From Gemmatimonadota bacterium (lineage in GTDB: Bacteria > Gemmatimonadota > Gemmatimonadetes > Longimicrobiales > Gaopeijiaceae), in assembly GCA_015664885.1 (NCBI GenBank), contig DQPL01000010.1, positions 1 through 63,424 on the forward strand: 63,424 nucleotides of DNA. The letters run 5' to 3'. The notes below the pieces were generated by a model. The model was not told where the DNA came from. It saw nothing but the letters and a program-made list of their open reading frames with translations, and searched no databases. Both the position numbers and the translations under genes were made by a program. Numbering within the stretch: position 1 is the first letter of the stretch; each line of letters opens with the position of its first letter. Below are positions 1 to 63,424 of the stretch, one piece after another.

Positions 1-376
1 CTGCTTTGGCCGCGAGCGCATCGATCAGATCGGCCATCGAAGCGACGCTGGCCGGGCGGAGGTCCACGGTAGCGAGGGGGGACGCTTCTGGATACGTGGG
101 CCGAGGATGCATATGCGCATCGATGAACCCAGGAGTGATGGTGCGTCCTTCGGCGTCGATGACTTTCGTAGATTCGCCCACCCAGCGGCGGATCTGGGAC
201 GTGGAACCAACTGCGATGAACTTGTCCGCCAGGACGGCGAAGGCCTCGGCTCTCGGACGCGTGGAGTCGACGGTGATGACGTTCGCATGCAACACCACGA
301 GATCGGCCCAAACATCCGGACCCGATTGGCAGGCACCCAGAGCCAAGCAGATGCCCCACAAGCCGAGTTGACGCAT
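1..376 (-). CDS. Amidohydrolase lipoprotein, N-terminal part (runs off window start)
   Basis: The reverse strand encodes about 125 residues of an amidohydrolase of the YtcJ-like type, cut by the window edge. The start ATG is at 374-376. The N-terminus MRQLGLWGICLALGAC ends in a lipobox (LGAC), so the protein is probably a lipoprotein. Residues about 25-60 form the small beta-sandwich typical of metal-dependent hydrolases (DLVVLHANVITVD), followed by the metal-site motif TPGFIDAHMH with HxH. Substrate cannot be told because the barrel lies outside the window. No partner gene is visible on this side. Frame and motif are unambiguous; the function is family-level only. Confidence 0.8.
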   Translation of the reverse strand, partial: MRQLGLWGICLALGACQSGPDVWADLVVLHANVITVDSTRPRAEAFAVLADKFIAVGSTSQIRRWVGESTKVIDAEGRTITPGFIDAHMHPRPTYPEASPLATVDLRPASVASMADLIDALAAKA

Positions 377-549
377 TTCTTGCCTCAAAGCTAGAATATG
401 GGCGCACCGAGAAAGTGGCCCTCAATGTGGAACTCGGAGCTTGGTGAAGCGAGAGTCCGGCATCGCCCTCTCTGCACGGACACGGTCAGGTCGCGCTGTG
501 TCTTGCGGGATCGCATCCACCTGGTCACACTCTGCGGGAGGGCACCCAG

Positions 550-1803
550 ATGATCGAAGTCCAGTGTCGGTCCTATGAGAAACACCCACGAGCCCTGACG
601 CCGTGCGCCCGCGAGCGAGCCTCGATCGCCGGGCGGCTCGTCGCGTTGTGGCTCGTCCTGGCCATGCCTGTCGGCCTTTCCGCCCAGGCCCCGCTCGCGC
701 TCCCGCCCAATGGCGCGGCCGCAGCCGCGTACCGTAGCGCCATTGCCGAGGCTAGACAGCTCCTGGTCGACCTCATGACCGAGCGCGCGATCCCGGGCCT
801 ATCGGTGGCGGTGGGCGTCGACGGCGGAGTCGTCTGGTCTGAGGGCATGGGTCTGGCGAGTCTCGAGCATGGCGTGCCTGTAACGCCGCTCACCAGGTTC
901 CGGACCGGCAGCACCGCCAAGCCAATGACCGCGGCGGCTCTGGCGGTGTTGTACGAGCGCGGGCTCGTCGATCTGGACGCTGAGGTTGGGGAGTACGTGA
1001 CCCGTTGGCCGGAGCAGCACCGTCCGATCACCATCCGTCAGCTCGCCGGCCACCTCTCGGGCATCCGCCACTACGACCCCGAAGGCCTTGAGTTCTTCAA
1101 CTCGGTGCGCTATACGAACCTGCTAGACGCTCTCGAGATCTTCGACCGGGATGCGCTCCTATTCGAGCCCGGGACCCGGTACTCGTACTCGACGTACGGC
1201 TACAACCTCCTGGGCGCCGCACTTCAACAGGCGGCAGGCCGGCCCTTCGTGCAGCTCGTGCGGGAGGTGGTGTTCGAGCCGCTGGGCATGAGCTCTTCCG
1301 TGACCGATCACACCGACTCGATCATCGCCCACCGTACCAGCTTCTACGAGCGCTCCGGAGGTGGATCGTCTTACCACACACGACAATCGGGGTGGCAGTC
1401 GGCGACGCGCACGGTCCTGAACGGTCCCTACACGGACAACAGCAACAAGGCACCCGGTGGCGGCTTCCTCACCACGCCCACGGACCTCGTCCGCTTCGGA
1501 TCGGCCCACCTGATGCCGGGGTTTCTGAAGGAGAGCACGCTGCAACTGCTCTTCGCGCCACAGCGCACCACCTCCGGCGAGGAAACGAGCTACGGTCTCG
1601 GGTGGCAGCTCGGTGAAGACTCGCAGGGACATCCTACCATCGGACACGGTGGGGGCGCGGTCGGGGGCACATCGCAGCTCCTCATGCACCCTGACCTCGG
1701 CCTCGTCGTCGCTCTGCAAGTGAACCTGACGGACGCAGGGATCGGCCGGGCCGCGCGCGAGGTCGCTGCAATCTTTCGGCGGGAGCTGGCTGCGAGGAAC
1801 TAG
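550..1803 (+). CDS. Secreted serine hydrolase (class C beta-lactamase / PBP-like)
   Basis: Protein of 417 aa of the beta-lactamase/transpeptidase-like family. A hydrophobic segment at residues 30-46 ending in LSAQA looks like a signal peptide after an unusually long N-terminus, so the true start could be further downstream. Catalytic SxxK is STAK (Ser121, Lys124). The second motif reads YST (from about Tyr213) where YSN is usual. The third motif is HGGG near residue 365. Members act as esterases, D-aminopeptidases or beta-lactamases in the periplasm; sequence alone does not choose between them. The next gene on the same strand is an NHL propeller about 120 bp downstream. A second member of the family lies at 61505-62857. 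Confidence 0.85.
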   Translation: MIEVQCRSYEKHPRALTPCARERASIAGRLVALWLVLAMPVGLSAQAPLALPPNGAAAAAYRSAIAEARQLLVDLMTERAIPGLSVAVGVDGGVVWSEGMGLASLEHGVPVTPLTRFRTGSTAKPMTAAALAVLYERGLVDLDAEVGEYVTRWPEQHRPITIRQLAGHLSGIRHYDPEGLEFFNSVRYTNLLDALEIFDRDALLFEPGTRYSYSTYGYNLLGAALQQAAGRPFVQLVREVVFEPLGMSSSVTDHTDSIIAHRTSFYERSGGGSSYHTRQSGWQSATRTVLNGPYTDNSNKAPGGGFLTTPTDLVRFGSAHLMPGFLKESTLQLLFAPQRTTSGEETSYGLGWQLGEDSQGHPTIGHGGGAVGGTSQLLMHPDLGLVVALQVNLTDAGIGRAAREVAAIFRRELAARN

Positions 1804-1924
1804 CTGCGCTTGCCGGTTGAATATCACTGCCCCTATGGTGCCAGTCGGTCGGGCTCACGGGCCCCTCTTGAAACCCCGAGTGCTGGTATTTATCGGCACC
1901 GTTCATCCGTCGAGAGAGGTTTTC

Positions 1925-2947
1925 ATGTCGTATGCGAGTCGAGTCGGTTTGATGTTGCTTTTCGTCGGCGCGGGCGTTGGCACGACCGCGGTTTCGTTGG
2001 ACGCCCAGAACGCTGAGCCCAACCCGTACCGTACCCTGCCCGGGGTCTGGGCGCCGCTTCCCGACGGCCGAGAGTGGGGTTCGACCAGCCTGGTCGAGGT
2101 CTCCCCTGACGGCGAGACCATATGGGCCGTGGACCGCTGCGGAGAGAACAACTGTGTCGGTCACGACGACCTGGACGTGGTCTTTCAGTTCGACAAGCGC
2201 GGCCGCATCCTCACGCAGTTCGGAGCCGGAATGTTCGAGTGGCCCCACGGGATCGACGTGGACGACGACGGCAACATCTGGATCGCTGATGCTCGCGGGA
2301 ACGAGGATCGCGCTCGAGGCCATCAGGTGATCAAGTTCAGCCCTACCGGCGAGGTCTTGATGCGGCTGGGCACGGCCGGTGTGGCGGGGCGGACCCAGAC
2401 CACGCTCGACCAGCCCAACGACGTATTGGTCGCGCCCAACGGAGACATCTTCGTGGGCGACGGGCATCCCGGAAACGGAAACAACCGTATCGTCAAATAC
2501 TCCAGTGACGGCACCTATCTCATGGAGTGGGGCGAGACGGGCTCCAACCCCGGGGAGTTCAGGACCCCCCACGCCCTAGCGATGGATCGCGACGGCCTGC
2601 TCTACGTTGGAGACCGCAGCAACCGGCGCATCCAGGTGTTCGAGCAGGATGGCACGTTTGTGCGCGACTTCTACAACATGGGCCGAGCCAGCGGCATTAC
2701 GATTCACAACAACAAGCTCTATGTGGCAGACTCGGAGTCGAGCTTCGCCCGCAACCCGGGCTTCAGGCGTGGCATTCGCGTGATGGACCTCGACACCGGC
2801 TATGTCATCGCCTTCATCCCCGATCCGGAAACCGACCCAGGTAGAGCCGGAACGAGCGCCGCCGAGGGCGTCGCGGTGGACAACGATGGCAATGTCTACG
2901 GTGCGGAGGTTGGGCCTCGGATGCTTCGGAAGCATATCGCGCGGTAG
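1925..2947 (+). CDS. Secreted NHL-repeat beta-propeller, PAL-like family
   Basis: The start at 1925 (MSYASRVG) is preceded by a purine-rich GAGAGAGG ribosome site and gives 340 aa with a signal peptide ending near SLDAQ. Repeats of the type PHGIDVDDDGNIWIAD, QPNDVLVAPNGDIFVGD and TPHALAMDRDGLLYVGDR are NHL repeats as found in peptidyl-alpha-hydroxyglycine amidating lyase (PAL). Two of the three PAL zinc histidines (PHG, PHA) and the GDRSNRRIQ arginine are recognisable. The PAL tyrosine is replaced by His (GDGHPGN), and the third zinc His seems absent. It is closely related to the protein at 60397-61491, sharing NPYRTLPG, DRCG and FGAGMF. Activity is unknown; it may be a binding propeller. Confidence 0.85.
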   Translation: MSYASRVGLMLLFVGAGVGTTAVSLDAQNAEPNPYRTLPGVWAPLPDGREWGSTSLVEVSPDGETIWAVDRCGENNCVGHDDLDVVFQFDKRGRILTQFGAGMFEWPHGIDVDDDGNIWIADARGNEDRARGHQVIKFSPTGEVLMRLGTAGVAGRTQTTLDQPNDVLVAPNGDIFVGDGHPGNGNNRIVKYSSDGTYLMEWGETGSNPGEFRTPHALAMDRDGLLYVGDRSNRRIQVFEQDGTFVRDFYNMGRASGITIHNNKLYVADSESSFARNPGFRRGIRVMDLDTGYVIAFIPDPETDPGRAGTSAAEGVAVDNDGNVYGAEVGPRMLRKHIAR

Positions 2948-2979
2948 GGGCTGGACGTCACAGCGTCGGTGGCCTCAAT

Positions 2980-3010
2980 GAGGGCGGGTCGGGGATTCCG
3001 GCCCGCCCTC
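2980..3010. terminator. Hairpin between convergent genes
   Basis: GAGGGCGGG at 2980-2988 pairs perfectly with CCCGCCCTC at 3002-3010. Further pairs (T-G, C-G, G-C, G-C) extend the stem inward and leave a short loop at 2993-2997. It sits in the gap between an NHL gene ending at 2947 and a minus-strand permease gene ending at 3038, so it would serve both directions. There is no long T-run on either side. Confidence 0.7.
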
Positions 3011-3037
3011 AATCTCCCAAGAGGTTCCTACTCGACG

Positions 3038-3781
3038 TCACGCGTACACCGTGCGCTCAAACCGCCTAAACAGCCACACCAACGCCATCCCCGGAACCAC
3101 CACCCCCGGCACCAATATCCACCATTCCGCCTGACCCTCCGCTGCGGTCCAGAACAGACGCATGGGGTAATACGCCGGCCCAGGAACACTCGCGATCCAG
3201 TTCCACGGCTCAGGCACGAAGTAGAGCAAGGTGGGCAGCCCGCCCCAAATCTGCACCGGCTTCAACAACATCAGCGCCTGCACCTTGTTCTTGATGAAGG
3301 CCGCGTAGACCAGCGCAATGATGGGTATAGCCAGCGAGGCGAGCGCGGCTGATGCCACCAACTCCAGCCAGGAGACCGTCACTAGGTTCGCGAGCTCTAT
3401 GCCGATCACCGTCAGCACGATGTTGAGCATCATAGCCGCTACGAGGCGGTAACCGAGGAAGATTCGCAACGAGAGGGGGCTGGACTGAAGCGCCAGCAGC
3501 GTACCTTCATCCCGCTCTTCGACGAAGAGTAGACCGACGACGAAGCCGAGCATCACGGGCTCCCCCGCGATCACGGCATTGGCCAGGATGAGGCCGTAAT
3601 AGGGCTCGAGCTCCACCCACTGGGCCACCAGGCCTCCCACGTAGGGAGCCAGCCAGTGCAGGCCCAGCGCGGCGAGCGGCATGACGAAGATCAGGAAGCT
3701 CAGCAGGAAGCCATCTCGCCAAATCAAGCGCAGATCACTGGGCACGAGCACGCGAATGGCCCTGAACACTTGGGTGTTCAT
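3038..3781 (-). CDS. ABC-2 type transporter permease (second of two)
   Basis: Integral membrane protein of 247 aa with about six hydrophobic segments (for example LLSFLIFVMPLAALGLHWLA and the C-terminal WILVPGVVVPGMALVWLF). It has the cytoplasmic EERDEGTLLALQSSPLS loop typical of ABC-2 permeases. Its start codon overlaps the stop of the upstream permease by 4 nt (ATGA), so the two are translationally coupled. It resembles the fluoroquinolone-export permease type, where two different permeases share one ATPase. The substrate is not deducible. Confidence 0.85.
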   Translation of the reverse strand: MNTQVFRAIRVLVPSDLRLIWRDGFLLSFLIFVMPLAALGLHWLAPYVGGLVAQWVELEPYYGLILANAVIAGEPVMLGFVVGLLFVEERDEGTLLALQSSPLSLRIFLGYRLVAAMMLNIVLTVIGIELANLVTVSWLELVASAALASLAIPIIALVYAAFIKNKVQALMLLKPVQIWGGLPTLLYFVPEPWNWIASVPGPAYYPMRLFWTAAEGQAEWWILVPGVVVPGMALVWLFRRFERTVYA

Positions 3782-4485
3782 GCGGCGAGCTCTCCGCGCA
3801 CGACGAAGCGATCGATGGAGCGCGACGCCCAGATCAAGGCGGCACCGACGACCAGCGCGCCGTATAAGAGGGCATAGACCAACTGTAGTGGCTCAACCTC
3901 CAGGAAAGCGGCCTTCGCGAGAAGCAAAGGCGGCATCGAGGGCCACAGGTAGAACAGCGGACTGGGCCAGAGCTCGAAGTACCAGATATTGGGCAGGTCG
4001 AACGCCAGGGAGAGGCCGATGGCCGGCACCAGAAATCGCGTGATTGAGCGGAAGCGCACACCAACAGCCACGCCCACGGCGACGCCCATGCTCGCGCGCA
4101 TCACCACGGCCAACACGAACCAACCGAACGAGAAGCCGAGCCCATAGGCGACGACTGCCATGATGGCGCTCTCCACCAGCGCCAGCACGGTCAGCGTTAT
4201 CAGCTTGGAAGCCAGGTACTCCGCCGGTCGCAGCGGCGAGACCATCACGACGCTGAGCGTGCCCTGGCTCCGCTCGATCAGTAGCAGCACCCCAACTAGA
4301 AAGACCGTCGTCATGCTCACGCCATACATGATCAGCACGGGCATGAAGAACTGCAGCTGATCAGGCGTGAGCAGCGCGTCGAACGCGAAAGGAAACGCGA
4401 AGGCGGCCACCCCGATGATCAGGTACACCTTGTTGCGTGCTTGCAGCTGCGCATCGAGCCGCAAGGTGCTGGTGAGCCTGCTCAC
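3778..4485 (-). CDS. ABC-2 type transporter permease (first of two)
   Basis: Membrane protein of 235 aa with about six hydrophobic segments and the ABC-2 signature loop ERSQGTLSVVMVSPLRPAEY near residue 75. It overlaps the ATPase gene upstream by 4 nt and the second permease downstream by 4 nt. The three genes therefore form one tightly coupled exporter operon. Two distinct half-size permeases presumably heterodimerise. The glycine/valine-rich GVAVGVAVGV stretch is part of a membrane helix. Likely role: export of a hydrophobic compound or drug; this is inferred from family resemblance only. Confidence 0.85.
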   Translation of the reverse strand: MSRLTSTLRLDAQLQARNKVYLIIGVAAFAFPFAFDALLTPDQLQFFMPVLIMYGVSMTTVFLVGVLLLIERSQGTLSVVMVSPLRPAEYLASKLITLTVLALVESAIMAVVAYGLGFSFGWFVLAVVMRASMGVAVGVAVGVRFRSITRFLVPAIGLSLAFDLPNIWYFELWPSPLFYLWPSMPPLLLAKAAFLEVEPLQLVYALLYGALVVGAALIWASRSIDRFVVRGELAA

Positions 4486-5336
4486 GTGAGCTCCCGGCCG
4501 GTCACGCGTATAAAGATGTTCTCCAGCGACGTCTCCTGAGTGTGGACCGTCTCCAAGGTCGGCTGGCCCACCGCCCGTAGAAACGCATCGTTCTCGGCCA
4601 AGCCTTCCAACGGAAAGTCACGCACCTCCAGTGTACCGTTGACGCGGTATTCGACGCGTAGACGCCGCTCGCCATGGCGGACTTTCAGCTCGCGCGGAGC
4701 GTCGATGAGCGCGATGTGTCCGTCGAGAAGGAACGCCACGCGGTCGCAGATCTCATCGGCCGTCGACATGTCGTGGGTCGTGATGAACACCGTTGCGCCG
4801 CGATCGCGATGCTCCAGGATCAGGTCTTTGATTCGTCGCGCGCTGAGCGGATCGAGGCCGGTGGTGGGCTCGTCCAGGAAGAGCAGCCGTGGGCGGCATA
4901 GGATCGCGCGAGCGAAGCTGAGGCGCACCCGCATGCCCTTGGAGAACCGCTCGACACGCACGTCGGCTTGATCGAGCAGATCCACCCGCTCCAGCAAGTG
5001 GCCCACATCCTCGGTCTCGCCCTTATACAACGAGGCGAAGTAGTTGAGATTCTCGCGCGCGGTGAGGCGGCCGAAATGAACGGGGAGCTCGAAGCCGACC
5101 CCAACCTGTTCGTAGAGATCAGAGCCCCAGTCGCGCACCTCTCGTTCGAGAACGCTCACGTTGCCTCGGTAGTCGCGCAGCAAGCCGATCAGAACCTTCT
5201 GGGTGGTGCTCTTTCCCGCACCGTTCGGTCCCAGGAATCCGAAGATCTCGCCGTCCTCGACTCTGAACTCGAGATTGCTCACAGCCGGCTCCTTCGCGCC
5301 CGGATAAGCGAAGTCCAGCCCATTCACCTCGATCAT
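4482..5336 (-). CDS. ABC transporter ATP-binding protein
   Basis: ATPase subunit of 284 aa. Walker A is GPNGAGKST (near residue 37), the Q-loop is in the ARENLNYFASLYKG region, the ABC signature is the variant FSKGMRVRLSFARA, and Walker B is LLFLDEPTTGLDP followed by the switch His in ITTHDMSTADEICDR. About 70 C-terminal residues form the accessory region common to ABC-2 drug exporters. It is the first gene of the minus-strand operon and lies 108 bp from the divergent gene at 5445, so the operon promoter should lie in that gap. It powers the two permeases encoded immediately downstream. Confidence 0.92.
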   Translation of the reverse strand: MIEVNGLDFAYPGAKEPAVSNLEFRVEDGEIFGFLGPNGAGKSTTQKVLIGLLRDYRGNVSVLEREVRDWGSDLYEQVGVGFELPVHFGRLTARENLNYFASLYKGETEDVGHLLERVDLLDQADVRVERFSKGMRVRLSFARAILCRPRLLFLDEPTTGLDPLSARRIKDLILEHRDRGATVFITTHDMSTADEICDRVAFLLDGHIALIDAPRELKVRHGERRLRVEYRVNGTLEVRDFPLEGLAENDAFLRAVGQPTLETVHTQETSLENIFIRVTGRELT

Positions 5337-5444
5337 GGCTCGTACCGGCCCTTGTGGTTTGGTTGCGGCGTCCCGATAGATGCGGAGACAGGATCACCCA
5401 GGACAAGCGTGACTTCCGACTGACGTCGGGGATGGGAGGGCAGG

Positions 5445-6348
5445 ATGCGTCGAACGAGTCTTTTAGGGATGGTGACGGCCCTCGTGTTTCTGACACAGGC
5501 GGCGATCGGGGAGGCGCAGGTGCGAGACGCCGGAGACGCCGCGGCCGAATCGGCGGCCAAACAGGCGCTGGAAGTGTTCATCACCCAGTGGAACACCGCG
5601 GACAATGCCAACCTGCGCCGGGCCATGAACTTTCCCTTCGTCACAGTGCCGGGAGGCGGGGCGCTGCTCCTCAACAGCCGGCCTGAAGACTTTTCGGAGG
5701 GCTTCGACCAGATGAGGGCGCGTGAGGGATGGGACCGCAGCTCCTTCGATTTCGGCTTGTACAAGGTGATCAAGTCATCCCCCAACAAAGTACACGCTGA
5801 GATCGGTTTCAGCCGCTATCGGGCCGATGGAACAGCCTACCGAACTTCCCGAGTATTCTACGTTCTGACCAAGCGAGACGATCACTGGGGAGTGCAGCTT
5901 CGCACCAGCGCCGCGTCTCCCGCCGACCTTGGCGCAGAGGAGCGTGCCGAGATCGTTGATGCGGCCCGCCAGGCGGTCCTGGACTTCTTCACGGCCTTCA
6001 TACACAAGCGACGCGGAAGGCGCGGTGGAGGTGTTGAACCACCCTCATGTCTTCATGACACCGGGCGGCGGCTTCTCGGTGGCCGCGGACGCTGGGGATG
6101 GGCCGCGGCCGAATTTCGACCAGATGCGGCAGCGCGAGAACTGGCACATGAGCACCATCGATGCGCTGGACGCGAGCCTCGTCACGCGCAACAAGGTGCA
6201 CTTCGAGTTGACGTTCTCACGTTGGCACCCGGAAGGCAGGCGGTACTGGACGGTTCCCGCGCTCTGGATCGTGACCAAGGCGGGCGACCATTGGGGAATT
6301 CAGGTACGCTCGCTCATGGCACCGACGTTGGATACGAGGGGGAACTAG
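5445..6348 (+). pseudogene. Secreted two-domain SnoaL-like protein, frameshifted
   Basis: The N-terminal half (signal peptide MRRTSLLGMVTALVFLTQAA, then a domain to about residue 185) reads in one frame. The rest (SDAEGAVEVLNHPHVFMTPG to SLMAPTLDTRGN) reads in the +1 frame and stops at 6348, one base before the next ATG. A single extra base near 6000 (TTC-a-TAC-ACA) reconnects them as FTAFYTSDAEGAVEV. The halves are tandem copies of one domain: NFPFVTVPGGG / NHPHVFMTPGGG, FDQMRAREGW / FDQMRQRENW, DDHWGVQLRT / GDHWGIQVRS. The fold resembles the NTF2/SnoaL type; no active site is assigned. Either a disrupted gene or a base-calling error. Confidence 0.75.
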
Positions 6349-6349
6349 G

Positions 6350-7426
6350 ATGAAGAAGCTTGCTACGACTCTGGTCGCATTGATGGCTGCTGCAGTGTCA
6401 GCAAGTGCCCAGTACGCTCCCCAGATTCCCACGGAGTCCGTACCGGACTTCTTCCGGCTTCCTAACGGAGTGAACTTCGGCGAGGTGCCGGCCGTGGCCG
6501 TCAACTCTCAGGGTCACATTTTCGTATACAGCCGCTCGAATCCCACAGGGGGCGGTCCTGCTTACGGCATTCACGCCGCCCAACTGTTCGAGTTCAGCCC
6601 ATCGGGCGACTTCATCCGTGAGCACGGCAGAGGGCTCTACGCCTGGGCGTTCGCGCACGGGCTCAGGATCGATGCCAACGACAACATCTGGACGGTGGAC
6701 AAGGGCTCGAACATGGTCGTGCGCATGAACCCCGAAGGCCGCGTCGTCTGGGTGTTCGGCCGCAAAGCGGAGTCGAGCTCCGAGGGCGCACGCCCGATCG
6801 AGCGTCAGAATCCTCCGCTGGCCCCACAAGACGGGCGATTTCGGGAGCCAACGGACCTGGCCTTCGACTCCCGCGGCAACATCTACATCAGCGACGGATA
6901 CATAAACTCGCGCGTCGCCAAATACGACATGAACGGCGACTGGGTGATGTCGTGGGGTGAGCCCGGCACAGGCCCCGGCCAGCTGCGCACACCGCACAGC
7001 ATCGCGATCGACCGGAACGACAACGTCTATGTCGGCGATCGCTCCAACGCTCGCATTCAGGTGTTTGACACAGACGGCAACTTCTTGCGCATGTTTAGCG
7101 TGGCCACACCGATCGCGCCGGGCTCCAAGGCCGTGAACGGCCGCACGCCGACCGACCTCAGCAACGTGGCCGGCAATGGCGCGCCCAACTCGCTCTGCAT
7201 TCCGCCGGGCAGCGACGTCATCTACGTGGGCGAGAGCACGTTCCCGGGGCGAATCATCAAAGCGACCCTCCAAGGCGAGGTGCTCGGAGTCGTCGGCAAC
7301 GCTGGGCGAATGCTTGGTGAGTTCTCAGGGGTGCATGGACTGGCCTGCCCCACGGAGGACCTGCTCTTTGCTGCGGAGACCTCGAACTCGCGCGTGCAGA
7401 AGCTGATTTTGAATCCGCGGCGTTAG
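6350..7426 (+). CDS. Secreted NHL propeller closely resembling peptidyl-hydroxyglycine amidating lyase (PAL)
   Basis: Protein of 358 aa with signal peptide (MKKLATTLVALMAAAVSASAQ); the ATG lies one base after the preceding stop. The NHL blades match the catalytic core of PAL: FVYSRSNP (Arg533 position), AHGLRIDANDNIW (zinc His585), EPTDLAF then SDGYINSRV (Tyr654), TPHSIAIDRNDNVYVGDR (His690 and Arg706), and GVHGLACP (third zinc His, 786). Residue numbers are those of rat PAL from memory. All key residues therefore appear present, unlike in the paralogues at 1925 and 60397. PAL splits peptidyl-alpha-hydroxyglycine into peptide amide and glyoxylate; the bacterial substrate is unknown. Confidence 0.8.
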   Translation: MKKLATTLVALMAAAVSASAQYAPQIPTESVPDFFRLPNGVNFGEVPAVAVNSQGHIFVYSRSNPTGGGPAYGIHAAQLFEFSPSGDFIREHGRGLYAWAFAHGLRIDANDNIWTVDKGSNMVVRMNPEGRVVWVFGRKAESSSEGARPIERQNPPLAPQDGRFREPTDLAFDSRGNIYISDGYINSRVAKYDMNGDWVMSWGEPGTGPGQLRTPHSIAIDRNDNVYVGDRSNARIQVFDTDGNFLRMFSVATPIAPGSKAVNGRTPTDLSNVAGNGAPNSLCIPPGSDVIYVGESTFPGRIIKATLQGEVLGVVGNAGRMLGEFSGVHGLACPTEDLLFAAETSNSRVQKLILNPRR

Positions 7427-7459
7427 GCGTCGCTGCGACCCCATTCTCGGAGAGCCATC

Positions 7460-8803
7460 ATGCGTTTCGTCGTGCCGCCCCACGTAGTGTCTACGGCCCT
7501 GGTTTCCGCCCTGGCGTTGATTGGCGTAGAGGCCGCGTCAGCGCAGGAGTTCGCAGGTCGCGACAAGCTCTTCGCACACTCCAACGAGTTCCGCCGGGAC
7601 GTGATCCAGGTCACCGACGGGGTCTATGTGGCCGTGGGCTTCGCGCTGGCCAACGTCATTCTCGTCGAAGGAGACGACGGTCTCCTCATTATCGACACCA
7701 CCGAGGGCATGGGTGCTGCGCGCGAGGTTCGGGCCGAGTTCGACCGCATCTCGACCAAGCCCGTGCGCGCCATCATCTACACGCACAGCCATCCGGATCA
7801 CGTGCGGGGATCACGTGCGTTCGTGGGCGATGTGGAGCCGGAGGTTTACGCCCATGAGAAGCAGCTGCGCGAGAATCTTCCGACCGCGGTGGGACGCGCG
7901 GGGCGCGACGGCGGCAACCAGTTCGGCCTGGCCTTGCCGGCGGAGAGTCGACCCAACGCTGGAATAGGTCCGAGCCTGGTGCTCGGCGGAGGGGATGGGT
8001 ACATGCGCCCGACGCGGACCTTCTCGGGCGAGAGCTACAGCTTCGAGGTGGCCGGCGTGAAGGTTGTGCTCGGCTATGCGCCCGGTGAGACCGATGATCA
8101 GCTTTTCGTGTGGCTGCCGGAGAAGCGGACGCTCCTGCCCGGGGACAACTTCTACCGTGCCTTTCCCAACCTCTACGCAATCCGTGGTGTGCCGCTGCGG
8201 CGGGTCGATCATTGGCTGGAGAGCCTCAGCGACATGATCGCGCTCGAGCCGGAATACCTGGTCCCGAGCCACACAAGGCCGATCATGGGTCGTGCTGCAG
8301 TCGATGCGGCTCTGACCGGGTACCACGCGGGCGTGTCATCGGTCCTGCAGCAGACTCTGGCAGGGATGAATCGGGGGTTACGGCCGGACGAGCTCGTCGA
8401 GCAGGTCACGTTGCCGCCCGAGTTGGCCGACAACCCCTACCTGCAGGAGTTCTACGGGACGGTCGCGTGGTCCGTGCGCTCAATCTATACCTTCCATCTC
8501 GGTTGGTTCGACGGCAACGCCACCAGCCTTTTTCCGCTATCCAATCGGGATCGGGCAGCCAGGATCATTCGCTTGTCGGGAGGTGAGGCGGCAGTTCTAG
8601 AGGCTGGCCGTGCCGCTCTGGCCGCAGGCAACTTCCAGTGGGCTGCGGAACTGGCCGACTACGTGCTCGCGGGCGACAACGACCACGCCGAGGGACGGGA
8701 GCTGAAGGCCTCGGCGCTAGCGGAGCTGGGGGAGCGTCAGATCAGCGCCAACGCCCGGAACTACTATCTGTCGATGGCGCAGGCGCTGCGTCAGGGGAGG
8801 TAG
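7460..8803 (+). CDS. Secreted alkylsulfatase-like metallo-beta-lactamase-fold hydrolase
   Basis: Protein of 447 aa with a signal peptide ending near ASAQE and a GGAGAG-like ribosome site. The metal motif is THSHPDHVRG (HxHxDH) near residue 113. The later FHLGWFDGNATSLFPL and LAAGNFQWAAELADYVLAGD...NYYLSMAQALR match the alkyl-sulfatase dimerisation domain. Alkyl sulfatases (SdsA1 type) usually run to about 650 residues and end in a sterol-carrier-like domain. That C-terminal part is missing here and the gene stops right after the dimerisation domain. Likely role: hydrolysis of sulfate esters or related substrates outside the cytoplasm. Confidence 0.85.
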   Translation: MRFVVPPHVVSTALVSALALIGVEAASAQEFAGRDKLFAHSNEFRRDVIQVTDGVYVAVGFALANVILVEGDDGLLIIDTTEGMGAAREVRAEFDRISTKPVRAIIYTHSHPDHVRGSRAFVGDVEPEVYAHEKQLRENLPTAVGRAGRDGGNQFGLALPAESRPNAGIGPSLVLGGGDGYMRPTRTFSGESYSFEVAGVKVVLGYAPGETDDQLFVWLPEKRTLLPGDNFYRAFPNLYAIRGVPLRRVDHWLESLSDMIALEPEYLVPSHTRPIMGRAAVDAALTGYHAGVSSVLQQTLAGMNRGLRPDELVEQVTLPPELADNPYLQEFYGTVAWSVRSIYTFHLGWFDGNATSLFPLSNRDRAARIIRLSGGEAAVLEAGRAALAAGNFQWAAELADYVLAGDNDHAEGRELKASALAELGERQISANARNYYLSMAQALRQGR

Positions 8804-8878
8804 CGCGTCGTTGCGGGGTACGACACCGGGCCCCACCGTGCACGCCCCGTTCCGTTCGTCTTTCGGAGTCCAACCGAC

Positions 8879-9793
8879 ATGCGTAAGCAATTCCTACCCA
8901 TCGGGGCCCTCGCGGCCCTGCTCGTAGTGGCCACCTCGTCCCCCGCGGCAGCACAGGACCTCTTCGACCGGGTCGAGCACCACTACGCAGATTCGGACGG
9001 CACGTCCATCCACTATGTGACGGTGGGCGAGGGACCACTCGTGGTCATGATCCACGGCTTCCCGGACTTCTGGTATACGTGGCGCGAGCAGATGGTGGCG
9101 CTCACCGCGGCAGGCTATCGCGTCGCCGCCATGGACACGCGGGGCTACAACCGCAGTGACCAACCGGAGCGCGTCGAGGACTACGCCATGCCGCTTCTGG
9201 TGGGCGATGTCGCATCGGTGATTGCCGACCAGGGTGTAGAGCGGGCGATCGTCGTGGGCCACGACTGGGGCGGCATGATCGCATGGTATGTGGCGATGCT
9301 GCGGCCTGATGTCGTCGAGCGTCTCATCGTGCTGAACCTGCCCCACCCGAAGGGTTTGAGCCGGGAGCTGGCCAACAACCCCGAGCAGGAACAAAACAGT
9401 GCGTACGCCAGGAACTTCCAAGCCGAGGGCTCACATGAGAGCCTCGGTGCTGCAGGTCTCGCCTTCTGGGTCCGAGACGAGGCCGCGCGTGCACACTACG
9501 TCGAGGCCTTCGAGCGCTCGAGTCTTTACGGCATGATGGCCTATTACAAGGCCAACTATCCCCGTCCTCCTTACCAGGAGATTCCGGACGCAGAGGTCAT
9601 CCGCATCGGCGCACCGGTTCTCCAGATCCACGGACTGGACGATCAATACCTGCTGCCTGGGGCGCTCAACGATACATGGAAGTGGCTCGACGCCGACTAC
9701 TCACTCGTGACGCTTCCGGGCGTCAGTCACTTCGTGCAGTACGAAGCGTCGCAGGCGGTTACCGAGGCGATTCTGGCCTGGCTCGAGCGCTAG
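8879..9793 (+). CDS. Secreted alpha/beta hydrolase, epoxide-hydrolase/haloalkane-dehalogenase-like
   Basis: Protein of 304 aa with a signal peptide (cleavage near SSPAAAQ). The oxyanion motif is MIHGFPDFWYTWREQM. The nucleophile elbow VVGHDWGGMIAW carries Asp129, which places it in the epoxide-hydrolase/dehalogenase branch rather than the Ser-esterase branch. The acid is probably Asp in HGLDDQYLLPG and the base His in GVSHFVQYE. Tyr residues in the lid region (ARNFQAEGSHES and the segment after it) could assist epoxide opening, but this is not certain. Last gene of a plus-strand run; it ends convergent to the GWxTD-like pair. Confidence 0.88.
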   Translation: MRKQFLPIGALAALLVVATSSPAAAQDLFDRVEHHYADSDGTSIHYVTVGEGPLVVMIHGFPDFWYTWREQMVALTAAGYRVAAMDTRGYNRSDQPERVEDYAMPLLVGDVASVIADQGVERAIVVGHDWGGMIAWYVAMLRPDVVERLIVLNLPHPKGLSRELANNPEQEQNSAYARNFQAEGSHESLGAAGLAFWVRDEAARAHYVEAFERSSLYGMMAYYKANYPRPPYQEIPDAEVIRIGAPVLQIHGLDDQYLLPGALNDTWKWLDADYSLVTLPGVSHFVQYEASQAVTEAILAWLER

Positions 9794-9818
9794 GTGCCTC
9801 GAGCGACAGACGAAGACC

Positions 9819-10772
9819 TTAGCGGCCGATCCCCCGTGGCATAGCCGTGACCAGGGTGGTCCCGCTCCTCCATCCGCGCACGTCAATGGTGCGCGAGCGT
9901 ACCGCAGTCTGACGGCTGACCAGGTCTCTGACCGTAACCGTGAAGAGGTAACGCCCCTTGGGCAGGGCCGATGCCACACGGCGCAGCTCCGCCACGGAGC
10001 CGTCCTCGTCGGCTTCGGACTCTCCTGAGAACAGCGCGCGCACCGCTCGCTCGTCGCCGCCGGAGTCGTCGATCGGCTGGAAGGCGAACTCGGTCTCGTA
10101 GTTGTTGCCCGACGGGAGATTGTAGATCTCGTAGTAGACGTCGAAGGAGCTCTCGGGGAACTGACTCGTGGGCAAGAGGGCAAGCGTGGCGCCGCGCCGC
10201 GTCCAGCCGGTCTCCGAGCCGGGTAGCCCGAACGCGATATCGCTGAGCATCAGCTCGGTGCCGCTGTAGTCCGGTATGGGGAAGGGGGTGCTATAGAGTT
10301 GGCCCACCCCGGGCCGGGTCGCGTCGGTCACTACCACGCGCTGTAGCGTCGCCTTAGACGGTGGCGCCTCGACTTCGACGAAGGTGTGCAGCAGGTGCTG
10401 CCTCGCTAGCGCCCGCGGCATGCTGACGAAGACGGAGTCCTCTGTGTGAAATACTTCGAGGCGCGCGGTGTCGGCCAGCACGAACCGCAAGTCGAAGCGA
10501 TAACGGACCCGGCGGTCTACCCTCTCCGCGCGCAGCCTCCTCACCGGCACAGCGACTGCGGCAACGACCGTGGTGCCGCCCCGGTCACCACGGAACGTGT
10601 AGAGGTCATAGAAGAACGGAAGAGATGCAGGGCTGGCGAGGACCGCCGGATCGGCCACCGCGCGGGCGCTCGCAGCCTCCGAAACCGCCCTGTGGGGGTC
10701 GGAGTCGCTTCCGTTCCCCGCTAGCGTTGCAGCCAGCATCCAGAGGATGGGTATGAGGCCTCGAAGCATCAC
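9819..10772 (-). CDS. Unknown secreted protein paired with GWxTD-type gene
   Basis: Protein of 317 aa with an N-terminal hydrophobic segment (MMLRGLIPILWMLAATLAG). It contains no enzyme motif I recognise. It is rich in beta-strand-like segments such as RVRYRFDLRFVLADTARLEV and SSFDVYYEIYNLPSGNNYETEF; the latter resembles the C-terminal strand region of GWxTD proteins. The start is only 3 bp from the stop of the gene at 10776-12566, so the two form an operon and probably a partner pair. The upstream partner has the same kind of C-terminal beta region (LPDLEPGEYTLHLQLDLF versus LPKGRYLFTVTVRDLV). Function unknown. Confidence 0.75.
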   Translation of the reverse strand: MMLRGLIPILWMLAATLAGNGSDSDPHRAVSEAASARAVADPAVLASPASLPFFYDLYTFRGDRGGTTVVAAVAVPVRRLRAERVDRRVRYRFDLRFVLADTARLEVFHTEDSVFVSMPRALARQHLLHTFVEVEAPPSKATLQRVVVTDATRPGVGQLYSTPFPIPDYSGTELMLSDIAFGLPGSETGWTRRGATLALLPTSQFPESSFDVYYEIYNLPSGNNYETEFAFQPIDDSGGDERAVRALFSGESEADEDGSVAELRRVASALPKGRYLFTVTVRDLVSRQTAVRSRTIDVRGWRSGTTLVTAMPRGIGR

Positions 10773-10775
10773 TCC

Positions 10776-12566
10776 TCAGTTCTCCACAATGATCGGTCGG
10801 CTCGTCACCACCGGTGATCGACCGAAGAGATCGAGTTGCAGGTGAAGAGTGTACTCGCCCGGCTCCAAGTCGGGTAGTTCCAGCTCCATGGAGCGGAATA
10901 CGGTCTGCACGCGGTCGGGGCCGGTCTCGTCGAACGTGATGTCCACTCGCTCTTCCGGTTTGAGCACGCCCAGGAATTCTCCCACCCTGGAGAGGAAGCC
11001 CGGGCGACCCTTGCTGAACCCGATGGTTACCTGCACCGGCTCCAAGATGCGAAGCCCGTAGACCTCCCAGATAACCGGGAATCGATCGCCGGCCTTGAGC
11101 CTCACCCCGGGGCGAACATTCGGCAGGGCTTCATCGAGGGACTCCGGCAGCGGCGTGCCTTCCTTCAGGATCATCAGATCCGATACGTCGACCAAACCCT
11201 CGACCATTGGAAGTTGCACCACGCCCTGCCGAGCCCGCCACGCCTGTCTCCTGTCCAGGTCCACGACCTCGAGGCCGCTCACGTACCGGCTTGGCAAGGC
11301 CTGAATGGTCAGGACGCCTTCAGGGTCGCTGCCTCGGACGGAGAGAGGTCGCTCTCCGTTCTCGGGAATCAGGAACAGCGCCGTGTGTGCGGGTCCCTCC
11401 AGACCACCATCGGGGCTCCATGCCGCGACCACCGCTCCGCCAGCGTCGCCCTCGGGAATCGTGGGCCGATAGGCACCCACGACCAACATCTGATCGCCCC
11501 GCCGGAAGCGGCCGACCTGCGTCTCCAATGCGCGCATGTCGGGGGCATAAGGCGGCGCGTACCAGGTCCTCGCTTCGCGCGGCGCCGTGATCCAACTCTC
11601 CGGCGGAATGTCCGAGGGCGACTCTAGGAAAGCCTCAGGGAAGAGGTACCCTCTGCTCTTCGGATGGTGATGCCCGACCATCCTGCGGGTGTCCTGCAGC
11701 CCACCCCCGAAGCTTCTCCCTGGGTTGTGCGTGCGGCTGTACCCGGTGTTCCTCCCGTAACGGATTAGGGTCTCTTCCATGTCCTCCTCCCACTCCAGCC
11801 CCAAGGGCACGCCGGAGTCCTCACGGTTCTTGGCCACGACCCAACGGGCGAAATGGTCCGTCAGGCGATCGTTGCCCTCGAACAGGAAGAGCGGATCCGA
11901 CAGCCGCCAATAGAGCTCCCACTTCTGGTCACGCTCCGTCGGAGAAGCGCTATTGAATTCCCTTTCGGCATCTCTGCTGAAGATGTATCGCGGTGTCGTC
12001 CATTCCTCCCATTCCTCGTCCGGCATCGCAGCCAGCGCTTCACGAAAGGCGGCCTCCGCGGGCACATAGCGGGTCCACACATGGAGGACGTAGCCGAGAA
12101 GCGCCGAGCACCACCACGTTTCCTGGATTCCGCACTCCGTCGCGACCCGCTCCGCCTCCCCCATGTTGCGACTTTCGACGAGGTAGTTGACCCACTGCCC
12201 GATGATCCATCGATCACTGACTTGCTCAAAAGCATCGGACAAGGATCGGATCAACTCGATGCGGGCCTGCCCCACCTCGCGAAACTCACCAGGAAAGCCC
12301 TCCTCTTCTTCGCCACCGAACCAGATGCAGATGCGACCGATACGCTCGTCGCAGTATCCAGCACCGGCTCGCTCCATCTCGACGGGGATACGACTCTCGC
12401 GATAGCGCTCGAAATCTTCCTGCAGGTCATGCATCTGCTCGAGAACCTCGGTGGAGTCGAGGGGTGCGGATTGGGAGAGGACGCTCGCCGGCGCGAGTAG
12501 CAGAGCGAGAACGATCCCCGCGACCGCGATGACCTGAGCGTCACGGGGTCGAATGGAGGTTCGCAT
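10776..12566 (-). CDS. GWxTD-like secreted protein
   Basis: Starting at MRTSIRPRDAQVIAVAGIVL (ATG at 12564-12566) the protein has 596 aa with a signal peptide ending near SVLSQ. The open frame extends much further upstream, but that part is low-complexity read-through. The middle holds WTTPRYIFSRDAEREF and DHFARWVVAKNREDSG followed by EETLIRYGRNTGYSR. This last part occupies the place of the GWxTDxGxIYxxYGEP motif of GWxTD proteins, but the canonical residues are eroded. The C-terminal third is beta-rich and ends LDLFGRSPVVTSRPIIVEN. Families of this kind are frequent in Gemmatimonadota and Acidobacteriota and have no known activity. Confidence 0.75.
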   Translation of the reverse strand: MRTSIRPRDAQVIAVAGIVLALLLAPASVLSQSAPLDSTEVLEQMHDLQEDFERYRESRIPVEMERAGAGYCDERIGRICIWFGGEEEEGFPGEFREVGQARIELIRSLSDAFEQVSDRWIIGQWVNYLVESRNMGEAERVATECGIQETWWCSALLGYVLHVWTRYVPAEAAFREALAAMPDEEWEEWTTPRYIFSRDAEREFNSASPTERDQKWELYWRLSDPLFLFEGNDRLTDHFARWVVAKNREDSGVPLGLEWEEDMEETLIRYGRNTGYSRTHNPGRSFGGGLQDTRRMVGHHHPKSRGYLFPEAFLESPSDIPPESWITAPREARTWYAPPYAPDMRALETQVGRFRRGDQMLVVGAYRPTIPEGDAGGAVVAAWSPDGGLEGPAHTALFLIPENGERPLSVRGSDPEGVLTIQALPSRYVSGLEVVDLDRRQAWRARQGVVQLPMVEGLVDVSDLMILKEGTPLPESLDEALPNVRPGVRLKAGDRFPVIWEVYGLRILEPVQVTIGFSKGRPGFLSRVGEFLGVLKPEERVDITFDETGPDRVQTVFRSMELELPDLEPGEYTLHLQLDLFGRSPVVTSRPIIVEN

Positions 12567-12741
12567 GGAGTCTCTTGGCCTAAGAGGGCGGCACGGTCCT
12601 GACACTGTGCTATGACGTGCGATACACCGCAAATCGCACGTGCGGTCCTGTACATCATCGCCCGCCGTCCCGAAACGATTTGAACTTCTACCGTGTAGTG
12701 GTCGGAGGATGGGCGAGGGCTCGAGAGCCGGGGCTGGATCG

Positions 12742-14678
12742 ATGCGGAAGACCTTGAAGTGGGTGGCGCTGTTCGTGGTGATGTTGCCCGTCCACCTGAT
12801 TGTGGTGTTGGCGGTTACCGGGGTGCCGATACCGCCGGCGATCACCGCTGAAGGCGTCGGGCGGGTGGCGTGGGGACCGGTCTGGACGATGCCGCCAGAC
12901 TCTGGGAGTCCAGGGAATCGAAGAGCCTGGTCGCCTGGATGCCCGACGGCCCCGGCCTCTTGGTTCGCGGTAAGCGCATGATCCTCGATGAGCGGCTTCA
13001 CACGCTGCCGAGTCCGGCGGCGAAATCCGTCTTCCTCCCGCAGATTCCGCGCAATGTCGCCGGGATGCACGGCGTCCCAGGTCGCGACTACATGGTACTG
13101 CAGTGGGATACCGATGGGGACGAGCAGCATCGCTTGTACCGCTGGGACCTGGGAGACTCGGGTCCCGTTCTGCTCACGTCGGAGTCCGAGCGTGCGCAGT
13201 TCGGCGCCTTTGAGCCAACCGGCCCGCGCATCGCATACTCGAGCACGCGGTGTAACGGCACGGACTTCGACGTCTACTTGATGGATCCGCTGGACCCGAG
13301 CTCGGACCGACTGCTGCTGGAGGTCGAGGGGATGTGGGGCGTTGCAGGCTGGTCTCCTGCCGCAGGCGAGCTCCTGCTCGTGCATGCCGTGTCGAACATG
13401 AAGGTCGAGCTCTACGTGCTGGACATCGTCAGCAGCTCTCTAAACCGAATCACCGACGATGCCGATGGCGCGCGGCACGGGGCTGCTCAGTGGAGTCGAG
13501 ACGTTAGTGCACTGTACTATGCCAGCGATCGGGGGACCGAATTCTCCCACATGAGGCGGCTGGACCTGCGCACGGGCGAGGAAGCGATTCTTTCCGACGA
13601 GATCCCCTGGGATGTCACCTCGATCCAGCAGACCGGCGACGGCGAGTTGCTCCTGATCACGGTGAACGAGGACGGCGGGACGAGGCACTACACCAGCGAC
13701 CCGCTCGGTGAGAACATTCAGCCCCTCGAGTTGTTCTCGTCGGGTGCCTTTTCGGCAGGGCTCCACGCCACGGAGCCGCTACTGTTGGTCAACCACATCG
13801 ACGCGCTTGGGGTGAGCCGCGGCTATACCTACGATCTCCGCAACCAGGAGCTCACGCTTTGGGCGGGTGGCGAGAGCTCGGAGAGCGAGATTCCGGCCCC
13901 GCGTCTCACCCATTACCCGACGTTCGACTCGATCGATGGCGAGCCCCGCTTGATCCGTGCTTTCGTATATCCGGGGGTGGGCGAGGGTCCTCACCCTGTA
14001 GTCATCAACATTCACGGGGCCCCGGAAGCCCAAGCTCGACTCAGGACGGGGCAGGGTCCGACGGAAAAGGCCGGGATCACGTTGATCACGCCCAACGTGC
14101 GAGGCTCGACCGGTTACGGGCGAACGTACACGACGCTCGACGACTGGTACTTGCGGGAAGACGCCGTGCGGGACATCGGAGCCCTGCTCGACTGGATCGC
14201 AGAGCAGCCCGACATGGACGGGACCCGGGTGGCCGTAATGGGTGGCTCGTACGGAGGCTACATGGTGCTCGCTTCGCTCGTGCACTACAGCCCGCGAATC
14301 CACTGCGGCATCGACATTGTGGGCATTAGCAATTGGGTCACGTTCCTCGAGAGTACCGCCGATTACATGCGCGACTATGGACGCATTGAGTTCGGTGACG
14401 AGCGCATCCCGGAAATGCGGGAGTTCTTACAGTCGATTTCGCCGCTCAACAATGCCGAGCGCATCACGTCCCCGCTGATGGTGGTGCAGGGAGCGAACGT
14501 TCCGCGCGTGCCCGTGGGTGAGTCGCGACAGATCGTCGAGCGCGTACGCAACAACGGTCTCAATGTCTCCTATATGGAAGGCGCCAACGAAGGACACGGC
14601 TTTCGCCACCCGTGGAATTCGTTCTATGCCGGGCTAGCGCAGCAGGAGATGATCGGAGATTGCTTGCTGGGGGGTTAG
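12742..14678 (+). pseudogene. S9 (prolyl oligopeptidase) family peptidase, frameshifted and lacking catalytic Asp
   Basis: The N-terminus MRKTLKWVALFVVMLPVHLI (membrane anchor) reads to about 12881. The propeller and catalytic domain continue in another frame from about 12882 (LDDAARLWESRESKSLVAWM) to 14678. One missing base between GGT and CTG explains the join WGPV-LDDAARL. The catalytic domain has the Ser motif MGGSYGGYM and the His in EGANEGHGF. The position of the catalytic Asp, normally GANDPRVP, reads GANVPRVP (codon GTT instead of GAT). Two independent lesions make this a likely dead gene, though the frameshift alone could be an assembly error. The rest of the propeller is intact, suggesting recent loss. 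Confidence 0.8.
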
Positions 14679-14770
14679 TAGCCTTTCGCGCATTCAGGGG
14701 AACCGCCCTATCATTGATTGGGCACACGGGGCTGGATCGCCTGCTGTCACTCCCGTGGGCACTCTCGAAT

Positions 14771-14776
14771 GGAGGT
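14771..14776 (+). promoter_or_regulatory. GGAGGT ribosome binding site that decides the start at 14781
   Basis: A perfect GGAGGT lies 4 nt before ATG 14781 and overlaps the alternative in-frame ATG at 14769, which has no site of its own. This favours the shorter protein. Confidence 0.65.
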
Positions 14777-14780
14777 CGAC

Positions 14781-15848
14781 ATGACCGGTCGCGTTGCAGT
14801 GGCCCGCCCGGGCCTGAGGCTCACCGTCCTGCTCTCTGCGTTTCTTGCCGTAACCGCAACCCCCGGGGCGGTCTCGACTGGCGCAGCGCAGACCAATGGG
14901 GACTACGTGGTGCCTCGCACCGCCGACGGCCATCCAGACCTGCAAGGAAACTGGACCAACGTGACGCTCACTCCGTTCGAGCGGCGAGAGGGCACCGGGC
15001 CGGTGTTCACCAGGCAGGAGGTCGCGGACATCGAACAGATTGATGGCGATTGTCCCGCCAGCCCGGGCACCGTCGCGTGCGGGAGGGCCGAGAGGCCGGG
15101 TCAGAGCAACGAGGCTCGACTGTCCGGCCAGGAGTACAACGAGGTGTATTGGGACCGGGGTACCCGGGTGGCAATCGTCGGTGGCGAATACCGCGCGTCA
15201 CTCGTGACCAATCCCTCCAACGGCCGCCGCCCGGCACTCACCGCCGAGGGCGAGCAGCGCCTCCGGGCGAGCAGGGAGTTTCGGAGCCAGTTCGGTCAGT
15301 ACGATCACCCGGAGCTGCGACCGTTGGCGGAGCGGTGCGTCGTTTCGTTCGGCTCGAGCGCCGGACCACCGATGATGCCCAACACAGCCTACAACAACAA
15401 TTACACCATCGTGCAGAACGCCGACCACGTGATGATCCTGGCCGAGATGGTGCACGACGTGCGCATCATCCGGCTGGGTGAACCCGATGAGTTGCCCGAA
15501 CAGCTCCGTCCGTGGTTCGGTGACTCTTGGGGTCATTGGGACCGCAACACGCTCGTCGTCGAGACGACGAACTTCAATCCCCGCCACCCGTTCCGGGGCA
15601 TCCCGCCGACGGACCAGCTGAAGGTGACCGAGCGCTTCACCCGAGTCAGCGCGGGCACGATCCTCTACGAGTTCACCGTCGATGACCCATCGACGTACAC
15701 CGAGCCGTGGGGAGGCGAGATCCCGTTCAATAGGTTCAACGATCTCGTCTATGAGTACTCCTGCCACGAGGGTAACTACGCGCTCGGGAGCGTCTTGAGT
15801 GGCGCGCGCTACGAGGAGAGGGAGGCGGGGCGGAACCAGCACGACTAG
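14781..15848 (+). CDS. Secreted protein of unknown function (PRTADGHPDLQGNW family)
   Basis: Protein of 355 aa with a signal peptide (VLLSAFLAVTATPGAVSTGAAQ). Family landmarks: PRTADGHPDLQGNWTNVTLTP near the mature N-terminus, AERCVVSFGSSAGPPMMP, YNNNYTIVQNADHVMILAEM, GDSWGHWDRNTLVVETTNF, and a C-terminal VYEYSCHEGNYALGSVLSGAR. The compact beta-rich pattern and signal peptide imply a periplasmic role. I recognise the family as common in Acidobacteriota and Proteobacteria but know of no function. A close paralogue is encoded on the opposite strand at 16532-17647, with a permease remnant between them. Confidence 0.85.
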   Translation: MTGRVAVARPGLRLTVLLSAFLAVTATPGAVSTGAAQTNGDYVVPRTADGHPDLQGNWTNVTLTPFERREGTGPVFTRQEVADIEQIDGDCPASPGTVACGRAERPGQSNEARLSGQEYNEVYWDRGTRVAIVGGEYRASLVTNPSNGRRPALTAEGEQRLRASREFRSQFGQYDHPELRPLAERCVVSFGSSAGPPMMPNTAYNNNYTIVQNADHVMILAEMVHDVRIIRLGEPDELPEQLRPWFGDSWGHWDRNTLVVETTNFNPRHPFRGIPPTDQLKVTERFTRVSAGTILYEFTVDDPSTYTEPWGGEIPFNRFNDLVYEYSCHEGNYALGSVLSGARYEEREAGRNQHD

Positions 15849-15852
15849 CCGG

Positions 15853-16492
15853 TCGCGGGAGATCGTAGGGGTGCTGGCCGACGTTCGTGCCCAGGGGTTC
15901 GAGTCGCAACCACGGGCAGAGGTGTATGTCTCGCTGACCCAATCGCCCTCGGGCTCTATCACGTTTGTCGTCGAGACGGCAGGCGATCCGACGCTCCTGA
16001 CCAGGGCCGTTCAAGAAACGATCTGGACGATTAATCCCTACCAGGCCATCTGGGCTTCGCGTCCGATGACCGAGTTGCTGGGGGGATTGGACCCGTCAAC
16101 GACGTTTCAACACGGCGTTGCTCGTGGCGTTCGCGGCGCTCGCGTTGTCCCTCACCGCGATCGGCGTTTACGGGCTGATGTCGTTCTCCGTGGAGCAGCG
16201 GGTCAACGAGTTGGGCATCCGGCGCGCTCTCGGCGGTGATACCTCGGACATCATGGCAATCGTCCTGCGGCGGTGGCTGATGCTGGCTCTTGCAGGAGCC
16301 GCCTTGGGGTTGATGGGGTCGGTCGTGCTCACACGCCTGCTTCGTGGCATGCTCTTCGACGTGGCCCCCCTCGATCTGCTGACGTTCGGGGCGTTGTCGG
16401 TATTTGTGGTTGCCGTGGCGGTGGTCGCCGCTTTCCTGCCTGCGCGGCGTGCCACGCGAATCGATCCGATGGTGGCGTTGCGCGCGGAGTGA
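15853..16492 (+). pseudogene. C-terminal remnant of an FtsX/MacB-type (ADOP) permease
   Basis: From about 15853 (SREIVGVLADVRAQGFESQP) the sequence reads as the last periplasmic part of an acidobacterial-type duplicated permease. After a one-base surplus near 16099 the frame changes, and RRFNTALLVAFAALALSLTAIGVYGLMSF begins three transmembrane helices, ending PARRATRIDPMVALRAE. The roughly 600 N-terminal residues of such permeases are absent, and the fragment starts immediately after the stop of the preceding gene. It has therefore lost its front half and carries a frameshift. These permeases pair with MacB-like ATPases; none is present here. Confidence 0.8.
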
Positions 16493-16531
16493 CGTCTTCA
16501 GCTCTTACCCGCTGTGGCTACCTCGCGTCCG

Positions 16532-17647
16532 CTAGTTCCCACCTTCACGTTCTTGCGCCCGCGCCCCGCTCAACACCGCGGAGAGCGCGTAATTGCCCTC
16601 GTGGCACGAATACTCGTACACCTGCTCGGCGAGTGCCTTGAAGGGCACCTGGCCACTGAAGGGGCGCCTGAACGTGCCGGGATCGTCGACCGTGAACTCG
16701 TAGTTGATCGTATACTCATCGACTCGCGTGAGACGCTCGGTCACCTTGGCCCGCGCGGAAGGGCTGAACGTCGCGCCACCACCGACGATTCTCTGATCGG
16801 GATGCATGTTGGTCGTTTCCACGACGAGCGTCTCTCCCTCCCAGTGGCCCCACGAATCGCCCATCCAAGGACGAACGTTGTCGGGCAGGGGCCGGGGCGT
16901 GCCGAGTCGGATGATGCGAGTGTCGTGAACCATCTCGGTCATGATCATCACGTGGTCGGCGGTCTGCACGATGGTGTAGTTGTTGTTGTAGAAGTAGTTG
17001 GGCATCATCGGGGGCCCGGCGTTCGAGCCGAAGGACATGATGCAGCGCTCGGCTAGCGGCCGGTTCTCTGGATTGTCGTACTGCCCGAATTGCGCCAGGA
17101 ACTCCCGACTCTCACGCAGGCGTCTCCCGGCCTCCTCCGTGTAGGCTGGTCTGCTGCCGTCGGGCGGATCCACGATCAACGAGCTACGAGCTTCGCCATT
17201 GTAGATCGCGATGTGGTCGCCGCCATCGATGTAGAACTGGTTGTACCCTCCCACCGCACCCGCGCCCGCGTCCCACCGAGCCTCTCCGGTGAGCTGGCCA
17301 CCTACGGGTGGCGCGCCACGGTTGGGATCACTATCCACGAGATCTGCCTCGATGAACTCGGCCCGCCCGCCCTCGAGTGCCCGCACCTGCTCCGGATTGA
17401 GCACGGGCCCGACTCCGGCTGGGCGCACGACCGGCGTCAGCGTCGCATTCGACCAGTTGCCCTGCAGGTTGGGATGACCGTCGGCGGTTCGGGGAGCCAC
17501 CCACTGGCGCGTGGTCTGTTGCGCCTCGACAATGGGGGCCCACGCTCCGGCGAGACCGATCGCCAGCAGGACGAACAGCGAGGCCCTACGACGAGGAAGC
17601 ATCATCCGCGCCGTATCATCCGATGGGGATCTCACGAAGCGCTCCAT
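16532..17647 (-). CDS. Secreted protein of unknown function, paralogue of 14781-15848
   Basis: Starting at MERFVRSPSDDTARMMLPRRR (ATG at 17645-17647, preceded by a GGAGAGGAG ribosome site) the protein has 371 aa with a signal segment LFVLLAIGLAGAWAPIVEAQ. The landmarks match the gene at 14781: PRTADGHPNLQGNWSNATLTP, AERCIMSFGSNAGPPMMP, YNNNYTIVQTADHVMIMTEM, GDSWGHWEGETLVVETTN and VYEYSCHEGNYALSAVLSGAR. The insert AGAGAVGGYNQFYIDGGDHI is specific to this copy. The two copies converge on the permease remnant. No function is known; likely periplasmic. Confidence 0.85.
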   Translation of the reverse strand: MERFVRSPSDDTARMMLPRRRASLFVLLAIGLAGAWAPIVEAQQTTRQWVAPRTADGHPNLQGNWSNATLTPVVRPAGVGPVLNPEQVRALEGGRAEFIEADLVDSDPNRGAPPVGGQLTGEARWDAGAGAVGGYNQFYIDGGDHIAIYNGEARSSLIVDPPDGSRPAYTEEAGRRLRESREFLAQFGQYDNPENRPLAERCIMSFGSNAGPPMMPNYFYNNNYTIVQTADHVMIMTEMVHDTRIIRLGTPRPLPDNVRPWMGDSWGHWEGETLVVETTNMHPDQRIVGGGATFSPSARAKVTERLTRVDEYTINYEFTVDDPGTFRRPFSGQVPFKALAEQVYEYSCHEGNYALSAVLSGARAQEREGGN

Positions 17648-17737
17648 AATCGACTCCTCTCCGAACTCGACACATTTTCCACTGGCCCAGATCATAATGC
17701 CCCGACTTCCGCGTGCGCTCAAGGACTCCTTCGATTC

Positions 17738-18185
17738 ATGACCGATTTCCCCGCTTCACAAAAACGTCCCTCTCACGGGCCGTGCTTCGTATGCGGTCCT
17801 GACAATCCGTGCGGAATGGGCGTGCAATGGTACGTCTCCGGCGAACGGATCGGCACCCGCCTCACGTTCTCCGAGGCCCAACAGGAGCCCTCCCGGCCAC
17901 GCGCATGGTGGCGCCGTCGCGGCCATCCTGGACGAGGCCATGGGCGCCGCGGTCTGGCTGGGCGGGCATCAGTCCGTAGCAGCCAACCTGAACGTCGACT
18001 TCGTCTCACCCATCCCGCTTGGCGTCGAGGTCGAAGTGGAGGCGTGGGTCACCCGAGTGGAGGGCCGCAAGTCGTCGGGGAAGGGGCGCATGGTGCTCGC
18101 GGCCGGCGGTAAGATTCTGGCCGAGGCGGCGAGCCTGTTCGTGGCGGTTCCGGAGTTCTTTGAGGGTCGCAGGGAGGGCTCGTAG
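17738..18185 (+). pseudogene. PaaI-type hotdog thioesterase, frameshifted
   Basis: MTDFPASQKRPSHGPCFVCG to LTFSEAQQE reads in one frame and PGHAHGGAVAAILDEAMGAA onwards in another, to the stop at 18183-18185. A single surplus base within 17888-17891 restores EPPGHAHGG, the usual start of the hotdog helix. The C-terminal half (VNLNVDF-like VAANLNVDFVSPIPLG and KSSGKGRMVLAAGGKILAEA) fits thioesterases of the PaaI/4HBT superfamily. The N-terminal FVCGPDNPCGMGV is the cysteine-containing hotdog lead-in often seen in this group. It would hydrolyse acyl-CoA in the cytoplasm. Disruption may be real or a sequencing error in a C-rich stretch. Confidence 0.8.
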
Positions 18186-18200
18186 GGCCGGATGTGTATA

Positions 18201-18237
18201 GGGGTCGTGGCCGTGCCCGGCCTTCTCAATACCCCTC
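18201..18237. terminator. Possible hairpin between convergent genes
   Basis: AGGGGT at 18201-18206 can pair with ACCCCT at 18232-18237, and the GC-rich GGCCGTGCCCGGCC lies inside the loop. It overlaps the 3' end of the minus-strand gene. The outer stem is short and there is no T-run, so this is weak. Confidence 0.3.
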
Positions 18238-20580
18238 GAGCTTCGGAAACAACTCGTCGTCCGGCAGCGGCTGCACCCCGAGCGCATTGAGCGTCATCGA
18301 CACCATGCGATACCGCCCTACAGTTGCGGCCACGCTCATCATCTGGTGCGTGTCGTAGTGCTCGGACAGCCTCGCCCAGGTCTCATCCGCGATCATCGCA
18401 TCGCGAAACATCTCGTCCGCGGCGTCGATGAGTGCCCTCTCGTAGTCGGACCAGCCGGGGGCATCCTTGCCCTGCGCGATCCAGAGAGGCTCGAGACCCC
18501 GATCACGGGCGCGCCCAACGCTGCCGACGTGCTTCGCCCATTCGTAGACCGCCTGCGCGTTCCATCCGGTGCGCAGGATGAGCAATTCCCGGTCGTGCGG
18601 GATCATTCGCGTGCGTTGGGGATTCATCACGTAGCTAGAGCCGCCAGCGTGCGCAGCCATCGCAGGATGCTGCTGGAAGGTGCGCGAGACACGCAATCCC
18701 CGGCCCTCCAAAGGCTCGACTCGAGGCACTGTGAGTCCTGGCTCCCGATCCGGCACGTCGATGAAGTACGCGACTTCGCCCATGGGGATGCGCGCCGTGG
18801 CGTCCTCGTCGGGCTGGATGCCGAGTGAGTTGAAGAGGATCGCGTGCGAGGTGGTCTCGTTCACGGTCGCGACGGCGTCCATGAGGTTGTGCATGTTGTA
18901 CCGCGTCGAGAGTACCTGCCACGTCTCGTCGGTGACCGACGAGTTGATGAAGAGCTGGTCGGCCAGTCCGAGCAGATGCGACTCGAACTCACCCCAACCC
19001 GCGGCGGGCCCTTCGGCAAGGTGCAGCACTTCGTTAGCGGTCAAGTCTGAATCGTTTGCCCGACTCGCGTGGGTGGCCCAGAGGCTGGCGCTTTGGGCGA
19101 GCCAGGCGGTACGCAGAATCAGAATCGCACGGTGCCGCGGAGATAGCGTACTCTCCTGTGCGAGGTAACGCCCGAACGGCAGGATCTGATCGGCCAGAGC
19201 GGGCACGCGCACGATCGTGCGCAGCACATTGTCGGAGTGACCGTCGCCTTGGTGCCGCTCGAATGCCGCCCGCTGATCCTCGGTCCACTCGGCCTCGGGC
19301 AGCGGTGGCAGTCGCGGCTCCGTCAGGCGTCCGGCGGCCGCACTCGTGCTTGGCGGGGCGGTGATCGCGTTGGCCGGCTCGATGCGTAGCAGCGCTCCGT
19401 CGTCCTCGTCCGTCAGCAGGTAGAGATAGCCATCCGGCCCCTGCACGACCTCGCGGATGCGTTGCCTGAGGTCGGTCAGCAACCACTCACGCCCGACCTC
19501 CTCACCCCGTCGGTTGAAGATGATTCGCTCCAGGTGTCCCGTTCGTTGCATGCGCCCAACCATCATGGAGCCGACGAACAGGTCGCCTTGCCACTGCGGA
19601 AAGTGCTCTCCGGTATAGAAGGTCAGCCCGGTCGGGGCGATCGACGGCCACCAGAGGATTTCGGGCTGCTCGAATTCCGCGAGCCATGGCGTGTCGGTCA
19701 CGGGGGCACCGTTGTATTGACGGCTGTAGGACGCGACCGGCCAGCCGTAGTTTCCGCCGGCTCGAATAATGTTGGTCTCGTCACCCCCCTGAGGCCCGTT
19801 CTCTGTGACCCACAGGTCTCCGGTCTCCGGATGGTACGCCAGCCCCATCTGATTCCGGTGCCCCAGCGAATAGATCTCGGGCAGATAGTCCGCGTCACCG
19901 AGGAACGGATTCCCTTCTGCGGGCCCACCATCTGCGTTTAGCCGCAGCAGCTTGCCGAAATGCGTGCTCGGGTCCTGTGCGTATTCTCCGGTGGAAGCGA
20001 ACACGTAGGAGCCGCCGACGCTCATGAAGAGCGTCCCGTCCGGAGCGAAGTGCAGCTTGGACGCTGCGATGCCGAGGTCCCACCCGTCCGCCGTGAAGAT
20101 GTCCTGAACATCGGTCAGTACGCCCCCCTCGAGGCGACCCCGGGCGAGCGCTACCGTCAGGCTATCTGATCCATCGCGCTCGAACGACTTGGTGTAGGTC
20201 AGGTACACGATGCGGTCGTCGTCAGGGTGGACCGCGATGTCCATCAGTCCGGCGCGAAGACTACGCGAGAACACTTCCGGCACACCCGTGATCTCCCGCT
20301 CCAGCAGCCGTCCGTCGCGAATCACGCGCACGGTGCCCCGGTCGCGTTCCGTCACCAGGATGTCGCCGTTGTCCCGGAACGCCATCCCCCATGGATGCGA
20401 GAGGCCGGTGGCGATGGGCACGACGCGAATACTGGCCTCGGCCGTTGGCAGCACTACTTGGTGGTCCAAAGCTGGTAGTGCCGGGACGCCATCACGCGCT
20501 TGGGCGGTGGCGGACCCGCCGAACAGGGCCAGGGCGAGTGGGAGCGCCAGCAGACGTCGGGCGCAAGTTGTGTAGCTCAT
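18226..20580 (-). CDS. Fusion: PQQ-dependent aldose sugar dehydrogenase-like domain plus two carboxymuconolactone-decarboxylase-like domains
   Basis: The start ATG at 20578-20580 has GGAGGA upstream and gives 784 aa with a signal peptide (LLALPLALALFGGSATAQ). Residues about 45-430 form a soluble glucose/sorbosone dehydrogenase propeller: GLSHPWGMAFRDNGDILVTE, LGHRNQMGLAYHPETGDLW, TENGPQGGDETN and GGNYGWP. Two CMD/AhpD-like helical domains follow, about 450-610 and 620-784. Each has the LILRT(A/G)W segment, and WATHAS or YEWAKHV retains the conserved His. Neither contains the CxxC pair of peroxidase-type AhpD. CMD-like domains normally act alone in the cytoplasm, so two copies tethered to a secreted propeller are unusual. 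Overall substrate unknown. Confidence 0.85.
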   Translation of the reverse strand: MSYTTCARRLLALPLALALFGGSATAQARDGVPALPALDHQVVLPTAEASIRVVPIATGLSHPWGMAFRDNGDILVTERDRGTVRVIRDGRLLEREITGVPEVFSRSLRAGLMDIAVHPDDDRIVYLTYTKSFERDGSDSLTVALARGRLEGGVLTDVQDIFTADGWDLGIAASKLHFAPDGTLFMSVGGSYVFASTGEYAQDPSTHFGKLLRLNADGGPAEGNPFLGDADYLPEIYSLGHRNQMGLAYHPETGDLWVTENGPQGGDETNIIRAGGNYGWPVASYSRQYNGAPVTDTPWLAEFEQPEILWWPSIAPTGLTFYTGEHFPQWQGDLFVGSMMVGRMQRTGHLERIIFNRRGEEVGREWLLTDLRQRIREVVQGPDGYLYLLTDEDDGALLRIEPANAITAPPSTSAAAGRLTEPRLPPLPEAEWTEDQRAAFERHQGDGHSDNVLRTIVRVPALADQILPFGRYLAQESTLSPRHRAILILRTAWLAQSASLWATHASRANDSDLTANEVLHLAEGPAAGWGEFESHLLGLADQLFINSSVTDETWQVLSTRYNMHNLMDAVATVNETTSHAILFNSLGIQPDEDATARIPMGEVAYFIDVPDREPGLTVPRVEPLEGRGLRVSRTFQQHPAMAAHAGGSSYVMNPQRTRMIPHDRELLILRTGWNAQAVYEWAKHVGSVGRARDRGLEPLWIAQGKDAPGWSDYERALIDAADEMFRDAMIADETWARLSEHYDTHQMMSVAATVGRYRMVSMTLNALGVQPLPDDELFPKLEGY

Positions 20581-20722
20581 GGCTCCTCCGATTGGGACCA
20601 TCAACCTACGGCGCACGTCGCGGTGGCGCGCCTGGCCACGCCCCGCTTCCTGCCACGCCACGTTCTCCTTGTCTGCCACTAGCGCGCTTCCTACTGTGCC
20701 TGGAGTCTCGATGGGAGAAAAG

Positions 20723-20883
20723 ATGAGCAGCCAACAGAAGTCTCGCCGGTCCTTTCTAATCGATTCGGTTTCCGGCATGGGGGGGGCTGGGTCGCGGCCA
20801 ACTACCCCGCCATCCTTGCGGCCGAAGAGTTCGTGCTCGCGGGTGCCGAAGCGGAGGAGCCGGCGCAGAGCGGGGAGGTCTGA
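20723..20883 (+). pseudogene. N-terminal remnant of a gluconate 2-dehydrogenase subunit 3-like protein
   Basis: ATG at 20723 after GGGAGAAAAG starts MSSQQKSRRSFLIDSVSGMG, a Tat signal. One base is missing in the G-run at about 20769-20776. With a ninth G the frame continues WVAANYPAILAAEEFVLAGA to a TGA at 20881-20883. Subunit 3 proteins of gluconate/2-keto-gluconate dehydrogenases begin this way and are about 180-200 aa, so only the signal and first helix remain. A GMC oxidoreductase subunit, the usual neighbour, is not present. Either a remnant or a corrupted gene start. Confidence 0.55.
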
Positions 20884-20891
20884 CGCGTAGC

Positions 20892-21440
20892 GTGAGCACA
20901 CCTCCCGAGCTTGAGCCGAAGCTGTGGTTGTCGCTCGAGGGGCGAATCACCAGACGGACGTTTTGGCTCTACTTCGTGGCACCGATCTGGGCCTTCGCGC
21001 TGCTGGCCGCCGGTCTGGATTTTGCGATGGGGGCTGCGCCCACAAACGCGCTCGCCGAGGCCATTCGCTCCAATTTCGGCGAGGCGGGCCTGGCCTTCAG
21101 TGCGTTTTCGGGGCCCGCCTCGAATGTCGCGGCACTCATCTATATATGGCCGGTGACGGTCGGATTCGTGAAGCGCCTCCACGATATCAACTTCTCCGGC
21201 TGGTTCTATGCGGCGGTCTTCTCCATCACTGCCGGTTCCTGGGCGTTTTTCTTGATGTCCGCTGGATCGGGCTGGTCCATCGCCATCGTGGTTTTGACCT
21301 ATTTGGCGGCGGTTCCGCTCAGCATCGTAGTGTACGTCGTCAGGGGAACGGCGGGGCCGAACACCTACGGGCCTGATCCACTAGGGCGAAGCGCATCAGG
21401 CGATTCGCCGCCCGATCCGTCGTCGGCCCCGACCAGCTGA
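20892..21440 (+). CDS. DUF805 inner-membrane protein
   Basis: Protein of 182 aa from a GTG start. Residues about 13-30 (LSLEGRITRRTFWLYFV) are the typical DUF805 lead-in. Four hydrophobic helices follow, with the conserved VGFVKRLHDINFSGWFY and VRGTAGPNTYGPDPLG. DUF805 proteins are small membrane proteins of unknown function, sometimes linked to phage or envelope stress. The C-terminal tail is Pro/Ser-rich. The gene starts 8 bases after the truncated gene at 20723-20883 and converges with a metallo-hydrolase gene. Confidence 0.85.
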   Translation: MSTPPELEPKLWLSLEGRITRRTFWLYFVAPIWAFALLAAGLDFAMGAAPTNALAEAIRSNFGEAGLAFSAFSGPASNVAALIYIWPVTVGFVKRLHDINFSGWFYAAVFSITAGSWAFFLMSAGSGWSIAIVVLTYLAAVPLSIVVYVVRGTAGPNTYGPDPLGRSASGDSPPDPSSAPTS

Positions 21441-21461
21441 AGCCCGAAGCCCTCCCGACCC

Positions 21462-22352
21462 TCAGCGCAGGTCTACGTAGGCGGCCCTCACCCAGCGCTC
21501 CGTGCCGGCTCCCGGAGGTGCGAAGCCCTGCGTCGGATTAGCGGCGACGACTTCATCTTCCGACATCCCCTCTGCGATCTGACCGAGCATCCTGTCCCGG
21601 ATGGTCACGAGCATCGAGCGATATTCGAGCAGATCCGTGCGCGTCGAGAGTTGGCCGTGGCCCGGGATAATCGTCGTATTGTCACTGATCAGACCGGCGA
21701 CGCCCCACAGGACGTCGATCATCCCGCTGAGCTGACCTCCGTTGGGCCCATCGATGAACGGCAGCCCGTAGCGCACGAAGACGTCACCCGTGTGGATGAC
21801 GTTCGCATCACGGAAAAACACCACGGCGTCGCCGTCCGTATGTGCCGGTCCGAAGTGCACGATGTCGATCGCGTTGTCGTTGTAGTGGAAGCGAACGGAC
21901 TCCCCGAACGTGATCTTCGGCAATCCTTCCTTCGAGTAGGCCTCCTGCAGCCGGCCGTTCAGCGAAATGATCTGGCTCGTCTCCATGCGGCGTCGGCTGT
22001 TTTCGTGGGCAATGATCCGCGCCCCGGCCCGCCCGAAGTTTTCGTTTCCGTCGGTGTGGTCGTAGTGCCAGTGGCTGTTGACGACGAATTCGACGGGTTT
22101 ATCGGTCAATTCAGCGATTGCGGCGACGATCTTGTCCGTTAGCGGCGCGAACTGGTCGTCGACGATGAACGTGCCGTCGTCCCCGATCGAGACGCCGATG
22201 TTTCCGCCGCTTCCCTGAAGAACATAGATCGACTCCGTCACCTGCAACGTGCGAATCTGGACGTTATCGAAGTTCTGGGCCGAACCCAGCGCGGGGTAGA
22301 CCAGGAGCCCGCAGACTAGGAGCCCGAGCACGGCAGACGTCGTGCGCTTCAT
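21462..22352 (-). CDS. Secreted metallo-beta-lactamase-fold hydrolase
   Basis: The start at 22352 (MKRTTSAVLGLL) lies 8 nt after a GGAG; an ATG two codons upstream is also possible. The protein has 296 aa with a signal peptide ending LGSAQ. The metal-site motif is VNSHWHYDHTDG (HxHxDH). Further ligands are in FGPAHTDGDAVVFF and IIPGHGQLSTR. NSHWHYDH with AHTDGD is typical of the secreted group related to quinoprotein-relay proteins and B3-type lactamases. Substrate unknown. The gene is divergent from the PQQ propeller at 22634, with about 280 bp between them for promoters. Confidence 0.88.
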   Translation of the reverse strand: MKRTTSAVLGLLVCGLLVYPALGSAQNFDNVQIRTLQVTESIYVLQGSGGNIGVSIGDDGTFIVDDQFAPLTDKIVAAIAELTDKPVEFVVNSHWHYDHTDGNENFGRAGARIIAHENSRRRMETSQIISLNGRLQEAYSKEGLPKITFGESVRFHYNDNAIDIVHFGPAHTDGDAVVFFRDANVIHTGDVFVRYGLPFIDGPNGGQLSGMIDVLWGVAGLISDNTTIIPGHGQLSTRTDLLEYRSMLVTIRDRMLGQIAEGMSEDEVVAANPTQGFAPPGAGTERWVRAAYVDLR

Positions 22353-22633
22353 GATCATTTCTCCGGTTCGCACGTGTTCCTTCTCTCTCGCAGGGCAGCA
22401 TAAGTGCGGCCCACCGGCATTCTGAGCTGCGATCCTAGTTGGCGCCAGGCGCGTGCGTGGTGGTCCGTGCGACTGCTCCTGTGTCTTTGCACTGATCCGA
22501 GCCGGCACCGTACGTTGCACACGTAGTACTCGACGGCGCTGATCTTCCCGGCGATGCCCAACTAATCGGCGCACCTAGCTGTCAGGATTATCGACCTCAA
22601 GCAGGCGATCCGGACCACGCAACCAAGACGATC

Positions 22634-24727
22634 ATGACCAACGACAAGTGCTTACGCCCATGGCGTCTGTCCTCCTTCATCTCGCTCTCAGCGGCCCTCG
22701 GCGTACTGCTCTCGGTGCCGTCGGCAGTCGCTGCACAGGGACCGGGGACCGAAAACGCCGAGTGGACGTTCCTAGGCGGAGACGCGTGGCACACGCGCTA
22801 CACGCCGGCGACCGAAATCACGGCCGACAACTTCGGGGATCTCGAAGTTCTCTGGGAGTGGAACGCGGAGAGCTTCGGTTCGAGCACATCACGTGCGACG
22901 CCGACCATGGTGGACGGCAAGCTGATCACGGTCACGGGATACCGCCGGCACGTCGTGGCTCTCGATCCTGCGACCGGCCGTCTCCTGTGGAGTTTCACGG
23001 AGCCCAATACGGCTCGCTGGGAATACTCCATGCGCGCCGGTTACGGAAAGGGCATCGCGTACGGAGAGATCGACGGCAGGGGCGTCGTCTACATCTCGAC
23101 GCCTGGTTACTTCCTGCACGCGCTGGATGCGGAGACCGGTCACCCTTTGGAAGGCTGGGGCAAGAGCGTGCCGATCCCCGGTTTCCCCAAGTCCGGCAGC
23201 GTGGACATGCTCGCAGATCTGATCCAGGGCTGGGAGCCGTGGGAGAGCCTGAATCAGGAGTACGATCCCTACGAGGGCATTCCGTTGGAGATCGGGTACA
23301 TCACCACTTCATCGCCGCCCATCGTGGTCAACGACGTCGTGATCGTCGGGAACTCGGCCGAGCAGGGCTACAACCAGACTCGGGTCGAGATGATCCCGGG
23401 TGACATTATGGCATACGACGCTCGCACCGGCGACCTCAAGTGGAAGTTCCACGTCATCCCGCGCCCGGGTGAGTTCGGCCACGAGACCTGGGAGAACGAC
23501 GCCTGGGAGTGGACCGGCGACGTGTCGTCGTGGGCGCCCATGGCTGCCGACCCGGAGCTCGGACTCGTCTACATCCCGACCAACGGCGCCACCATGGACT
23601 TTTACGGTGGCTTCCGTCCGGGGGACAACCTCTTCAGCACGAGCCTTATCGCGCTGGACGTCGAGACCGGCGAACGGCGTTGGCACTACCAATTCGTGCA
23701 TCACGACATCTGGAACTACGACACGCCCACGGCCCCGATCCTGATGGACGTCACGGTCGATGGCGAAGAGATCAAGGGACTGTTCCAGGCCACCAAGCAA
23801 GCCTTCCTCTACGCGCTCAACCGCGAGACCGGCGAGCCCATCTGGCCGATCGAAGAGCGAGCGGTGCCGCAGTCGAAAGTGCCGGGTGAGACGCTGGCGG
23901 CCACGCAGCCGTTCCCGACCAAGCCGGCTCCCTACGACCTGCAAGGACGGACCGAAGACCAGCTCATCGATTACACGCCCGAGATCCGACGACGGGCGCT
24001 AGAGATCGCGCAGAACGCCAACATGTTCGCGCCGTTCTTTAATCCACCGACTCATGTGGGCGATCCAGCCGGGCCTGGCCGGATCTGTCCCGGTGATACC
24101 GGTGGCGTGAACATCACCGGCCCTGCCGTGGCGGACCCCGTAGAGGGCGTGATCTTCATCACCTCGCACAGTGGATGTGGGTCTGTCACACTGGCCCCCG
24201 GCGTCGAGTCGCCATTGGACGGCCCCGAGCAGACGGGCGTGACCCATTCCGATTGGGCTCGGAGTCGCAGTGGTCGGGGTCGCGGTCGAGGGAGGGGTGG
24301 TGGCCCCCCGACGAGCCTCGACGGCCTTTCGGTCTTCAAGGGGCCCCTCGGGCGCATCAGCGCGATCGATCTGAACACCGGTGAGTACTTGTGGGTGATC
24401 CCCCACGGTGACGCTCCGGAGGATCAACAGGAGCGTATCCGCAATCACCCGCTGCTCCAGGGAGTCGAGGGCGTTCAGGCGAACCAGGGCAGGCGAGGGC
24501 ACTCGGCGATGGTGGCGACGCCTACGCTGCTCTTGGCTTCAGGCCAGATCAGTGACGGCACGCCTAACCTGTTTGCCATCGACAAGCGCACAGGGGAGCG
24601 TGTCGGATCTGTGGAGCTGCCGGGTGGCACACGCTACGGCATGTCGAGCTGGGTTCACGAAGGCAAACAGTACGTGGTCATCCAGCTCAATGACGGCCTG
24701 GCGGTGATGGGCCTACCGGGCTCCTAA
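22634..24727 (+). CDS. Secreted PQQ-dependent dehydrogenase (quinoprotein propeller)
   Basis: Protein of 697 aa with a signal peptide ([18 protein letters not shown]) and no membrane anchor domain. Repeated tryptophan-docking motifs ([54 protein letters not shown]) mark an eight-bladed PQQ propeller. [15 protein letters not shown] contains the expected catalytic Asp. The order of motifs is that of quinoprotein glucose/quinate-type dehydrogenases. An unusual [16 protein letters not shown] insertion lies near residue 545. Electrons would pass from PQQH2 to quinone or cytochrome. It ends at a strong terminator hairpin. Confidence 0.88.
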
Positions 24728-24739
24728 CGGTGCGGTTCT

Positions 24740-24767
24740 AGGGGCGTTGGACTCTCCCAGCGCCCCT
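24740..24767. terminator. Bidirectional terminator hairpin
   Basis: AGGGGCGTTGG (24740-24750) pairs over 11 bp with CCAGCGCCCCT (24757-24767), with one T-G wobble, a 6-base loop and a short TTT on the plus-strand side. It lies exactly between the convergent genes ending at 24727 and 24768. Confidence 0.75.
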
Positions 24768-26459
24768 TTAGTTCCGCGCGATTTCGATGCCGAGCAGTCG
24801 GGCGCGAAGGTCGAGTTGGATCCGCAATGGGTAGACTTGCGATCGCTCCTCATCGAGTTCGCCGTGGACCTCGAGGGCGATGTCGGTAGGGACCTGGCAG
24901 AACATGTAGTGGCCTCTGGCGTCGGACGTCGTTTCCAGGCCGGACGAGTCGCCGCCGAAGAGCACGAGGCGGTTCACTGTGCGCAGCTGATAGTCCGTCC
25001 AAAGGACACGTACACTCGCCCCTGAGACCGGGCGGCCGCGGGCGTCGATTACGCGCCCGAGCAGCACCACCGAGGTTTCGGGACGCGGCTGTCCCCTGCA
25101 GGCGTCGAACAGGACGTCACCCACCGACGGCAGGTGATGGTCGAGCGTGGTCATCTCGCCTCGGATGACGTCACGCGCGAGCAGATCTGACGCGAAACCG
25201 TATTGCTCGAGCACCGGATCCACGAAACGCACCTGGAAGCGACCCGGGTTGAGCCCGGTGATGCTGTAGCGGCCCTCGGCGTTGGTGAAGACCTCCTGGC
25301 TGGAACCGACCACACCTACGCGAACCCCCCGCCTCGCCATGCCGAGGCTGTCGACTACCACGCCCTCGACACCGCCTGTCTGCACGCCCAGTGCGAGACT
25401 ACGACCTCCGGCTTCTCGTGCCTCCAGGACGCGTCCCCCAGTCACATGGAAGCCGTTCACAGAGCGACGTGGGTTTCCCTGGAAGTCCGTGCCCAGCGCG
25501 ACGACCGGCATGCGGATCCACCACTCGGGAACGATCCACATGCCACTCGGCATCCTCCGAAAATCCACACGGCCACCGACGTCGCTCGACGAGATGGCCC
25601 GATCGAGGTACTCGTAGTGGAAGTCGAGCCAACGCAGTTCGGCGGTCTCTCTGTCGATCCACATCGTGCCGGCGATGTCCACCACGCTCTTGTCGTCCCC
25701 GGTGGGTTCGAAGGCCAACCCGATCAGGCCTTCGCTCGTGCCGTCGTCGCGCGCCAATCGGAAGCAGTGCGAATCCAGAAAGGCGTCCGATAGCAGCACC
25801 GTTGCGTTGGGTGCGTAGTAGACCTGATCCCGACCATCGGCCTGGACGAAGCCGTTGTTCATAAGGTCTTCAGCCGGACGGCTGTCGAAGGGCGTACGCA
25901 TATAGCCTTCGCGGTGCGTCTCTTGCTCGCTGAGGATCGTGTAGGTCGTATCGAGTCGACGGTCGTAAACCATCGTCTCGTAACGGTACGCGCCCTGCTC
26001 ATCCGTAAAGGCTGCCGCGCTGAGTGCTTTGCGGGCCTCGTCCCACACGACAGCGATCGCCAGCCCTTCTTCCTGCGGATGTAGCGTGCAGCGTCCACCA
26101 TCCAGCTCGACCGCGATGCCTTCGAGTTGGATCGCGCTCGACTCGAGGTTGATGTCCTGCGACACGGCCATGCCATCGGCCACCTCGAACACTTCGCTCT
26201 CGCCGGTCGTCATCCCGATCATCTCGACGCGCACTCGGTAGATCGCCGGCGGCATGCCGATGAAGAGTGCGCGGCCCCTCTCGTCGGTGAGTGCATTCTT
26301 AACGATGGAGCCGGACGAGTCGACGAGGTGGGTGAGCGCTCCGAACACGGGAGTGGCTCCCGGCCCGCGCACGCGGACTACGACGGTCTGGGCCGACACG
26401 GCCAGGGGCAGCAGCGAGAAGGCCGCGGCCAACACGTACAGCGCGCGCGATCGGTTCAT
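24768..26459 (-). CDS. Secreted protein with carboxypeptidase-regulatory-like (CarboxypepD_reg) repeats
   Basis: Starting at MNRSRALYVLAAAFSLLPLA (ATG at 26457-26459) the protein has 563 aa with a signal peptide ending VSAQ. Three transthyretin-like beta domains are seen. The first spans about residues 22-95 (TPVFGALTHLVDSSGS, LTDERGRALFIGMPPAIYRV). The second is about 360-430 (GVVVDSLGMARRGVRVGVVG, NAEGRYSITGLNPGRF). The third is about 460-540 (GRVIDARGRPVSGASVRVLW, DARGHYMFCQVP). A central region of about 250 residues has no recognised motif. Such proteins bind or anchor at the envelope and lack catalytic residues of their own. The gene is divergent from the PSD1 gene. Confidence 0.8.
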   Translation of the reverse strand: MNRSRALYVLAAAFSLLPLAVSAQTVVVRVRGPGATPVFGALTHLVDSSGSIVKNALTDERGRALFIGMPPAIYRVRVEMIGMTTGESEVFEVADGMAVSQDINLESSAIQLEGIAVELDGGRCTLHPQEEGLAIAVVWDEARKALSAAAFTDEQGAYRYETMVYDRRLDTTYTILSEQETHREGYMRTPFDSRPAEDLMNNGFVQADGRDQVYYAPNATVLLSDAFLDSHCFRLARDDGTSEGLIGLAFEPTGDDKSVVDIAGTMWIDRETAELRWLDFHYEYLDRAISSSDVGGRVDFRRMPSGMWIVPEWWIRMPVVALGTDFQGNPRRSVNGFHVTGGRVLEAREAGGRSLALGVQTGGVEGVVVDSLGMARRGVRVGVVGSSQEVFTNAEGRYSITGLNPGRFQVRFVDPVLEQYGFASDLLARDVIRGEMTTLDHHLPSVGDVLFDACRGQPRPETSVVLLGRVIDARGRPVSGASVRVLWTDYQLRTVNRLVLFGGDSSGLETTSDARGHYMFCQVPTDIALEVHGELDEERSQVYPLRIQLDLRARLLGIEIARN

Positions 26460-26576
26460 TCCTGTACGGACCCGGCTGGTACCGGTCCTGTTCCCAAACG
26501 TGATGGCGCTCCCTATTCTTGCACGAAGAACCCCTGAGCGGCGTTCTCGTCGCAGGGGGATCAAGACGAGGTGGCA

Positions 26577-29189
26577 ATGCGCTCACTCCCAACGTCCGTC
26601 GGGTTGATTCCGGCCGTGCTCTTGGCGGTCATGATCGTCATGACCACCGGTGCCGAAGCCCAGAGTCCCGCCGCTTTCACAAACGACATCCGTCCCATCA
26701 TGGAACGGAGTTGCTGGGACTGTCACGGCGAGAGAATGCGCCGTTCCGGTCTCGATCTGCGCACGCGCGAGGCCGCGCTGAGAGGCGGCAGCTTGGGCGC
26801 GGCAATCGTGCCGGGCCGCGCCGAGGAAAGTCTCCTCTACCGTATGGTTGCCGGGCTCGAGGAACCCATCATGCCCAGGGACGGCGATCCGCTGACGGTG
26901 GCGGAGGTCGCGGCGGTTCGAGCGTGGATCGACGAAGGCGCTCACTGGGACGATGGGCCGACGGCCTTCGTGGACAACCCGTCGGACGTGCTCGCTGAGT
27001 CGGAGCTGCCGCCCGGAGCAAAGGACTACTGGGCGTTCAAACTCCCGGTGCAAGGCCCTGTGCCGGTCTTCGCGGACTTCGAACATCCGATCGATCGCTT
27101 CCTCGAGCAGACTCGACGCGCCAACGGCGTGACCGCGGCGCCGCGAGCCGATCGCAGCACGTTGCTCCGGCGCGCTCACCTCGACCTGACTGGGCTCCCG
27201 CCTACGCAGGAACAGACCGCAGCGTTTCTGGCGGACCCGGACCCCGGGGCGTGGGAACGACTGATTGATCAGCTGCTCGACTCACCCCACTACGGAGAGC
27301 GTTGGGGTCGACACTGGCTCGACGTGGCGCGCTACGCGGACTCCGACGGCTTCGAGCAGGACGTGGATCGGCCCAACGCGTGGCGCTATCGCGACTACGT
27401 TATCGACGCGTTCAATCAAGACAAGCCGTTCGATGAGTTCATTATCGAGCAGGTTGCGGGCGATGAGCTGGACGAGACCACCCACGAGACCCTGATCGCA
27501 ACGGGTTTCCTGCGTGCTGGCCCGCGCGTCAACTTCCGCGAGAAGGACAATCCGGAACGGCGCTACGAGTACCTGGACGACGTCATCGCCACGCTCGGCC
27601 GCGGCATCCTGGGCCTGACCGTTCAGTGCGCGCGCTGTCACTTCCACAAGTTCGATCCGATTCCGCAGACGGACTACTACCGTCTGATGGCGTCGATCTA
27701 TGGATACGTCGAGACCGAGGTTCCGCTGGTCCCCCCTGTGGAAGCTGAGGCGTACCAGAGGCGCATCACGGAGATCGATAACCAACAGCGCACGCTGAGG
27801 GACCAGGTCGCGGAGATCGAGGATCCCTACCGCGAGCGACTGCGGCTCGAACGCCTAGAACGTGACTTCCCACCGGACGTCCTGCGTGCGGTGCTGAAGC
27901 CGGAGACGGAGCGCACGCCCGGTGAGCAGTTGCTCGCTGCACAGGTGCTATCGCTTGGTGTGCCCAGGGCTCAGTTGACGGCGGCTCTTACGGCTGATGA
28001 GCTCTCTCGCAGGAAGGCGCTGATCGATCGCATCGCTGAAGTGGGCGAGCAGCGGCCAGAAAAGCCGCCCATGGCCGAGATCGTGACCGACGGAGACTAC
28101 CGCTTCACCCCCGACGGAGCGGGCGACAATATCATCGGTTGTCCCGAGTGCCGAGTACCCCCGGACGTACAGGGCAGTTTCCTGCACGAGGGGCCCGGAC
28201 GGTACGAAGTGCCGCCCAGCCACCTGCTCATCCGCGGTGATCCGTTCAGGCCGGGGCCCGAAATGTCCCCGGGGTTCATCTCGGTGGCGACCTATGGGGA
28301 TCCGCCCACTGTGATCCCGCGGAGCGACGGTCGCACCTCCGGACGGCGTCTCGCGCTCGCGCAGTGGCTGGCGTCAGCGGAGAACCCGCTGCCCTCGCGC
28401 GTGATGATGAACAGGATCTGGCACCACCACTTCGGGCGCGGCATCGTCGCGACGCTCGACAACTTCGGGACGGTCGGCGACAAGCCAACCCATCCCGAGC
28501 TGCTGGACTGGCTCGCCGTCGAGTTCGTGAACCAGGGCTGGAGCATGAAGCAGATGCACCGGCTGATCATGACGTCGGATGCATACCAGATGGCATCGGC
28601 ATACGAGGACGCCGACAACTTGGCTAGCGATCTGGAGAACCACTACCTGTGGCGCTACCGCACGCGGCGACTCGAGGCCGAGGCGTTACGTGACCTCATC
28701 ATGGCCACGAGCGGCGGCATCGACCTCACGGTCGGAGGGCCGCCCGTGTTCCCGAACGTTCCGAAGGAGATTCTCGATTCGAGGCTCTTTGGCCGGTGGG
28801 ACGTGCATCCCGATGGCCCGGACGTCTGGCGCCGCAGCGTTTACGTCTATCGCATGCGGTCGATCGTATTTCCGTTCTTCGAGACATTCGACCTTCCCGA
28901 CCAGGGCGTCACCGCGGCCGCCCGCAATGTATCGACAGTGCCGACTCAGGCGTTGACGCTGCTCAACAATCCGTTCGTCGTCGGGCAGGCCGAGCTCTTT
29001 GCACAGCGGGTGCAGCAGGCCGCCCCGAACGACGTCAGCGGGCAGATCGACCTGATCTACCGCATCGCGTTGACGAGGCTGCCCACCGAGGAAGAAGCGG
29101 CGATCGCCCGCGAGCTCGTCGACGCGCGATCACTCGTCGACCTCGCACACGTGATGTTCAACCTGAACGAATTCCTGTACCTGAGGTGA
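26577..29189 (+). CDS. PSD1 protein: planctomycete-type cytochrome c plus DUF1549/DUF1553
   Basis: Protein of about 870 aa with a signal peptide (IPAVLLAVMIVMTTGAEAQ). The N-terminal CWDCHGERMRRSGLDLR (CxxCH) is the planctomycete cytochrome c domain. DUF1549 follows with SPHYGERWGRHWLDVARYAD and the second CxxCH, VQCARCHFHKFDPI. DUF1553 is at the end (MMNRIWHHHFGRGIV, PTHPELLDWLA, RLEAEALRD). The charged coiled-coil-like stretch near residues 400-460 is variable in the family. It is followed 4 bp later by a DUF1501 gene, the usual partner. The pair is probably periplasmic; the reaction is unproven, although related operons are linked to polysaccharide or sulfate ester degradation. Confidence 0.9.
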   Translation: MRSLPTSVGLIPAVLLAVMIVMTTGAEAQSPAAFTNDIRPIMERSCWDCHGERMRRSGLDLRTREAALRGGSLGAAIVPGRAEESLLYRMVAGLEEPIMPRDGDPLTVAEVAAVRAWIDEGAHWDDGPTAFVDNPSDVLAESELPPGAKDYWAFKLPVQGPVPVFADFEHPIDRFLEQTRRANGVTAAPRADRSTLLRRAHLDLTGLPPTQEQTAAFLADPDPGAWERLIDQLLDSPHYGERWGRHWLDVARYADSDGFEQDVDRPNAWRYRDYVIDAFNQDKPFDEFIIEQVAGDELDETTHETLIATGFLRAGPRVNFREKDNPERRYEYLDDVIATLGRGILGLTVQCARCHFHKFDPIPQTDYYRLMASIYGYVETEVPLVPPVEAEAYQRRITEIDNQQRTLRDQVAEIEDPYRERLRLERLERDFPPDVLRAVLKPETERTPGEQLLAAQVLSLGVPRAQLTAALTADELSRRKALIDRIAEVGEQRPEKPPMAEIVTDGDYRFTPDGAGDNIIGCPECRVPPDVQGSFLHEGPGRYEVPPSHLLIRGDPFRPGPEMSPGFISVATYGDPPTVIPRSDGRTSGRRLALAQWLASAENPLPSRVMMNRIWHHHFGRGIVATLDNFGTVGDKPTHPELLDWLAVEFVNQGWSMKQMHRLIMTSDAYQMASAYEDADNLASDLENHYLWRYRTRRLEAEALRDLIMATSGGIDLTVGGPPVFPNVPKEILDSRLFGRWDVHPDGPDVWRRSVYVYRMRSIVFPFFETFDLPDQGVTAAARNVSTVPTQALTLLNNPFVVGQAELFAQRVQQAAPNDVSGQIDLIYRIALTRLPTEEEAAIARELVDARSLVDLAHVMFNLNEFLYLR

Positions 29190-29193
29190 GGGC

Positions 29194-30672
29194 ATGAGTC
29201 ACCATTGTCATGCATGTCACAAGCACGAGAGGACGTTCTGGTCCCGTCGTGACTTTCTCATGCAGTCCGGTGGCGGCATTGCCGGTCTGGCCCTTGCGCA
29301 CCTGCTCGACCGTGAAGGGCTGTTGGCAGCCGAGCCGCAGTCGTGTAATGAGCCGTTCCCGGGTGCTCTCGGGCCGCGGCCACCGCATTTCCAGCCGCGC
29401 GCCACTGCGGTCATCTCGCTCTTCATGAGCGGAGGCGTCAGCCACGTCGACACCTTCGACCCCAAGCCGGCGCTCACGCGGTACGCCGGAGAGCCTCTGC
29501 ACGGGAAGGTGGACGGAAACATCGCCGTGCGTCAGGGTTTGCCGGGTCCGTTGATGCCGAGCCCGTTTTCCTTCCAGAGATACGGGGAGAGCGGCATCGA
29601 GGTCTCCGAGCTCTTCCCGAATCTGGCGCAGCACGTCGACGAGATGGCCTTCATGCGCTCGGTCTTCGGGCGCTCGAATGACCACATCCAGGCAACCTAC
29701 GAGATGCAGTCGGGCCAGATCCGCATGGGCTTCCCGAGCGTGGGTTCGTGGGTGACCTACGGTCTCGGAGCGCAGAGCTCCAGCTTGCCGGCGTTCGTGG
29801 TGATGACCGACCACAGAGGTGGACCGCTTGGCGGCCCCAACGACTGGAGCGCTGGTTTCATGCCCGCGACCTACCAGGGCACACGATTCCGCTCTTCGGG
29901 CGACCCCATCGTCGACCTGGAGCCGCCCGAGGGCATGACTGCAGAAGCGCAGCGCGCTCGGCTGGACGTACTGGCGAAGCTCAACGAGAAGGACATGGAG
30001 AAGTATCCCGGCAACTCGGAGTTCGCGGCGCGCATCTCGTCCTACGAGCTCGCGTACCGGATGCAGGGTTGTGCTCCGGAGGCGATCGACACGTCGTCAG
30101 AGTCCCAGCTGACCCAGAGGCTCTACGGTCTCGACAACGAAATCACGGAGCCGTTCGGCCGGCAATGCTTGATGGCGCGCCGGTTGATCGAGAGAGGCGT
30201 CCGCTTCGTGCAGCTTTTCCATGGCGGCGCGGGCAATCAGAATACCGACACGTGGGACGCGCACAGCGACCTCGTGGAGAACCATTCGCTGCACGCTAAG
30301 GAGTCCGATCTTCCCATCGCCGGACTCTTGACGGATCTGAAAGCGCGCGGCCTCCTGGACTCGACGCTCATCGTGTGGCACGGGGAATTCGGACGCATGC
30401 CGATTTCGCAGAGGGGCGTGGGTCGCGACCACAACCCCGGCGCCATGACGGCGTGGATGGCCGGCGCCGGAATCCGTGGCGGGCAAGTGATCGGCTCGAC
30501 CGACGAGTTCGGGTACAAGGCGATGGAGCAGCCGATTTCCGCGCACGACTTGCACGCGACCATGCTGCACCTGCTCGGGATCGACCACGAGCGGCTTACG
30601 TACCGATTCAGTGGCCGCGACATGCGCCTCACTGATGTGGCCGGGACGCTGATTCCGCAGATCGTCGGCTGA
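29194..30672 (+). CDS. DUF1501 protein with Tat signal
   Basis: Protein of 492 aa. The Tat motif WSRRDFLMQSGGGIAGLALA is at residues 16-36. The body has features of the alkaline-phosphatase-like DUF1501 fold: ISLFMSGGVSHVDTFDPKP, MRSVFGRSNDHIQATYEMQSG, FHGGAGNQNTDTWDAHSDL and VWHGEFGRMPISQRGVGRDH. The His and Asp residues in these motifs are likely metal ligands. The first 15 residues contain CHACHKH, a CxxCH motif placed before the Tat motif. It is coupled to the PSD1 gene upstream. Export through Tat suggests a cofactor or metal is loaded before export. Confidence 0.9.
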   Translation: MSHHCHACHKHERTFWSRRDFLMQSGGGIAGLALAHLLDREGLLAAEPQSCNEPFPGALGPRPPHFQPRATAVISLFMSGGVSHVDTFDPKPALTRYAGEPLHGKVDGNIAVRQGLPGPLMPSPFSFQRYGESGIEVSELFPNLAQHVDEMAFMRSVFGRSNDHIQATYEMQSGQIRMGFPSVGSWVTYGLGAQSSSLPAFVVMTDHRGGPLGGPNDWSAGFMPATYQGTRFRSSGDPIVDLEPPEGMTAEAQRARLDVLAKLNEKDMEKYPGNSEFAARISSYELAYRMQGCAPEAIDTSSESQLTQRLYGLDNEITEPFGRQCLMARRLIERGVRFVQLFHGGAGNQNTDTWDAHSDLVENHSLHAKESDLPIAGLLTDLKARGLLDSTLIVWHGEFGRMPISQRGVGRDHNPGAMTAWMAGAGIRGGQVIGSTDEFGYKAMEQPISAHDLHATMLHLLGIDHERLTYRFSGRDMRLTDVAGTLIPQIVG

Positions 30673-30702
30673 GCGAGCGCGCTCTCAGCACGAGAGAGGA
30701 CG

Positions 30703-32031
30703 GTGAGTGCGGCTTCTGTGGACTCGCTTATTCGGGTCGTGAACGAGCGGCTTGGCCCACCGATCGGCATCATCGGAGCCGGGCCCGGCGGCCTCTCCGT
30801 GGCGGCTGCTCTGCGGGCCCGAGGGATTCCGTTCGAGATTCTCGACGCCGGCTCCCGCGTCGGCGGGATCTGGGATATCGACCGGCCGGACTCGCCCATG
30901 TACGAGTCGGCACACTTTATCTCGTCCCGGACGCTCTCGGGGTTTCCGGGATTCCCGATGCCGGATTCCTACCCGGACTATCCGCGGCACGACCAGGTCC
31001 TGAGGTACATCCGGGACTTTGCCGGTCATCACGACCTCGAGCGCCACATCACGTTCGACACGCGCGTCGAGTCTGCGACGCGAACGGAGGGTGGGGGATG
31101 GGCTGTTAACCTCGACTCGGGCGAGGTTAACACCTACGACGGCCTCTGTGTCGCAACCGGCATGAACTGGCACCCGAGGGTCCCGGAGCTGCCGGGTGAG
31201 TGGGTCCGAGAGTCCTACCACTCGTCCCGTCATCGCTCAGCGGACGAGTTCCGAGGGAAGCGAGTGCTCATCGTCGGCGCCGGTAATTCGGGCTGCGACA
31301 TCGCGTGCGACGCGGCGCGGAGCGCCGAGCGAGCCTTCATCAGCGTCCGGCGAGGATACCATTTCGTGCCGAAGTACGTGTTCGGCAAGCCGAGCGACGT
31401 GTTCGCACACACGGGCCCTGCGCTTCCCGCTTGGCTCGAGGAGCGCGTATTGGGGTTCCTGATGAATCGAGTCCTCGTCGGAGACCTGACACGCTACGGT
31501 CTGCCGGCGCCGGACCATCCGATCCTGCGTTCTCACCCGATCATGAACACCCAGGTTCTCCACCACCTGGGGCACGGTGATCTGGAGGCGCGACCTGATG
31601 TGCGCGCGCTCAGGCGGCATGAGGTCGAGTTCACGGACGGGTCCACGGAGGAGATCGACTTGATCGTGTGGGCTACTGGCTATGAGCGCGTCTACCCGTT
31701 TCTCGCGGCGGAGGATCTGGACCTGCGCGAAGGCGCTCTCGACTTCTACCTGAATGTCTTCCACCGCCGCTACCCCGACCTGTTCGTCATCGGGCTGTTC
31801 GAGACCGACGGGGCCGCGTACGGACTCTTCGGTGCGCAGGCGGAGCTCATTGCTGCGTATTTGGAGGTGCGGAGCGAGGGGACGGCGGATGTGTTCGACC
31901 GGCTACGTATCGAGGATCGTCCTGACCTCAGGGGTGGGAGGAAGTACCTGTCGAGCGCTCGGCACGCGTATTACGTGAAAGGCGACGTGTACGAGCGGGC
32001 CTTGCGGCGGGCGAGGTCGCGGCTGGAGTAG
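30703..32031 (+). CDS. Flavin-containing monooxygenase-like NAD(P)-binding protein
   Basis: Protein of 442 aa from a GTG start behind GAGAGAGGA. The FAD Rossmann motif is GIIGAGPGGLSVAAAL (near residue 20). The NADP Rossmann motif is VLIVGAGNSGCDIACDAA (near residue 188). The segment before it (SYHSSRHRSADEFRGK) is only a loose match to the FMO fingerprint FxGxxxHxxxY. IVWATGYERVYPFL is the usual third FMO motif. It probably oxygenates a soft nucleophile in the cytoplasm; substrate unknown. It sits 30 bp after the DUF1501 gene on the same strand and could be cotranscribed. Confidence 0.82.
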   Translation: MSAASVDSLIRVVNERLGPPIGIIGAGPGGLSVAAALRARGIPFEILDAGSRVGGIWDIDRPDSPMYESAHFISSRTLSGFPGFPMPDSYPDYPRHDQVLRYIRDFAGHHDLERHITFDTRVESATRTEGGGWAVNLDSGEVNTYDGLCVATGMNWHPRVPELPGEWVRESYHSSRHRSADEFRGKRVLIVGAGNSGCDIACDAARSAERAFISVRRGYHFVPKYVFGKPSDVFAHTGPALPAWLEERVLGFLMNRVLVGDLTRYGLPAPDHPILRSHPIMNTQVLHHLGHGDLEARPDVRALRRHEVEFTDGSTEEIDLIVWATGYERVYPFLAAEDLDLREGALDFYLNVFHRRYPDLFVIGLFETDGAAYGLFGAQAELIAAYLEVRSEGTADVFDRLRIEDRPDLRGGRKYLSSARHAYYVKGDVYERALRRARSRLE

Positions 32032-32160
32032 GGGCGGGGTCCTCTCGGCGCTCCCTTACATGTCACTGGCGCCTGCGGCACACTCCTTCTCACCACCGTC
32101 GTTCGGCTGCAGTATGCACCGCTCGCCTGATTGGTAACCAGACGCCCTACAACCCAGACA

Positions 32161-33231
32161 ATGAGCGACCCTATGCAAGCCATTCGTTGCCACCGCTTTT
32201 CAGGACTGGACGAAGACGGGAAGCCGGTACCGACGCCAGACCCGCTCAGAGACGTGCTGTCGCTGGATGAACTACCAGCGCCCGAGTGTGGCGAAGGCGA
32301 CGTCCTCGTTTCCGCACACTACGTGGGAGTCCAGTATCCCGATGCGCTCCAGGCGCAGGGCCTGTACCAGGTAAGACCACCGCTCCCCTATGTGCCGGGC
32401 ATGGACCTGACGGGCACGGTGCTCGAAGTCGGCGAAGGCGTTGAACACCTGCAGGTGGGCGACAGAGTGATCGCACAAATGGGTATCGGCGCGATGGCTG
32501 AGGTCGTGAACTGTGATGCGCGCGCGGTTTGGAAGGCACCCGACAACGTCCCGTTGTCACACTGCGCGAATGTCGGCCGCAACTTCTTCGCGGCCTATCA
32601 TTCGCTGAAGGTCATCGGCGAACTGGGTCCCGGGGACCTGGTGCTCATCGATGGCGCGTCGGGTGGCGTCGGCATGGCCGGAATCCAGCTTGCCAAGGCG
32701 ATGGGCGCTCAGGTGATCGCGGGCGTCAGCGTGCCGGAGAAGCAGGAGTATCCGGCTGCCGCGGGCGCGGACAGGGTGCTCTGTTACGGTCGGGACCGAG
32801 AAAGCCATCGTGCCTTCAAGAAGGACGTCAAGGAAGCTGCACGCGAACTAGGGCACCCCGATGGTGTGGACTTGGTGCTCGACATGGTCCAGGGAGATCT
32901 CTTCGAGGGGGCGCTAGTGTCCTCCGTGAGACCGCTGGGCAGGATTGCTCTGGTGGGATTCACGGCAGGACAGAAGCCAATCCGACCAGGGATGCTGCTC
33001 ATCAAGCAAGCGGCCGCCATCGGCAGCCTGTGGGGCCCGTGGGCCAACTCCAATCCGGACCGACACCAGGAGAACGTCGCCGAGATCCTCGGCTTCATGG
33101 CGTCGGGCGCCGTGGAGCCGCGCGCCGATCGCGTATTCCCGCTGGACCGATTCGTCGAAGCGTTCGAGCTCTTCGAGAACAACGAGGGGCGCGGCAATAC
33201 GGTGGTGGCCATGAGGGAAGAGGAGGCCTAG
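32161..33231 (+). CDS. NADPH:quinone oxidoreductase-like MDR-family dehydrogenase
   Basis: Starting at MSDPMQAIRCHRFSGLDEDG the protein has 356 aa. The GroES-like domain (YVGVQYPDALQAQGLYQ, PYVPGMDLTGTVLEVGEGVE) is followed by a Rossmann domain with LIDGASGGVGMAGIQLAKA, and IALVGFTAGQKP near the end. No catalytic zinc ligands are visible, which fits the quinone-reductase branch. It would reduce quinones or enones with NADPH in the cytoplasm. The end of the gene shows a small tandem duplication, GGAAGAGGAGGCCTAGC / GGAAGACGAGGCCTAGC, spanning the stop codon. Confidence 0.88.
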   Translation: MSDPMQAIRCHRFSGLDEDGKPVPTPDPLRDVLSLDELPAPECGEGDVLVSAHYVGVQYPDALQAQGLYQVRPPLPYVPGMDLTGTVLEVGEGVEHLQVGDRVIAQMGIGAMAEVVNCDARAVWKAPDNVPLSHCANVGRNFFAAYHSLKVIGELGPGDLVLIDGASGGVGMAGIQLAKAMGAQVIAGVSVPEKQEYPAAAGADRVLCYGRDRESHRAFKKDVKEAARELGHPDGVDLVLDMVQGDLFEGALVSSVRPLGRIALVGFTAGQKPIRPGMLLIKQAAAIGSLWGPWANSNPDRHQENVAEILGFMASGAVEPRADRVFPLDRFVEAFELFENNEGRGNTVVAMREEEA

Positions 33232-33250
33232 CCAAGGAAGACGAGGCCTA

Positions 33251-33286
33251 GCACCCGAGTCGGATGCCCCGGCGCCTGCCGGGTGC
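33251..33286 (+). terminator. Probable terminator hairpin after the quinone reductase gene
   Basis: GCACCCG (33251-33257) pairs with CGGGTGC (33280-33286), with a further GC-rich inner region (GCCCCGGCGCC). There is no T-run. It lies between the stop at 33231 and the ATG at 33353. Confidence 0.45.
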
Positions 33287-33352
33287 TATGATGTGGAGTC
33301 GGACCAGTCCCGTTTCATCAGCATGCCGGCTGCGCCGGCCTAGGGGGATGTC

Positions 33353-34501
33353 ATGTCACTGACGCGTCGCGGCTTCGCTCGCACGGTCGGCCTGGGTACG
33401 GCCGGCGTTCTGTCCAGCTCGTTCATCATCGGCAGGGGTCGGGAGGCGGCAGCCTTCGAGCCGGAGTTGGCGGACGATCCGGACGACGACGGCATCATCC
33501 GCATCAGCTCGAATGAGAACGCACGAGGTCCTGGCCCGAAGGCCATGGCGGCACTCCACCAGACCATCACAACGAGGACGGGCCGCGGATACCCGCCGGA
33601 CCACACGAACGAACTGGTAGCCACGATCGCCGAGAAATACAGGGTCGAGGAGGCCAGCGTCGTTGTCGGTACGGGCTCGGGTGGGCTGCTCGAGGGCGCG
33701 GTCCGCGCGTTCTGTTCTGCGACCAAGCCGCTGGTTACGGCTGCGCCGACCTACGGCACGCCCGATCGCATGGCGAGACAGATCGGTGCACCAGTGAAGA
33801 TGGTTCCGGTCGATGGCTCGCTGGCATTGGATCTCGATGCCATGGCCGATGCCGCCTCTGGGGCGGGCATGGTGTTCTTCTGCAATCCGAACAATCCGAC
33901 TGGCACAGCACACTCGGCGAGCGCCGTGGAAGGCTTCGTGCGGCGGGTGATGCGTGACTCGCCCTCGACGAAGATCCTGATCGACGAGGCGTACATCGAC
34001 TACACCTTCGACCCGGACGTGAAGACCGCCTCCCTGCTGACGCAGGAGTTTCCGAGCGTGTTCATCACCCGGTCGTTTTCGAAGGCGCACGGCATGGCGG
34101 GTCTACGCGTCGGCTACGGGATCGGGCACGAAGAAACGCTCGATGCGATAACCACGGCCTGGAATCTCGGCAGCATGAACACCCTGTCCGCCGCTGCCGC
34201 GATTGCGTCGTTCAAGGATACGGGGCACATCGACGACGAGCGGCGAGAGAACGCACGGATTCGTGACTTCACGCTCTCCGCGTTCCGGGACTTGGGATTC
34301 TCTGCTGCTGACTCCCACACCAACCACATCTTCGTCGATCTCAAGCGACCGGCGAGTGAGTTTCGCGATGCGTGTCTGGAACAGAGCGTGCGCGTGGGCC
34401 GGGATTTCCCGCCCATGGAGCACACCCACTGTCGGATTTCACTCGGCACGATGGAGGAGATGGAGACTGCTGTCGGCGTGTTCCGCGGCGTCTTGAGCTG
34501 A
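33353..34501 (+). CDS. Tat-exported class I/II PLP aminotransferase, histidinol-phosphate-aminotransferase-like
   Basis: Protein of 382 aa. The N-terminus MSLTRRGFARTVGLGTAGVL is a twin-arginine signal. The body is a fold-type I aminotransferase: ISSNENARGPGP at the start, VVGTGSGGLLEGA, FFCNPNNPTGTAHS, ILIDEAYIDYTF, and the PLP lysine in TRSFSKAHGMAGLRVGYG. The C-terminal Arg is in HTHCRISLG. Sequence order is that of HisC-like enzymes, but the signal peptide places it outside the cytoplasm. It is probably cotranscribed with the VOC gene (4-nt overlap). The PLP enzyme at 35155 is its neighbour and is also exported. Confidence 0.88.
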   Translation: MSLTRRGFARTVGLGTAGVLSSSFIIGRGREAAAFEPELADDPDDDGIIRISSNENARGPGPKAMAALHQTITTRTGRGYPPDHTNELVATIAEKYRVEEASVVVGTGSGGLLEGAVRAFCSATKPLVTAAPTYGTPDRMARQIGAPVKMVPVDGSLALDLDAMADAASGAGMVFFCNPNNPTGTAHSASAVEGFVRRVMRDSPSTKILIDEAYIDYTFDPDVKTASLLTQEFPSVFITRSFSKAHGMAGLRVGYGIGHEETLDAITTAWNLGSMNTLSAAAAIASFKDTGHIDDERRENARIRDFTLSAFRDLGFSAADSHTNHIFVDLKRPASEFRDACLEQSVRVGRDFPPMEHTHCRISLGTMEEMETAVGVFRGVLS

Positions 34502-35049
34502 GGACGCCCTGCTCCCGTCGGTCCTTCATCAAGAAGGTGATCATCGCGGGACCGGTTGTCTCGGGAGCGGGCACTCTCGCTGGTGCGTCCGGGGGAGCGG
34601 CACAGCCGACCGGGGAGGCCGCGCCGCCGACTACTGCGGCGGCGCAGCAGGCCGGCGGCATAGGCGCACTCGACCACGTCGCGATCCCGATCCAGCGGGT
34701 CGAGCAGATGGTCGAGTTCTATCGGGCGTTGGGGTTCACCGTGAGCGAGGTCGGGCAGGGGATCTCCGTCCACTTTGGCGACCAGAAGATCAATTTCCAC
34801 GTTCCGGCGCGGTGGCAGAACGAGAGATTCACGCTGCGGGCGGCCGAAGCGATCCCGCCCTGCGGCGACTTCTGCTGGGTGTGGGAAGGCACGCAGGAGG
34901 CACTGCGAGCTGTTGTGCAGGCGGCCGGGGCGGAGATCGAAGCGGAGGGCGAGCGGCGCGGAGGGCGTGACGGCGGAAGCGCGATCGGTCAGAGCGTGTA
35001 TATCCGCGATCCCGACGGGAATCTGCTCGAATTCATCAGCTACCCGTAA
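34498..35049 (+). CDS. Tat-signal VOC (glyoxalase-fold) protein
   Basis: A single VOC domain at residues about 55-180: GALDHVAIPIQRVEQMVEFY, RALGFTVSEVGQGISVHFGD and YIRDPDGNLLEFISYP. The N-terminus is a Tat signal, CSRRSFIKKVIIAGPVVSGA. No ATG or GTG lies between the preceding stop and the RR motif. The simplest start is CTG at 34498, whose CTGA overlaps the upstream stop by 4 nt. A GTG at 34372 inside the previous gene is the alternative. His and Glu ligands for a metal are plausible (LDHVAI, NLLEF). Role unknown; metal-dependent lyase or dioxygenase are options. Confidence 0.75.
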   Translation: MRTPCSRRSFIKKVIIAGPVVSGAGTLAGASGGAAQPTGEAAPPTTAAAQQAGGIGALDHVAIPIQRVEQMVEFYRALGFTVSEVGQGISVHFGDQKINFHVPARWQNERFTLRAAEAIPPCGDFCWVWEGTQEALRAVVQAAGAEIEAEGERRGGRDGGSAIGQSVYIRDPDGNLLEFISYP

Positions 35050-35154
35050 CAGCGCTGGGCGGGAAGCCCGCCGTTGGGTGACGGCGTCGTTTCTATTGCT
35101 TGCATCTCTCCCCGGCGTGTCGGATGTTAAGTGGACTGACCCGCCATCAAGGAT

Positions 35155-36528
35155 ATGCGGATGTCTCATTCGAGTGACTGTACCCGCCGTGGACTCGATC
35201 GTAGAGCGTTCCTACGGAGCGCCGGAGGAACCGCCATCCTGGGCGCTGTCGGCGTCAAGCCCGCTCTTGCGGCCAACGTTGTCGACAGTAAGCCAGCCCT
35301 TGGACCTCAAGTCTTCGACTTCGATGAGATCTACGACCGCGTAGGAACCGACAGCACCAAGTGGGACGGTGCCATCGCGTCGTACGGGGAGGGGATCGAG
35401 GTCGGGATGGGTGTTGCCGACCTGGACTTTCGCGCGGCGCCGTGCATCACCCGAGCTCTCGCAGAGCGCTGTGAGCACCAGAACTGGGGATATCTGCGAC
35501 GGCCGGCAAAGTACGTCGATGCCGTGGTCGACTGGAACCAGAGACGTTACGGACTCGAGATCGATCCCGAGACGATCCAGTGGACGGCTGGCGTGCATCC
35601 CGCCATCATCGCGGGACTGCTCACCTTCGCCCCGCCGGGCACGAAGGTTCTGCTGACGACGCCCGCGTACAACGGCTTCTACAGCGACCTTCGTTTCACG
35701 AAGACTGTAGCCGAAGACTCCGAGATGAAGGTGGTCGATGGGCGGTATTCCATCGACTTCGAGGACTTCGAGACGCGTGCGGCCCGCGCCAACGTTTTCA
35801 TTCTTTGCAACCCGCAGAACCCTACCGGCAACTGCTGGTCACCGGAGGATCTCACACGTATGGGTGAGATCTGCCTCAAGCATCGTGTCATCGTCTTCGC
35901 CGACGAGATCCACTGCGACTTCGTCATGAATGGCCAGACATACACGCCGTTCGCCAGCCTCCCCAATCGCGACATCGTCGACAACAGCGTCACGTTTAAG
36001 GCCGCAAGCAAGACCTTCAGCCTGGCCGCGATCAAGGTCGCTTGGTATTTCTCGACCAACCCGGACCTTCTGGAGCGGATGAAGGCCAACACACGCACGG
36101 ACGTCACGACGCTGGGCATGGTGGCGAACCACGCGGGGCTCACCGAAGGCGAGGCATGGCTGGATCAGTGCCGCGCGTACATCGACGGCAATCATGACTT
36201 TGTGGAGTCCTACATCCGCGATCGCATACCGCTCTTGAAGTACAGGAAGGCGCAGGGCACCTACCTGGCCTGGCTCGACGTAAGCGCGGTCGTCGAGAGG
36301 GTCGGTGCGAAGCAGATGGCCGCTCACGAGAGCGAAGCCTCCGTCAGCCCGGTCACGCCCGAAAACGTCATGCAGCGCTGGTTTGCCGAGAATGCGCGAG
36401 TCTACCTCAATCCCGGATCGAGCTTCGGAACCGGGGGAGCGGGCCACATGCGCATGAACATCGGCACGCCCCGACGCATGCTAGAGCATGCGCTGGACAA
36501 CCTGGCTGCTGCGCTGGAGCGTGTCTAA
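35155..36528 (+). CDS. Tat-exported PatB/MalY-like PLP enzyme (C-S lyase / aminotransferase)
   Basis: Protein of 457 aa with a Tat motif in RRGLDRRAFLRSAGGTAIL. The body matches the PatB/MalY branch: GMGVADLDFRAAPCITRAL near residue 80, then NWGYLRRPAKYVDAVVDW, FILCNPQNPTGNCWSPEDL, VFADEIHCDFVMNG, and SVTFKAASKTFSLAAIKVAW with the PLP lysine in ASKTF. Such enzymes cleave cystathionine or cysteine conjugates, or act as aminotransferases. Export through Tat would carry the folded holoenzyme out. It lies about 105 bp after the VOC gene on the same strand; cotranscription is possible. Converges with the molybdoenzyme gene with a 12 bp gap. Confidence 0.87.
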   Translation: MRMSHSSDCTRRGLDRRAFLRSAGGTAILGAVGVKPALAANVVDSKPALGPQVFDFDEIYDRVGTDSTKWDGAIASYGEGIEVGMGVADLDFRAAPCITRALAERCEHQNWGYLRRPAKYVDAVVDWNQRRYGLEIDPETIQWTAGVHPAIIAGLLTFAPPGTKVLLTTPAYNGFYSDLRFTKTVAEDSEMKVVDGRYSIDFEDFETRAARANVFILCNPQNPTGNCWSPEDLTRMGEICLKHRVIVFADEIHCDFVMNGQTYTPFASLPNRDIVDNSVTFKAASKTFSLAAIKVAWYFSTNPDLLERMKANTRTDVTTLGMVANHAGLTEGEAWLDQCRAYIDGNHDFVESYIRDRIPLLKYRKAQGTYLAWLDVSAVVERVGAKQMAAHESEASVSPVTPENVMQRWFAENARVYLNPGSSFGTGGAGHMRMNIGTPRRMLEHALDNLAAALERV

Positions 36529-36540
36529 GGGCGTTCGCCT

Positions 36541-37719
36541 CTACGCTACCTCGATCGACCGGTAGAACAGCTCGTTGTTCTCCCAGCGAGTTCGTTTGAG
36601 GTCGAGGTGCTCGGGCTGAGTGCGTCCCGCGCTATCCGTAGCGCGTGACACCAGCGTGTGCTCTCCGGATGGCAGCGCCGGAATCTCGAGCGTGAACCAC
36701 GTCCAACTGGTGGGATCGTCCGGCCGCTCCAGCTCAGCCGAGCGCCAGGCGCCGTCGCCTACTTGCACCTCGACCCGATCCAACGGAGTGCCGTCGCTCC
36801 AGGCCACCCCATGGATCGTGAAGTTGCTGCCGCTCCGAGTCACGCGGGCGATGGCGGACTTGGGCCGCTGGCGTGTGACCGACGTCTCGATCCACTCGGT
36901 GCCGCCGTCCACCTCGCGCCCCATGAGCGTGACGTAATCCTTGGCCATGAAGCGGGTCATCAGACGGTCTGCGCTCAATTCGATCTTGTTCATCCACTTC
37001 ACCTGAGAGACCCCATACCATCCGGGCACGATCAGGCGCACGGGGAAGCCGTGCTCCAGAGTGAGAGGGTCGCCGTTCATCTCATACACGACGATCGGGT
37101 TGGTCTCTCTGATCGCCTGCATCGACATCGAGCGCGCGAAGTTCTGCTCGTACTCATTGCCGCGGATTTCCTCCGTGCCCGAATCCGCCGCCCAGAAGTG
37201 GACCTCCCTGGTGTCCTCTAGCGGGCCTGCTTCCTCAAGCAACGGTATGAGCTCGGTGCCCGTCCATTCGGCATTCCCCACCATGCCGTGGAAGATCCGG
37301 GACGAGTTTCCGCTGCACTCGAAGACCGTCGTGCGCTGCACCCGGGGGCGGGACTTGATTTGGTCGAGCGTAAGCGTCATGGGCCGTCGAACGAGTCCGG
37401 TCAACGCGAGCCGATACGTCGAGGCGTCCACCTCGGGGTAGCCGTAGTGCCCCACCTTGAAGAAGTCTTCGACCGGTGTCGTCCAAGACGAGAGGTTGCG
37501 CAGATCCTGTGCGACGCGGAGTCCTCCCCCAGCGCGGAGGCCGTCGAAGCTGTCTGGAACGTCGGTGAACGGGACGACCGCATCCTGTGAAAACCACGGC
37601 GCCGGCCACCCGGGCACGGGCGTTACCGCCAAGCCGACGGTCACGATGCCCATCTGACTCAGGGCCTTTCGGCGGGTCATGAATCCATCGTTCGTGGTCG
37701 ACGAGCGACGTTCTTTCAT
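36541..37719 (-). CDS. Tat-exported sulfite-oxidase-family molybdopterin enzyme
   Basis: Starting at MKERRSSTTNDGFMTRRKAL (ATG at 37717-37719; an internal MTRRKAL start at 37680 is also possible) the protein has 392 aa. The Tat motif TRRKALSQMG precedes the molybdopterin domain: YRLALTGLVRRPMTLTLDQI, then VFECSGNSSRIFHG with the molybdenum-ligand Cys, VHFWAADSGTEE and GFPVRLIVPGWYG. The C-terminal 110 residues form the immunoglobulin-like dimerisation domain (TRSGSNFTIHGVAWSDGTPL). There is no haem domain, so electrons must go to a separate cytochrome. Substrate may be sulfite, but not proven. Confidence 0.88.
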   Translation of the reverse strand: MKERRSSTTNDGFMTRRKALSQMGIVTVGLAVTPVPGWPAPWFSQDAVVPFTDVPDSFDGLRAGGGLRVAQDLRNLSSWTTPVEDFFKVGHYGYPEVDASTYRLALTGLVRRPMTLTLDQIKSRPRVQRTTVFECSGNSSRIFHGMVGNAEWTGTELIPLLEEAGPLEDTREVHFWAADSGTEEIRGNEYEQNFARSMSMQAIRETNPIVVYEMNGDPLTLEHGFPVRLIVPGWYGVSQVKWMNKIELSADRLMTRFMAKDYVTLMGREVDGGTEWIETSVTRQRPKSAIARVTRSGSNFTIHGVAWSDGTPLDRVEVQVGDGAWRSAELERPDDPTSWTWFTLEIPALPSGEHTLVSRATDSAGRTQPEHLDLKRTRWENNELFYRSIEVA

Positions 37720-37913
37720 CGGAGCCCTCACAGGGAGAGAGAAGGTGCGCAGGGTAGGATGGGGAGTCGTTCTCGGCCCACGCAAGGGCTGCCAAATCGG
37801 GGCGCGCCCGCGGGACGTTTCTCTTTGACTGCGGGCAGGGAAACAAACCCGGTAACTTCCTCGTCTGAGCATACATACACATCGATGGCAACTAGGACGC
37901 CGGAGCACCGCGG

Positions 37914-38255
37914 ATGTTGATCGACGCACTGAGTTGGTACGCCCAAAGCATCTCCGCCTTCTGGGTCAGCCTGGCTGGTGGCGGACTTGTCAAAATGCTC
38001 ATGATCTGGTGTTTCATATACTGGATCGTCTGCCGCCCGAGGCGGCGTGGGTTCCGATGGCGCTGGCGCCACCACCACCGTCACCACTGTTGTGGGTGGT
38101 ATGGCGGTCACTGCGGCTGCCACACCGGGCACGGCGAACACGGCGCGCAGTGCGAGTGCACCTGTGGCGGGTGCGGATGCGGAGCTAGCGAGGCCGAAGA
38201 GGCGCCGGAGGCTGAGGAAGCCAAAGACGCGGAAGAGGCGCCAGCCGCGGGTTAG
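37914..38255 (+). CDS. Cys/His-rich single-span membrane miniprotein
   Basis: Predicted 113 aa. Residues about 5-40 include one or two hydrophobic stretches (ISAFWVSLAGGGLVKMLMIW, CFIYWIVC). A basic patch (RPRRRGFRWRWR) follows, then a His/Cys cluster (HHHRHHCCGWYGGHCGCHTG, HGEHGAQCECTCGGCGCG) and an acidic Ala/Glu tail. The cluster has nine cysteines (H-C-C, C-x-C, C-T-C, C-x-C spacings) and could bind several metal ions. The opposite strand also has an open frame, but its composition is less protein-like. It stops 14 bp before the histidine phosphatase gene. I recognise no family; the gene could be misread because GC-rich repeats make spurious frames. Confidence 0.55.
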   Translation: MLIDALSWYAQSISAFWVSLAGGGLVKMLMIWCFIYWIVCRPRRRGFRWRWRHHHRHHCCGWYGGHCGCHTGHGEHGAQCECTCGGCGCGASEAEEAPEAEEAKDAEEAPAAG

Positions 38256-38269
38256 CCTACATTCCACGC

Positions 38270-38881
38270 GTGATCTACCTCATTCGCCACGGAGAGACTG
38301 CGCTCAACGCCGCCGCCGTGGTACAGCCGGCTGATACGCCCCTCAACGAGCGTGGAAAGCGTCAGGCGCAGCTGCTCGCGAACCGCCTGGCCGAGCTTGA
38401 AGTCACACACGTCGTGGCCAGCGACCTGGCGCGCGCAGCCATGACGGCCGAGCCGATCGTGCGTGCCACGTCTGCACAGATCGAACACACGCCGCTGCTG
38501 CAGGAACGGAATTTCGGTGACATTCACGGCACTCCGTACGCCCAGCTCGACTTCGACATTTTCGCGCGGGGCTACCAGCCGCCGAACGGCGAGGACGGGG
38601 ACGCGTTCGACCGTCGTGTGCTCGAGGCTTGGAACCACGTCCTCGAGGCCAGGCGCCGACTGAAGGGAAACCTGGCCGTCGTCACCCACGGGCTGGTCTG
38701 CCGCTCGATCCTAGAGCAGTTCCTGGAGTTGCCGCCTGATATGCTCCCGCCCGAGCTCTTCTCCAACTCAGGCCTGACGATCGTGGAGCAGGCAGCCCCG
38801 CATCGCGTGCAGCTCATCAACTGTGTCGCGCACTTGGACCAGACGACGGCAAATGAAGGTTCGGTTTCGGCGCAGGTTTGA
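38270..38881 (+). CDS. Histidine phosphatase (phosphoglycerate-mutase-like)
   Basis: Protein of 203 aa from a GTG start; the family motif begins at once (IYLIRHGETALNAA, RHG with catalytic His). The second phospho-pocket His is in VVTHGLVCRSIL near residue 145, and an acid is in LLQERNFGD near residue 78. This is the cytoplasmic branch-1 histidine phosphatase family: broad-specificity phosphatases, cobalamin-pathway phosphatase or phosphoglycerate mutase. Length is typical of the phosphatases. It may be cotranscribed with the Cys/His-rich gene upstream. Confidence 0.88.
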   Translation: MIYLIRHGETALNAAAVVQPADTPLNERGKRQAQLLANRLAELEVTHVVASDLARAAMTAEPIVRATSAQIEHTPLLQERNFGDIHGTPYAQLDFDIFARGYQPPNGEDGDAFDRRVLEAWNHVLEARRRLKGNLAVVTHGLVCRSILEQFLELPPDMLPPELFSNSGLTIVEQAAPHRVQLINCVAHLDQTTANEGSVSAQV

Positions 38882-38928
38882 AGCGACATTAGCGCTGCCC
38901 TTCTCCCGCGGGTGCTTCTTCCGCTACT

Positions 38929-40368
38929 TTGTCCACTGCGGGATTCCTACCTAATGCTCCCGGTTCAGGGAGCCGATACTCGCTCTTAGATCTGCGCCAG
39001 CTTATCGAGCCGGATGTTCCGGCCGGCCTGCGGCGCGCTTACACACCGGACAATCAATTGGCTTTTTCTGCCCTAGAGTTACACCCGACCCTCCTGCGAG
39101 GCGTCGAAGATCTTGGTTTCGTACGACCTACTCCTATTCAGTCGCATACAATCCCTCACGCTCTCGAAGGCCGGGACCTACTGGCCTGTGCGGCCACGGG
39201 AAGCGGCAAGACGGCGGCGTTCATCCTGCCCATCCTTCACCATCTGATGGATCGATCACGGGGCACGACCCGCGCGCTGGTCTTGGCTCCCACCAGGGAG
39301 CTGGCGCTCCAGATTCGGGACGACTTCATCGGGCTCGCGCGGCACACCAAGCTCAGCGCGGCCGCAGTGCACGGAGGCGTGGCGATGGGCCCGCAGGAGC
39401 GGGCGTTTCGGAAGGGTGCCGACGTCATCATCGCCACTCCAGGGAGGCTCCTGGACCACTTCCAGTATGGCTACGCGGCCTTGTCGGGGCTCGAGTACCT
39501 GGTCCTGGACGAGGCCGACCGCATGCTGGACATGGGCTTCCTGCCCGACATTCGCCGGATCTTGCGACACGTGCCTTCCCCGAAGCAGACGTTCTTCTTC
39601 AGCGCCACCATGCCGCCTTCGATCGAGGCGCTGACTCGCCAGATCCTCCGGGATCCGGCGAAGATCGCCCTGCAGCGTCGGGCAGCTCCGGCCGAGGGTG
39701 TGAAGCAGGCTGTTTACCCGGTGCCCACGAGCCTGAAAGGTGCACTGTTGGTGGAGCTCCTCAACAACGGTCACGTGGATGATGCCCTCGTCTTCACCCG
39801 TACCAAGCACCGGGCAAACCGTTTGGCCACGCTCCTGAATCGCAAGGGCATCAAGACCGAGCGCATCCACGGGAACCGGTCTCAGGCCCAACGCACCAAA
39901 GTCTTGGCGGGCTTCAAGGCAGGGGAGTTTCGGGTCCTGGTGGCCACGGACATCGCCGCCCGAGGCATCGATGTCGAGGCCCTGGGCCATGTCGTGAACT
40001 TCGACGTGCCGGCCGTCCCGGACGACTACATCCACCGTGTGGGACGCACGGCGCGCGCAGAGTTGACCGGGGAAGCTTTCACACTAGTTGCGCCGGAGGA
40101 CGAGGGTGACCTCAAGCGTATCGAGCGGGCTCTCGGGTCGAGGATTCCCCGGGTCCGCCTGGAGGACTTCGCCTACGATGCGACGCCTGATGCGCCTCTG
40201 GAGGTGCCGCGCGGCCAGCGTATTGCAGCGATCCGTGCCAGGAAGGCCGAGGATCGGGCCCGCGCGGCCGCGAAGGCCGCCAGGAAGGCCACAGAGAGCG
40301 GAGGCGGTAGCGAGAAGACCAGCTCCCGGCCGCGCCGCCGCCGTTACGGGAGGCGTCCTAGCCGCTAG
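38929..40368 (+). CDS. rhlE: DEAD-box RNA helicase, RhlE-like
   Basis: Protein of 479 aa. Helicase motifs in order: Q-motif FVRPTPIQSHT; motif I ACAATGSGKT; Ia PTRELALQ; II VLDEADRMLDMGF; III FSATMPP; IV VFTRTKHRANRL; V VATDIAARGID; VI HRVGRTARA. The C-terminal tail is Arg/Lys-rich (ARKAEDRARAAAKAARKATE, RPRRRRYGRRPSR), as in RhlE. There is no ATG before the Q-motif, so TTG at 38929 is used as a provisional start. Unwinds RNA during ribosome assembly or mRNA decay. Its stop and that of the convergent esterase share the palindrome CTAG at 40365-40368. Confidence 0.9.
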   Translation: MSTAGFLPNAPGSGSRYSLLDLRQLIEPDVPAGLRRAYTPDNQLAFSALELHPTLLRGVEDLGFVRPTPIQSHTIPHALEGRDLLACAATGSGKTAAFILPILHHLMDRSRGTTRALVLAPTRELALQIRDDFIGLARHTKLSAAAVHGGVAMGPQERAFRKGADVIIATPGRLLDHFQYGYAALSGLEYLVLDEADRMLDMGFLPDIRRILRHVPSPKQTFFFSATMPPSIEALTRQILRDPAKIALQRRAAPAEGVKQAVYPVPTSLKGALLVELLNNGHVDDALVFTRTKHRANRLATLLNRKGIKTERIHGNRSQAQRTKVLAGFKAGEFRVLVATDIAARGIDVEALGHVVNFDVPAVPDDYIHRVGRTARAELTGEAFTLVAPEDEGDLKRIERALGSRIPRVRLEDFAYDATPDAPLEVPRGQRIAAIRARKAEDRARAAAKAARKATESGGGSEKTSSRPRRRRYGRRPSR

Positions 40369-41123
40369 TCGGTCCGGTGTCCCGACTTGCGACTCAGTCC
40401 GTGGTCAGGACAGGACACCGGCCGGATCCGCCCCGGTCGCGGTGATGGCAGGTCGAGCGAGAGCACTCGCCGCAGGAAGCCACCTACCGCAACGAGTTCT
40501 TCCATGCAGACCTCGTGCCGCATCGGGTAGGTCGACCACTCGAGGTTGTAGCCCGCAGCCGCCAGCTGGTCGCGGCACGCCTCGCCGCGCTGGACCTCCA
40601 CCACCGGATCCAGACTACCGTGCACCTGGAAGATCGGAGTGCCAGTGTTCGCCGCAGACCGCTCCTCGTCGAGGGTGTGTTCGAGCACCAGATAAGTCGA
40701 TAAGGCGATGACGCCGGCCAATTGCTCCACGTGGCGTAACCCGACGTGCAAAGCGATCGCGCCGCCCTGAGAGAACCCGGCGAGCACGATGCGCTCGGCG
40801 GGGATGCCGCGCTCCTTTTCCCGCGCGAGCAACCCCTCGATCTGCCGGGCCGAGAGCCGGATGCCGCCCTCATCGTGCCGCGTCGAGAGGTCGCCAGCGC
40901 GGATGTCGTACCACGCGGGCATCACCATGCCGCTGTTGATCGTCACCGGGATCGCAGGGGCGTTCGGAAACACAAAGCGAGTCGCCAACCCGTTGAGATT
41001 CAGATAGGGCAGTACTGGAATGAAGTCATTCCCGTCGGCGCCGAGGCCGTGCAGCCAGATCACGGAGAACGATGGATCACCGTTCCCGGCCACGTGCTCT
41101 TCACAGGAAAGGATGTTGTTCAT
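40365..41123 (-). CDS. Carboxylesterase/phospholipase-family hydrolase
   Basis: Protein of 252 aa, cytoplasmic, no signal. The sequence VIWLHGLGADGNDFIPVLPY gives the oxyanion hole, VLAGFSQGGAIALHVGLRH the Ser nucleophile elbow (GFSQGG), FQVHGSLDPVV the Asp and YPMRHEVCMEEL the His. This is the abhydrolase_2 type (serine carboxylesterase, as E. coli YpfH or Pseudomonas esterase II). It hydrolyses short acyl or phospholipid esters. The tail after RRVLSLDLPSPRP has no homology I recognise. It starts about 30 bp from the stop of the formate dehydrogenase gene (same strand), so it may lie at the end of that transcript. Confidence 0.88.
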   Translation of the reverse strand: MNNILSCEEHVAGNGDPSFSVIWLHGLGADGNDFIPVLPYLNLNGLATRFVFPNAPAIPVTINSGMVMPAWYDIRAGDLSTRHDEGGIRLSARQIEGLLAREKERGIPAERIVLAGFSQGGAIALHVGLRHVEQLAGVIALSTYLVLEHTLDEERSAANTGTPIFQVHGSLDPVVEVQRGEACRDQLAAAGYNLEWSTYPMRHEVCMEELVAVGGFLRRVLSLDLPSPRPGRIRPVSCPDHGLSRKSGHRTD

Positions 41124-41152
41124 GGGGAAGGCGATCTCAGCGATACGACGTC

Positions 41153-43876
41153 CTAGTCACCAGTCGGTTCGATGGCTGGTTCGATGCGCACCGGACACAC
41201 CTTCAACTCCGCTGTGTCGGTCACGGGGTCGTAGCCCGAACCGGTAAGGACATTCACAGGCACGTCGTTGAACGAAAACGAGCTGAACACGGTGCCGCGA
41301 GGGGAGCGCGTGGTCGACTCGATCCTAATGCGGACCGAGCCTCGGCGGCTCGACATGTTCACCCACCCGCCATCGCTGGCACCCCAGGCGGCGACGTCGT
41401 CCGGGTGGACTTCGAGCGTCTCGTGAGGCCGCAGATAATCGAGGCCCTCCGACCTGCCCGTTTGCGTCCGTGAGTGGTAGTGCGCCAGGCGTCTGCCGGT
41501 GGTGAGCCAGACAGGGTAGTCGTCGTCGATGGTCTCGGCCGGGTCACGGTAGCGGATGAGCTTGAAGATGCCGCGGCCGTTGATGAAGCGGTCCTCGTGG
41601 AGCCGAGGCGTCCCGGGATGTCCCTCTTCGGGCACCGGCCACTGGTATTCACCGAACTCCACACGGTCCCAGTTTAGGCCGGCATACGTGCCCGAGAGCG
41701 AGCATAACTCGTTGAAGACCTCATCGGCCCCGGAGTACTCGAAGCCCTTGAAGTTCATTCGTTGCGCGAGCCGTGAGATGATCCACCAATCGGGTTTCGC
41801 CTCGCCCGGGGGTGGCACAGCCTTTCTCAGCCGCTGCACCCGTCGTTCGGTGTTCGTCTGCGTGCCGTCGGTCTCGCCGAATCCGGTGGCGGGGAATACG
41901 ACGTCGGCGAACTCGGCGGTCTCGGTCATGAAGAGATCGCACACCACGAGGAAGTCGAGGGACTCCAGCGCTCGTTCGCAGTGCTCGCGATCGGGGTCGG
42001 TCACGACGGTGTTCTCGCCGTCGATGAACATCGCCCTGATCTGTTCGCCGGCCTGCTCGAGCGCGCGCACTTTGGTGATGCCGTTCTCGTGGTCGATCTC
42101 ACGGCCCCACGCCTTCGAGAACTTCGCCTGGTTGGCAGGATCCGTGACGGCTTGGAATCCTGGATAGTTGTTCGGGATCGCGCCGACGTCGCCGGCGCCC
42201 TGGATGTTGTTTTGCCCGCGCATCGGATTGATGCCGGTGCCCTCGCGGCCGATGTTGCCGGTCATGAGCGCGAGGTTGCACAGGCCCTGCACGTTGTCGA
42301 CTCCACAGATGTGCTCCGTGATGCCGAGCGTGTAGTAGATGGCGCCACGCTCCGCGCGTCCGTAGAGTAGCGCGGCCTCTTCGATGAGCTCGGGCGCGAT
42401 GCCGGTGACTTCTGAGGCCCACTCAGGCGTGAACTCCTCGATGTGCTTCAGGAACGCCTCGGCTTCGGTGGTGCGGTCCAGCATGAAGCCTTCGTCGACC
42501 AGGCCCTCGCGGTGGATGACGTGCGCCATCCCCAGCAGCAACGCCGAGTCCGATCCCACCCTGAGCTGGAGATTGATGTCGGCCAACTTGGTGAGACCGA
42601 TCTCTCGGGGGTCGGCGACGATCATCTTGGCCCCGTTCGCGATCGCCTTCTTCAGGCGGGTCGCGGCCACGGGGTGACACTCCGTCATGTTGGTCCCGAT
42701 GCAGAAGATCACATCGGGCTTTTCCATGTCCTTGAGTGGGTTCGACATGGCGCCCCTACCGATGGTTGCCGCCAGACCGGCGACTGTGGGGGCGTGTCAG
42801 GCACGGCTGCAGTTGTCGATGTACGAGGTGCCCAGCCCCGCCCTCACCAGCTTCTGCATGAGGAAGCCGGCCTCGTTGGGCGCGCGTCCCGAGGCGACGG
42901 CGTACAGGCTGTGGCGCCCATGCTCGTTGACGGCCGCCAGGAGTCCTGCCGCGGCCTTGTCCAGCGCCTCGTCCCAACTGGCGGGCACGAGCTGCCCATG
43001 ATCGTTCCGAACGAACGGTGTCTTTAGGCGATCGGGATGGTGCACGAAGTCGAACGCGAACTGGCCCTTGACGCAGAGCGCGCCTTCGTTGGCCGGGCCG
43101 TCCATGGCCGGCTGGATGCCGACGATCCGGTCTCCCTTCGTCATGATGTCGACGGCGCAGCCAACCCCGCAGTACGGGCAGATCGAGCGTGTCTTTTCGA
43201 CGGGTTCTTCGACGTCCTTGGCCCGAAGCGCCTTGATGTCCGCTAGCGCCCCCGTGGGGCAGGTCTGAATGCACTGTCCGCAGAAGGTGCAGGCGGAGTC
43301 CACGAGTAGCCCGCCGAACTCGGTCGTGATCTGTGTGTCGAAGCCGCGATTCATGACCGAGATCGCATAGTCGCCTTCCTGCTCGGCGCATACGCGCACG
43401 CAGCGATAGCACGAGATGCACTGCTCGTAGTCGCGCAGAATGAACGGATTGGGGTCGTCGGCGCGCGAGGTACCGGACTTACCTCCGGCAAAGCGACCCG
43501 TGCGTGCATCGTAGCGGTCGACGAGGGTCGTCATTTCCTGAGATGCGTAGCCCGCCAGCTCGTTTACGTCGACCTCACGGTTCTCCGACACGACCATCTC
43601 GAGCAGTACCCGGCGGTGCATCTCGAGGCGTCCACTCTTGCTCGTGACACGCATCCCCGGCTCGGCCTTGGTCGTGCAAGAAGCGACCGGATAGCGCGCG
43701 CCTTCGAGCTCCACGATGCACAGACGGCACGCGCCGAACGCCTCCAGTCGCTCGTCGTAGCAGAGCGTGGGGATGTCCTTTTGGTGCCGCTCCGAGACCT
43801 GGAAGATCGATTCGCCACGTGTGAAGCCGACCTCTTCGCCGTCCAGGAAGAGCGTGAGTCCGCTGTTGTCACTCAT
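41153..43876 (-). CDS. Selenocysteine-containing NAD-linked formate dehydrogenase, catalytic subunit
   Basis: Two adjacent open frames form one gene. The front part starts MSDNSGLTLFLDG (ATG 43874-43876). It carries a 2Fe-2S domain (C39, GACRLC at 50-53, C67), two 4Fe-4S clusters (CISCYRCVRVC at 153-163; CTFCGQCIQTC at 196-206) and CPYCGVGC at 233-240. It reads to DNCSRA and then TGA at 42797-42799. The frame continues HAPTVAGLAATIGRGA into the molybdopterin domain with no shift. This aligns with CCARVUHGPSVAGL of E. coli FdhF, so residue 360 should be selenocysteine. Total 907 aa. The partner NuoEF-like subunit lies upstream, overlapping by 8 nt. Confidence 0.92.
42755..42796 (-). promoter_or_regulatory. 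SECIS-like hairpin directly after the UGA codon
   Basis: Reading 5' to 3' after UGA: CACGCCCCCACAGTCGCC, loop GGTCT, then GGCGGC. The stem GTCGCC/GGCGGC has six pairs, one of them T-G wobble, closing a GGTCT loop. The loop starts 18 nt after UGA. As I recall it, E. coli fdhF also has an 18-nt spacer before GGTCT. SelB would bind this element to insert Sec-tRNA. Sequence-based pairing only, not folded computationally. Confidence 0.8.
42797..42799 (-). other. In-frame UGA (Sec) codon of formate dehydrogenase
   Basis: The plus-strand TCA at 42797-42799 is TGA on the coding strand. It sits between AACTGCAGCCGTGCC (NCSRA) and CACGCCCCC (HAP), at the molybdenum-ligand position of formate dehydrogenases that is Sec or Cys in the family. 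Confidence 0.9.
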
Positions 43877-45545
43877 CGTCAAGCCGTCCTGCCACGTGGG
43901 CGCGCACCACTTCAGGGAAGTAACGTACCAAACTCTCGGTGATGAGCGGGGCGGCCTGACCGAGGCCACACGCCGATGTCTCTTTCATAGTCAGGTTGAG
44001 GTCGGCGACCTCGTCCAGCCACATCGTGAAGTCCGCCGGCCCGGCGTCGCCTGCCAGTCGCTCGGTGAGGCGTTGGGTCCCGATCCTACACGGGAAGCAC
44101 TTTCCGCAGGACTCTTCGGCGAAGAACTCCATGGCCGAATGGGCTACTTCGATCATATGGCGGGTTTCGTCGAAGACCATGATGCCGCCGGCTCCCAGGA
44201 ACGAGCCCTTCGAGCGAATCGACGCCTCGTCCAGTGTCACGTCAAGGTCGTCCCCAGCGAGGAATCCTCCGGAGAGACCCGCCATCGTCACTGCTTGGAT
44301 GGCATACCCGTTGCGGATGCCGCCTGCCCACTGCTCGATGAGCTCCGAAAGCGGCAGGCCGAGAGGCACTTCGTAGTTACCCGGCCGGTTCACGTCGCCG
44401 GACAGGGAAATCACCTTGGTGCCCGCGTGCTCACCCATGCCGAGGTCGCGATACCACTCGGCCCCGTTCGCGACGATAGGGGGCAGAGACGAGAGCGTCT
44501 CGACGTTGTTCACTGCGGTCGGGGTGCCCTCGTAGCCGTGCGTTACCGGGTAGGGGGGGCGATTGCGTGGGAAGGGGTGGGCGCCCTCGAGCGAATTGAG
44601 AAGCGACGTCTCCTCTCCACAGATGTAGGCGCCGGCGCCGCGGCGAAGGTAGATCTTGATCCGACGTCCGGATCCGAAGGCGTCGTCGCCCAGGATGCCG
44701 GCGGCTTCCGTTTCGGCGATCGCGACCGCTAGCCCGGCGTCGGTCTCCGGGTACTCGTATCGCAGGTAAATGAACGCCCGCTCGGCGCCGGTCGCGACAC
44801 ATGCGAGCGCCATGCCCTCGAGCAGCGCGTGCGGGTCGTGGTCCATGAGCGCCCGATCCTTGAAACAGCCAGGCTCGCCCTCGTCGGCGTTGCAGACGAC
44901 GGTCTTGGGCCCACCCTCGGCATCCAGGACCGCTCGGAGTTTCCGACCGGTGGGGAAGCCGGCGCCTCCGCGGCCGGCCAGGCCACTGTCATCGATGACG
45001 CTGATCAGCTCCTCCGGGGTCATCGCACGCACGGCCCTTTCCAGAGCCACGTATCCGCCGGTAGCGCGGTAGCCCTCGAGCGTCTTTCGAGCCGGGTCAC
45101 GGATGTGCGCGAAAACACACTCCTCGACACCGTCGGCCGATGGCGGTGGTACGGGAGTGTCGCGAGGCTCGAGCGCGTCGGCGCTTGTTCCGACCAGCGT
45201 CTGCTTGCCGCGTAGCACCGGGATCGGTTCGTCGCAGCGGCCGCTGCACGGCATTCCCGTCGCGCCGTCCAGGCTCTCCAGCAGCTCTTCGGCGCCGTTC
45301 ATGCGGCAGATGAAGCCTGTGCAGACGCGTGGCGCCAGGTGTCCGCCAGGCTCGCGCGCGAAGTGGTGATAGAACGTGACCGTACCGAAGAGCTCCGCTA
45401 TTGGGATTTTCAGGCCGTCGGAGGTCGCGCGCAGCGCTTCCTCGCTCAGGTAGCCGTCCCGTTCGTGGAACGCGTGGAGTAGGGGCAGGAGGGGGGCCTC
45501 CTGACTCGCGTACTCGGCGATGAGTTGTTGGTTGGTCTGCGCCAA
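43869..45545 (-). CDS. NAD-linked formate dehydrogenase, fused NuoE/NuoF-like diaphorase subunit
   Basis: Protein of 558 aa from a TTG start. Residues about 1-130 are a NuoE-like 2Fe-2S domain (FGTVTFYHHFAREPGG, VCTGFICRMNG, CSGRCDEPIPV). From about 170 it is NuoF-like: GLAGRGGAGFPTGRKLRAVL (FMN/NAD), CNADEGEPGCFKDR, YICGEETSLLNSLEG, and the 4Fe-4S motif SCGKCFPCRIGTQRL. It accepts electrons from the catalytic subunit and passes them to NAD+, as in FdsB. Its stop overlaps the start of the catalytic gene by 8 nt (ATGAGTGA), implying translational coupling. No formate dehydrogenase maturation gene is seen near. Confidence 0.9.
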   Translation of the reverse strand: MAQTNQQLIAEYASQEAPLLPLLHAFHERDGYLSEEALRATSDGLKIPIAELFGTVTFYHHFAREPGGHLAPRVCTGFICRMNGAEELLESLDGATGMPCSGRCDEPIPVLRGKQTLVGTSADALEPRDTPVPPPSADGVEECVFAHIRDPARKTLEGYRATGGYVALERAVRAMTPEELISVIDDSGLAGRGGAGFPTGRKLRAVLDAEGGPKTVVCNADEGEPGCFKDRALMDHDPHALLEGMALACVATGAERAFIYLRYEYPETDAGLAVAIAETEAAGILGDDAFGSGRRIKIYLRRGAGAYICGEETSLLNSLEGAHPFPRNRPPYPVTHGYEGTPTAVNNVETLSSLPPIVANGAEWYRDLGMGEHAGTKVISLSGDVNRPGNYEVPLGLPLSELIEQWAGGIRNGYAIQAVTMAGLSGGFLAGDDLDVTLDEASIRSKGSFLGAGGIMVFDETRHMIEVAHSAMEFFAEESCGKCFPCRIGTQRLTERLAGDAGPADFTMWLDEVADLNLTMKETSACGLGQAAPLITESLVRYFPEVVRAHVAGRLDDE

Positions 45546-45746
45546 TTCAGTCCCTGCTGTCCGCTGCGCTCAGAAGTAATGAAGTACGTAGGGAGGTCGG
45601 ACCGCGGTCAAGCCGGGCCGGAAAGAGACCGTCGTGGGGCGTGGCTCCTCGCTGTTGGGATCTTCCCAGCTGACGCGGTGTCTGCGTCTCGGCATTCCTG
45701 GTTGTTCGTCGGTCGGACAACGCCCGAGGCCGGAGCAAGGCGCACG

Positions 45747-46058
45747 ATGAGATATGAAGGCAAGCTCTACAGACCACCCTCCGAGGCGCGGTCGTATATC
45801 CTTCAAGCCACCATCGGGTGCTCGCACAACCTGTGCACCTACTGCGACATGTACCGGGACAGGACGTTCCGCGAACGAGAGTTGGCGGCGGTGCTCGAGG
45901 ATGTCGCGGAGGCCGGTCGAGTGATGCCCGGCACCGAGAGGGTCTTCGTGGCCGACGGGGACGCGCTCATCATGGACGTGCCGCGATGGCTCACGTCGGG
46001 ATCGCTCCGAGCGCCTGCGCGTGCTGGACTGCCTGCGCGAGTCGCTGACCCTCTGTAG
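45747..46058 (+). pseudogene. Radical SAM protein, truncated
   Basis: MRYEGKLYRPPSEARSYILQ opens a radical SAM domain: CSHNLCTYCDMYRDRTF carries the CxxxCxxC 4Fe-4S motif, and FVADGDALIMDVPRWL follows. Relatives are about 300 aa, but this reading frame ends at residue 103. The last residues (SGSLRAPARAGLPARVADPL) no longer look related and overlap the PadR gene on the other strand. The join lies near 45990, where the PadR gene ends. It looks like a front fragment left by a rearrangement and is unlikely to be functional. Confidence 0.7.
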
Positions 46059-46350
46059 CCAGCACGGATCGGCCCAACTCGGTCAGCGCGTAATAGCGGC
46101 GTCGCGGGTCGGAGCTCTCCCCGCGCTCGGCTCCCTCCGTTTCCTCAACGAGTCGGTCGTCGAGCAGACGCTTCAGGTGCCGATAGAGTGGCCCGGTCTC
46201 GAGCTTCAGACGTCCCTCTGACCGAGTGCGTACGTCGTGCAGGATCGCGTACCCATGCCGCTCCTGTTCGGCGAGACTCATCATGATGCCGAATACCACG
46301 GGCTTGAGCGGGATGAAGCGGTCGGCTTGAGGGTCGAGGTCGCGTTTCAT
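45991..46350 (-). CDS. PadR-family transcriptional regulator
   Basis: Starting at MKRDLDPQADRFIPLKPVVF (ATG 46348-46350) the protein has 119 aa. The winged-helix features are FGIMMSLAEQERHGYAILHD, RLKLETGPLYRHLKRLLDD and RRRYYALTELGRSVLATEGQ. The short C-terminal helix matches the compact PadR subfamily, often a repressor of efflux or phenolic-acid genes. It lies downstream of the CoA-ligase gene on the same strand. It may regulate the ligase/reductase pair, but its binding site is not identified. An AT-rich tract GTATGTATAC (46403-46412) in front could be an operator; this is speculative. Confidence 0.87.
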   Translation of the reverse strand: MKRDLDPQADRFIPLKPVVFGIMMSLAEQERHGYAILHDVRTRSEGRLKLETGPLYRHLKRLLDDRLVEETEGAERGESSDPRRRYYALTELGRSVLATEGQRLAQAVQHAQALGAIPT

Positions 46351-46461
46351 GGCGGTGTCGTCGTTCTGGGAGCGAGGTCGAGCGTCGGCCAACTGTGTAC
46401 GGATTGTATGTATACGTTGTGTTGGGATCAACGAGGCTGGGATATGGTTGCCTCGCCGCTT

Positions 46462-48096
46462 TCACCTCAGCCGATAACGCTGGATCTTCCCGGTCGCGGT
46501 CTTGGGCAGCTCATCGACGAACTCGACCCACCGCGGCCGCTTGTAGGCCGCCATCCGCTCGACGCAGTGATCGATCAGCTCCTGAGCCAGCTTGTCTCCA
46601 GCGGCGTCCCGGGAGCCTTCTTTTAGCACCACCAGCGCCTTTGGCTTCACGAGCTCCGCGTCGTCCACCGCCCCTACCACCGCGCACTCGAGCACCGATT
46701 CGTGCTCGACCAGGACGCTCTCGACCTCCACTGGCGAAACCCAGATCCCACCGACTTTCAGCATGTCGTCCGACCGCCCAGCGTGCCAGTAATAGCCGTC
46801 CTCATCGACCGTGTATTTGTCGCCGGTGTTCAGCCATTCCCCCAGGAAGGTCTGCCGGCTTCGCTCGGAGTCGTGCAGGTAGAACAGGGCAGCGGTCTCG
46901 CCCTTCACATGCAGGTTGCCGACTTTTCCGGGCGATACGGCCTTTCCCTCGGTGTCCACGATGCGGCACTCGTAGCCGGCCACAGGCTTCCCGCTGCTGC
47001 CGGGACGCACGTCGCCCGGCCGGTTCGACACGAAGATATGGAAGTTCTCGGTCGACCCGATGCCATCGAGCAACTCGACCCCCGTCTGCTCTTTGAACCG
47101 GTGCCAGAGCGGAGCGGGCAGGGCCTCGCCGGCCGAAACCCCCAGCCGGAGAGACGAGAGGTCGTAGCGCTCCGAAAATGCCTCGACTGCGAGGATCGAC
47201 GCGTATCCAGTGGGCGCGTTGAAGAGGATGGTGGGCTTGAATCGGTCGATGACGCCGAGCACGTCGGTCGCGACGCGGGGGCTGCCCGAGTACAGCACGG
47301 CCGAGCCCCCGACGTACCAGGGGAAGACGAGGTTGCCGCCGAGGCCGTAGGCGAAGAAGAGCTTCGCGACCGAGAAGGTGAGGTCGTCTGCCTGCAGTCC
47401 GAGCACGTCCACGCCCCAAAGCTGAGCAGTCAGCGCGAGGTCGGCGTGGGTGTGGTAGATGCCCTTCGGCTCTCCAGTCGTGCCGCTGGAGAAGTTGAGC
47501 GTGGCGAAGTCCTCACGGTGGGTGTCCGTGGCCTCGAGCGTGGATGGCTCGTCCGCGATCCAGGTGACCCAGTCGTGGATCGTCGGTCCGCCGATGGTCG
47601 GCGCTGTGGCGGTCCCTGCGCTGGTTGCCGTGTTTGCCTGGCCGCCACCGGCCGTCGTGTGCGCTCCTCCACCCACCACGACCACGTGCTCGACGAAACT
47701 CGGATCCTCTGGCGAAGGCAGTGCTCCGGCCAACAGCGTGTGGTGCACCACCAGCACTCGCGCACGCGACTCTCGCAGGATCTGCGCGAGCTCACGGGGC
47801 GTGAGTAGCGTATTGATCCCAACCGCAACTGTTCCGGTCTTCAGGCACGCGAAGAACGTCGTCGCCCACTCCGTGGTGTCAGGGAGCAGGATGGCTACGC
47901 TCTCTCCGGGCTGCAAACCGACGCCGAGCAGAGCGTTGCCGACTCGGTTCACCTCGTCCGACACGTTGCGGAAGGTCGAGTCCCGGTCGGGCGTCAGCAC
48001 CGCGGTCTTGTCCGCACGATCCTCCAGGTTGTGCTCGAGGATCGATATGGCGTTGTAGCGCAGCGCAAGGTCGGCTGCCCGCCGGTGTGGCTTCAT
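46462..48096 (-). CDS. Benzoate-CoA-ligase-family acyl-CoA synthetase
   Basis: Protein of 544 aa of the AMP-forming synthetase superfamily. A5-like core LNFSSGTTGEPKGIYHTHAD (P-loop), then FAYGLGGNLVFPWYVGGSAV, LGVSAGEALPAPLWHRF, DGIGSTENFHIFVSNRPGDV, and the hinge region RSDDMLKVGGIWVSPVEVES. The catalytic lysine motif LPKTATGKIQRYRLR ends the protein. The family is benzoate/4-hydroxybenzoate-CoA ligase-like: it would activate an aromatic carboxylic acid with ATP and CoA. It starts 19 bp after the aldo/keto reductase stop on the same strand, so the two are probably one operon. PadR follows downstream. Confidence 0.88.
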   Translation of the reverse strand: MKPHRRAADLALRYNAISILEHNLEDRADKTAVLTPDRDSTFRNVSDEVNRVGNALLGVGLQPGESVAILLPDTTEWATTFFACLKTGTVAVGINTLLTPRELAQILRESRARVLVVHHTLLAGALPSPEDPSFVEHVVVVGGGAHTTAGGGQANTATSAGTATAPTIGGPTIHDWVTWIADEPSTLEATDTHREDFATLNFSSGTTGEPKGIYHTHADLALTAQLWGVDVLGLQADDLTFSVAKLFFAYGLGGNLVFPWYVGGSAVLYSGSPRVATDVLGVIDRFKPTILFNAPTGYASILAVEAFSERYDLSSLRLGVSAGEALPAPLWHRFKEQTGVELLDGIGSTENFHIFVSNRPGDVRPGSSGKPVAGYECRIVDTEGKAVSPGKVGNLHVKGETAALFYLHDSERSRQTFLGEWLNTGDKYTVDEDGYYWHAGRSDDMLKVGGIWVSPVEVESVLVEHESVLECAVVGAVDDAELVKPKALVVLKEGSRDAAGDKLAQELIDHCVERMAAYKRPRWVEFVDELPKTATGKIQRYRLR

Positions 48097-48115
48097 GACG
48101 GAGAGACGCCTGTCG

Positions 48116-49039
48116 CTACAGGTCAGCCATGTGCTGTCGCATGCGCCGCTTGGTCGCTTCGTCCGGCAGGCGTCCGAAGCCGCCCTCGATGTTCTCTTCC
48201 ATGTGCTCGGGGTTGGTCGTCTCGGTCAGCACGCACGTGACGGCAGGATGCCCGAGGATGTATTTCAGCGAGAACTGTGACCACGCCGCGCAGTCGAAGT
48301 CGGCCGCCCAATCGGGCAAATCTTTACCACTAACGCGCCCGAAATACGTGCCGTTCATGAAGGGTCGGTTGATGATGACGGCCATGCCCAGGTCCTGCGC
48401 GAGCGGTAAGAGCCGCTCTTCGGCACGTGTCTCCACCACGGAATAGTTGATGTGCACGAAATCGGGCGATTCCACCCTCATGAACGACTCGAGGCGATCG
48501 AAGTTGCGATACGAGGAGACCGTGACGCCGATGTAGCGCGTCTGACCCGACTCCTTCCATTCGAGCAGCCGCGGCCAGTGGTCCGCTAGACCCCGCAGGC
48601 TCTCGACCTGCACGAGATCGAAGGGACGATCGGGGAACAGCCTCTGCGTCTGAAGCATCTGCGCGATTCCGAGCTCGGCGTCCGGCGTGTTGATCTTGGT
48701 CGCGAGGAAGATGCTGTCGCGGATATCCGGTTCCGCCAGAACGCGCCCGAACTCCGCGTCGATCGCCTCGGGTCGGATCGACGTATCGACAACGCGTCCC
48801 CCCCGCTCTAGCAGCATCCTGATCACGGCGGCCACGGGCTCCGTGCCCTCGGTGGGGATTTCCAGGACCGGTTTCGACGATCCGAGGCCGATGATTGGCA
48901 GTGACTCGTTGGTGCCCGGGATCATCCTGGCGGGCAGTTTCTCCTGCCCGAGTAGCCTCGGCGGCCGGGTGAGCATGACGCCGAGCCCACCGAGCTGGAC
49001 CAGAAATTCGCGTCGAGTCGTTTCGCGGATCGCTGACAT
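48116..49039 (-). CDS. Tat-exported aldo/keto reductase-like protein with altered tetrad
   Basis: Protein of 307 aa with a Tat signal, TTRREFLVQLGGLGVML. The AKR barrel features are IIGLGSSKPVLEIPTEGTEP at the start, VVDTSIRPEAIDAEFG near residue 85, IFLATKI, YIGVTVSSYRNFDRLES and FVHINYSVVETRAEER. Usual tetrad Asp and Lys remain (VVDTS, ATK). The Tyr position (normally YG after DTSPM) reads RPE, and the His of MQVHNL reads VQVESL (His to Glu). It may be inactive, or altered like His-to-Glu AKR1D1 steroid reductases. Tat export is common for this subgroup. The start is at 49039. Confidence 0.85.
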   Translation of the reverse strand: MSAIRETTRREFLVQLGGLGVMLTRPPRLLGQEKLPARMIPGTNESLPIIGLGSSKPVLEIPTEGTEPVAAVIRMLLERGGRVVDTSIRPEAIDAEFGRVLAEPDIRDSIFLATKINTPDAELGIAQMLQTQRLFPDRPFDLVQVESLRGLADHWPRLLEWKESGQTRYIGVTVSSYRNFDRLESFMRVESPDFVHINYSVVETRAEERLLPLAQDLGMAVIINRPFMNGTYFGRVSGKDLPDWAADFDCAAWSQFSLKYILGHPAVTCVLTETTNPEHMEENIEGGFGRLPDEATKRRMRQHMADL

Positions 49040-49372
49040 GTTGCCTCGCTTCCGGCGTCACCGGTGTGTGTGCCTTATGACATGCATCCGCCCAGAGAAT
49101 GCGCGGCGCTGAGCGTTCTGGGCAAGGTCGCCATGCGCTCAGTGCGACGCCGTTGAAGCACCCCGCTCATCGATTTCCCACCTCCACTCGACGATCCGCT
49201 TCCACGAGGCTTCCCCGTCCAGCGTGATCTCTCGGATGCGCCGACGCTAGTGCAGATATCCTCAGCGCCACGTAGAGTGGATACATCGCGTAGCCATCAT
49301 GCCCCCGAGTACTACGACGATGACAAGGTCAGTCGGTTGAATTGCTGACGTCACTTCAAATCGAAGGTCGGT
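49040..49372. other. Intergenic region, divergent promoters expected
   Basis: About 330 bp between the minus-strand aldo/keto reductase gene and the plus-strand gene at 49373. No tRNA, riboswitch or convincing coding frame was seen. It contains a perfect 8-base palindrome, TGACGTCA, at 49346-49353, 20 nt before the ATG at 49373, which could be an operator; this is not testable by eye. Promoters for both neighbours should lie here. Confidence 0.3.
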
Positions 49373-49957
49373 ATGAGTGAATCCGTGATGACGAAGATCA
49401 TCGGGACAGCGCCTGGAATCCTCAAACCGCTGGGGCTCTACAAGGTGAATGATGTTTACCTTGCTCCGGTCAACGAGAAGCTCTCCGCTTCGGCGGAGGA
49501 AGCGGATGCCGTGAAGCAGGATGTGCACGAATGCGGGAAGATCGTGGAGGCCATCAACGCCGGTGACAACGACGAGGCGGTGGGGCTCGTTCTAGAGTAT
49601 TTCGAGATCGACGACGAGGTGGCGGAACACAATGACATCCGCTCCAGCGTCGAGTCGGGTGAGGTCCTCTCGGCTGCGGTCTCCGCGAAAGACAGTCCCG
49701 CCTTGATCGAGGAAATGGTTCGCTCGACCCGCTCCTGCCTCGAAGAAGCAATCACTATGACCGATCAACTGCTCCAGACCCTGGTGGAGACGTCTGAGCT
49801 CGCGATGAGGAAGGTCAAGGAGTTGCCCGCAGTGGCTCTGGGGGATGGTCCCTCGCCGAGCGGCTGGGAACGCCGGAAGCCCTACAGAACACGGCGGAAA
49901 AGGCCAAAGAGGTCTAGGAACACGGCCGCTAGCTCAAGGCGGAACTGGAAAGCCTGA
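49373..49957 (+). pseudogene. Helical protein of unknown function, 3' end degraded
   Basis: MSESVMTKIIGTAPGILKPL begins a helix-rich protein (residues about 30-150: KLSASAEEADAVKQDVHECG, CLEEAITMTDQLLQTLVETS). At about 49848 the good helical pattern continues in a different frame: SLAERLGTPEALQNTAEKAK, then EV-stop-EHGR-stop-LKAELESLTKG, with two TAG codons. The annotated frame instead ends in low-complexity Arg-rich residues. One base seems missing and two nonsense codons follow, so the 3' end is not functional. The helical N-terminus is phasin-like in composition. No homologue is recognised by name. Confidence 0.5.
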
Positions 49958-50120
49958 CAAAGGGAGTCGGGGAAATCCCGACCACGGGCAAAGCTCGCGA
50001 GGTTGGTGGGAGTTGATCGGACGGGCAGGCTGCCGCCTTTAGCGTGGCCAGCGTGTGGCGAGCCTCTGTCCGGAGCTCAGCCTCCCTTCAGCGTCATGCC
50101 CGCATAAAAGCGAATCCGAT

Positions 50121-51548
50121 CTACGCTGCCGGCCGCCCTGCCAGCCTGTGGAGTATCGTGTACCAATGCTCCAGGGCTCTATAGAACCCGCGTACTGGAA
50201 CGCGCTCATTCAGCCCATGCGCGAATTGGTCGCTGTCCTTGATGAACAATCCCATCACCCCGTACGTCGGGATGCCCCCAGCGCGGATTTCCTTTCCGTC
50301 CGTCCCGTAGGGTGCCATGTAGGGGATCACCGGAACGTCCGGGTATTGTGCATGGACCGCGGCGCTCACGGCTTCGAGCACATCGTCCCGAAGAGGTGAG
50401 GCGGGGCTAGCCATCGGCTCGGCCAGAACCTGGATCTCCAGTTGGGGCGTTGCAGCCACGCGCAGCAGTGTGGCGTAGACTGCCGCGACCTGCACGCCGG
50501 GAAAGATGCGACAGTTGACCGTCGCTGTTGCCGATTGCGGCAGCGCGTTCTCTGCGTGGCCTGCGCGTAGCATCGTCGCCACGCAGGTCGTGCGCGTTAT
50601 CCCCACGATTTCCGGTTCGTGCCAAAGCACGTCGGCCGCCTGCGCGTCGTCAGGATTGTCCGCGAGCCGAGCCATGGCGTCTCCCACCTCACCGGGCATG
50701 ACCTCGGCAGCGCCCTTCAGGTACAGGCGTGTAGCCTCGTTCACCATGACGGGGAAGCGATACGCTTCGATGTTCTTCAGCGCGGCGGCCAGATCGTAAA
50801 TCGCGTTGTCGGTCCGGGGCGTCGAGCTGTGCCCTCCGGGATTCGTGACCGTCAGCTCGAACGTGGCGTACGTCTTCTCGGAGGTCTGGATCACGTAGCT
50901 GACGGCCTCGCCGTCTTCGCCGAGCCGGCCACCACCACCGTCCGCGTTGAGCGCGAACTCGGCGTCCGTCAGCTCACGGTGCGTCGTCACCATGCGGCGC
51001 GCCGACATCATTCCCGTTTCCTCGTCTCCGGTAAACGCGATGACGAGGTCGCGCGTCGGGACGAAGCCTTCAGCTTTCAACCGCAGGAACGTGGTGGTCA
51101 GCATCGTAATGCCGAACTTGTCATCGAAGCTGCCTCGCCCGAAGAAGTATCCGTCCTCTTCGATGAGCGTGAAGGGATCCCGCTCCCAGTCCTGCGGAAG
51201 GGCATCGACTACGTCCATGTGGGCCAAGAGCAGAATCGGACGCTCTCCGGACGATCCGTCGCCACGGTAGCGCACGATGAGCCCGGCCGTTTCCTCTCCG
51301 CCAGGAACCTGAAACGGGAGGACCTGCACGTCCTCTTCCGGGAATCCGCCCGCTTGAAACCGATCTGCCAGATAGGCGGCGACTTCGGGCACCCGGCCAT
51401 GTGTTGCGGCAGACCGGTATCCGATGATGCTGCGATAGATATCCAGGGCTTCCAGCTGGTAGGGCTCGGTGTAGTCTGCGCTCGAGTTTTGGGCGGACAT
51501 GCCCGCAGGAAGCAGGAGCAAGCTGAGGGCGACTGGAAATCTGTGCAT
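50121..51548 (-). CDS. Secreted M20-family metallopeptidase
   Basis: Starting at MHRFPVALSLLLLPAGMSAQ (ATG at 51546-51548) the protein has 475 aa with a signal peptide; an upstream MTPRSLQ start at 51572 is also possible. M20 motifs: LLLAHMDVVDALPQDWERD (zinc His and Asp), GRGSFDDKFG, VIAFTGDEETGMMSARRM (catalytic Glu-Glu), EFALNADGGGGRLGEDG, and the dimerisation domain with NPGGHSSTPRTDNAIYDLAA. The final zinc His is in SDQFAHGLNERVPVRGFYR. This is the carboxypeptidase/aminoacylase-like group; peptides or N-acyl amino acids would be cleaved outside the cytoplasm. Confidence 0.92.
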   Translation of the reverse strand: MHRFPVALSLLLLPAGMSAQNSSADYTEPYQLEALDIYRSIIGYRSAATHGRVPEVAAYLADRFQAGGFPEEDVQVLPFQVPGGEETAGLIVRYRGDGSSGERPILLLAHMDVVDALPQDWERDPFTLIEEDGYFFGRGSFDDKFGITMLTTTFLRLKAEGFVPTRDLVIAFTGDEETGMMSARRMVTTHRELTDAEFALNADGGGGRLGEDGEAVSYVIQTSEKTYATFELTVTNPGGHSSTPRTDNAIYDLAAALKNIEAYRFPVMVNEATRLYLKGAAEVMPGEVGDAMARLADNPDDAQAADVLWHEPEIVGITRTTCVATMLRAGHAENALPQSATATVNCRIFPGVQVAAVYATLLRVAATPQLEIQVLAEPMASPASPLRDDVLEAVSAAVHAQYPDVPVIPYMAPYGTDGKEIRAGGIPTYGVMGLFIKDSDQFAHGLNERVPVRGFYRALEHWYTILHRLAGRPAA

Positions 51549-51726
51549 CGCTTGGAGGCTCCGTGGAGTCATTGTGGACCCAGCAAGGTACGGGGACCCG
51601 GTGCGATCGTCATGCTTGCCAGCCACCCGCGCGTATCGGACGTTGCCTCGCGCCCGACTCTCCGATCCGCGAAGTGCCACGGCCTGCAGTGAGCCCGTTT
51701 GCGCATCCCCAGCCGACCGCTATGGT

Positions 51727-52521
51727 ATGCCCGATATGGCCCGCTTAGCGCTCCCGCGCCTACTCCTGATCCTGAGCATCTCCGCGCCGCTCTCTGTGAG
51801 CGCGCAGGGCGGGAACCCGTATGAGGGCGACCGTACCGCGATGCGCGCCGGCGCGGCCCTGTTCGGCACCCGCTGCGCCGAATGTCACGGTGCGGACGCC
51901 AAGGGCATCAGCGGTCCCGATCTGACCCTCATGTGGGCGGCTGGCACGAGTGACGACCGGGTCTTCCAAGTGATCCAGCGGGGCATCTCGGGCAGCATCA
52001 TGCCCTCCAGCTCTGCGCCGGACCGCGAGATCTGGGCGATCGTCGCTCATGTGAAGGGCCTCAGCACGGTTTCGCCGTTCGAGAACGACACCGGGGATGC
52101 TGAACGCGGCCAGGAGGTCTTTTCCGGGACCTGCGTCCGCTGTCATACGGTGAACGGGCGCGGCGGGCATCTGGGCCCTGATCTGACACGCATCACCGTC
52201 GTCCGATCTCGCGACATGCTGATCCGGTCGATTCGCGACCCCAGTGCTTCGGTCGCGGCGGGCTACCGTACGGTGACATTCGTCACACAAGATGGTCAGC
52301 GCGTCCGTGGCGTGACCAAGAGCGAGGACGTGTTCTCGATTCAGGTCGTGGATACGCGCGAGCGGCTCCAGGGATATCTCAAGGCGGATCTGCAGGAACT
52401 CACGCGAGTAGATCGCTCGCTAATGCCGCAATTCGGCTCAGACCGTCTCAGCGACAGCGATCTCGACGACCTGCTGCGATATCTCGGTACGCTGCGAGAC
52501 GCTGACTCAAATGGCCGGTAG
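51727..52521 (+). CDS. Dihaem cytochrome c
   Basis: Starting at MPDMARLALPRLLLILSISA the protein has 264 aa with a signal peptide ending SVSAQ. Two haem-c motifs, CAECHGADAKG and CVRCHTVNGRGG, lie in two cytochrome c domains. The first axial Met could be in SGSIMPSS and the second in the later RSLMPQFGSD. The region between (RDMLIRSIRDPSASVAAGYR and VTFVTQDGQRVRGV) resembles the domain of quinoprotein-partner cytochromes. It stops 13 bp before the PQQ dehydrogenase start and probably takes its electrons. Confidence 0.88.
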   Translation: MPDMARLALPRLLLILSISAPLSVSAQGGNPYEGDRTAMRAGAALFGTRCAECHGADAKGISGPDLTLMWAAGTSDDRVFQVIQRGISGSIMPSSSAPDREIWAIVAHVKGLSTVSPFENDTGDAERGQEVFSGTCVRCHTVNGRGGHLGPDLTRITVVRSRDMLIRSIRDPSASVAAGYRTVTFVTQDGQRVRGVTKSEDVFSIQVVDTRERLQGYLKADLQELTRVDRSLMPQFGSDRLSDSDLDDLLRYLGTLRDADSNGR

Positions 52522-52534
52522 AGAGGTGCAATCA

Positions 52535-54193
52535 ATGCTGCTCGGAAGATTTGTCAGAGGACTGGCCAGAAGCCTGACATGCGCCGCTGCCATGATCGCG
52601 CTGACAGGCCTCGGCACTTCGAGTCTGGTCGCACAGGACGGCGACCCCGGCGTCACCTATGCCGACATTCTCCAAGGATTCTCCGACCCCTCGAGCTGGC
52701 TGACTTTCTCCGGCGATTACAGCGGCCGACGCCACAGCCCGCTCACCCAGGTCACGCCCGAAAACGTGCACCGCCTCACACCGATTTGGACCTTCCAAAC
52801 CGGTACGACGACCCGAGGCCGAGGCTTCGAGACCACCCCACTCGTATTGGACGGCGTGCTCTACGTCACCGGGTCGAACAACTTGGCGTGGGCGCTCGAC
52901 GCCCGGACCGGACGCCAGTTCTGGCAGTATCGGCGCAACCTGCCGAACGATCTCACCTATGGCGCGAGCGCGCCCGTCAATCGTGGGTTCGGTATGCTCG
53001 GCGAGAGCCTCTTCATGGTGACGCTCGATGCGCACCTCGTGTCGCTCGACAGAAAGACCGGGAGCGTGCTCTGGGATATCGAGCTCGCGGACTACCACGT
53101 CGGTTATGCCGCGACCATGGCGCCGCTGGTCATCGACGGAAAAGTGATTGTCGGGATCTCGGGCGGCGAGTATGCGACGCGCGGCTTCGTCGACGCGTAC
53201 GATCCGGAGACGGGCGAACGCATCTGGCGGTTCCACACGATCCCTGGGCCTGGCGAGCCCGGCAGTGAGACTTGGCCGCAGGACGCGGAAATCTTGGCCC
53301 GAGGCGGCGGTGGCACCTGGATGACTGGGAGCTACGATCCGGAGCTCGATCTCATCTATTGGGGCACCGGAAATCCGAATCCCGACTACTACGGCGACGA
53401 CCGGCTGGGGGACAACCTCTATACGAACTCGCTCGTGGCGCTCGACGCCCAAACGGGCACACTGCGTTGGCATTACCAGTTCACGCCGCACGACCTGCAC
53501 GACTGGGACTCCAACCATGTGCCTGTGCAGGCGGACATCATGTTTGGTGGCGAGCAGCGCAAGGTGGTCATGGTGGCCAACCGGAACGGGTTCTTCTATG
53601 TGCTCGACCGCACGACGGGTGAGCTTTTGCTCGGCAAGCCGTTCACGGAAACGACCTGGGCGCGCGAGATCGGGCCCGATGGGCGGCCCATAATCCTCAA
53701 CGACGGTAGTGAAGGGTGTCTGCCGGACCCCTGGGGCAGCACCAACTTCATGCCGCCGTCGTTCAATCCCGATCTCGGCCTCTTCTTCGTCACCGCGCGC
53801 GAGACCTGCGCCACCTTCGCGCCTCAGGAGCCCGAGTTCGTCGAGGGTCGCAGCTCGTTCGGCGGCGTCGTCTGGATCGACCGCGACCATTGGTACAGCG
53901 CTCTGCGCGCGATCGACGTACAGACCGGCGAGCGTAAGTGGGAGTTCCGCTACCCGTCCGCCACCATGGCGGGGGTGATGAGCACGGCGTCCGGGCTCGT
54001 CTTCGCGGGTGACCACGAGGGAAATTTCATGGCGTTCGAGGCCAGCACCGGCCAGAACCTGTGGCATTACCAGACCGGCTCCCGCATCTGGGGCGCCGCG
54101 GCGATGACCCACATGCTCGATGGACGGCAGCACGTGCTGATTCCTTCAGGGACGACGCTGGTGGCTTTTGCGCTTCCGGAGAGCCGGCCGTAG
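52535..54193 (+). CDS. PQQ-dependent alcohol dehydrogenase-type quinoprotein
   Basis: The start ATG 52535 lies behind GAGAGGTG; the longer frame with ATG 52511 overlaps the cytochrome gene. The protein has 552 aa with a signal peptide ending VAQDG. PQQ/metal features: GGEYATRGFVDAY (Glu ligand), YWGTGNPNPD (Asn), PHDLHDWDSNHV (catalytic Asp), plus ALDARTGRQFWQY-type docking motifs. The vicinal Cys pair expected before VNRG in alcohol dehydrogenases is replaced by GASAPVNRG. It oxidises an alcohol in the periplasm and should pass electrons to the cytochrome just upstream. Confidence 0.9.
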   Translation: MLLGRFVRGLARSLTCAAAMIALTGLGTSSLVAQDGDPGVTYADILQGFSDPSSWLTFSGDYSGRRHSPLTQVTPENVHRLTPIWTFQTGTTTRGRGFETTPLVLDGVLYVTGSNNLAWALDARTGRQFWQYRRNLPNDLTYGASAPVNRGFGMLGESLFMVTLDAHLVSLDRKTGSVLWDIELADYHVGYAATMAPLVIDGKVIVGISGGEYATRGFVDAYDPETGERIWRFHTIPGPGEPGSETWPQDAEILARGGGGTWMTGSYDPELDLIYWGTGNPNPDYYGDDRLGDNLYTNSLVALDAQTGTLRWHYQFTPHDLHDWDSNHVPVQADIMFGGEQRKVVMVANRNGFFYVLDRTTGELLLGKPFTETTWAREIGPDGRPIILNDGSEGCLPDPWGSTNFMPPSFNPDLGLFFVTARETCATFAPQEPEFVEGRSSFGGVVWIDRDHWYSALRAIDVQTGERKWEFRYPSATMAGVMSTASGLVFAGDHEGNFMAFEASTGQNLWHYQTGSRIWGAAAMTHMLDGRQHVLIPSGTTLVAFALPESRP

Positions 54194-54293
54194 CAGTTCC
54201 GCAGTTATGATTTATGGTTGAGACGCTTGCGATGAGCACGCAACTGCCGCATCGTAGCTCAAGGCTTGTGCACGTTGCCAAGGGGAGTGTTCG

Positions 54294-55769
54294 ATGAATG
54301 CCAGACGGTTCGCTTTTTCGGTCTTAGCCCTTCTTGCGTTGCCGGTCGCGGTGAGCGCTCAATCGCACGATGCGAGTGTCGCTAACCACGAGCTGCATCT
54401 GTACGCTGCAGCCGACTTCGGCATCAATCCAGCCACGGTCACGTACTCGCGAGACATCGCGCCCATCCTCGAGCGCAGTTGCGTAAGCTGCCACCGCGCA
54501 GGTGGTGGCGCACCCATGTCGCTCAGGAGCTACGACGAAGTACGGCCAATGGCCCGGAGGATTCGGAACCGCACCGCCATCAGGGATCGCATGGGCGCGA
54601 TGCCCCCGTGGTTCGTGGAGAAGGACATCGGCATCCACTCCGCCTTCAAGGACGACTATTCGCTCAGCAGCGAAGAGCTGGCCAAGATTCAGGCATGGGC
54701 GGACAACGGAGCTCCTGAAGGCAACCGGGCGGACATGCCAGCGCCGCGGGATTTTGCCGATTCCGGAGCATGGACGATCGGAACGCCAGATCTCGTCCTG
54801 CGCTCGGTTGACAAGACGATGCCGCCCGTGGGACCCGATCGCTGGGGAGATATCGGCCTGGTGCCGACGGGACTGACCGAAGACCGTTACGTCATGGCCG
54901 TGGAGGTCCGCGAAGTCAACGACATCCCGGCGGAGAACGAGAGCAGCACCGTCGGTGGCCGCTACGTCTTCCACCACATGACCTATACGAGTGGCGTGCT
55001 GAGTGAGGACGGCACCGAGGTGGTCGGTCAAAGGACGAGCTGGCCCATCCACGAGGTCGGGCGCAATGCGGACGTGTTCCCGGACAAGGCTGGCAGGCTG
55101 CTGCGCGCGGGTTCGGCGCTACACCTCGGTGCGTCGCATCTGCACGCGAACGGCCGTGAGACGACCGGGCACCTCGAGTTCGGCTTCAAGTTCTTCCCGC
55201 CGGACTACGAGCCCGAGTACATGAACCGGGGCCCGCGTCTTGGCAACGGCGTCGACATCGACGTGGCGCCGAACAAAGCGAACCAGGAATTCCATTCCTA
55301 CCAGGTACTGCAGCAGCACACCAAGATCGTCGCATTCGAACCGCATCTACATGCACCGGGTGTACGGATGTGCATGGAGGCGATCTGGGGCCACAACCAG
55401 TTCACGCTCAGCTGCGTTGGCTACTCTCACAATTGGGTCAAGCAGTACGTCTTCGAGGACGACGCCGCGCCGTTGTTGCCCAAAGGCACGATCCTGCACG
55501 TCATCGGCTTCCTCGACACCACGGAAGCCAATCCGAACGTCGCGGACTCGAGAAACTGGGCTGGAGGCGGTCGGCGCTCGGTCTCCAACATGTTCATCGA
55601 CCTCGGCTACTCGGTCACGCTCACCGAAGAGCAGTTCCAGGCGGAAATGGCGGCTCGACGCGCGATGATGAAGGACAGGAACGACTACGACGTCGGGTGT
55701 CCGCTGTGTTGGGCTCCCGTCGTGACCGACATGGAGGAGGGACCGACGGGAGGAAGGGAGAACCAGTGA
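54294..55769 (+). CDS. Cytochrome c fused to PHM-like copper monooxygenase domain
   Basis: Protein of 491 aa with a signal peptide ending VSAQS and ribosome site AGGGGAG. CVSCH (63-67) is a haem-c motif in a cytochrome-like N-domain. The C-terminal 290 residues resemble copper type II ascorbate-dependent monooxygenases such as peptidylglycine hydroxylase (PHM). The motifs are FHHMTYTSG (His227-His228, like PHM His107-His108), ASHLHANGRETTGH (His282, 284), EPHLHAPGVRM (His351, 353; like PHM 242/244) and SNMFIDLG (Met433, like Met314). Electrons from the haem could replace ascorbate. Substrate unknown. Confidence 0.8.
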   Translation: MNARRFAFSVLALLALPVAVSAQSHDASVANHELHLYAAADFGINPATVTYSRDIAPILERSCVSCHRAGGGAPMSLRSYDEVRPMARRIRNRTAIRDRMGAMPPWFVEKDIGIHSAFKDDYSLSSEELAKIQAWADNGAPEGNRADMPAPRDFADSGAWTIGTPDLVLRSVDKTMPPVGPDRWGDIGLVPTGLTEDRYVMAVEVREVNDIPAENESSTVGGRYVFHHMTYTSGVLSEDGTEVVGQRTSWPIHEVGRNADVFPDKAGRLLRAGSALHLGASHLHANGRETTGHLEFGFKFFPPDYEPEYMNRGPRLGNGVDIDVAPNKANQEFHSYQVLQQHTKIVAFEPHLHAPGVRMCMEAIWGHNQFTLSCVGYSHNWVKQYVFEDDAAPLLPKGTILHVIGFLDTTEANPNVADSRNWAGGGRRSVSNMFIDLGYSVTLTEEQFQAEMAARRAMMKDRNDYDVGCPLCWAPVVTDMEEGPTGGRENQ

Positions 55770-56776
55770 TACGCGGCAGCGCTCTGTCGTCTACTGGCCG
55801 GGGGCTGTTGTTAGCACTGCTTTCGGTCCTTTTCCTGGTTCCGGCGGCTGAAGGTCAGACGCGGTTTATGCACCTGACCGACCAGACCGTGGCGCCTGCC
55901 TTCGAGGGCTGGTGGCCTAACGACGACGGGACGTACACGCTGTTCATGGGGTACATGAACTCCAATTGGGAGCAGGAATTCGATATCCCGGTTGGTCCGG
56001 ACAACTACTTTACGTTTACAGAGGCCGCGGGGCTGGACGATCTCGAGCGGGAGGCGTACGACGCTTCCTCCGCCGACCAGGGCCAGCCGACGCATTTCTA
56101 TCCGCGACGGAACCCCTTCCTGTTCACCATTCGCGTGCCCGGGGACTTCGGCTCCACGGAGCTGGTCTGGACGCTCAACACGCGAGGGATGACACTGCGC
56201 GCGTTTGCCTCGCTGGCACCGGACTACCGGATCGACCCGCAGGTGATCTCCACTGAAGTTGGGGGGAATTTCGGAAGCCTCAGCGACGCGCTCCGCACCA
56301 ACATTCCTCCTGAGCTCGAGATCCAGGGGGATGACCATGTCAGCATCGGAGTCGGTCAGGCGCTGACCGTGGTCGCGAAGGCTCACGACCCCGACAACCT
56401 CCCCGCCAGACGCAATCGAGGCGGACCGCCATCGACTCTGGCCCAACTGTACCGGCCTCCTTCGTCCATCGTAGTGCTCAGTGGACCGGGCATGCGGCTG
56501 TCGTGGATCGTGTACCGCGGTAATGCCGAACAAGTGACTTTTTCGCCAACGCAGATGAAGACGTGGACGGACTCGCGGGTGTGGGGCAACTCTCCGTGGT
56601 CGCCGCCCTGGATCATCCCCGAGCCGCCTGAGGATGGCAGGTGGGTCGCCGAAGCGACCTTCACGGAGCCGGGCAACTACGTGCTGCGCGCGGTCGCCAG
56701 CGACGGTTCGATGTTCACGTACAAGGACCTCATGGTCACGGTGACCCCGATCTCAGACTTGGACCAAGGGAAGTGA
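55766..56776 (+). CDS. Secreted protein of unknown function
   Basis: Protein of 336 aa from GTG 55766, which overlaps the upstream stop by 4 nt (GTGA). Signal peptide GLLLALLSVLFLVPAAEGQ. The sequence has a repeated Trp/Tyr-rich feature early (FEGWWPNDDGTYTLFMGYMN) and later beta-strand blocks, for example LTVVAKAHDPDNLPA, VVLSGPGMRLSWIVYRGNAE and YVLRAVASDGSMFTYKDLMV. The last part has the pattern of a cadherin/PKD-like beta-sandwich. It is embedded between the copper monooxygenase and the cupin gene and probably belongs to the same unit. No enzyme motif was found. Confidence 0.78.
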   Translation: MIRGSALSSTGRGLLLALLSVLFLVPAAEGQTRFMHLTDQTVAPAFEGWWPNDDGTYTLFMGYMNSNWEQEFDIPVGPDNYFTFTEAAGLDDLEREAYDASSADQGQPTHFYPRRNPFLFTIRVPGDFGSTELVWTLNTRGMTLRAFASLAPDYRIDPQVISTEVGGNFGSLSDALRTNIPPELEIQGDDHVSIGVGQALTVVAKAHDPDNLPARRNRGGPPSTLAQLYRPPSSIVVLSGPGMRLSWIVYRGNAEQVTFSPTQMKTWTDSRVWGNSPWSPPWIIPEPPEDGRWVAEATFTEPGNYVLRAVASDGSMFTYKDLMVTVTPISDLDQGK

Positions 56777-56777
56777 C

Positions 56778-57227
56778 ATGAAAGCATGGAACGGAAAGTC
56801 GATGCACATCGTGCTCGCGCTGGCGCTCATCGGGGTGGGAGTCTTCGGGTTCTCGTTGCTCACGAACCCTACTGAGTCGATGGCGCAGCAGCAGAGCCGT
56901 TTCATGGGTGGCAACCCGTCCGTGGTGGACAGTGAAGATGTGAACACGCTGCGTCTGCTCTTCCCGGCCGGCAGCCGCTCGAACTGGCACTCGCATTCCT
57001 GGGGCCAGCTCTTGATGGTGGAGGAAGGCGGAGGCCGGACGCAGGTGCGTGGGCAGTCGCTAGAGATCATGGAGCCGGGCCAGCCGTGGTGGACGGACGC
57101 GGGCGTCGAGCACTGGCACGGCGCCGGGCTCGATGAAGACGCGCTTCAAATGACGATTTACAGCGGCACCGTGGATTGGTTGGAGCCCGTGAGCGACGAC
57201 GTGTACCGGGCGGCTCCCGGCAGGTAG
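56778..57227 (+). CDS. Secreted cupin-domain protein
   Basis: Protein of 149 aa with an N-terminal hydrophobic segment (MHIVLALALIGVGVFGFSLL). It starts one base after the previous stop. Cupin motifs: first WHSHSWGQLLMVEEGGG (His-x-His with Gln), second WTDAGVEHWHGAG with a His. This is a single-domain cupin that may bind a metal. It completes the plus-strand run 51727-57227. Function unknown; perhaps quercetin-dioxygenase-like or a regulator of the neighbouring oxidase. The adjacent methyltransferase gene converges with a 1-bp gap. Confidence 0.85.
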   Translation: MKAWNGKSMHIVLALALIGVGVFGFSLLTNPTESMAQQQSRFMGGNPSVVDSEDVNTLRLLFPAGSRSNWHSHSWGQLLMVEEGGGRTQVRGQSLEIMEPGQPWWTDAGVEHWHGAGLDEDALQMTIYSGTVDWLEPVSDDVYRAAPGR

Positions 57228-57228
57228 G

Positions 57229-58554
57229 TCAGTTCTCGAAGAACCTCCTCAGGTTCTCGTCGGTGAGGGCCGGGACGAACTTCTCACGGTCGGCCCAGAT
57301 CTGCTTCAGGGTGATGTCGATTCCTGCCGAAGCCGTGTAGGCCGCAGCCAGTGCCACGGTGCGTTCGGTCGGGATCGGCGCCGCCGAAGCGTACTCCGCG
57401 AGGTCATCGTAGCCGGCGTTCTCCGACGCGATCCACAGGGCGAGCTGCTCGACGGTCGGCGCGATCTGTGGGTGAAGGCCCGTCCCTTGGAACAGCCACG
57501 TCACGTTCCGAGTGGCGCGGTGCTCGTCGGCCGATCGGATTTCCAGTCGATCCCCCGCCTCAGGTACGGGTAGGGTGCGATGCGCCTTGCGCACCATGAC
57601 CGACCAGGACTGGGGACCGTCCTCGGTGAGGAGGATGACTCCGTCTCTGCTCGCCACCATGTCACTGCTGCCACCGGCGGATTCGAAGTATGTGCCGACT
57701 GGGAACGTGATCACCATCGATTCGGACCGGGTCCGGTTGATCGTCAGGCTGAGCGTCTCCGGCCCCTGACCTGACGTGCTGACTTCGATATGGCCGCCGC
57801 GGATCGCATCGAGCACGTCATAGTCCGCGATCACCGTTCGGGGCTCGATGCCTGGGGCGCCGTCCCAGTCGGTGGACTGAAAGATGAACATGTGCTGACC
57901 GGGCAGGAACTCGTGCAGCTCGACGAGCTCGAATCCTGCCGGATTCCACTCGCTCAGAACCTGTCGGACCGACATTCGGTGGTCGGCTTTGATGTGGTCG
58001 CCCGTCCCGTCCTCAACACGATATTCGACTAGTGCCACGCGCCCGTCGGGCTTGAGCGACTGCCGCAGCTTGGTGAGCACGGTCACGGGGTCGGAGAGCT
58101 CGTGATACACGTCGACGATCAGGATCCAGTCGATCTCACCCTCGGGCAGCTTCGGGTCGTCGGGTTCGCTCAGCACGGGAACGATGCCGGTGAGTCCTTC
58201 GCGTTCGATGTGACCTCGCAGGATGTCCAGCATTTCGGACTGGATGTCCACGCCGTAGACCGTCCCGGTCGGAGCCACGAGCCTGGCCATCCTACGCGCG
58301 TGGTATCCGGATCCGACTCCCAGGTCCGCAACCACGTCTCCGTCTCCGAGGCCCATCGCCGCCAGCATGTCGTCGGGCATTTCCTCCGCGACGCGCTCAG
58401 GACGCTCGAGCCACGGTGCCCCCAGGTACGACATGAACTGTGCCGGGACGCGCTCGGGAAGCTCTAGAGGCAGCTCCTGTGTGGAGGCTGAACTCGGCGC
58501 GAGGCCGAGCAGGAGGCCTACACATCCGCATACTGCGGTCTTCATTCTTAGCAT
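57229..58554 (-). CDS. Exported SAM-dependent methyltransferase-like protein with C-terminal unknown domain
   Basis: Starting at MLRMKTAVCGCVGLLLGLAP (ATG 58554, GGAG 8 nt upstream) the protein has 441 aa. A signal peptide (SSASTQEL) precedes a class I methyltransferase domain: GDVVADLGVGSGYHARRMAR (motif I), VYGVDIQSEML, DWILIVDVYHELSDPVTVL and ALVEYRVEDGTGDHI. The C-terminal 190 residues (from about TVIADYDVLDAIRGGHI) have no motif I know; a beta-rich section is followed by helices to LTDENLRRFFEN. SAM is not expected outside the cytoplasm, so the location is odd. The gene is divergent from the metallo-hydrolase at 58752. Confidence 0.85.
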   Translation of the reverse strand: MLRMKTAVCGCVGLLLGLAPSSASTQELPLELPERVPAQFMSYLGAPWLERPERVAEEMPDDMLAAMGLGDGDVVADLGVGSGYHARRMARLVAPTGTVYGVDIQSEMLDILRGHIEREGLTGIVPVLSEPDDPKLPEGEIDWILIVDVYHELSDPVTVLTKLRQSLKPDGRVALVEYRVEDGTGDHIKADHRMSVRQVLSEWNPAGFELVELHEFLPGQHMFIFQSTDWDGAPGIEPRTVIADYDVLDAIRGGHIEVSTSGQGPETLSLTINRTRSESMVITFPVGTYFESAGGSSDMVASRDGVILLTEDGPQSWSVMVRKAHRTLPVPEAGDRLEIRSADEHRATRNVTWLFQGTGLHPQIAPTVEQLALWIASENAGYDDLAEYASAAPIPTERTVALAAAYTASAGIDITLKQIWADREKFVPALTDENLRRFFEN

Positions 58555-58751
58555 TGCCAGCTCCGGTGACGCATGGCTCGTGGAGGGACGATGATATCGC
58601 CACAACGTGGACCTGCGCCAAGGCGGACGAGTACGGGCGTTGCGCCCGGTCCTCCCCGTGTCCCATCCTGAAGCACCAGGTCGCCCGAGCGTGGGGCACC
58701 CTGGTGACCCAGGTGTATTACACGTTCCGACCGATCGGGAGGGCCAATTCG

Positions 58752-60332
58752 ATGTCCACCAGACTTTCGAGTTTTGTCGTCGTAGCGACACTGATCGGCG
58801 TTCCGTCCGCCGCTCAGGAGCTGCCACCGGGCTACCTCGACCCTGCTCCAGTATTGCAGGCTGCCGCCGAGGCGATCGGCGTCGCCAACCTTCGCTGCGT
58901 GACGATCTCGGGCAGTGCCTATGCGGGCATGGTGGGCCAGCAGCGGCTGAACGGCTACGAAGTGGATTGGCCGCGCGGCGAACGGCTGACCAATTTCCGC
59001 CGCACGATGAACTGGGAGGCCGGCACGTCGGTGGAAGCGTTCGATCGTGAACCTGGCCTCAATCCAGCGTCGTGGAAGTGGGGGCTCGGGTGGCGAGGCG
59101 GAACACCGCTGCAGCGCAACAGTCGCCAACTCTTCGCGGTAAACGGCACGCATGCATGGCACGTGGACGGGCAGGGTAGCGCGCCCGTGGCGGCGCCGCC
59201 CGAGGACGCCGAACGCTGGCAGCTCGACATGTGGCTCAATCCGCACGGCTTCCTCAAGGCGGCCATGATGCCGGGTGCCGACCCGCGCGCCACCTGGCGC
59301 TGGGAGCTCGGCGAGATGGGTCGGGACGGCGCGACGGTATCGCCCGAAAAAGTGACGATCGTGTCGATCACCGTGCTGGGGAAGTACAGGGTGGACGCCA
59401 CCATCAACAGTGAGAATCTGCTGCAGCGCATCCACACCTGGGTGCCCGATCCCGTGCTTGGAGACATGAACTACGAGCATGAATTCACCAACGCGAGCTA
59501 TGTGGATCTAGGCGACGGCATTCGTTTTCCCGCCGGCTGGCATCACCATCAGGGCTGGGACGACAACTACCAGGCGCAGAGCGTCAACGCCGGCCACAAT
59601 GCGTTCGGCGGAACGCTTGCGGACATCCGAGCCAACGACTGCGACGACCCCGTCACGGTTCCCGACGCGGTTCTGCGGGCCGACTTCCCGGTCGAGGTCA
59701 CGACGCTCGAGGTAGCCGACGGCGTGTGGCTGCTCGGCGGGTCGTCTCACAACAGCGTGGCCATCGAGTTCGACGACTACATCACGGTCGTGGAGGCCCC
59801 TCTCGACGAGCGGCGTAGCCTCGCGGTCATCGATGAGATCGTTCGGCTCGTGCCTGACAAGCCGATCCGCTTCCTCATCAACACGCACCAGCACCACGAT
59901 CACATCGGCGGGCTGCGCACGTATATGCATGTCGGCGCCACCATCGTCACGCATTGGAAGAACTACGAGTTCTACACACGCGACGTGCTCAATTACGCGC
60001 CCCGTACGCTGGCCCCGGACATGCTGGCGCTATGGCCGCCGACGGAGCTCGCTGAGGGCTACCAGTACGAGACGGTGCGTGAGAACTACTGGCTGAGCGG
60101 AGGGGAGCGTTCGATGCACGTCTCCTATGTACACCCGCTGCCCCATGTCGAGGGGATGCTGGTCGCCTATCTGCCGAACGAGAAGATCCTGATCGAGGCT
60201 GACCTTTCGGATAGCCGGACCCTATTGGGCCACGTGCAACGACTCGGGCTGGACGTCGAGACGATCGTGCCGATCCACGGGCTACCCGTTGCGTGGTCGG
60301 ACTTCGTGGAACAGCTCGATTCCGGACGATAG
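58752..60332 (+). CDS. Secreted metallo-beta-lactamase-fold hydrolase with long N-terminal domain
   Basis: Starting at MSTRLSSFVVVATLIGVPSA (GGGAGG about 10 nt upstream) the protein has 526 aa. The first 290 residues are an uncharacterised domain with FAVNGTHAWHVDGQG and DMWLNPHGFLKAAM. The metallo-hydrolase domain follows (residues about 310-520): VWLLGGSSHNSVAIEFDDYI, FLINTHQHHDHIGGLRTYMH (HxHxDH) and the later IVPIHGLPVAWSDF. The composite arrangement is seen in other exported metallo-hydrolases of this kind. Substrate unknown. It is followed 65 bp later by the NHL gene at 60397. Confidence 0.85.
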   Translation: MSTRLSSFVVVATLIGVPSAAQELPPGYLDPAPVLQAAAEAIGVANLRCVTISGSAYAGMVGQQRLNGYEVDWPRGERLTNFRRTMNWEAGTSVEAFDREPGLNPASWKWGLGWRGGTPLQRNSRQLFAVNGTHAWHVDGQGSAPVAAPPEDAERWQLDMWLNPHGFLKAAMMPGADPRATWRWELGEMGRDGATVSPEKVTIVSITVLGKYRVDATINSENLLQRIHTWVPDPVLGDMNYEHEFTNASYVDLGDGIRFPAGWHHHQGWDDNYQAQSVNAGHNAFGGTLADIRANDCDDPVTVPDAVLRADFPVEVTTLEVADGVWLLGGSSHNSVAIEFDDYITVVEAPLDERRSLAVIDEIVRLVPDKPIRFLINTHQHHDHIGGLRTYMHVGATIVTHWKNYEFYTRDVLNYAPRTLAPDMLALWPPTELAEGYQYETVRENYWLSGGERSMHVSYVHPLPHVEGMLVAYLPNEKILIEADLSDSRTLLGHVQRLGLDVETIVPIHGLPVAWSDFVEQLDSGR

Positions 60333-60396
60333 CTTAACCGGAGACCGGGAAGTCGAGGCGTCGGGCCCACGAACTGCCAAATGGGAGAGCAACACA

Positions 60397-61491
60397 ATGC
60401 AGCATGCCCAGCGAACAAGCGTGAGCACCCTTGTCGGTTTGGTGTTGTTGGGTGTCGCTTGGGGCGGGACATTGACCGCCCAGACGTCCACGACCAACCC
60501 GTACCGCGCCACCTTTGGCTGGGAGAAGCTGCCCGAAGGAAGAAGCCTTGGGGTCATCAGCGGGGTCATCCCCGACCCCGACGGAGTGCACCTGTGGATT
60601 CTGGACCGGTGCGGCGGCAATGGGTGCGCCGGCACCGACCTGGACCCGATCCTGAAGTTCGACCTCGACGGCAACCTGGTGGACAGCTTCGGGGCCGGCA
60701 TGTTTGCCTTTCCGCACGGCTTCGCTCTGGACCGCGATGGCTTTCTGTGGGTCACCGAAGGCGGCTCGCACGGCGACGCTCGAGCCACGCTGGGTGAGAG
60801 CATGGGCATCGGGCATCAGGTCCTGAAGCTCACCAAGCAGGGAGAGGTGGTGATGCGGTTGGGTGAAGCCGCAGTCTGGGGGGACGACGAAAATCACTTC
60901 AATGGCCCGTCGGGCGTCGCGATCGCTGCCAACGGTGACATCTGGGTCTCGGATGGGCACAGGGGTGGGAACAACCGCATCGTCAAGTTCACTCGCGACG
61001 GGATGTTCGTGCTCGCGGTGGGGGGCGGTGTCGGATCGGAGAGCCGGGAGCCGAGTCGGTTCAGTGACGCCCACGACATCAAGATCGATTCCCAGGACCG
61101 CGTTCTGGTCGCTGATCGCGGCAACAGCCGCATCCAGGTCTTCGATCAGGACGGCGAGCTGCTCTATATCTGGACGCACTACGGCAAGCCGAGCGGGCTC
61201 TTCATCGATCGCAACGACATTCTTTATGCGGGCGATGGCCTCTCGGGCCAGCTACGGACCGGGCCGCCCGACCCGTGGCGCAGCAACTTCGGCTGGGAGA
61301 AGGGCATCCGGATCGGGGACTTGAAGACCGAACAGGCGTGGGTCACACACTTCATTCCCCAACACGACGTGGACGTCGGCGCCGGTATCGAGTTCCTCGG
61401 TGTGGACTTCGACGGAAACATCTACGCGGGTGAGGTCACGCGCGCGCGGCTGGTGAGGTACGTGCCCTTCAGGCCGCCGGAGATCCGGTGA
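60397..61491 (+). CDS. Secreted NHL-repeat propeller, PAL-like family (paralogue of 1925-2947)
   Basis: Starting at MQHAQRTSVSTLVGLVLLGV (GGGAGAG upstream) the protein has 364 aa with a signal peptide. NHL blades: FAFPHGFALDRDGFLWVTE (PAL first zinc His), GPSGVAIAANGDIWVSDG, DAHDIKIDSQDRVLVADR (second His and Arg) and SNFGWEKGIRIG. The catalytic Tyr position reads SDGHRGGNNRIV (His). The protein shares NPYRATFG..., ILDRCG and FGAGMF with the gene at 1925. The third zinc His seems absent here too. Likely a periplasmic binding or lyase-like propeller; activity uncertain. Confidence 0.85.
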   Translation: MQHAQRTSVSTLVGLVLLGVAWGGTLTAQTSTTNPYRATFGWEKLPEGRSLGVISGVIPDPDGVHLWILDRCGGNGCAGTDLDPILKFDLDGNLVDSFGAGMFAFPHGFALDRDGFLWVTEGGSHGDARATLGESMGIGHQVLKLTKQGEVVMRLGEAAVWGDDENHFNGPSGVAIAANGDIWVSDGHRGGNNRIVKFTRDGMFVLAVGGGVGSESREPSRFSDAHDIKIDSQDRVLVADRGNSRIQVFDQDGELLYIWTHYGKPSGLFIDRNDILYAGDGLSGQLRTGPPDPWRSNFGWEKGIRIGDLKTEQAWVTHFIPQHDVDVGAGIEFLGVDFDGNIYAGEVTRARLVRYVPFRPPEIR

Positions 61492-61504
61492 GGAATGGTG
61501 CTGT

Positions 61505-62857
61505 GTGATTCGATACCGAGGCGGGAGTGACTCGGTCGTGAGGCCCTGGAGCAGGCTCCGCTGGCTGGTCCCGGCATTCTGGCTGACCACCACGCTTGTC
61601 GCGTGTGACGCCTCGACGCCGACCGACCCGGCATCCCCGACCGGCACCGAGCCATCGGTCGACCTGGGTGTCGAGCTTCATGAGCCGGAGTCGGTTGGCA
61701 TGTCCACTGCGGGCCTTGCGCGGCTGAAGGGCGGCATGCAGGAGCTGATCAATCAGGGACGCTTGGCTGGCATGACCACGATGTTGGCGCGACACGGCAA
61801 GATCGTGCATTTCGCGACCTACGGCGCGCGAGACCGCGAGGCCGGACGCGCGATGCCGCCGGACGCCATCTTCCGCATCTACTCGATGACCAAGCCCATC
61901 ATCGGCGTGGGCCTGATGACGCTCTACGAGGAGGGCAGGTTCCAGCTCTCCGATCCCGTGGCGATGTATATCCCGGAGTTCGCCGACCTCGAGGTCGCAT
62001 CAGGCGTGGGTGCCAGCGGCCCGCTCGTCGAGGAAGCCGACCACCTCATGACGATCCGGGAATTGATGACCCACACGGCGGGCTTCACCTACGGCGTCTT
62101 CTCGAATTCCCAGGTCGACGTGATCTATCGCGACGTCGACGTGCTCGACCGCGGTGGCACCCTCTCGGACATGATCACGAAGCTCTCGCACATCCCGTTG
62201 TGGGGGCAGCCCGGGGCTCAGTGGCACTACAGCGTCGCTGTGGACGTGCAGGGGTATCTGATCGAAGTGCTCTCGGGTCAGCCGCTCGACACCTTCCTAC
62301 AGGATCGCGTCCTGGGCCCCCTCGGCATGGTGGACAGCGGCTTCCATGTGCATGCGGACAAGGCGGACCGCTTCACCCAGGTATACACCTACGACCTGCT
62401 GGGCAATCTCACCGTGGGTGAGACCGCCTCGAGGGCCAGCGAGTGGAAGCAACCGGCGACATTCTTCTCAGGCGGTGGGGGATTCGTCTCCACGACGCTG
62501 GACTACATGCGCTTCTGTCTCATGCTGCTCAACGATGGAGAGCTGGACGGCGTGAGGGTCCTCTCGCAGGAGACCGTCTCGCTCATGCGCAGCGACCATC
62601 TTCCGGCGGGGGTCAGTTTCTCAGGTGGCCGGGAGGGGTTCGGTTTGGACTTCGCGGTCGTTTTGGATCCGTCACAGGGCGACGGCGTCTCCGCGGGAAC
62701 CTACTACTGGGGTGGAGCCGCCGGCACGTGGTTCTGGATCGATCCGAAGGAAGACCTGGCATTCGTAGGCATGATCCAACAATTCGGCAATCGGCCTGAT
62801 GTGCGCGGGTCTTCGCGACAGTACGTGTACGACGCGATTACTGTGCGCGCGAACTGA
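61505..62857 (+). CDS. Serine hydrolase lipoprotein (class C beta-lactamase-like)
   Basis: Protein of 450 aa from a GTG start. The N-terminus WSRLRWLVPAFWLTTTLVAC ends in a lipobox (LVAC), so it should be a lipoprotein. SxxK is SMTK in RIYSMTKPIIGVGLM. The second motif reads YSV (QWHYSVAVDVQGYL), where YSN/YAN is usual. The third region is GWGGAAG-like YYWGGAAGTWFWIDP in place of HxG. This points to the esterase EstB-like branch of the family rather than a beta-lactamase. It lies 13 bp after the NHL gene and 1 bp before the spermidine-synthase-like gene. Confidence 0.88.
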   Translation: MIRYRGGSDSVVRPWSRLRWLVPAFWLTTTLVACDASTPTDPASPTGTEPSVDLGVELHEPESVGMSTAGLARLKGGMQELINQGRLAGMTTMLARHGKIVHFATYGARDREAGRAMPPDAIFRIYSMTKPIIGVGLMTLYEEGRFQLSDPVAMYIPEFADLEVASGVGASGPLVEEADHLMTIRELMTHTAGFTYGVFSNSQVDVIYRDVDVLDRGGTLSDMITKLSHIPLWGQPGAQWHYSVAVDVQGYLIEVLSGQPLDTFLQDRVLGPLGMVDSGFHVHADKADRFTQVYTYDLLGNLTVGETASRASEWKQPATFFSGGGGFVSTTLDYMRFCLMLLNDGELDGVRVLSQETVSLMRSDHLPAGVSFSGGREGFGLDFAVVLDPSQGDGVSAGTYYWGGAAGTWFWIDPKEDLAFVGMIQQFGNRPDVRGSSRQYVYDAITVRAN

Positions 62858-62858
62858 T

Positions 62859-63336
62859 GTGGAGCGTGAGCATTTGCTGGAGACGGCTCCGATCCCGGGC
62901 GGCAGTAGCGGGCTCGGACTCTACCAGCGCGGCTCAGACTATCTGATCAAGATCGTGGGCGGCCAGGGCCTCATGAGCACCCGCGCACATGGATCAGAGG
63001 AGGCTCTGGGCGAAATCTCGTGCGCCGAGTTCGCTCAGCGGGAAGGCGCCCGGATACTGATCGGCGGCCTGGGCGTGGGCTTCACGTTGTCCTCTGCACT
63101 GAGGCAACTCGGGCCCGACACCGAGGTCATCGTGGCCGAATTGGTGCCGGCGGTCGTCGCATGGAACCGGGGTCGTCTGGGTGAATTCGCGAGTCACCCG
63201 CTGCGGGACGATCGTGTGCGTGTACGCGAAGGCGACGTCTCGCTAATCCTCGGGGAAGCGGCCTCGGTGCTCGACGCCATCGTTTTGGACGTGGACAACG
63301 GCCCGGAGGGACTGACGCGCAAGGCCAACCTGGAGT
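62859..63336 (+). pseudogene. Spermidine-synthase-like protein interrupted by an IS element
   Basis: GTG 62859 starts VEREHLLETAPIPGGSSGLG. The Rossmann part ILIGGLGVGFTLSSALRQLG and TEVIVAELVPAVVAWNRGRL is the SAM-binding core of spermidine/spermine synthases. LDAIVLDVDNGPEGLTRKAN follows, where relatives continue with another 60 or more residues. After TRKAN the frame runs into foreign sequence that looks like an IS3 end. The substrate of such orphan spermidine-synthase homologues is often not a polyamine. Interrupted at about 63331-63337, so the product is truncated in this copy. Confidence 0.75.
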
Positions 63337-63424
63337 TGACCTGGTTTGGTGGACACCTGATCTCTCAAGGAGAAAGGGGTCCAAATACCAAGAACGAGAC
63401 CGGCGTATGGGCCGGAGTTTCGAC
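63331..63424 (+). mobile_element. Left end of an IS3-family insertion sequence (continues past the window)
   Basis: Starting at about TGGAGTTGACC / TGACCTGG the sequence no longer fits the interrupted gene. A stretch with TGGACACC, a purine-rich AAGGAGAAAGG and then the reading frame from 63385 gives I-PRTRPAYGPEFR. This is typical of IS3-family OrfA N-termini (MPxTRPxYxPEFR). The first codon is ATA rather than ATG, so the start may be altered. The exact terminus (TG at 63331 or 63337) cannot be set without the right end and target duplication. Confidence 0.6.

Follow-up and report, generated by a model that had tools for sequence, protein, structure and literature searches.

Two PLP enzymes and a VOC-superfamily protein with predicted Tat export signals in a Gemmatimonadota bacterium

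Introduction

PLP enzymes generally reside in the cytoplasm. Two exceptions, PvdN and PtaA, are exported by Tat already folded with PLP and serve pyoverdine tailoring; pyoverdine-free species also carry PtaA, which may have a part in other periplasmic pathways (PMC6206403). Our literature search retrieved no Tat-exported C-S lyase of the PatB type in print. Here, we analysed a window of 63,424 nucleotides, which forms contig C14 of a draft genome of 3.96 Mb (G000) and in which an initial annotation had noted two PLP enzymes with Tat signals on either side of a Tat-signal VOC protein.

Results

The three genes follow one another on the same strand in the order HisC/PtaA-like aminotransferase, VOC protein and PatB/MalY-type C-S lyase (Table 1), and profile matches, Tat motifs and catalytic residues confirmed the arrangement described by the initial annotation. 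The first product matched PF00155 at 152.9 bits, and its NCBIfam matches ranked PRK09105 (NF006580; 247.5 bits, cut-off 444) above PtaA (NF051461; 233.6 bits, missing the cut-off of 500 by a wide margin) and histidinol-phosphate aminotransferase (hisC, TIGR01141; 217.4 bits, cut-off 276.55), so that all three cut-offs were missed. Its residues K244, N181, D211, R252, R350 and R361 were invariant in the five aligned sequences, and we take K244 to be the Schiff-base lysine and the others to have their usual roles in the family. The VOC protein matched PF00903 at 35 bits and has STM3117 and GLOD5 as its nearest solved structures; H60, H101 and E178, invariant in 6/6 sequences, align with the His/His/Glu of both and presumably act as H-H-E metal ligands, as in the superfamily. 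The third product missed the TIGR04350 cut-off by 13 bits (327.3 vs 340), with residues 56-454 covering model positions 1-383 of 384, and aligned with the solved PatB structure 6qp3 (E=5.8e-75) as well as with 4dgt. In this protein K284, N220, D248, H251 and R431 were invariant in all 17 aligned sequences; K284 is presumably the Schiff-base lysine, and we assume for the set the PLP- or substrate-site roles known from the family. Compared with the sister genome G001, dN/dS was 0.145 for hisC, 0.137 for the VOC gene and 0.153 for patB, indicating purifying selection.

Table 1 Features of the locus at window positions 33353-36528 and of its surroundings
Feature	Position	Strand	Details
DUF1501 protein	29194-30672	+	Tat-like motif SRRDFLMQSGGGIAGLALAHLL
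HisC/PtaA-like fold-type-I PLP aminotransferase, Tat signal	33353..34501	+	RR codons 33365-33370; Schiff-base Lys codon 34082-34084
VOC-superfamily protein, Tat signal	34498..35049	+	RR codons 34516-34521; CTG start probable
PatB/MalY-type C-S lyase, Tat signal	35161..36528	+	RR codons 35200-35205; Schiff-base Lys codon 36010-36012
PatB-like gene, alternative in-frame ATG	35155	+	stop 36528
SoxC/SorA-like molybdenum oxidoreductase, Tat-like signal	36541..37719	-	PF00174 150.9 bits; convergent with patB

A CTG at 34498 is the probable start of the VOC gene and overlaps the stop codon of hisC (TGA at 34499-34501). The sole ATG, GTG or TTG upstream of the RR motif in this frame is a GTG at 34372, deep within hisC, and a start at GTG 34537 would cut off the RR motif. 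We consider the CTG the best start because the sister genome has a TTG at exactly this place and because dN/dS over the first 40 codons (36 aligned) is 0.20 between the window and G001. If this start is used, hisC and the VOC gene overlap by four bases, and the resulting CTGA (TTGA in the sister genome) might allow translational coupling of the two genes. The gap between the VOC gene and patB is 105 or 111 bases, depending on the choice of the patB ATG.

The SoxC/SorA-like gene beyond patB has an NCBIfam soxC match of 180 bits, below the cut-off. Its order is the same in G001, and it is absent beside HisC-PatB in G023, G279 and G306. We considered this sulfite-dehydrogenase-like neighbour as a partner and rejected it, as it does not adjoin HisC-PatB beyond the genus and only 2 of the 78 other Tat-PatB loci had a BLAST match nearby; it probably lies outside the module. 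The DUF1501 protein of Table 1, with its Tat-like motif, is part of the Tat-rich surroundings.

Each protein of the trio opens with a twin-arginine motif (TRRGFARTVGLGTAG, SRRSFIKKVIIAG and DRRAFLRSAGGTAILG) followed by a hydrophobic stretch. The RR pair was invariant in 17/17 PatB, 5/5 HisC and 6/6 VOC aligned sequences, the N-termini of which were otherwise variable. The initial annotation would have been refuted by a lack of Tat signals in homologues, and they are indeed conserved: a signal was found in 74 of 78 PatB relatives, the other four being two truncated gene models and two genes at contig ends, and in 27 of 30 HisC relatives, among whose three Tat-negative members L019 does show an RR motif that was missed by the pattern. 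The PatB relatives came from 80 loci with the gene called in 78, leaving out L129 and L140, which had no PatB call (likewise L080 and L081, corresponding stretches of two genomes); a custom gene caller was used, so that gene starts in relatives are approximate. A loose Tat pattern matched 200 of 1299 genes (targets included); we adopted a strict one, which occurred in 28 of 1150 non-target genes around the related loci, and at this background rate three Tat patterns in a row exceed chance. Alignments with the solved relatives begin only at residue 41 for HisC and residue 52 for PatB, and the signal is therefore an added N-terminus. It is highly improbable that the RR stretches are non-functional and the enzymes cytoplasmic, given the low background rate and the invariance of RR within an otherwise variable N-terminal extension that the solved homologues lack. 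Taken together, by motif, hydrophobic stretch and conservation, on which our Tat calls are based, the trio proteins are well supported as predicted Tat substrates. The genome also encodes TatC, and with the PvdN/PtaA precedent the extracytoplasmic location proposed for the PLP enzymes by the initial annotation is likewise well supported as predicted export.

We then compared the distribution of the three genes in a class sample of 394 genomes; the window's family has 121 genomes. The VOC protein was found in 10 class genomes and Tat-PatB in 79, 61 of these in the window's family, whereas the window's HisC clade was confined to seven genomes, all in the same family. This count leaves out G096, which a FastTree tree places outside the clade and whose high score was due to its presence in the query. 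The complete adjacent trio is present only in G000 and G001, which belong to the same genus, so that the expectation of finding the full trio elsewhere did not hold beyond one congeneric genome; what stood was HisC-PatB adjacency, which extends to three other genera in other orientations. HisC adjoins Tat-PatB in five of the seven clade genomes in three orientations: in tandem with the VOC gene between them (G000, G001), divergent (G023, G279) and convergent (G306). In G032 HisC adjoins the VOC gene with PatB on another contig, and in G302 all three lie apart. HisC thus adjoins PatB or VOC in 6/7 genomes, and the remaining flanking genes differ. VOC was present in 6/7 HisC genomes vs 10/121 in the family (hypergeometric 4e-7) and PatB in 7/7 vs 61/121 (0.007), both values ignoring relatedness and assuming that the sample held all 121 family genomes. 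These co-occurrence and adjacency counts imply that HisC is the hub of the linkage.

The same counts bear on the alternative that independent exported PLP enzymes simply lie side by side, in a lineage that exports many of them via Tat, and that the three genes serve separate pathways. PatB is common without HisC (54 of the 61 family genomes with Tat-PatB have no HisC of the window type), and VOC adjoins HisC in only three genomes, whereas most of the genomes with a VOC gene have it away from the other two. Moreover, of the 30 fold-type-I PLP proteins checked in the window's genome, at least 7 are Tat-tagged: besides the window's HisC and PatB, these are a paralogue of HisC on C86 and class V proteins on C93, C26 and C8 (two). 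The check covered 15 of the 24 PF00266 members. However, mere proximity does not readily account for HisC-PatB adjacency in 5/7 genomes with otherwise different neighbours, nor for HisC-VOC co-occurrence in 6/7, and we regard this alternative as doubtful, though a serious one. A further class V PLP gene of this genome (L250, G000:C16:37434-38327) has one in-frame TGA, perhaps reflecting a pseudogene or an assembly error.

Tat-PatB is spread across Gemmatimonadota and Acidobacteriota. Most of the named relatives of the window's genome are Gemmatimonadota MAGs; others are Acidobacteriota or MAGs that carry different labels. In the 78 Tat-PatB loci, which are not independent because many are close relatives, the neighbours included a TPR protein (26), a class V PLP enzyme (12) and a DcuC-family transporter (11). 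The TPR-repeat protein lies directly or one gene downstream of Tat-PatB (e.g. L075:6755-8344). The class V enzyme is Tat-tagged in 11 of its 12 occurrences, and its best NCBIfam match is PvdN (NF051467), at 164 bits against a cut-off of 650. Tat-tagged PvdN-like enzymes of this class were seen beside or near Tat-PatB in L107-L112, L114-L116, L124, L171, L071 and L072, and a similar protein is encoded in the window's genome at C8:90916-91941.

These PvdN-like neighbours, together with the PtaA match of the HisC-like protein at 233.6 bits, would favour a role in modifying a secreted peptide or siderophore, in the way that PtaA and PvdN tailor pyoverdine. Yet PF00668 (NRPS condensation) was absent from the window's genome and from the six further family genomes with the HisC clade, and turned up in G096 alone, a genome outside the clade. 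The lack of NRPS condensation domains in all seven genomes speaks against siderophore tailoring, a result that bears on NRPS products rather than on ribosomal or other peptides, and we rejected this reading as unlikely; tailoring in the wider sense is also improbable.

Among more distant Tat-HisC relatives, those in L229, L230, L234 and L235 share a conserved neighbourhood comprising an SSF transporter, an Nramp-family protein, a Cys/Met-metabolism PLP enzyme, an AsnC-type regulator and a DAO-family oxidase (assigned by Pfam in L229 and by resemblance in the other loci). Other relatives (L233, L236 and L238) have DAHP synthase, chorismate mutase, prephenate dehydrogenase and a threonine-aldolase-like protein in their vicinity, identified by Pfam in L233 and by resemblance in L236 and L238. 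The aromatic neighbours of this second group raise the alternative of an extracytoplasmic aromatic amino-acid step, in which the HisC-like protein would be a phenylpyruvate or prephenate transaminase of a 'hidden overflow' route. The solved relative 4r2n indeed carries the label putative phenylalanine aminotransferase, and the export of an aromatic aminotransferase has been proposed for P. aeruginosa (PMC10520331). However, no aromatic pathway gene was recognised beside HisC of the window clade, and such a route would leave the PatB partner without a role, which makes this alternative very unlikely.

Discussion

Our analysis favours, with a probability of about 0.5, an extracytoplasmic C-S lyase and transaminase, exported by Tat as holoenzymes and acting on cysteine-S-conjugates or other amino compounds, with a small VOC metalloprotein beside them. 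The PatB-like and HisC-like enzymes would fold and bind PLP in the cytoplasm and then be exported whole by Tat, as PvdN and PtaA are. In the periplasm, the PatB-type enzyme would split a cysteine-S-conjugate (thioether), releasing a thiol, ammonia and pyruvate. The PtaA-like enzyme would transaminate that compound or a related one at its free alpha-amino group, with pyruvate as a possible acceptor, and the VOC protein might be a metal-dependent accessory that acts on a product. The initial annotation's suggestion that VOC handles the keto product is speculative, as VOC adjoins HisC in only three genomes, although the two co-occur in 6/7. Against the reading as a whole count the restriction of the full trio to one genus, the many family genomes with Tat-PatB but no HisC of this type, the mostly separate VOC genes and the missed TIGR04350 and PtaA cut-offs. 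Amino acids or thioethers are plausible substrates by analogy with the PatB family. Rather than tailoring a siderophore, the set probably serves to scavenge or detoxify extracellular amino compounds. A function of PatB in methionine biosynthesis was rejected, as the genome has two Cys/Met-metabolism enzymes without Tat signals, which cover cytosolic needs and which, like the PvdN-like Tat enzymes beside Tat-PatB in other genomes, we counted in favour of an exported role.

Judged from its sequence, the bacterium appears to export three proteins, two PLP enzymes and a small metal-binding one, all of them bearing an export tag of their own. Export of such enzymes is unusual and points to uncharacterised amino-acid chemistry outside the cell membrane. 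More broadly, and only tentatively, Gemmatimonadota and related Acidobacteriota might possess a dedicated extracytoplasmic PLP metabolism, in which Tat-exported lyases and transaminases (PatB-, PtaA- and PvdN-like), loaded in the cytoplasm, would work on thioether and other amino acids and HisC-VOC-PatB would be one module. The locus offers a concrete test case for roles of PtaA beyond pyoverdine: a relative of PtaA is genetically linked here to a C-S lyase with a predicted export signal, and the genome encodes at least seven Tat-tagged PLP enzymes.

Like PtaA, the periplasmic transaminase A of pyoverdine tailoring, the window's HisC-like protein is a HisC-type fold-type-I aminotransferase with a Tat signal, and its match to the PRK09105 subfamily runs from residue 3, including the signal; unlike PtaA, it has a predicted exported C-S lyase as its linked partner, and its genome is without NRPS. 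PvdN is likewise a Tat-exported PLP enzyme, and a relative of it adjoins Tat-PatB in other genomes, but it belongs to the class V aminotransferase fold family and is not among the window's three genes. Exported chorismate mutase and cyclohexadienyl dehydratase provide a further parallel as amino-acid pathway enzymes beyond the cytoplasm, and differ from the window's pair in being non-PLP enzymes of another pathway (PMC10520331). The VOC protein shares an HFGDQKIN-like motif and the three H-H-E positions with GLOD5 and STM3117, and is set apart from them by its Tat signal, a conserved PPCGDFCWV stretch and its predicted extracytoplasmic setting. Finally, the PatB-like protein matches the PatB/MalY C-S lyases (cystathionine beta-lyase PatB, 6qp3, and cystalysin, 1c7n) over its full length with the catalytic residues kept, whereas it differs from them in its Tat signal and, compared with 6qp3 and 4dgt, in an insertion close to the C-terminal domain.

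Follow-up and report, generated by a model that had tools for sequence, protein, structure and literature searches.

A bacterial protein family joining a cytochrome c domain to a PHM/DBH-like, putative copper-binding core

In animals, peptidylglycine alpha-hydroxylating monooxygenase (PHM) serves the amidation of peptide hormones and dopamine beta-hydroxylase (DBH) makes noradrenaline. Both have been described mainly from eukaryotes and depend on ascorbate, and PNGase F is a distant relative of both in fold. In PHM, the CuM ligands are H242, H244, and M314, and the residues that anchor the carboxylate of the peptide substrate are R240, N316, and Y318. The CuH ligands of PHM are H107, H108, and H172 (PMC6123673), and the copper ligands of DBH are H262, H263, H333, H412, H414, and M487 (PMC4846438). 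A search of the open-access literature returned papers on ascorbate-dependent eukaryotic PHM and DBH enzymes and none on a fusion of such an enzyme with a cytochrome. Other sequence databases may already contain annotated proteins that combine a cytochrome with a PHM-type copper domain.

The window, which is the whole stretch of 63,424 nucleotides analysed from a Gemmatimonadota contig, contains an open reading frame with an ATG start at 54294-55769. It encodes a 491-residue protein in which a cytochrome c domain precedes a PHM/DBH-like core, and it lies on the + strand, as do the genes of its cassette described below. Residues 1-22 (54294-54359), ending in VAVSAQ, were recognized by eye in the translation as a Sec-type signal peptide, and the AlphaFold model has a helix at residues 3-21. 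A mono-haem cytochrome c domain follows at about residues 46-145 (54429-54728). It carries the haem c attachment motif CVSCH, with C63, C66, and H67 (residues 63-67; 54480-54494), and M103 in the stretch GAMPPW (54600-54602), the likely distal haem ligand. The two-domain copper core, identified with Foldseek, VIA-align, and a profile of the core, occupies residues 163-448 (54780-55637). Within it, the putative CuH ligands are H227-H228 (54972-54977), equivalent to PHM H107-H108 and DBH H262-H263, and H282 (55137-55139), equivalent to PHM H172 and DBH H333. The putative CuM ligands are H351-x-H353 (55344-55352), equivalent to PHM H242/H244 and DBH H412/H414, and M433 (55590-55592), equivalent to PHM M314 and DBH M487. 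The histidines were aligned to those of DBH, and M433 was matched by position only.

A scan of genome contigs recovered 67 orthologous loci, sharing 51-77% identity and spanning the Acidobacteriota, Gammaproteobacteria, and Gemmatimonadota. In addition, the genome to which the window belongs (3.96 Mb, 99% complete) encodes 16 full-length cytochrome c-PHM members, that is, the window gene and 15 paralogues (L077-L091). Conservation was counted in two alignments, one of 44 orthologues and one of the 16 members from this genome, whose identity falls to 25%. C63, C66, H67, M103, H227, H228, H282, H351, H353, and M433 are invariant in both. Thus, the CxxCH motif and downstream Met of a class I-type cytochrome c, the His-His pair and third His of a CuH site, and the His-x-His and Met of a CuM site are all retained. 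Five other histidines (H253, H284, H334, H379, and H402) are invariant among the orthologues and variable among the paralogues, so that the only invariant histidines of the paralogue alignment are those of the haem and the copper ligands. This selective retention is as expected of a conserved dicopper site. The original prediction had matched FHHM (residues 226-229), two HxH motifs (HLH at 282-284 and at 351-353), and a Met to the copper ligands of PHM. The His pair of FHHM, the two His of the second HxH, and the Met stand as invariant features, and the first HxH contributes H282 alone, H284 being one of the histidines that vary. Four cysteines, at residues 360, 374, 469, and 472, are invariant in the orthologue group only. 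The C360/C374 pair perhaps forms a disulfide, and a second motif, CPLC, which has no following His, perhaps provides another disulfide or a metal site.

The AlphaFold model of the fusion protein, built from a 44-row alignment, is predicted with only moderate confidence (pLDDT 77, pTM 0.77), and the loop at residues 418-431 that adjoins M433 has a pLDDT under 50. Its core nevertheless adopts a two-domain jelly-roll of the PHM/DBH type. The best 30 Foldseek matches were all PHM or DBH, with E values from 3e-7 to 4e-4, PHM itself at E 3e-7 and a probability of 1.00. In VIA-align comparisons, the model matched PHM (6ala) with a Z of 15.1 over 243 residues at an rmsd of 3.4 and DBH (4zel) with a Z of 15.0, the PHM and DBH matches covering 243-256 residues at an rmsd of 3.4-3.6. 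The best unrelated fold, that of the PNGases, reached a Z of 7.5.

Sequence evidence independent of this model came from a profile of 13 paralogue cores. It ranked human DBH first among 177,635 PDB sequences at E 3.7e-5, and five of the six copper ligands fell in register. A profile of the full-length paralogues gave a weaker match to DBH (E 0.005). Only these paralogue-wide profiles succeeded; searches of the PDB with the single sequence and with the orthologue profile returned no PHM or DBH match. Because the haem motif and copper ligands are invariant, the model matches PHM and DBH, and the core profile finds DBH, the fusion of a haem c domain to a PHM-fold enzyme with putative copper binding is well supported, as the original prediction had held.

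The sole Pfam match of the fusion protein is to Cytochrome_CBB3, below the curated cut-off (E 2.5e-4 over residues 56-106), and the Cu2_monoox models do not match it; the PHM part therefore escapes routine annotation. NCBIfam returned nothing useful for the fusion protein and gave a copper-enzyme name to none of the 16 members of this genome. Among the paralogues, L077 scores above the Pfam cut-off for Cu2_monoox_C (PF03712), and six of the 13 paralogue cores match that model weakly. Another paralogue, L085 (L085:2430-4274), has an additional C-terminal domain of about 110 residues beyond the copper core. The cytochrome fusion was found across all of the relatives recovered, and a plasmid search found no homologue. 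The family libraries searched have missed this bacterial cytochrome c-PHM family.

Immediately downstream, a protein predicted to be secreted and to have two Ig-like beta-sandwich domains is encoded at 55766-56776 (AlphaFold pLDDT 87). Its GTG start overlaps the stop codon of the fusion gene (GTGA), and the sequence predicts that the two genes are translationally coupled. This companion is present at 62 of the 67 loci, invariably downstream and on the same strand, and just two of the five loci that lack it extend for more than 1.2 kb downstream. Most of the 16 members in the genome also come with their own copy. Of 62 companion copies in related genomes, 54 lie no more than 1.5 kb from a PHM-like gene. 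Among 39 such genomes, the 10 that encode the companion are precisely the 10 with a strong PHM-like match (Fisher P 1.6e-9), where "strong" means an E below 1e-140, a cut-off picked after the list had been seen. Tests for a DOMON or haem protein gave no support for either identity: the companion matches no known family and has no significant sequence homologue in the PDB. Its C-terminal half (residues 175-332), on which the structural comparison chiefly bore, gives only generic Ig-like matches, with a Z of about 8.

Upstream of the fusion gene are a dihaem cytochrome c (51499-52521), with two Cytochrome_CBB3 stretches (E 1e-22) and a true start probably at 51727 or 51736, and a PQQ-type alcohol dehydrogenase, or quinoprotein (52511-54193; TIGR03075, 512.6 bits against a cut-off of 480). 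A cupin at 56778-57227 (Cupin_2, E 3e-8) ends the cassette. The dihaem cytochrome occurs at 33 and the cupin at 34 of the 67 loci. Quinoproteins sharing 60% identity or more were found for 34 of the 67 loci, within 4 kb in 32 cases, and accompany 25 of the 29 gammaproteobacterial loci. The quinoprotein is absent from 13 acidobacterial loci with room for it and is therefore not an obligatory partner. The combination of quinoprotein, dihaem cytochrome c, and companion is common to Gammaproteobacteria and Gemmatimonadota. The quinoproteins share 72-81% identity, a level high enough between phyla to suggest that the cassette has spread horizontally. The quinoprotein of the window contains the motif HDWDSN, a DxD arrangement like that reported for the lanthanide-dependent XoxF-type dehydrogenases, and it scores below the cut-off of the acido-empty-quinoprotein model. 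The cupin resembles the (R)-mandelonitrile lyase model NF049940 (E 4e-23), also below its cut-off. A search for pqqC returned no match, and neither did its control searches.

The fusion protein is probably a dicopper monooxygenase of the PHM/DBH fold that is secreted to the periplasm and carries a cytochrome c domain of its own, and it appears to oxidize a substrate other than those of PHM and DBH. In the mechanism proposed, CuM would bind O2 and hydroxylate a C-H bond in some small organic or extracellular compound, and the fused haem c, in place of ascorbate, would pass the two electrons to CuH. The companion might bind the substrate or the enzyme. In complete cassettes, the alcohol product would be oxidized by the adjoining PQQ alcohol dehydrogenase, and its dihaem cytochrome c would join the same periplasmic electron chain. 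The replacement of ascorbate by haem as the electron donor is plausible and is the simplest reading, since a covalent cytochrome is invariant on a class of enzyme that consumes two electrons in each turnover. Only the order of the genes suggests coupling to the quinoprotein. More speculatively, and with considerable doubt, these proteins may be a widespread family of cytochrome-fed PHM-fold oxygenases that make up a periplasmic module for hydroxylation and oxidation, in which oxidation of the alcohol by the quinoprotein returns electrons through c-type cytochromes to the oxygenase, making ascorbate dispensable.

Two other readings keep the fold and the copper sites. The protein could be a copper redox enzyme that is not a monooxygenase, such as an oxidase, a peroxygenase, or an electron-transfer protein feeding the quinoprotein chain. 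The cytochrome-rich cassette would be a fitting setting for such a protein, but the full asymmetric set of CuH and CuM ligands, which characterized relatives use for C-H hydroxylation, has been kept, and this reading is unlikely. It is also rather improbable, slightly more so, that the protein is a monooxygenase running on a soluble reductant such as ascorbate, with the haem c serving storage, sensing, or folding. Use of ascorbate is the rule in the PHM/DBH family (PMC6123673; PMC4846438), but the haem motif and M103 vary in neither alignment, and all of the relatives found carry the fusion. If electron delivery by the fused haem is correct, a large bacterial branch with covalent haem c would show how PHM/DBH-type enzymes can run on a donor other than ascorbate. 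Such a branch would also offer a tractable system for testing how electrons enter the CuH/CuM pair, whose sites are distant, and would indicate that Acidobacteriota, Gemmatimonadota, and Gammaproteobacteria have an unrecognised periplasmic route for oxidizing C-H bonds.

Peptide amidation was the function first raised for this locus, the window having been thought to hold both halves of that chemistry. Under this proposal, glycine-extended peptides would be the substrate of the fusion protein, acting as a PHM, and the product would be cleaved by a PAL-like propeller encoded in the genome. Beyond the PHM-type fold and copper ligands, the proposal draws on three PAL-like open reading frames in the window. 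These do exist as NHL propellers that match rat PAL (3fvz), at 1817-2947 (E 3e-26), 6350-7426 (E 3e-21), and 60289-61491 (E 3e-20), but the NHL propellers of TRIM and Thin match them equally well or better. The catalytic set of PAL consists of a zinc-binding His triad with a catalytic Tyr and Arg. With these residues as the guide, reading of the sequences indicates that the protein at 6350-7426 retains matches to the His, Tyr, His, Arg, His set, which makes it the best candidate in the window for a true PAL-like lyase. Its stretches at the PAL-type positions are AHGLRID, SDGYINSR, TPHSIAID, GDRSNARI, and GVHGLACP, and it has no linkage to the fusion gene. The proteins at 1817 and 60289, the latter being the PAL-like protein nearest to the fusion gene, lack matches to the Tyr and to the third His of the zinc triad.

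Genetic linkage to a PAL partner, as in PAM systems, is not supported: just 15 of the 67 orthologues have NHL/PAL-like genes nearby, at varied positions. The genome has 21 NHL propeller matches, and five of the 16 PHM paralogues have an NHL gene no more than 8 kb away when 1.5 would be expected (P 0.013), a slight excess that could be explained by general clustering of catabolic genes. Across 39 genomes, the counts of NHL and PHM-like genes correlate with a rho of 0.73, where a beta-lactamase-family control gives 0.32, but within the family the correlation is no more specific than that of the control (rho 0.56 vs 0.52), and NHL genes are present in 13 of the 29 related genomes without a strong full-length PHM-like gene. 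E349, I435, and L437 of the fusion protein occupy the positions of the PHM anchors R240, N316, and Y318, and E, I, and L are found there in 41-43 of the 44 orthologues. Given the weak linkage, the control-level correlation, the replaced anchors, and the lack of catalytic-type residues in the nearest PAL-like protein, peptide amidation is unsupported and very unlikely, and the fusion protein is probably not a peptidylglycine hydroxylase.

Among described systems, the closest comparisons are with PHM and DBH. Like PHM (1phm/6ala), the fusion protein has a two-domain jelly-roll, a three-His CuH site, and a His-x-His plus Met CuM site. In contrast, it shares only about 10-12% identity with PHM, is bacterial, carries an N-terminal cytochrome c, has other residues in place of the peptide-carboxylate anchors, and lacks a linked PAL. 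With DBH (4zel), it shares the fold (Z 15.0), sequence homology (E 3.7e-5), and the ligand pattern. However, the N-terminus of DBH is an Ig-like DOMON domain, while that of the fusion protein is a cytochrome c, and two Ig domains reside here on a separate protein, the gene-coupled companion. The copper type II ascorbate-dependent monooxygenases of PF03712 (Cu2_monoox_C) include a paralogue from the same genome above the cut-off, although the window fusion protein itself is unmatched. In methanotrophs, the pMMO and methanol dehydrogenase system places a copper oxygenase beside a PQQ alcohol dehydrogenase and cytochromes. The fusion cassette is alike in arrangement, by analogy only, while its copper enzyme is unrelated to pMMO, soluble, and fused to its haem.
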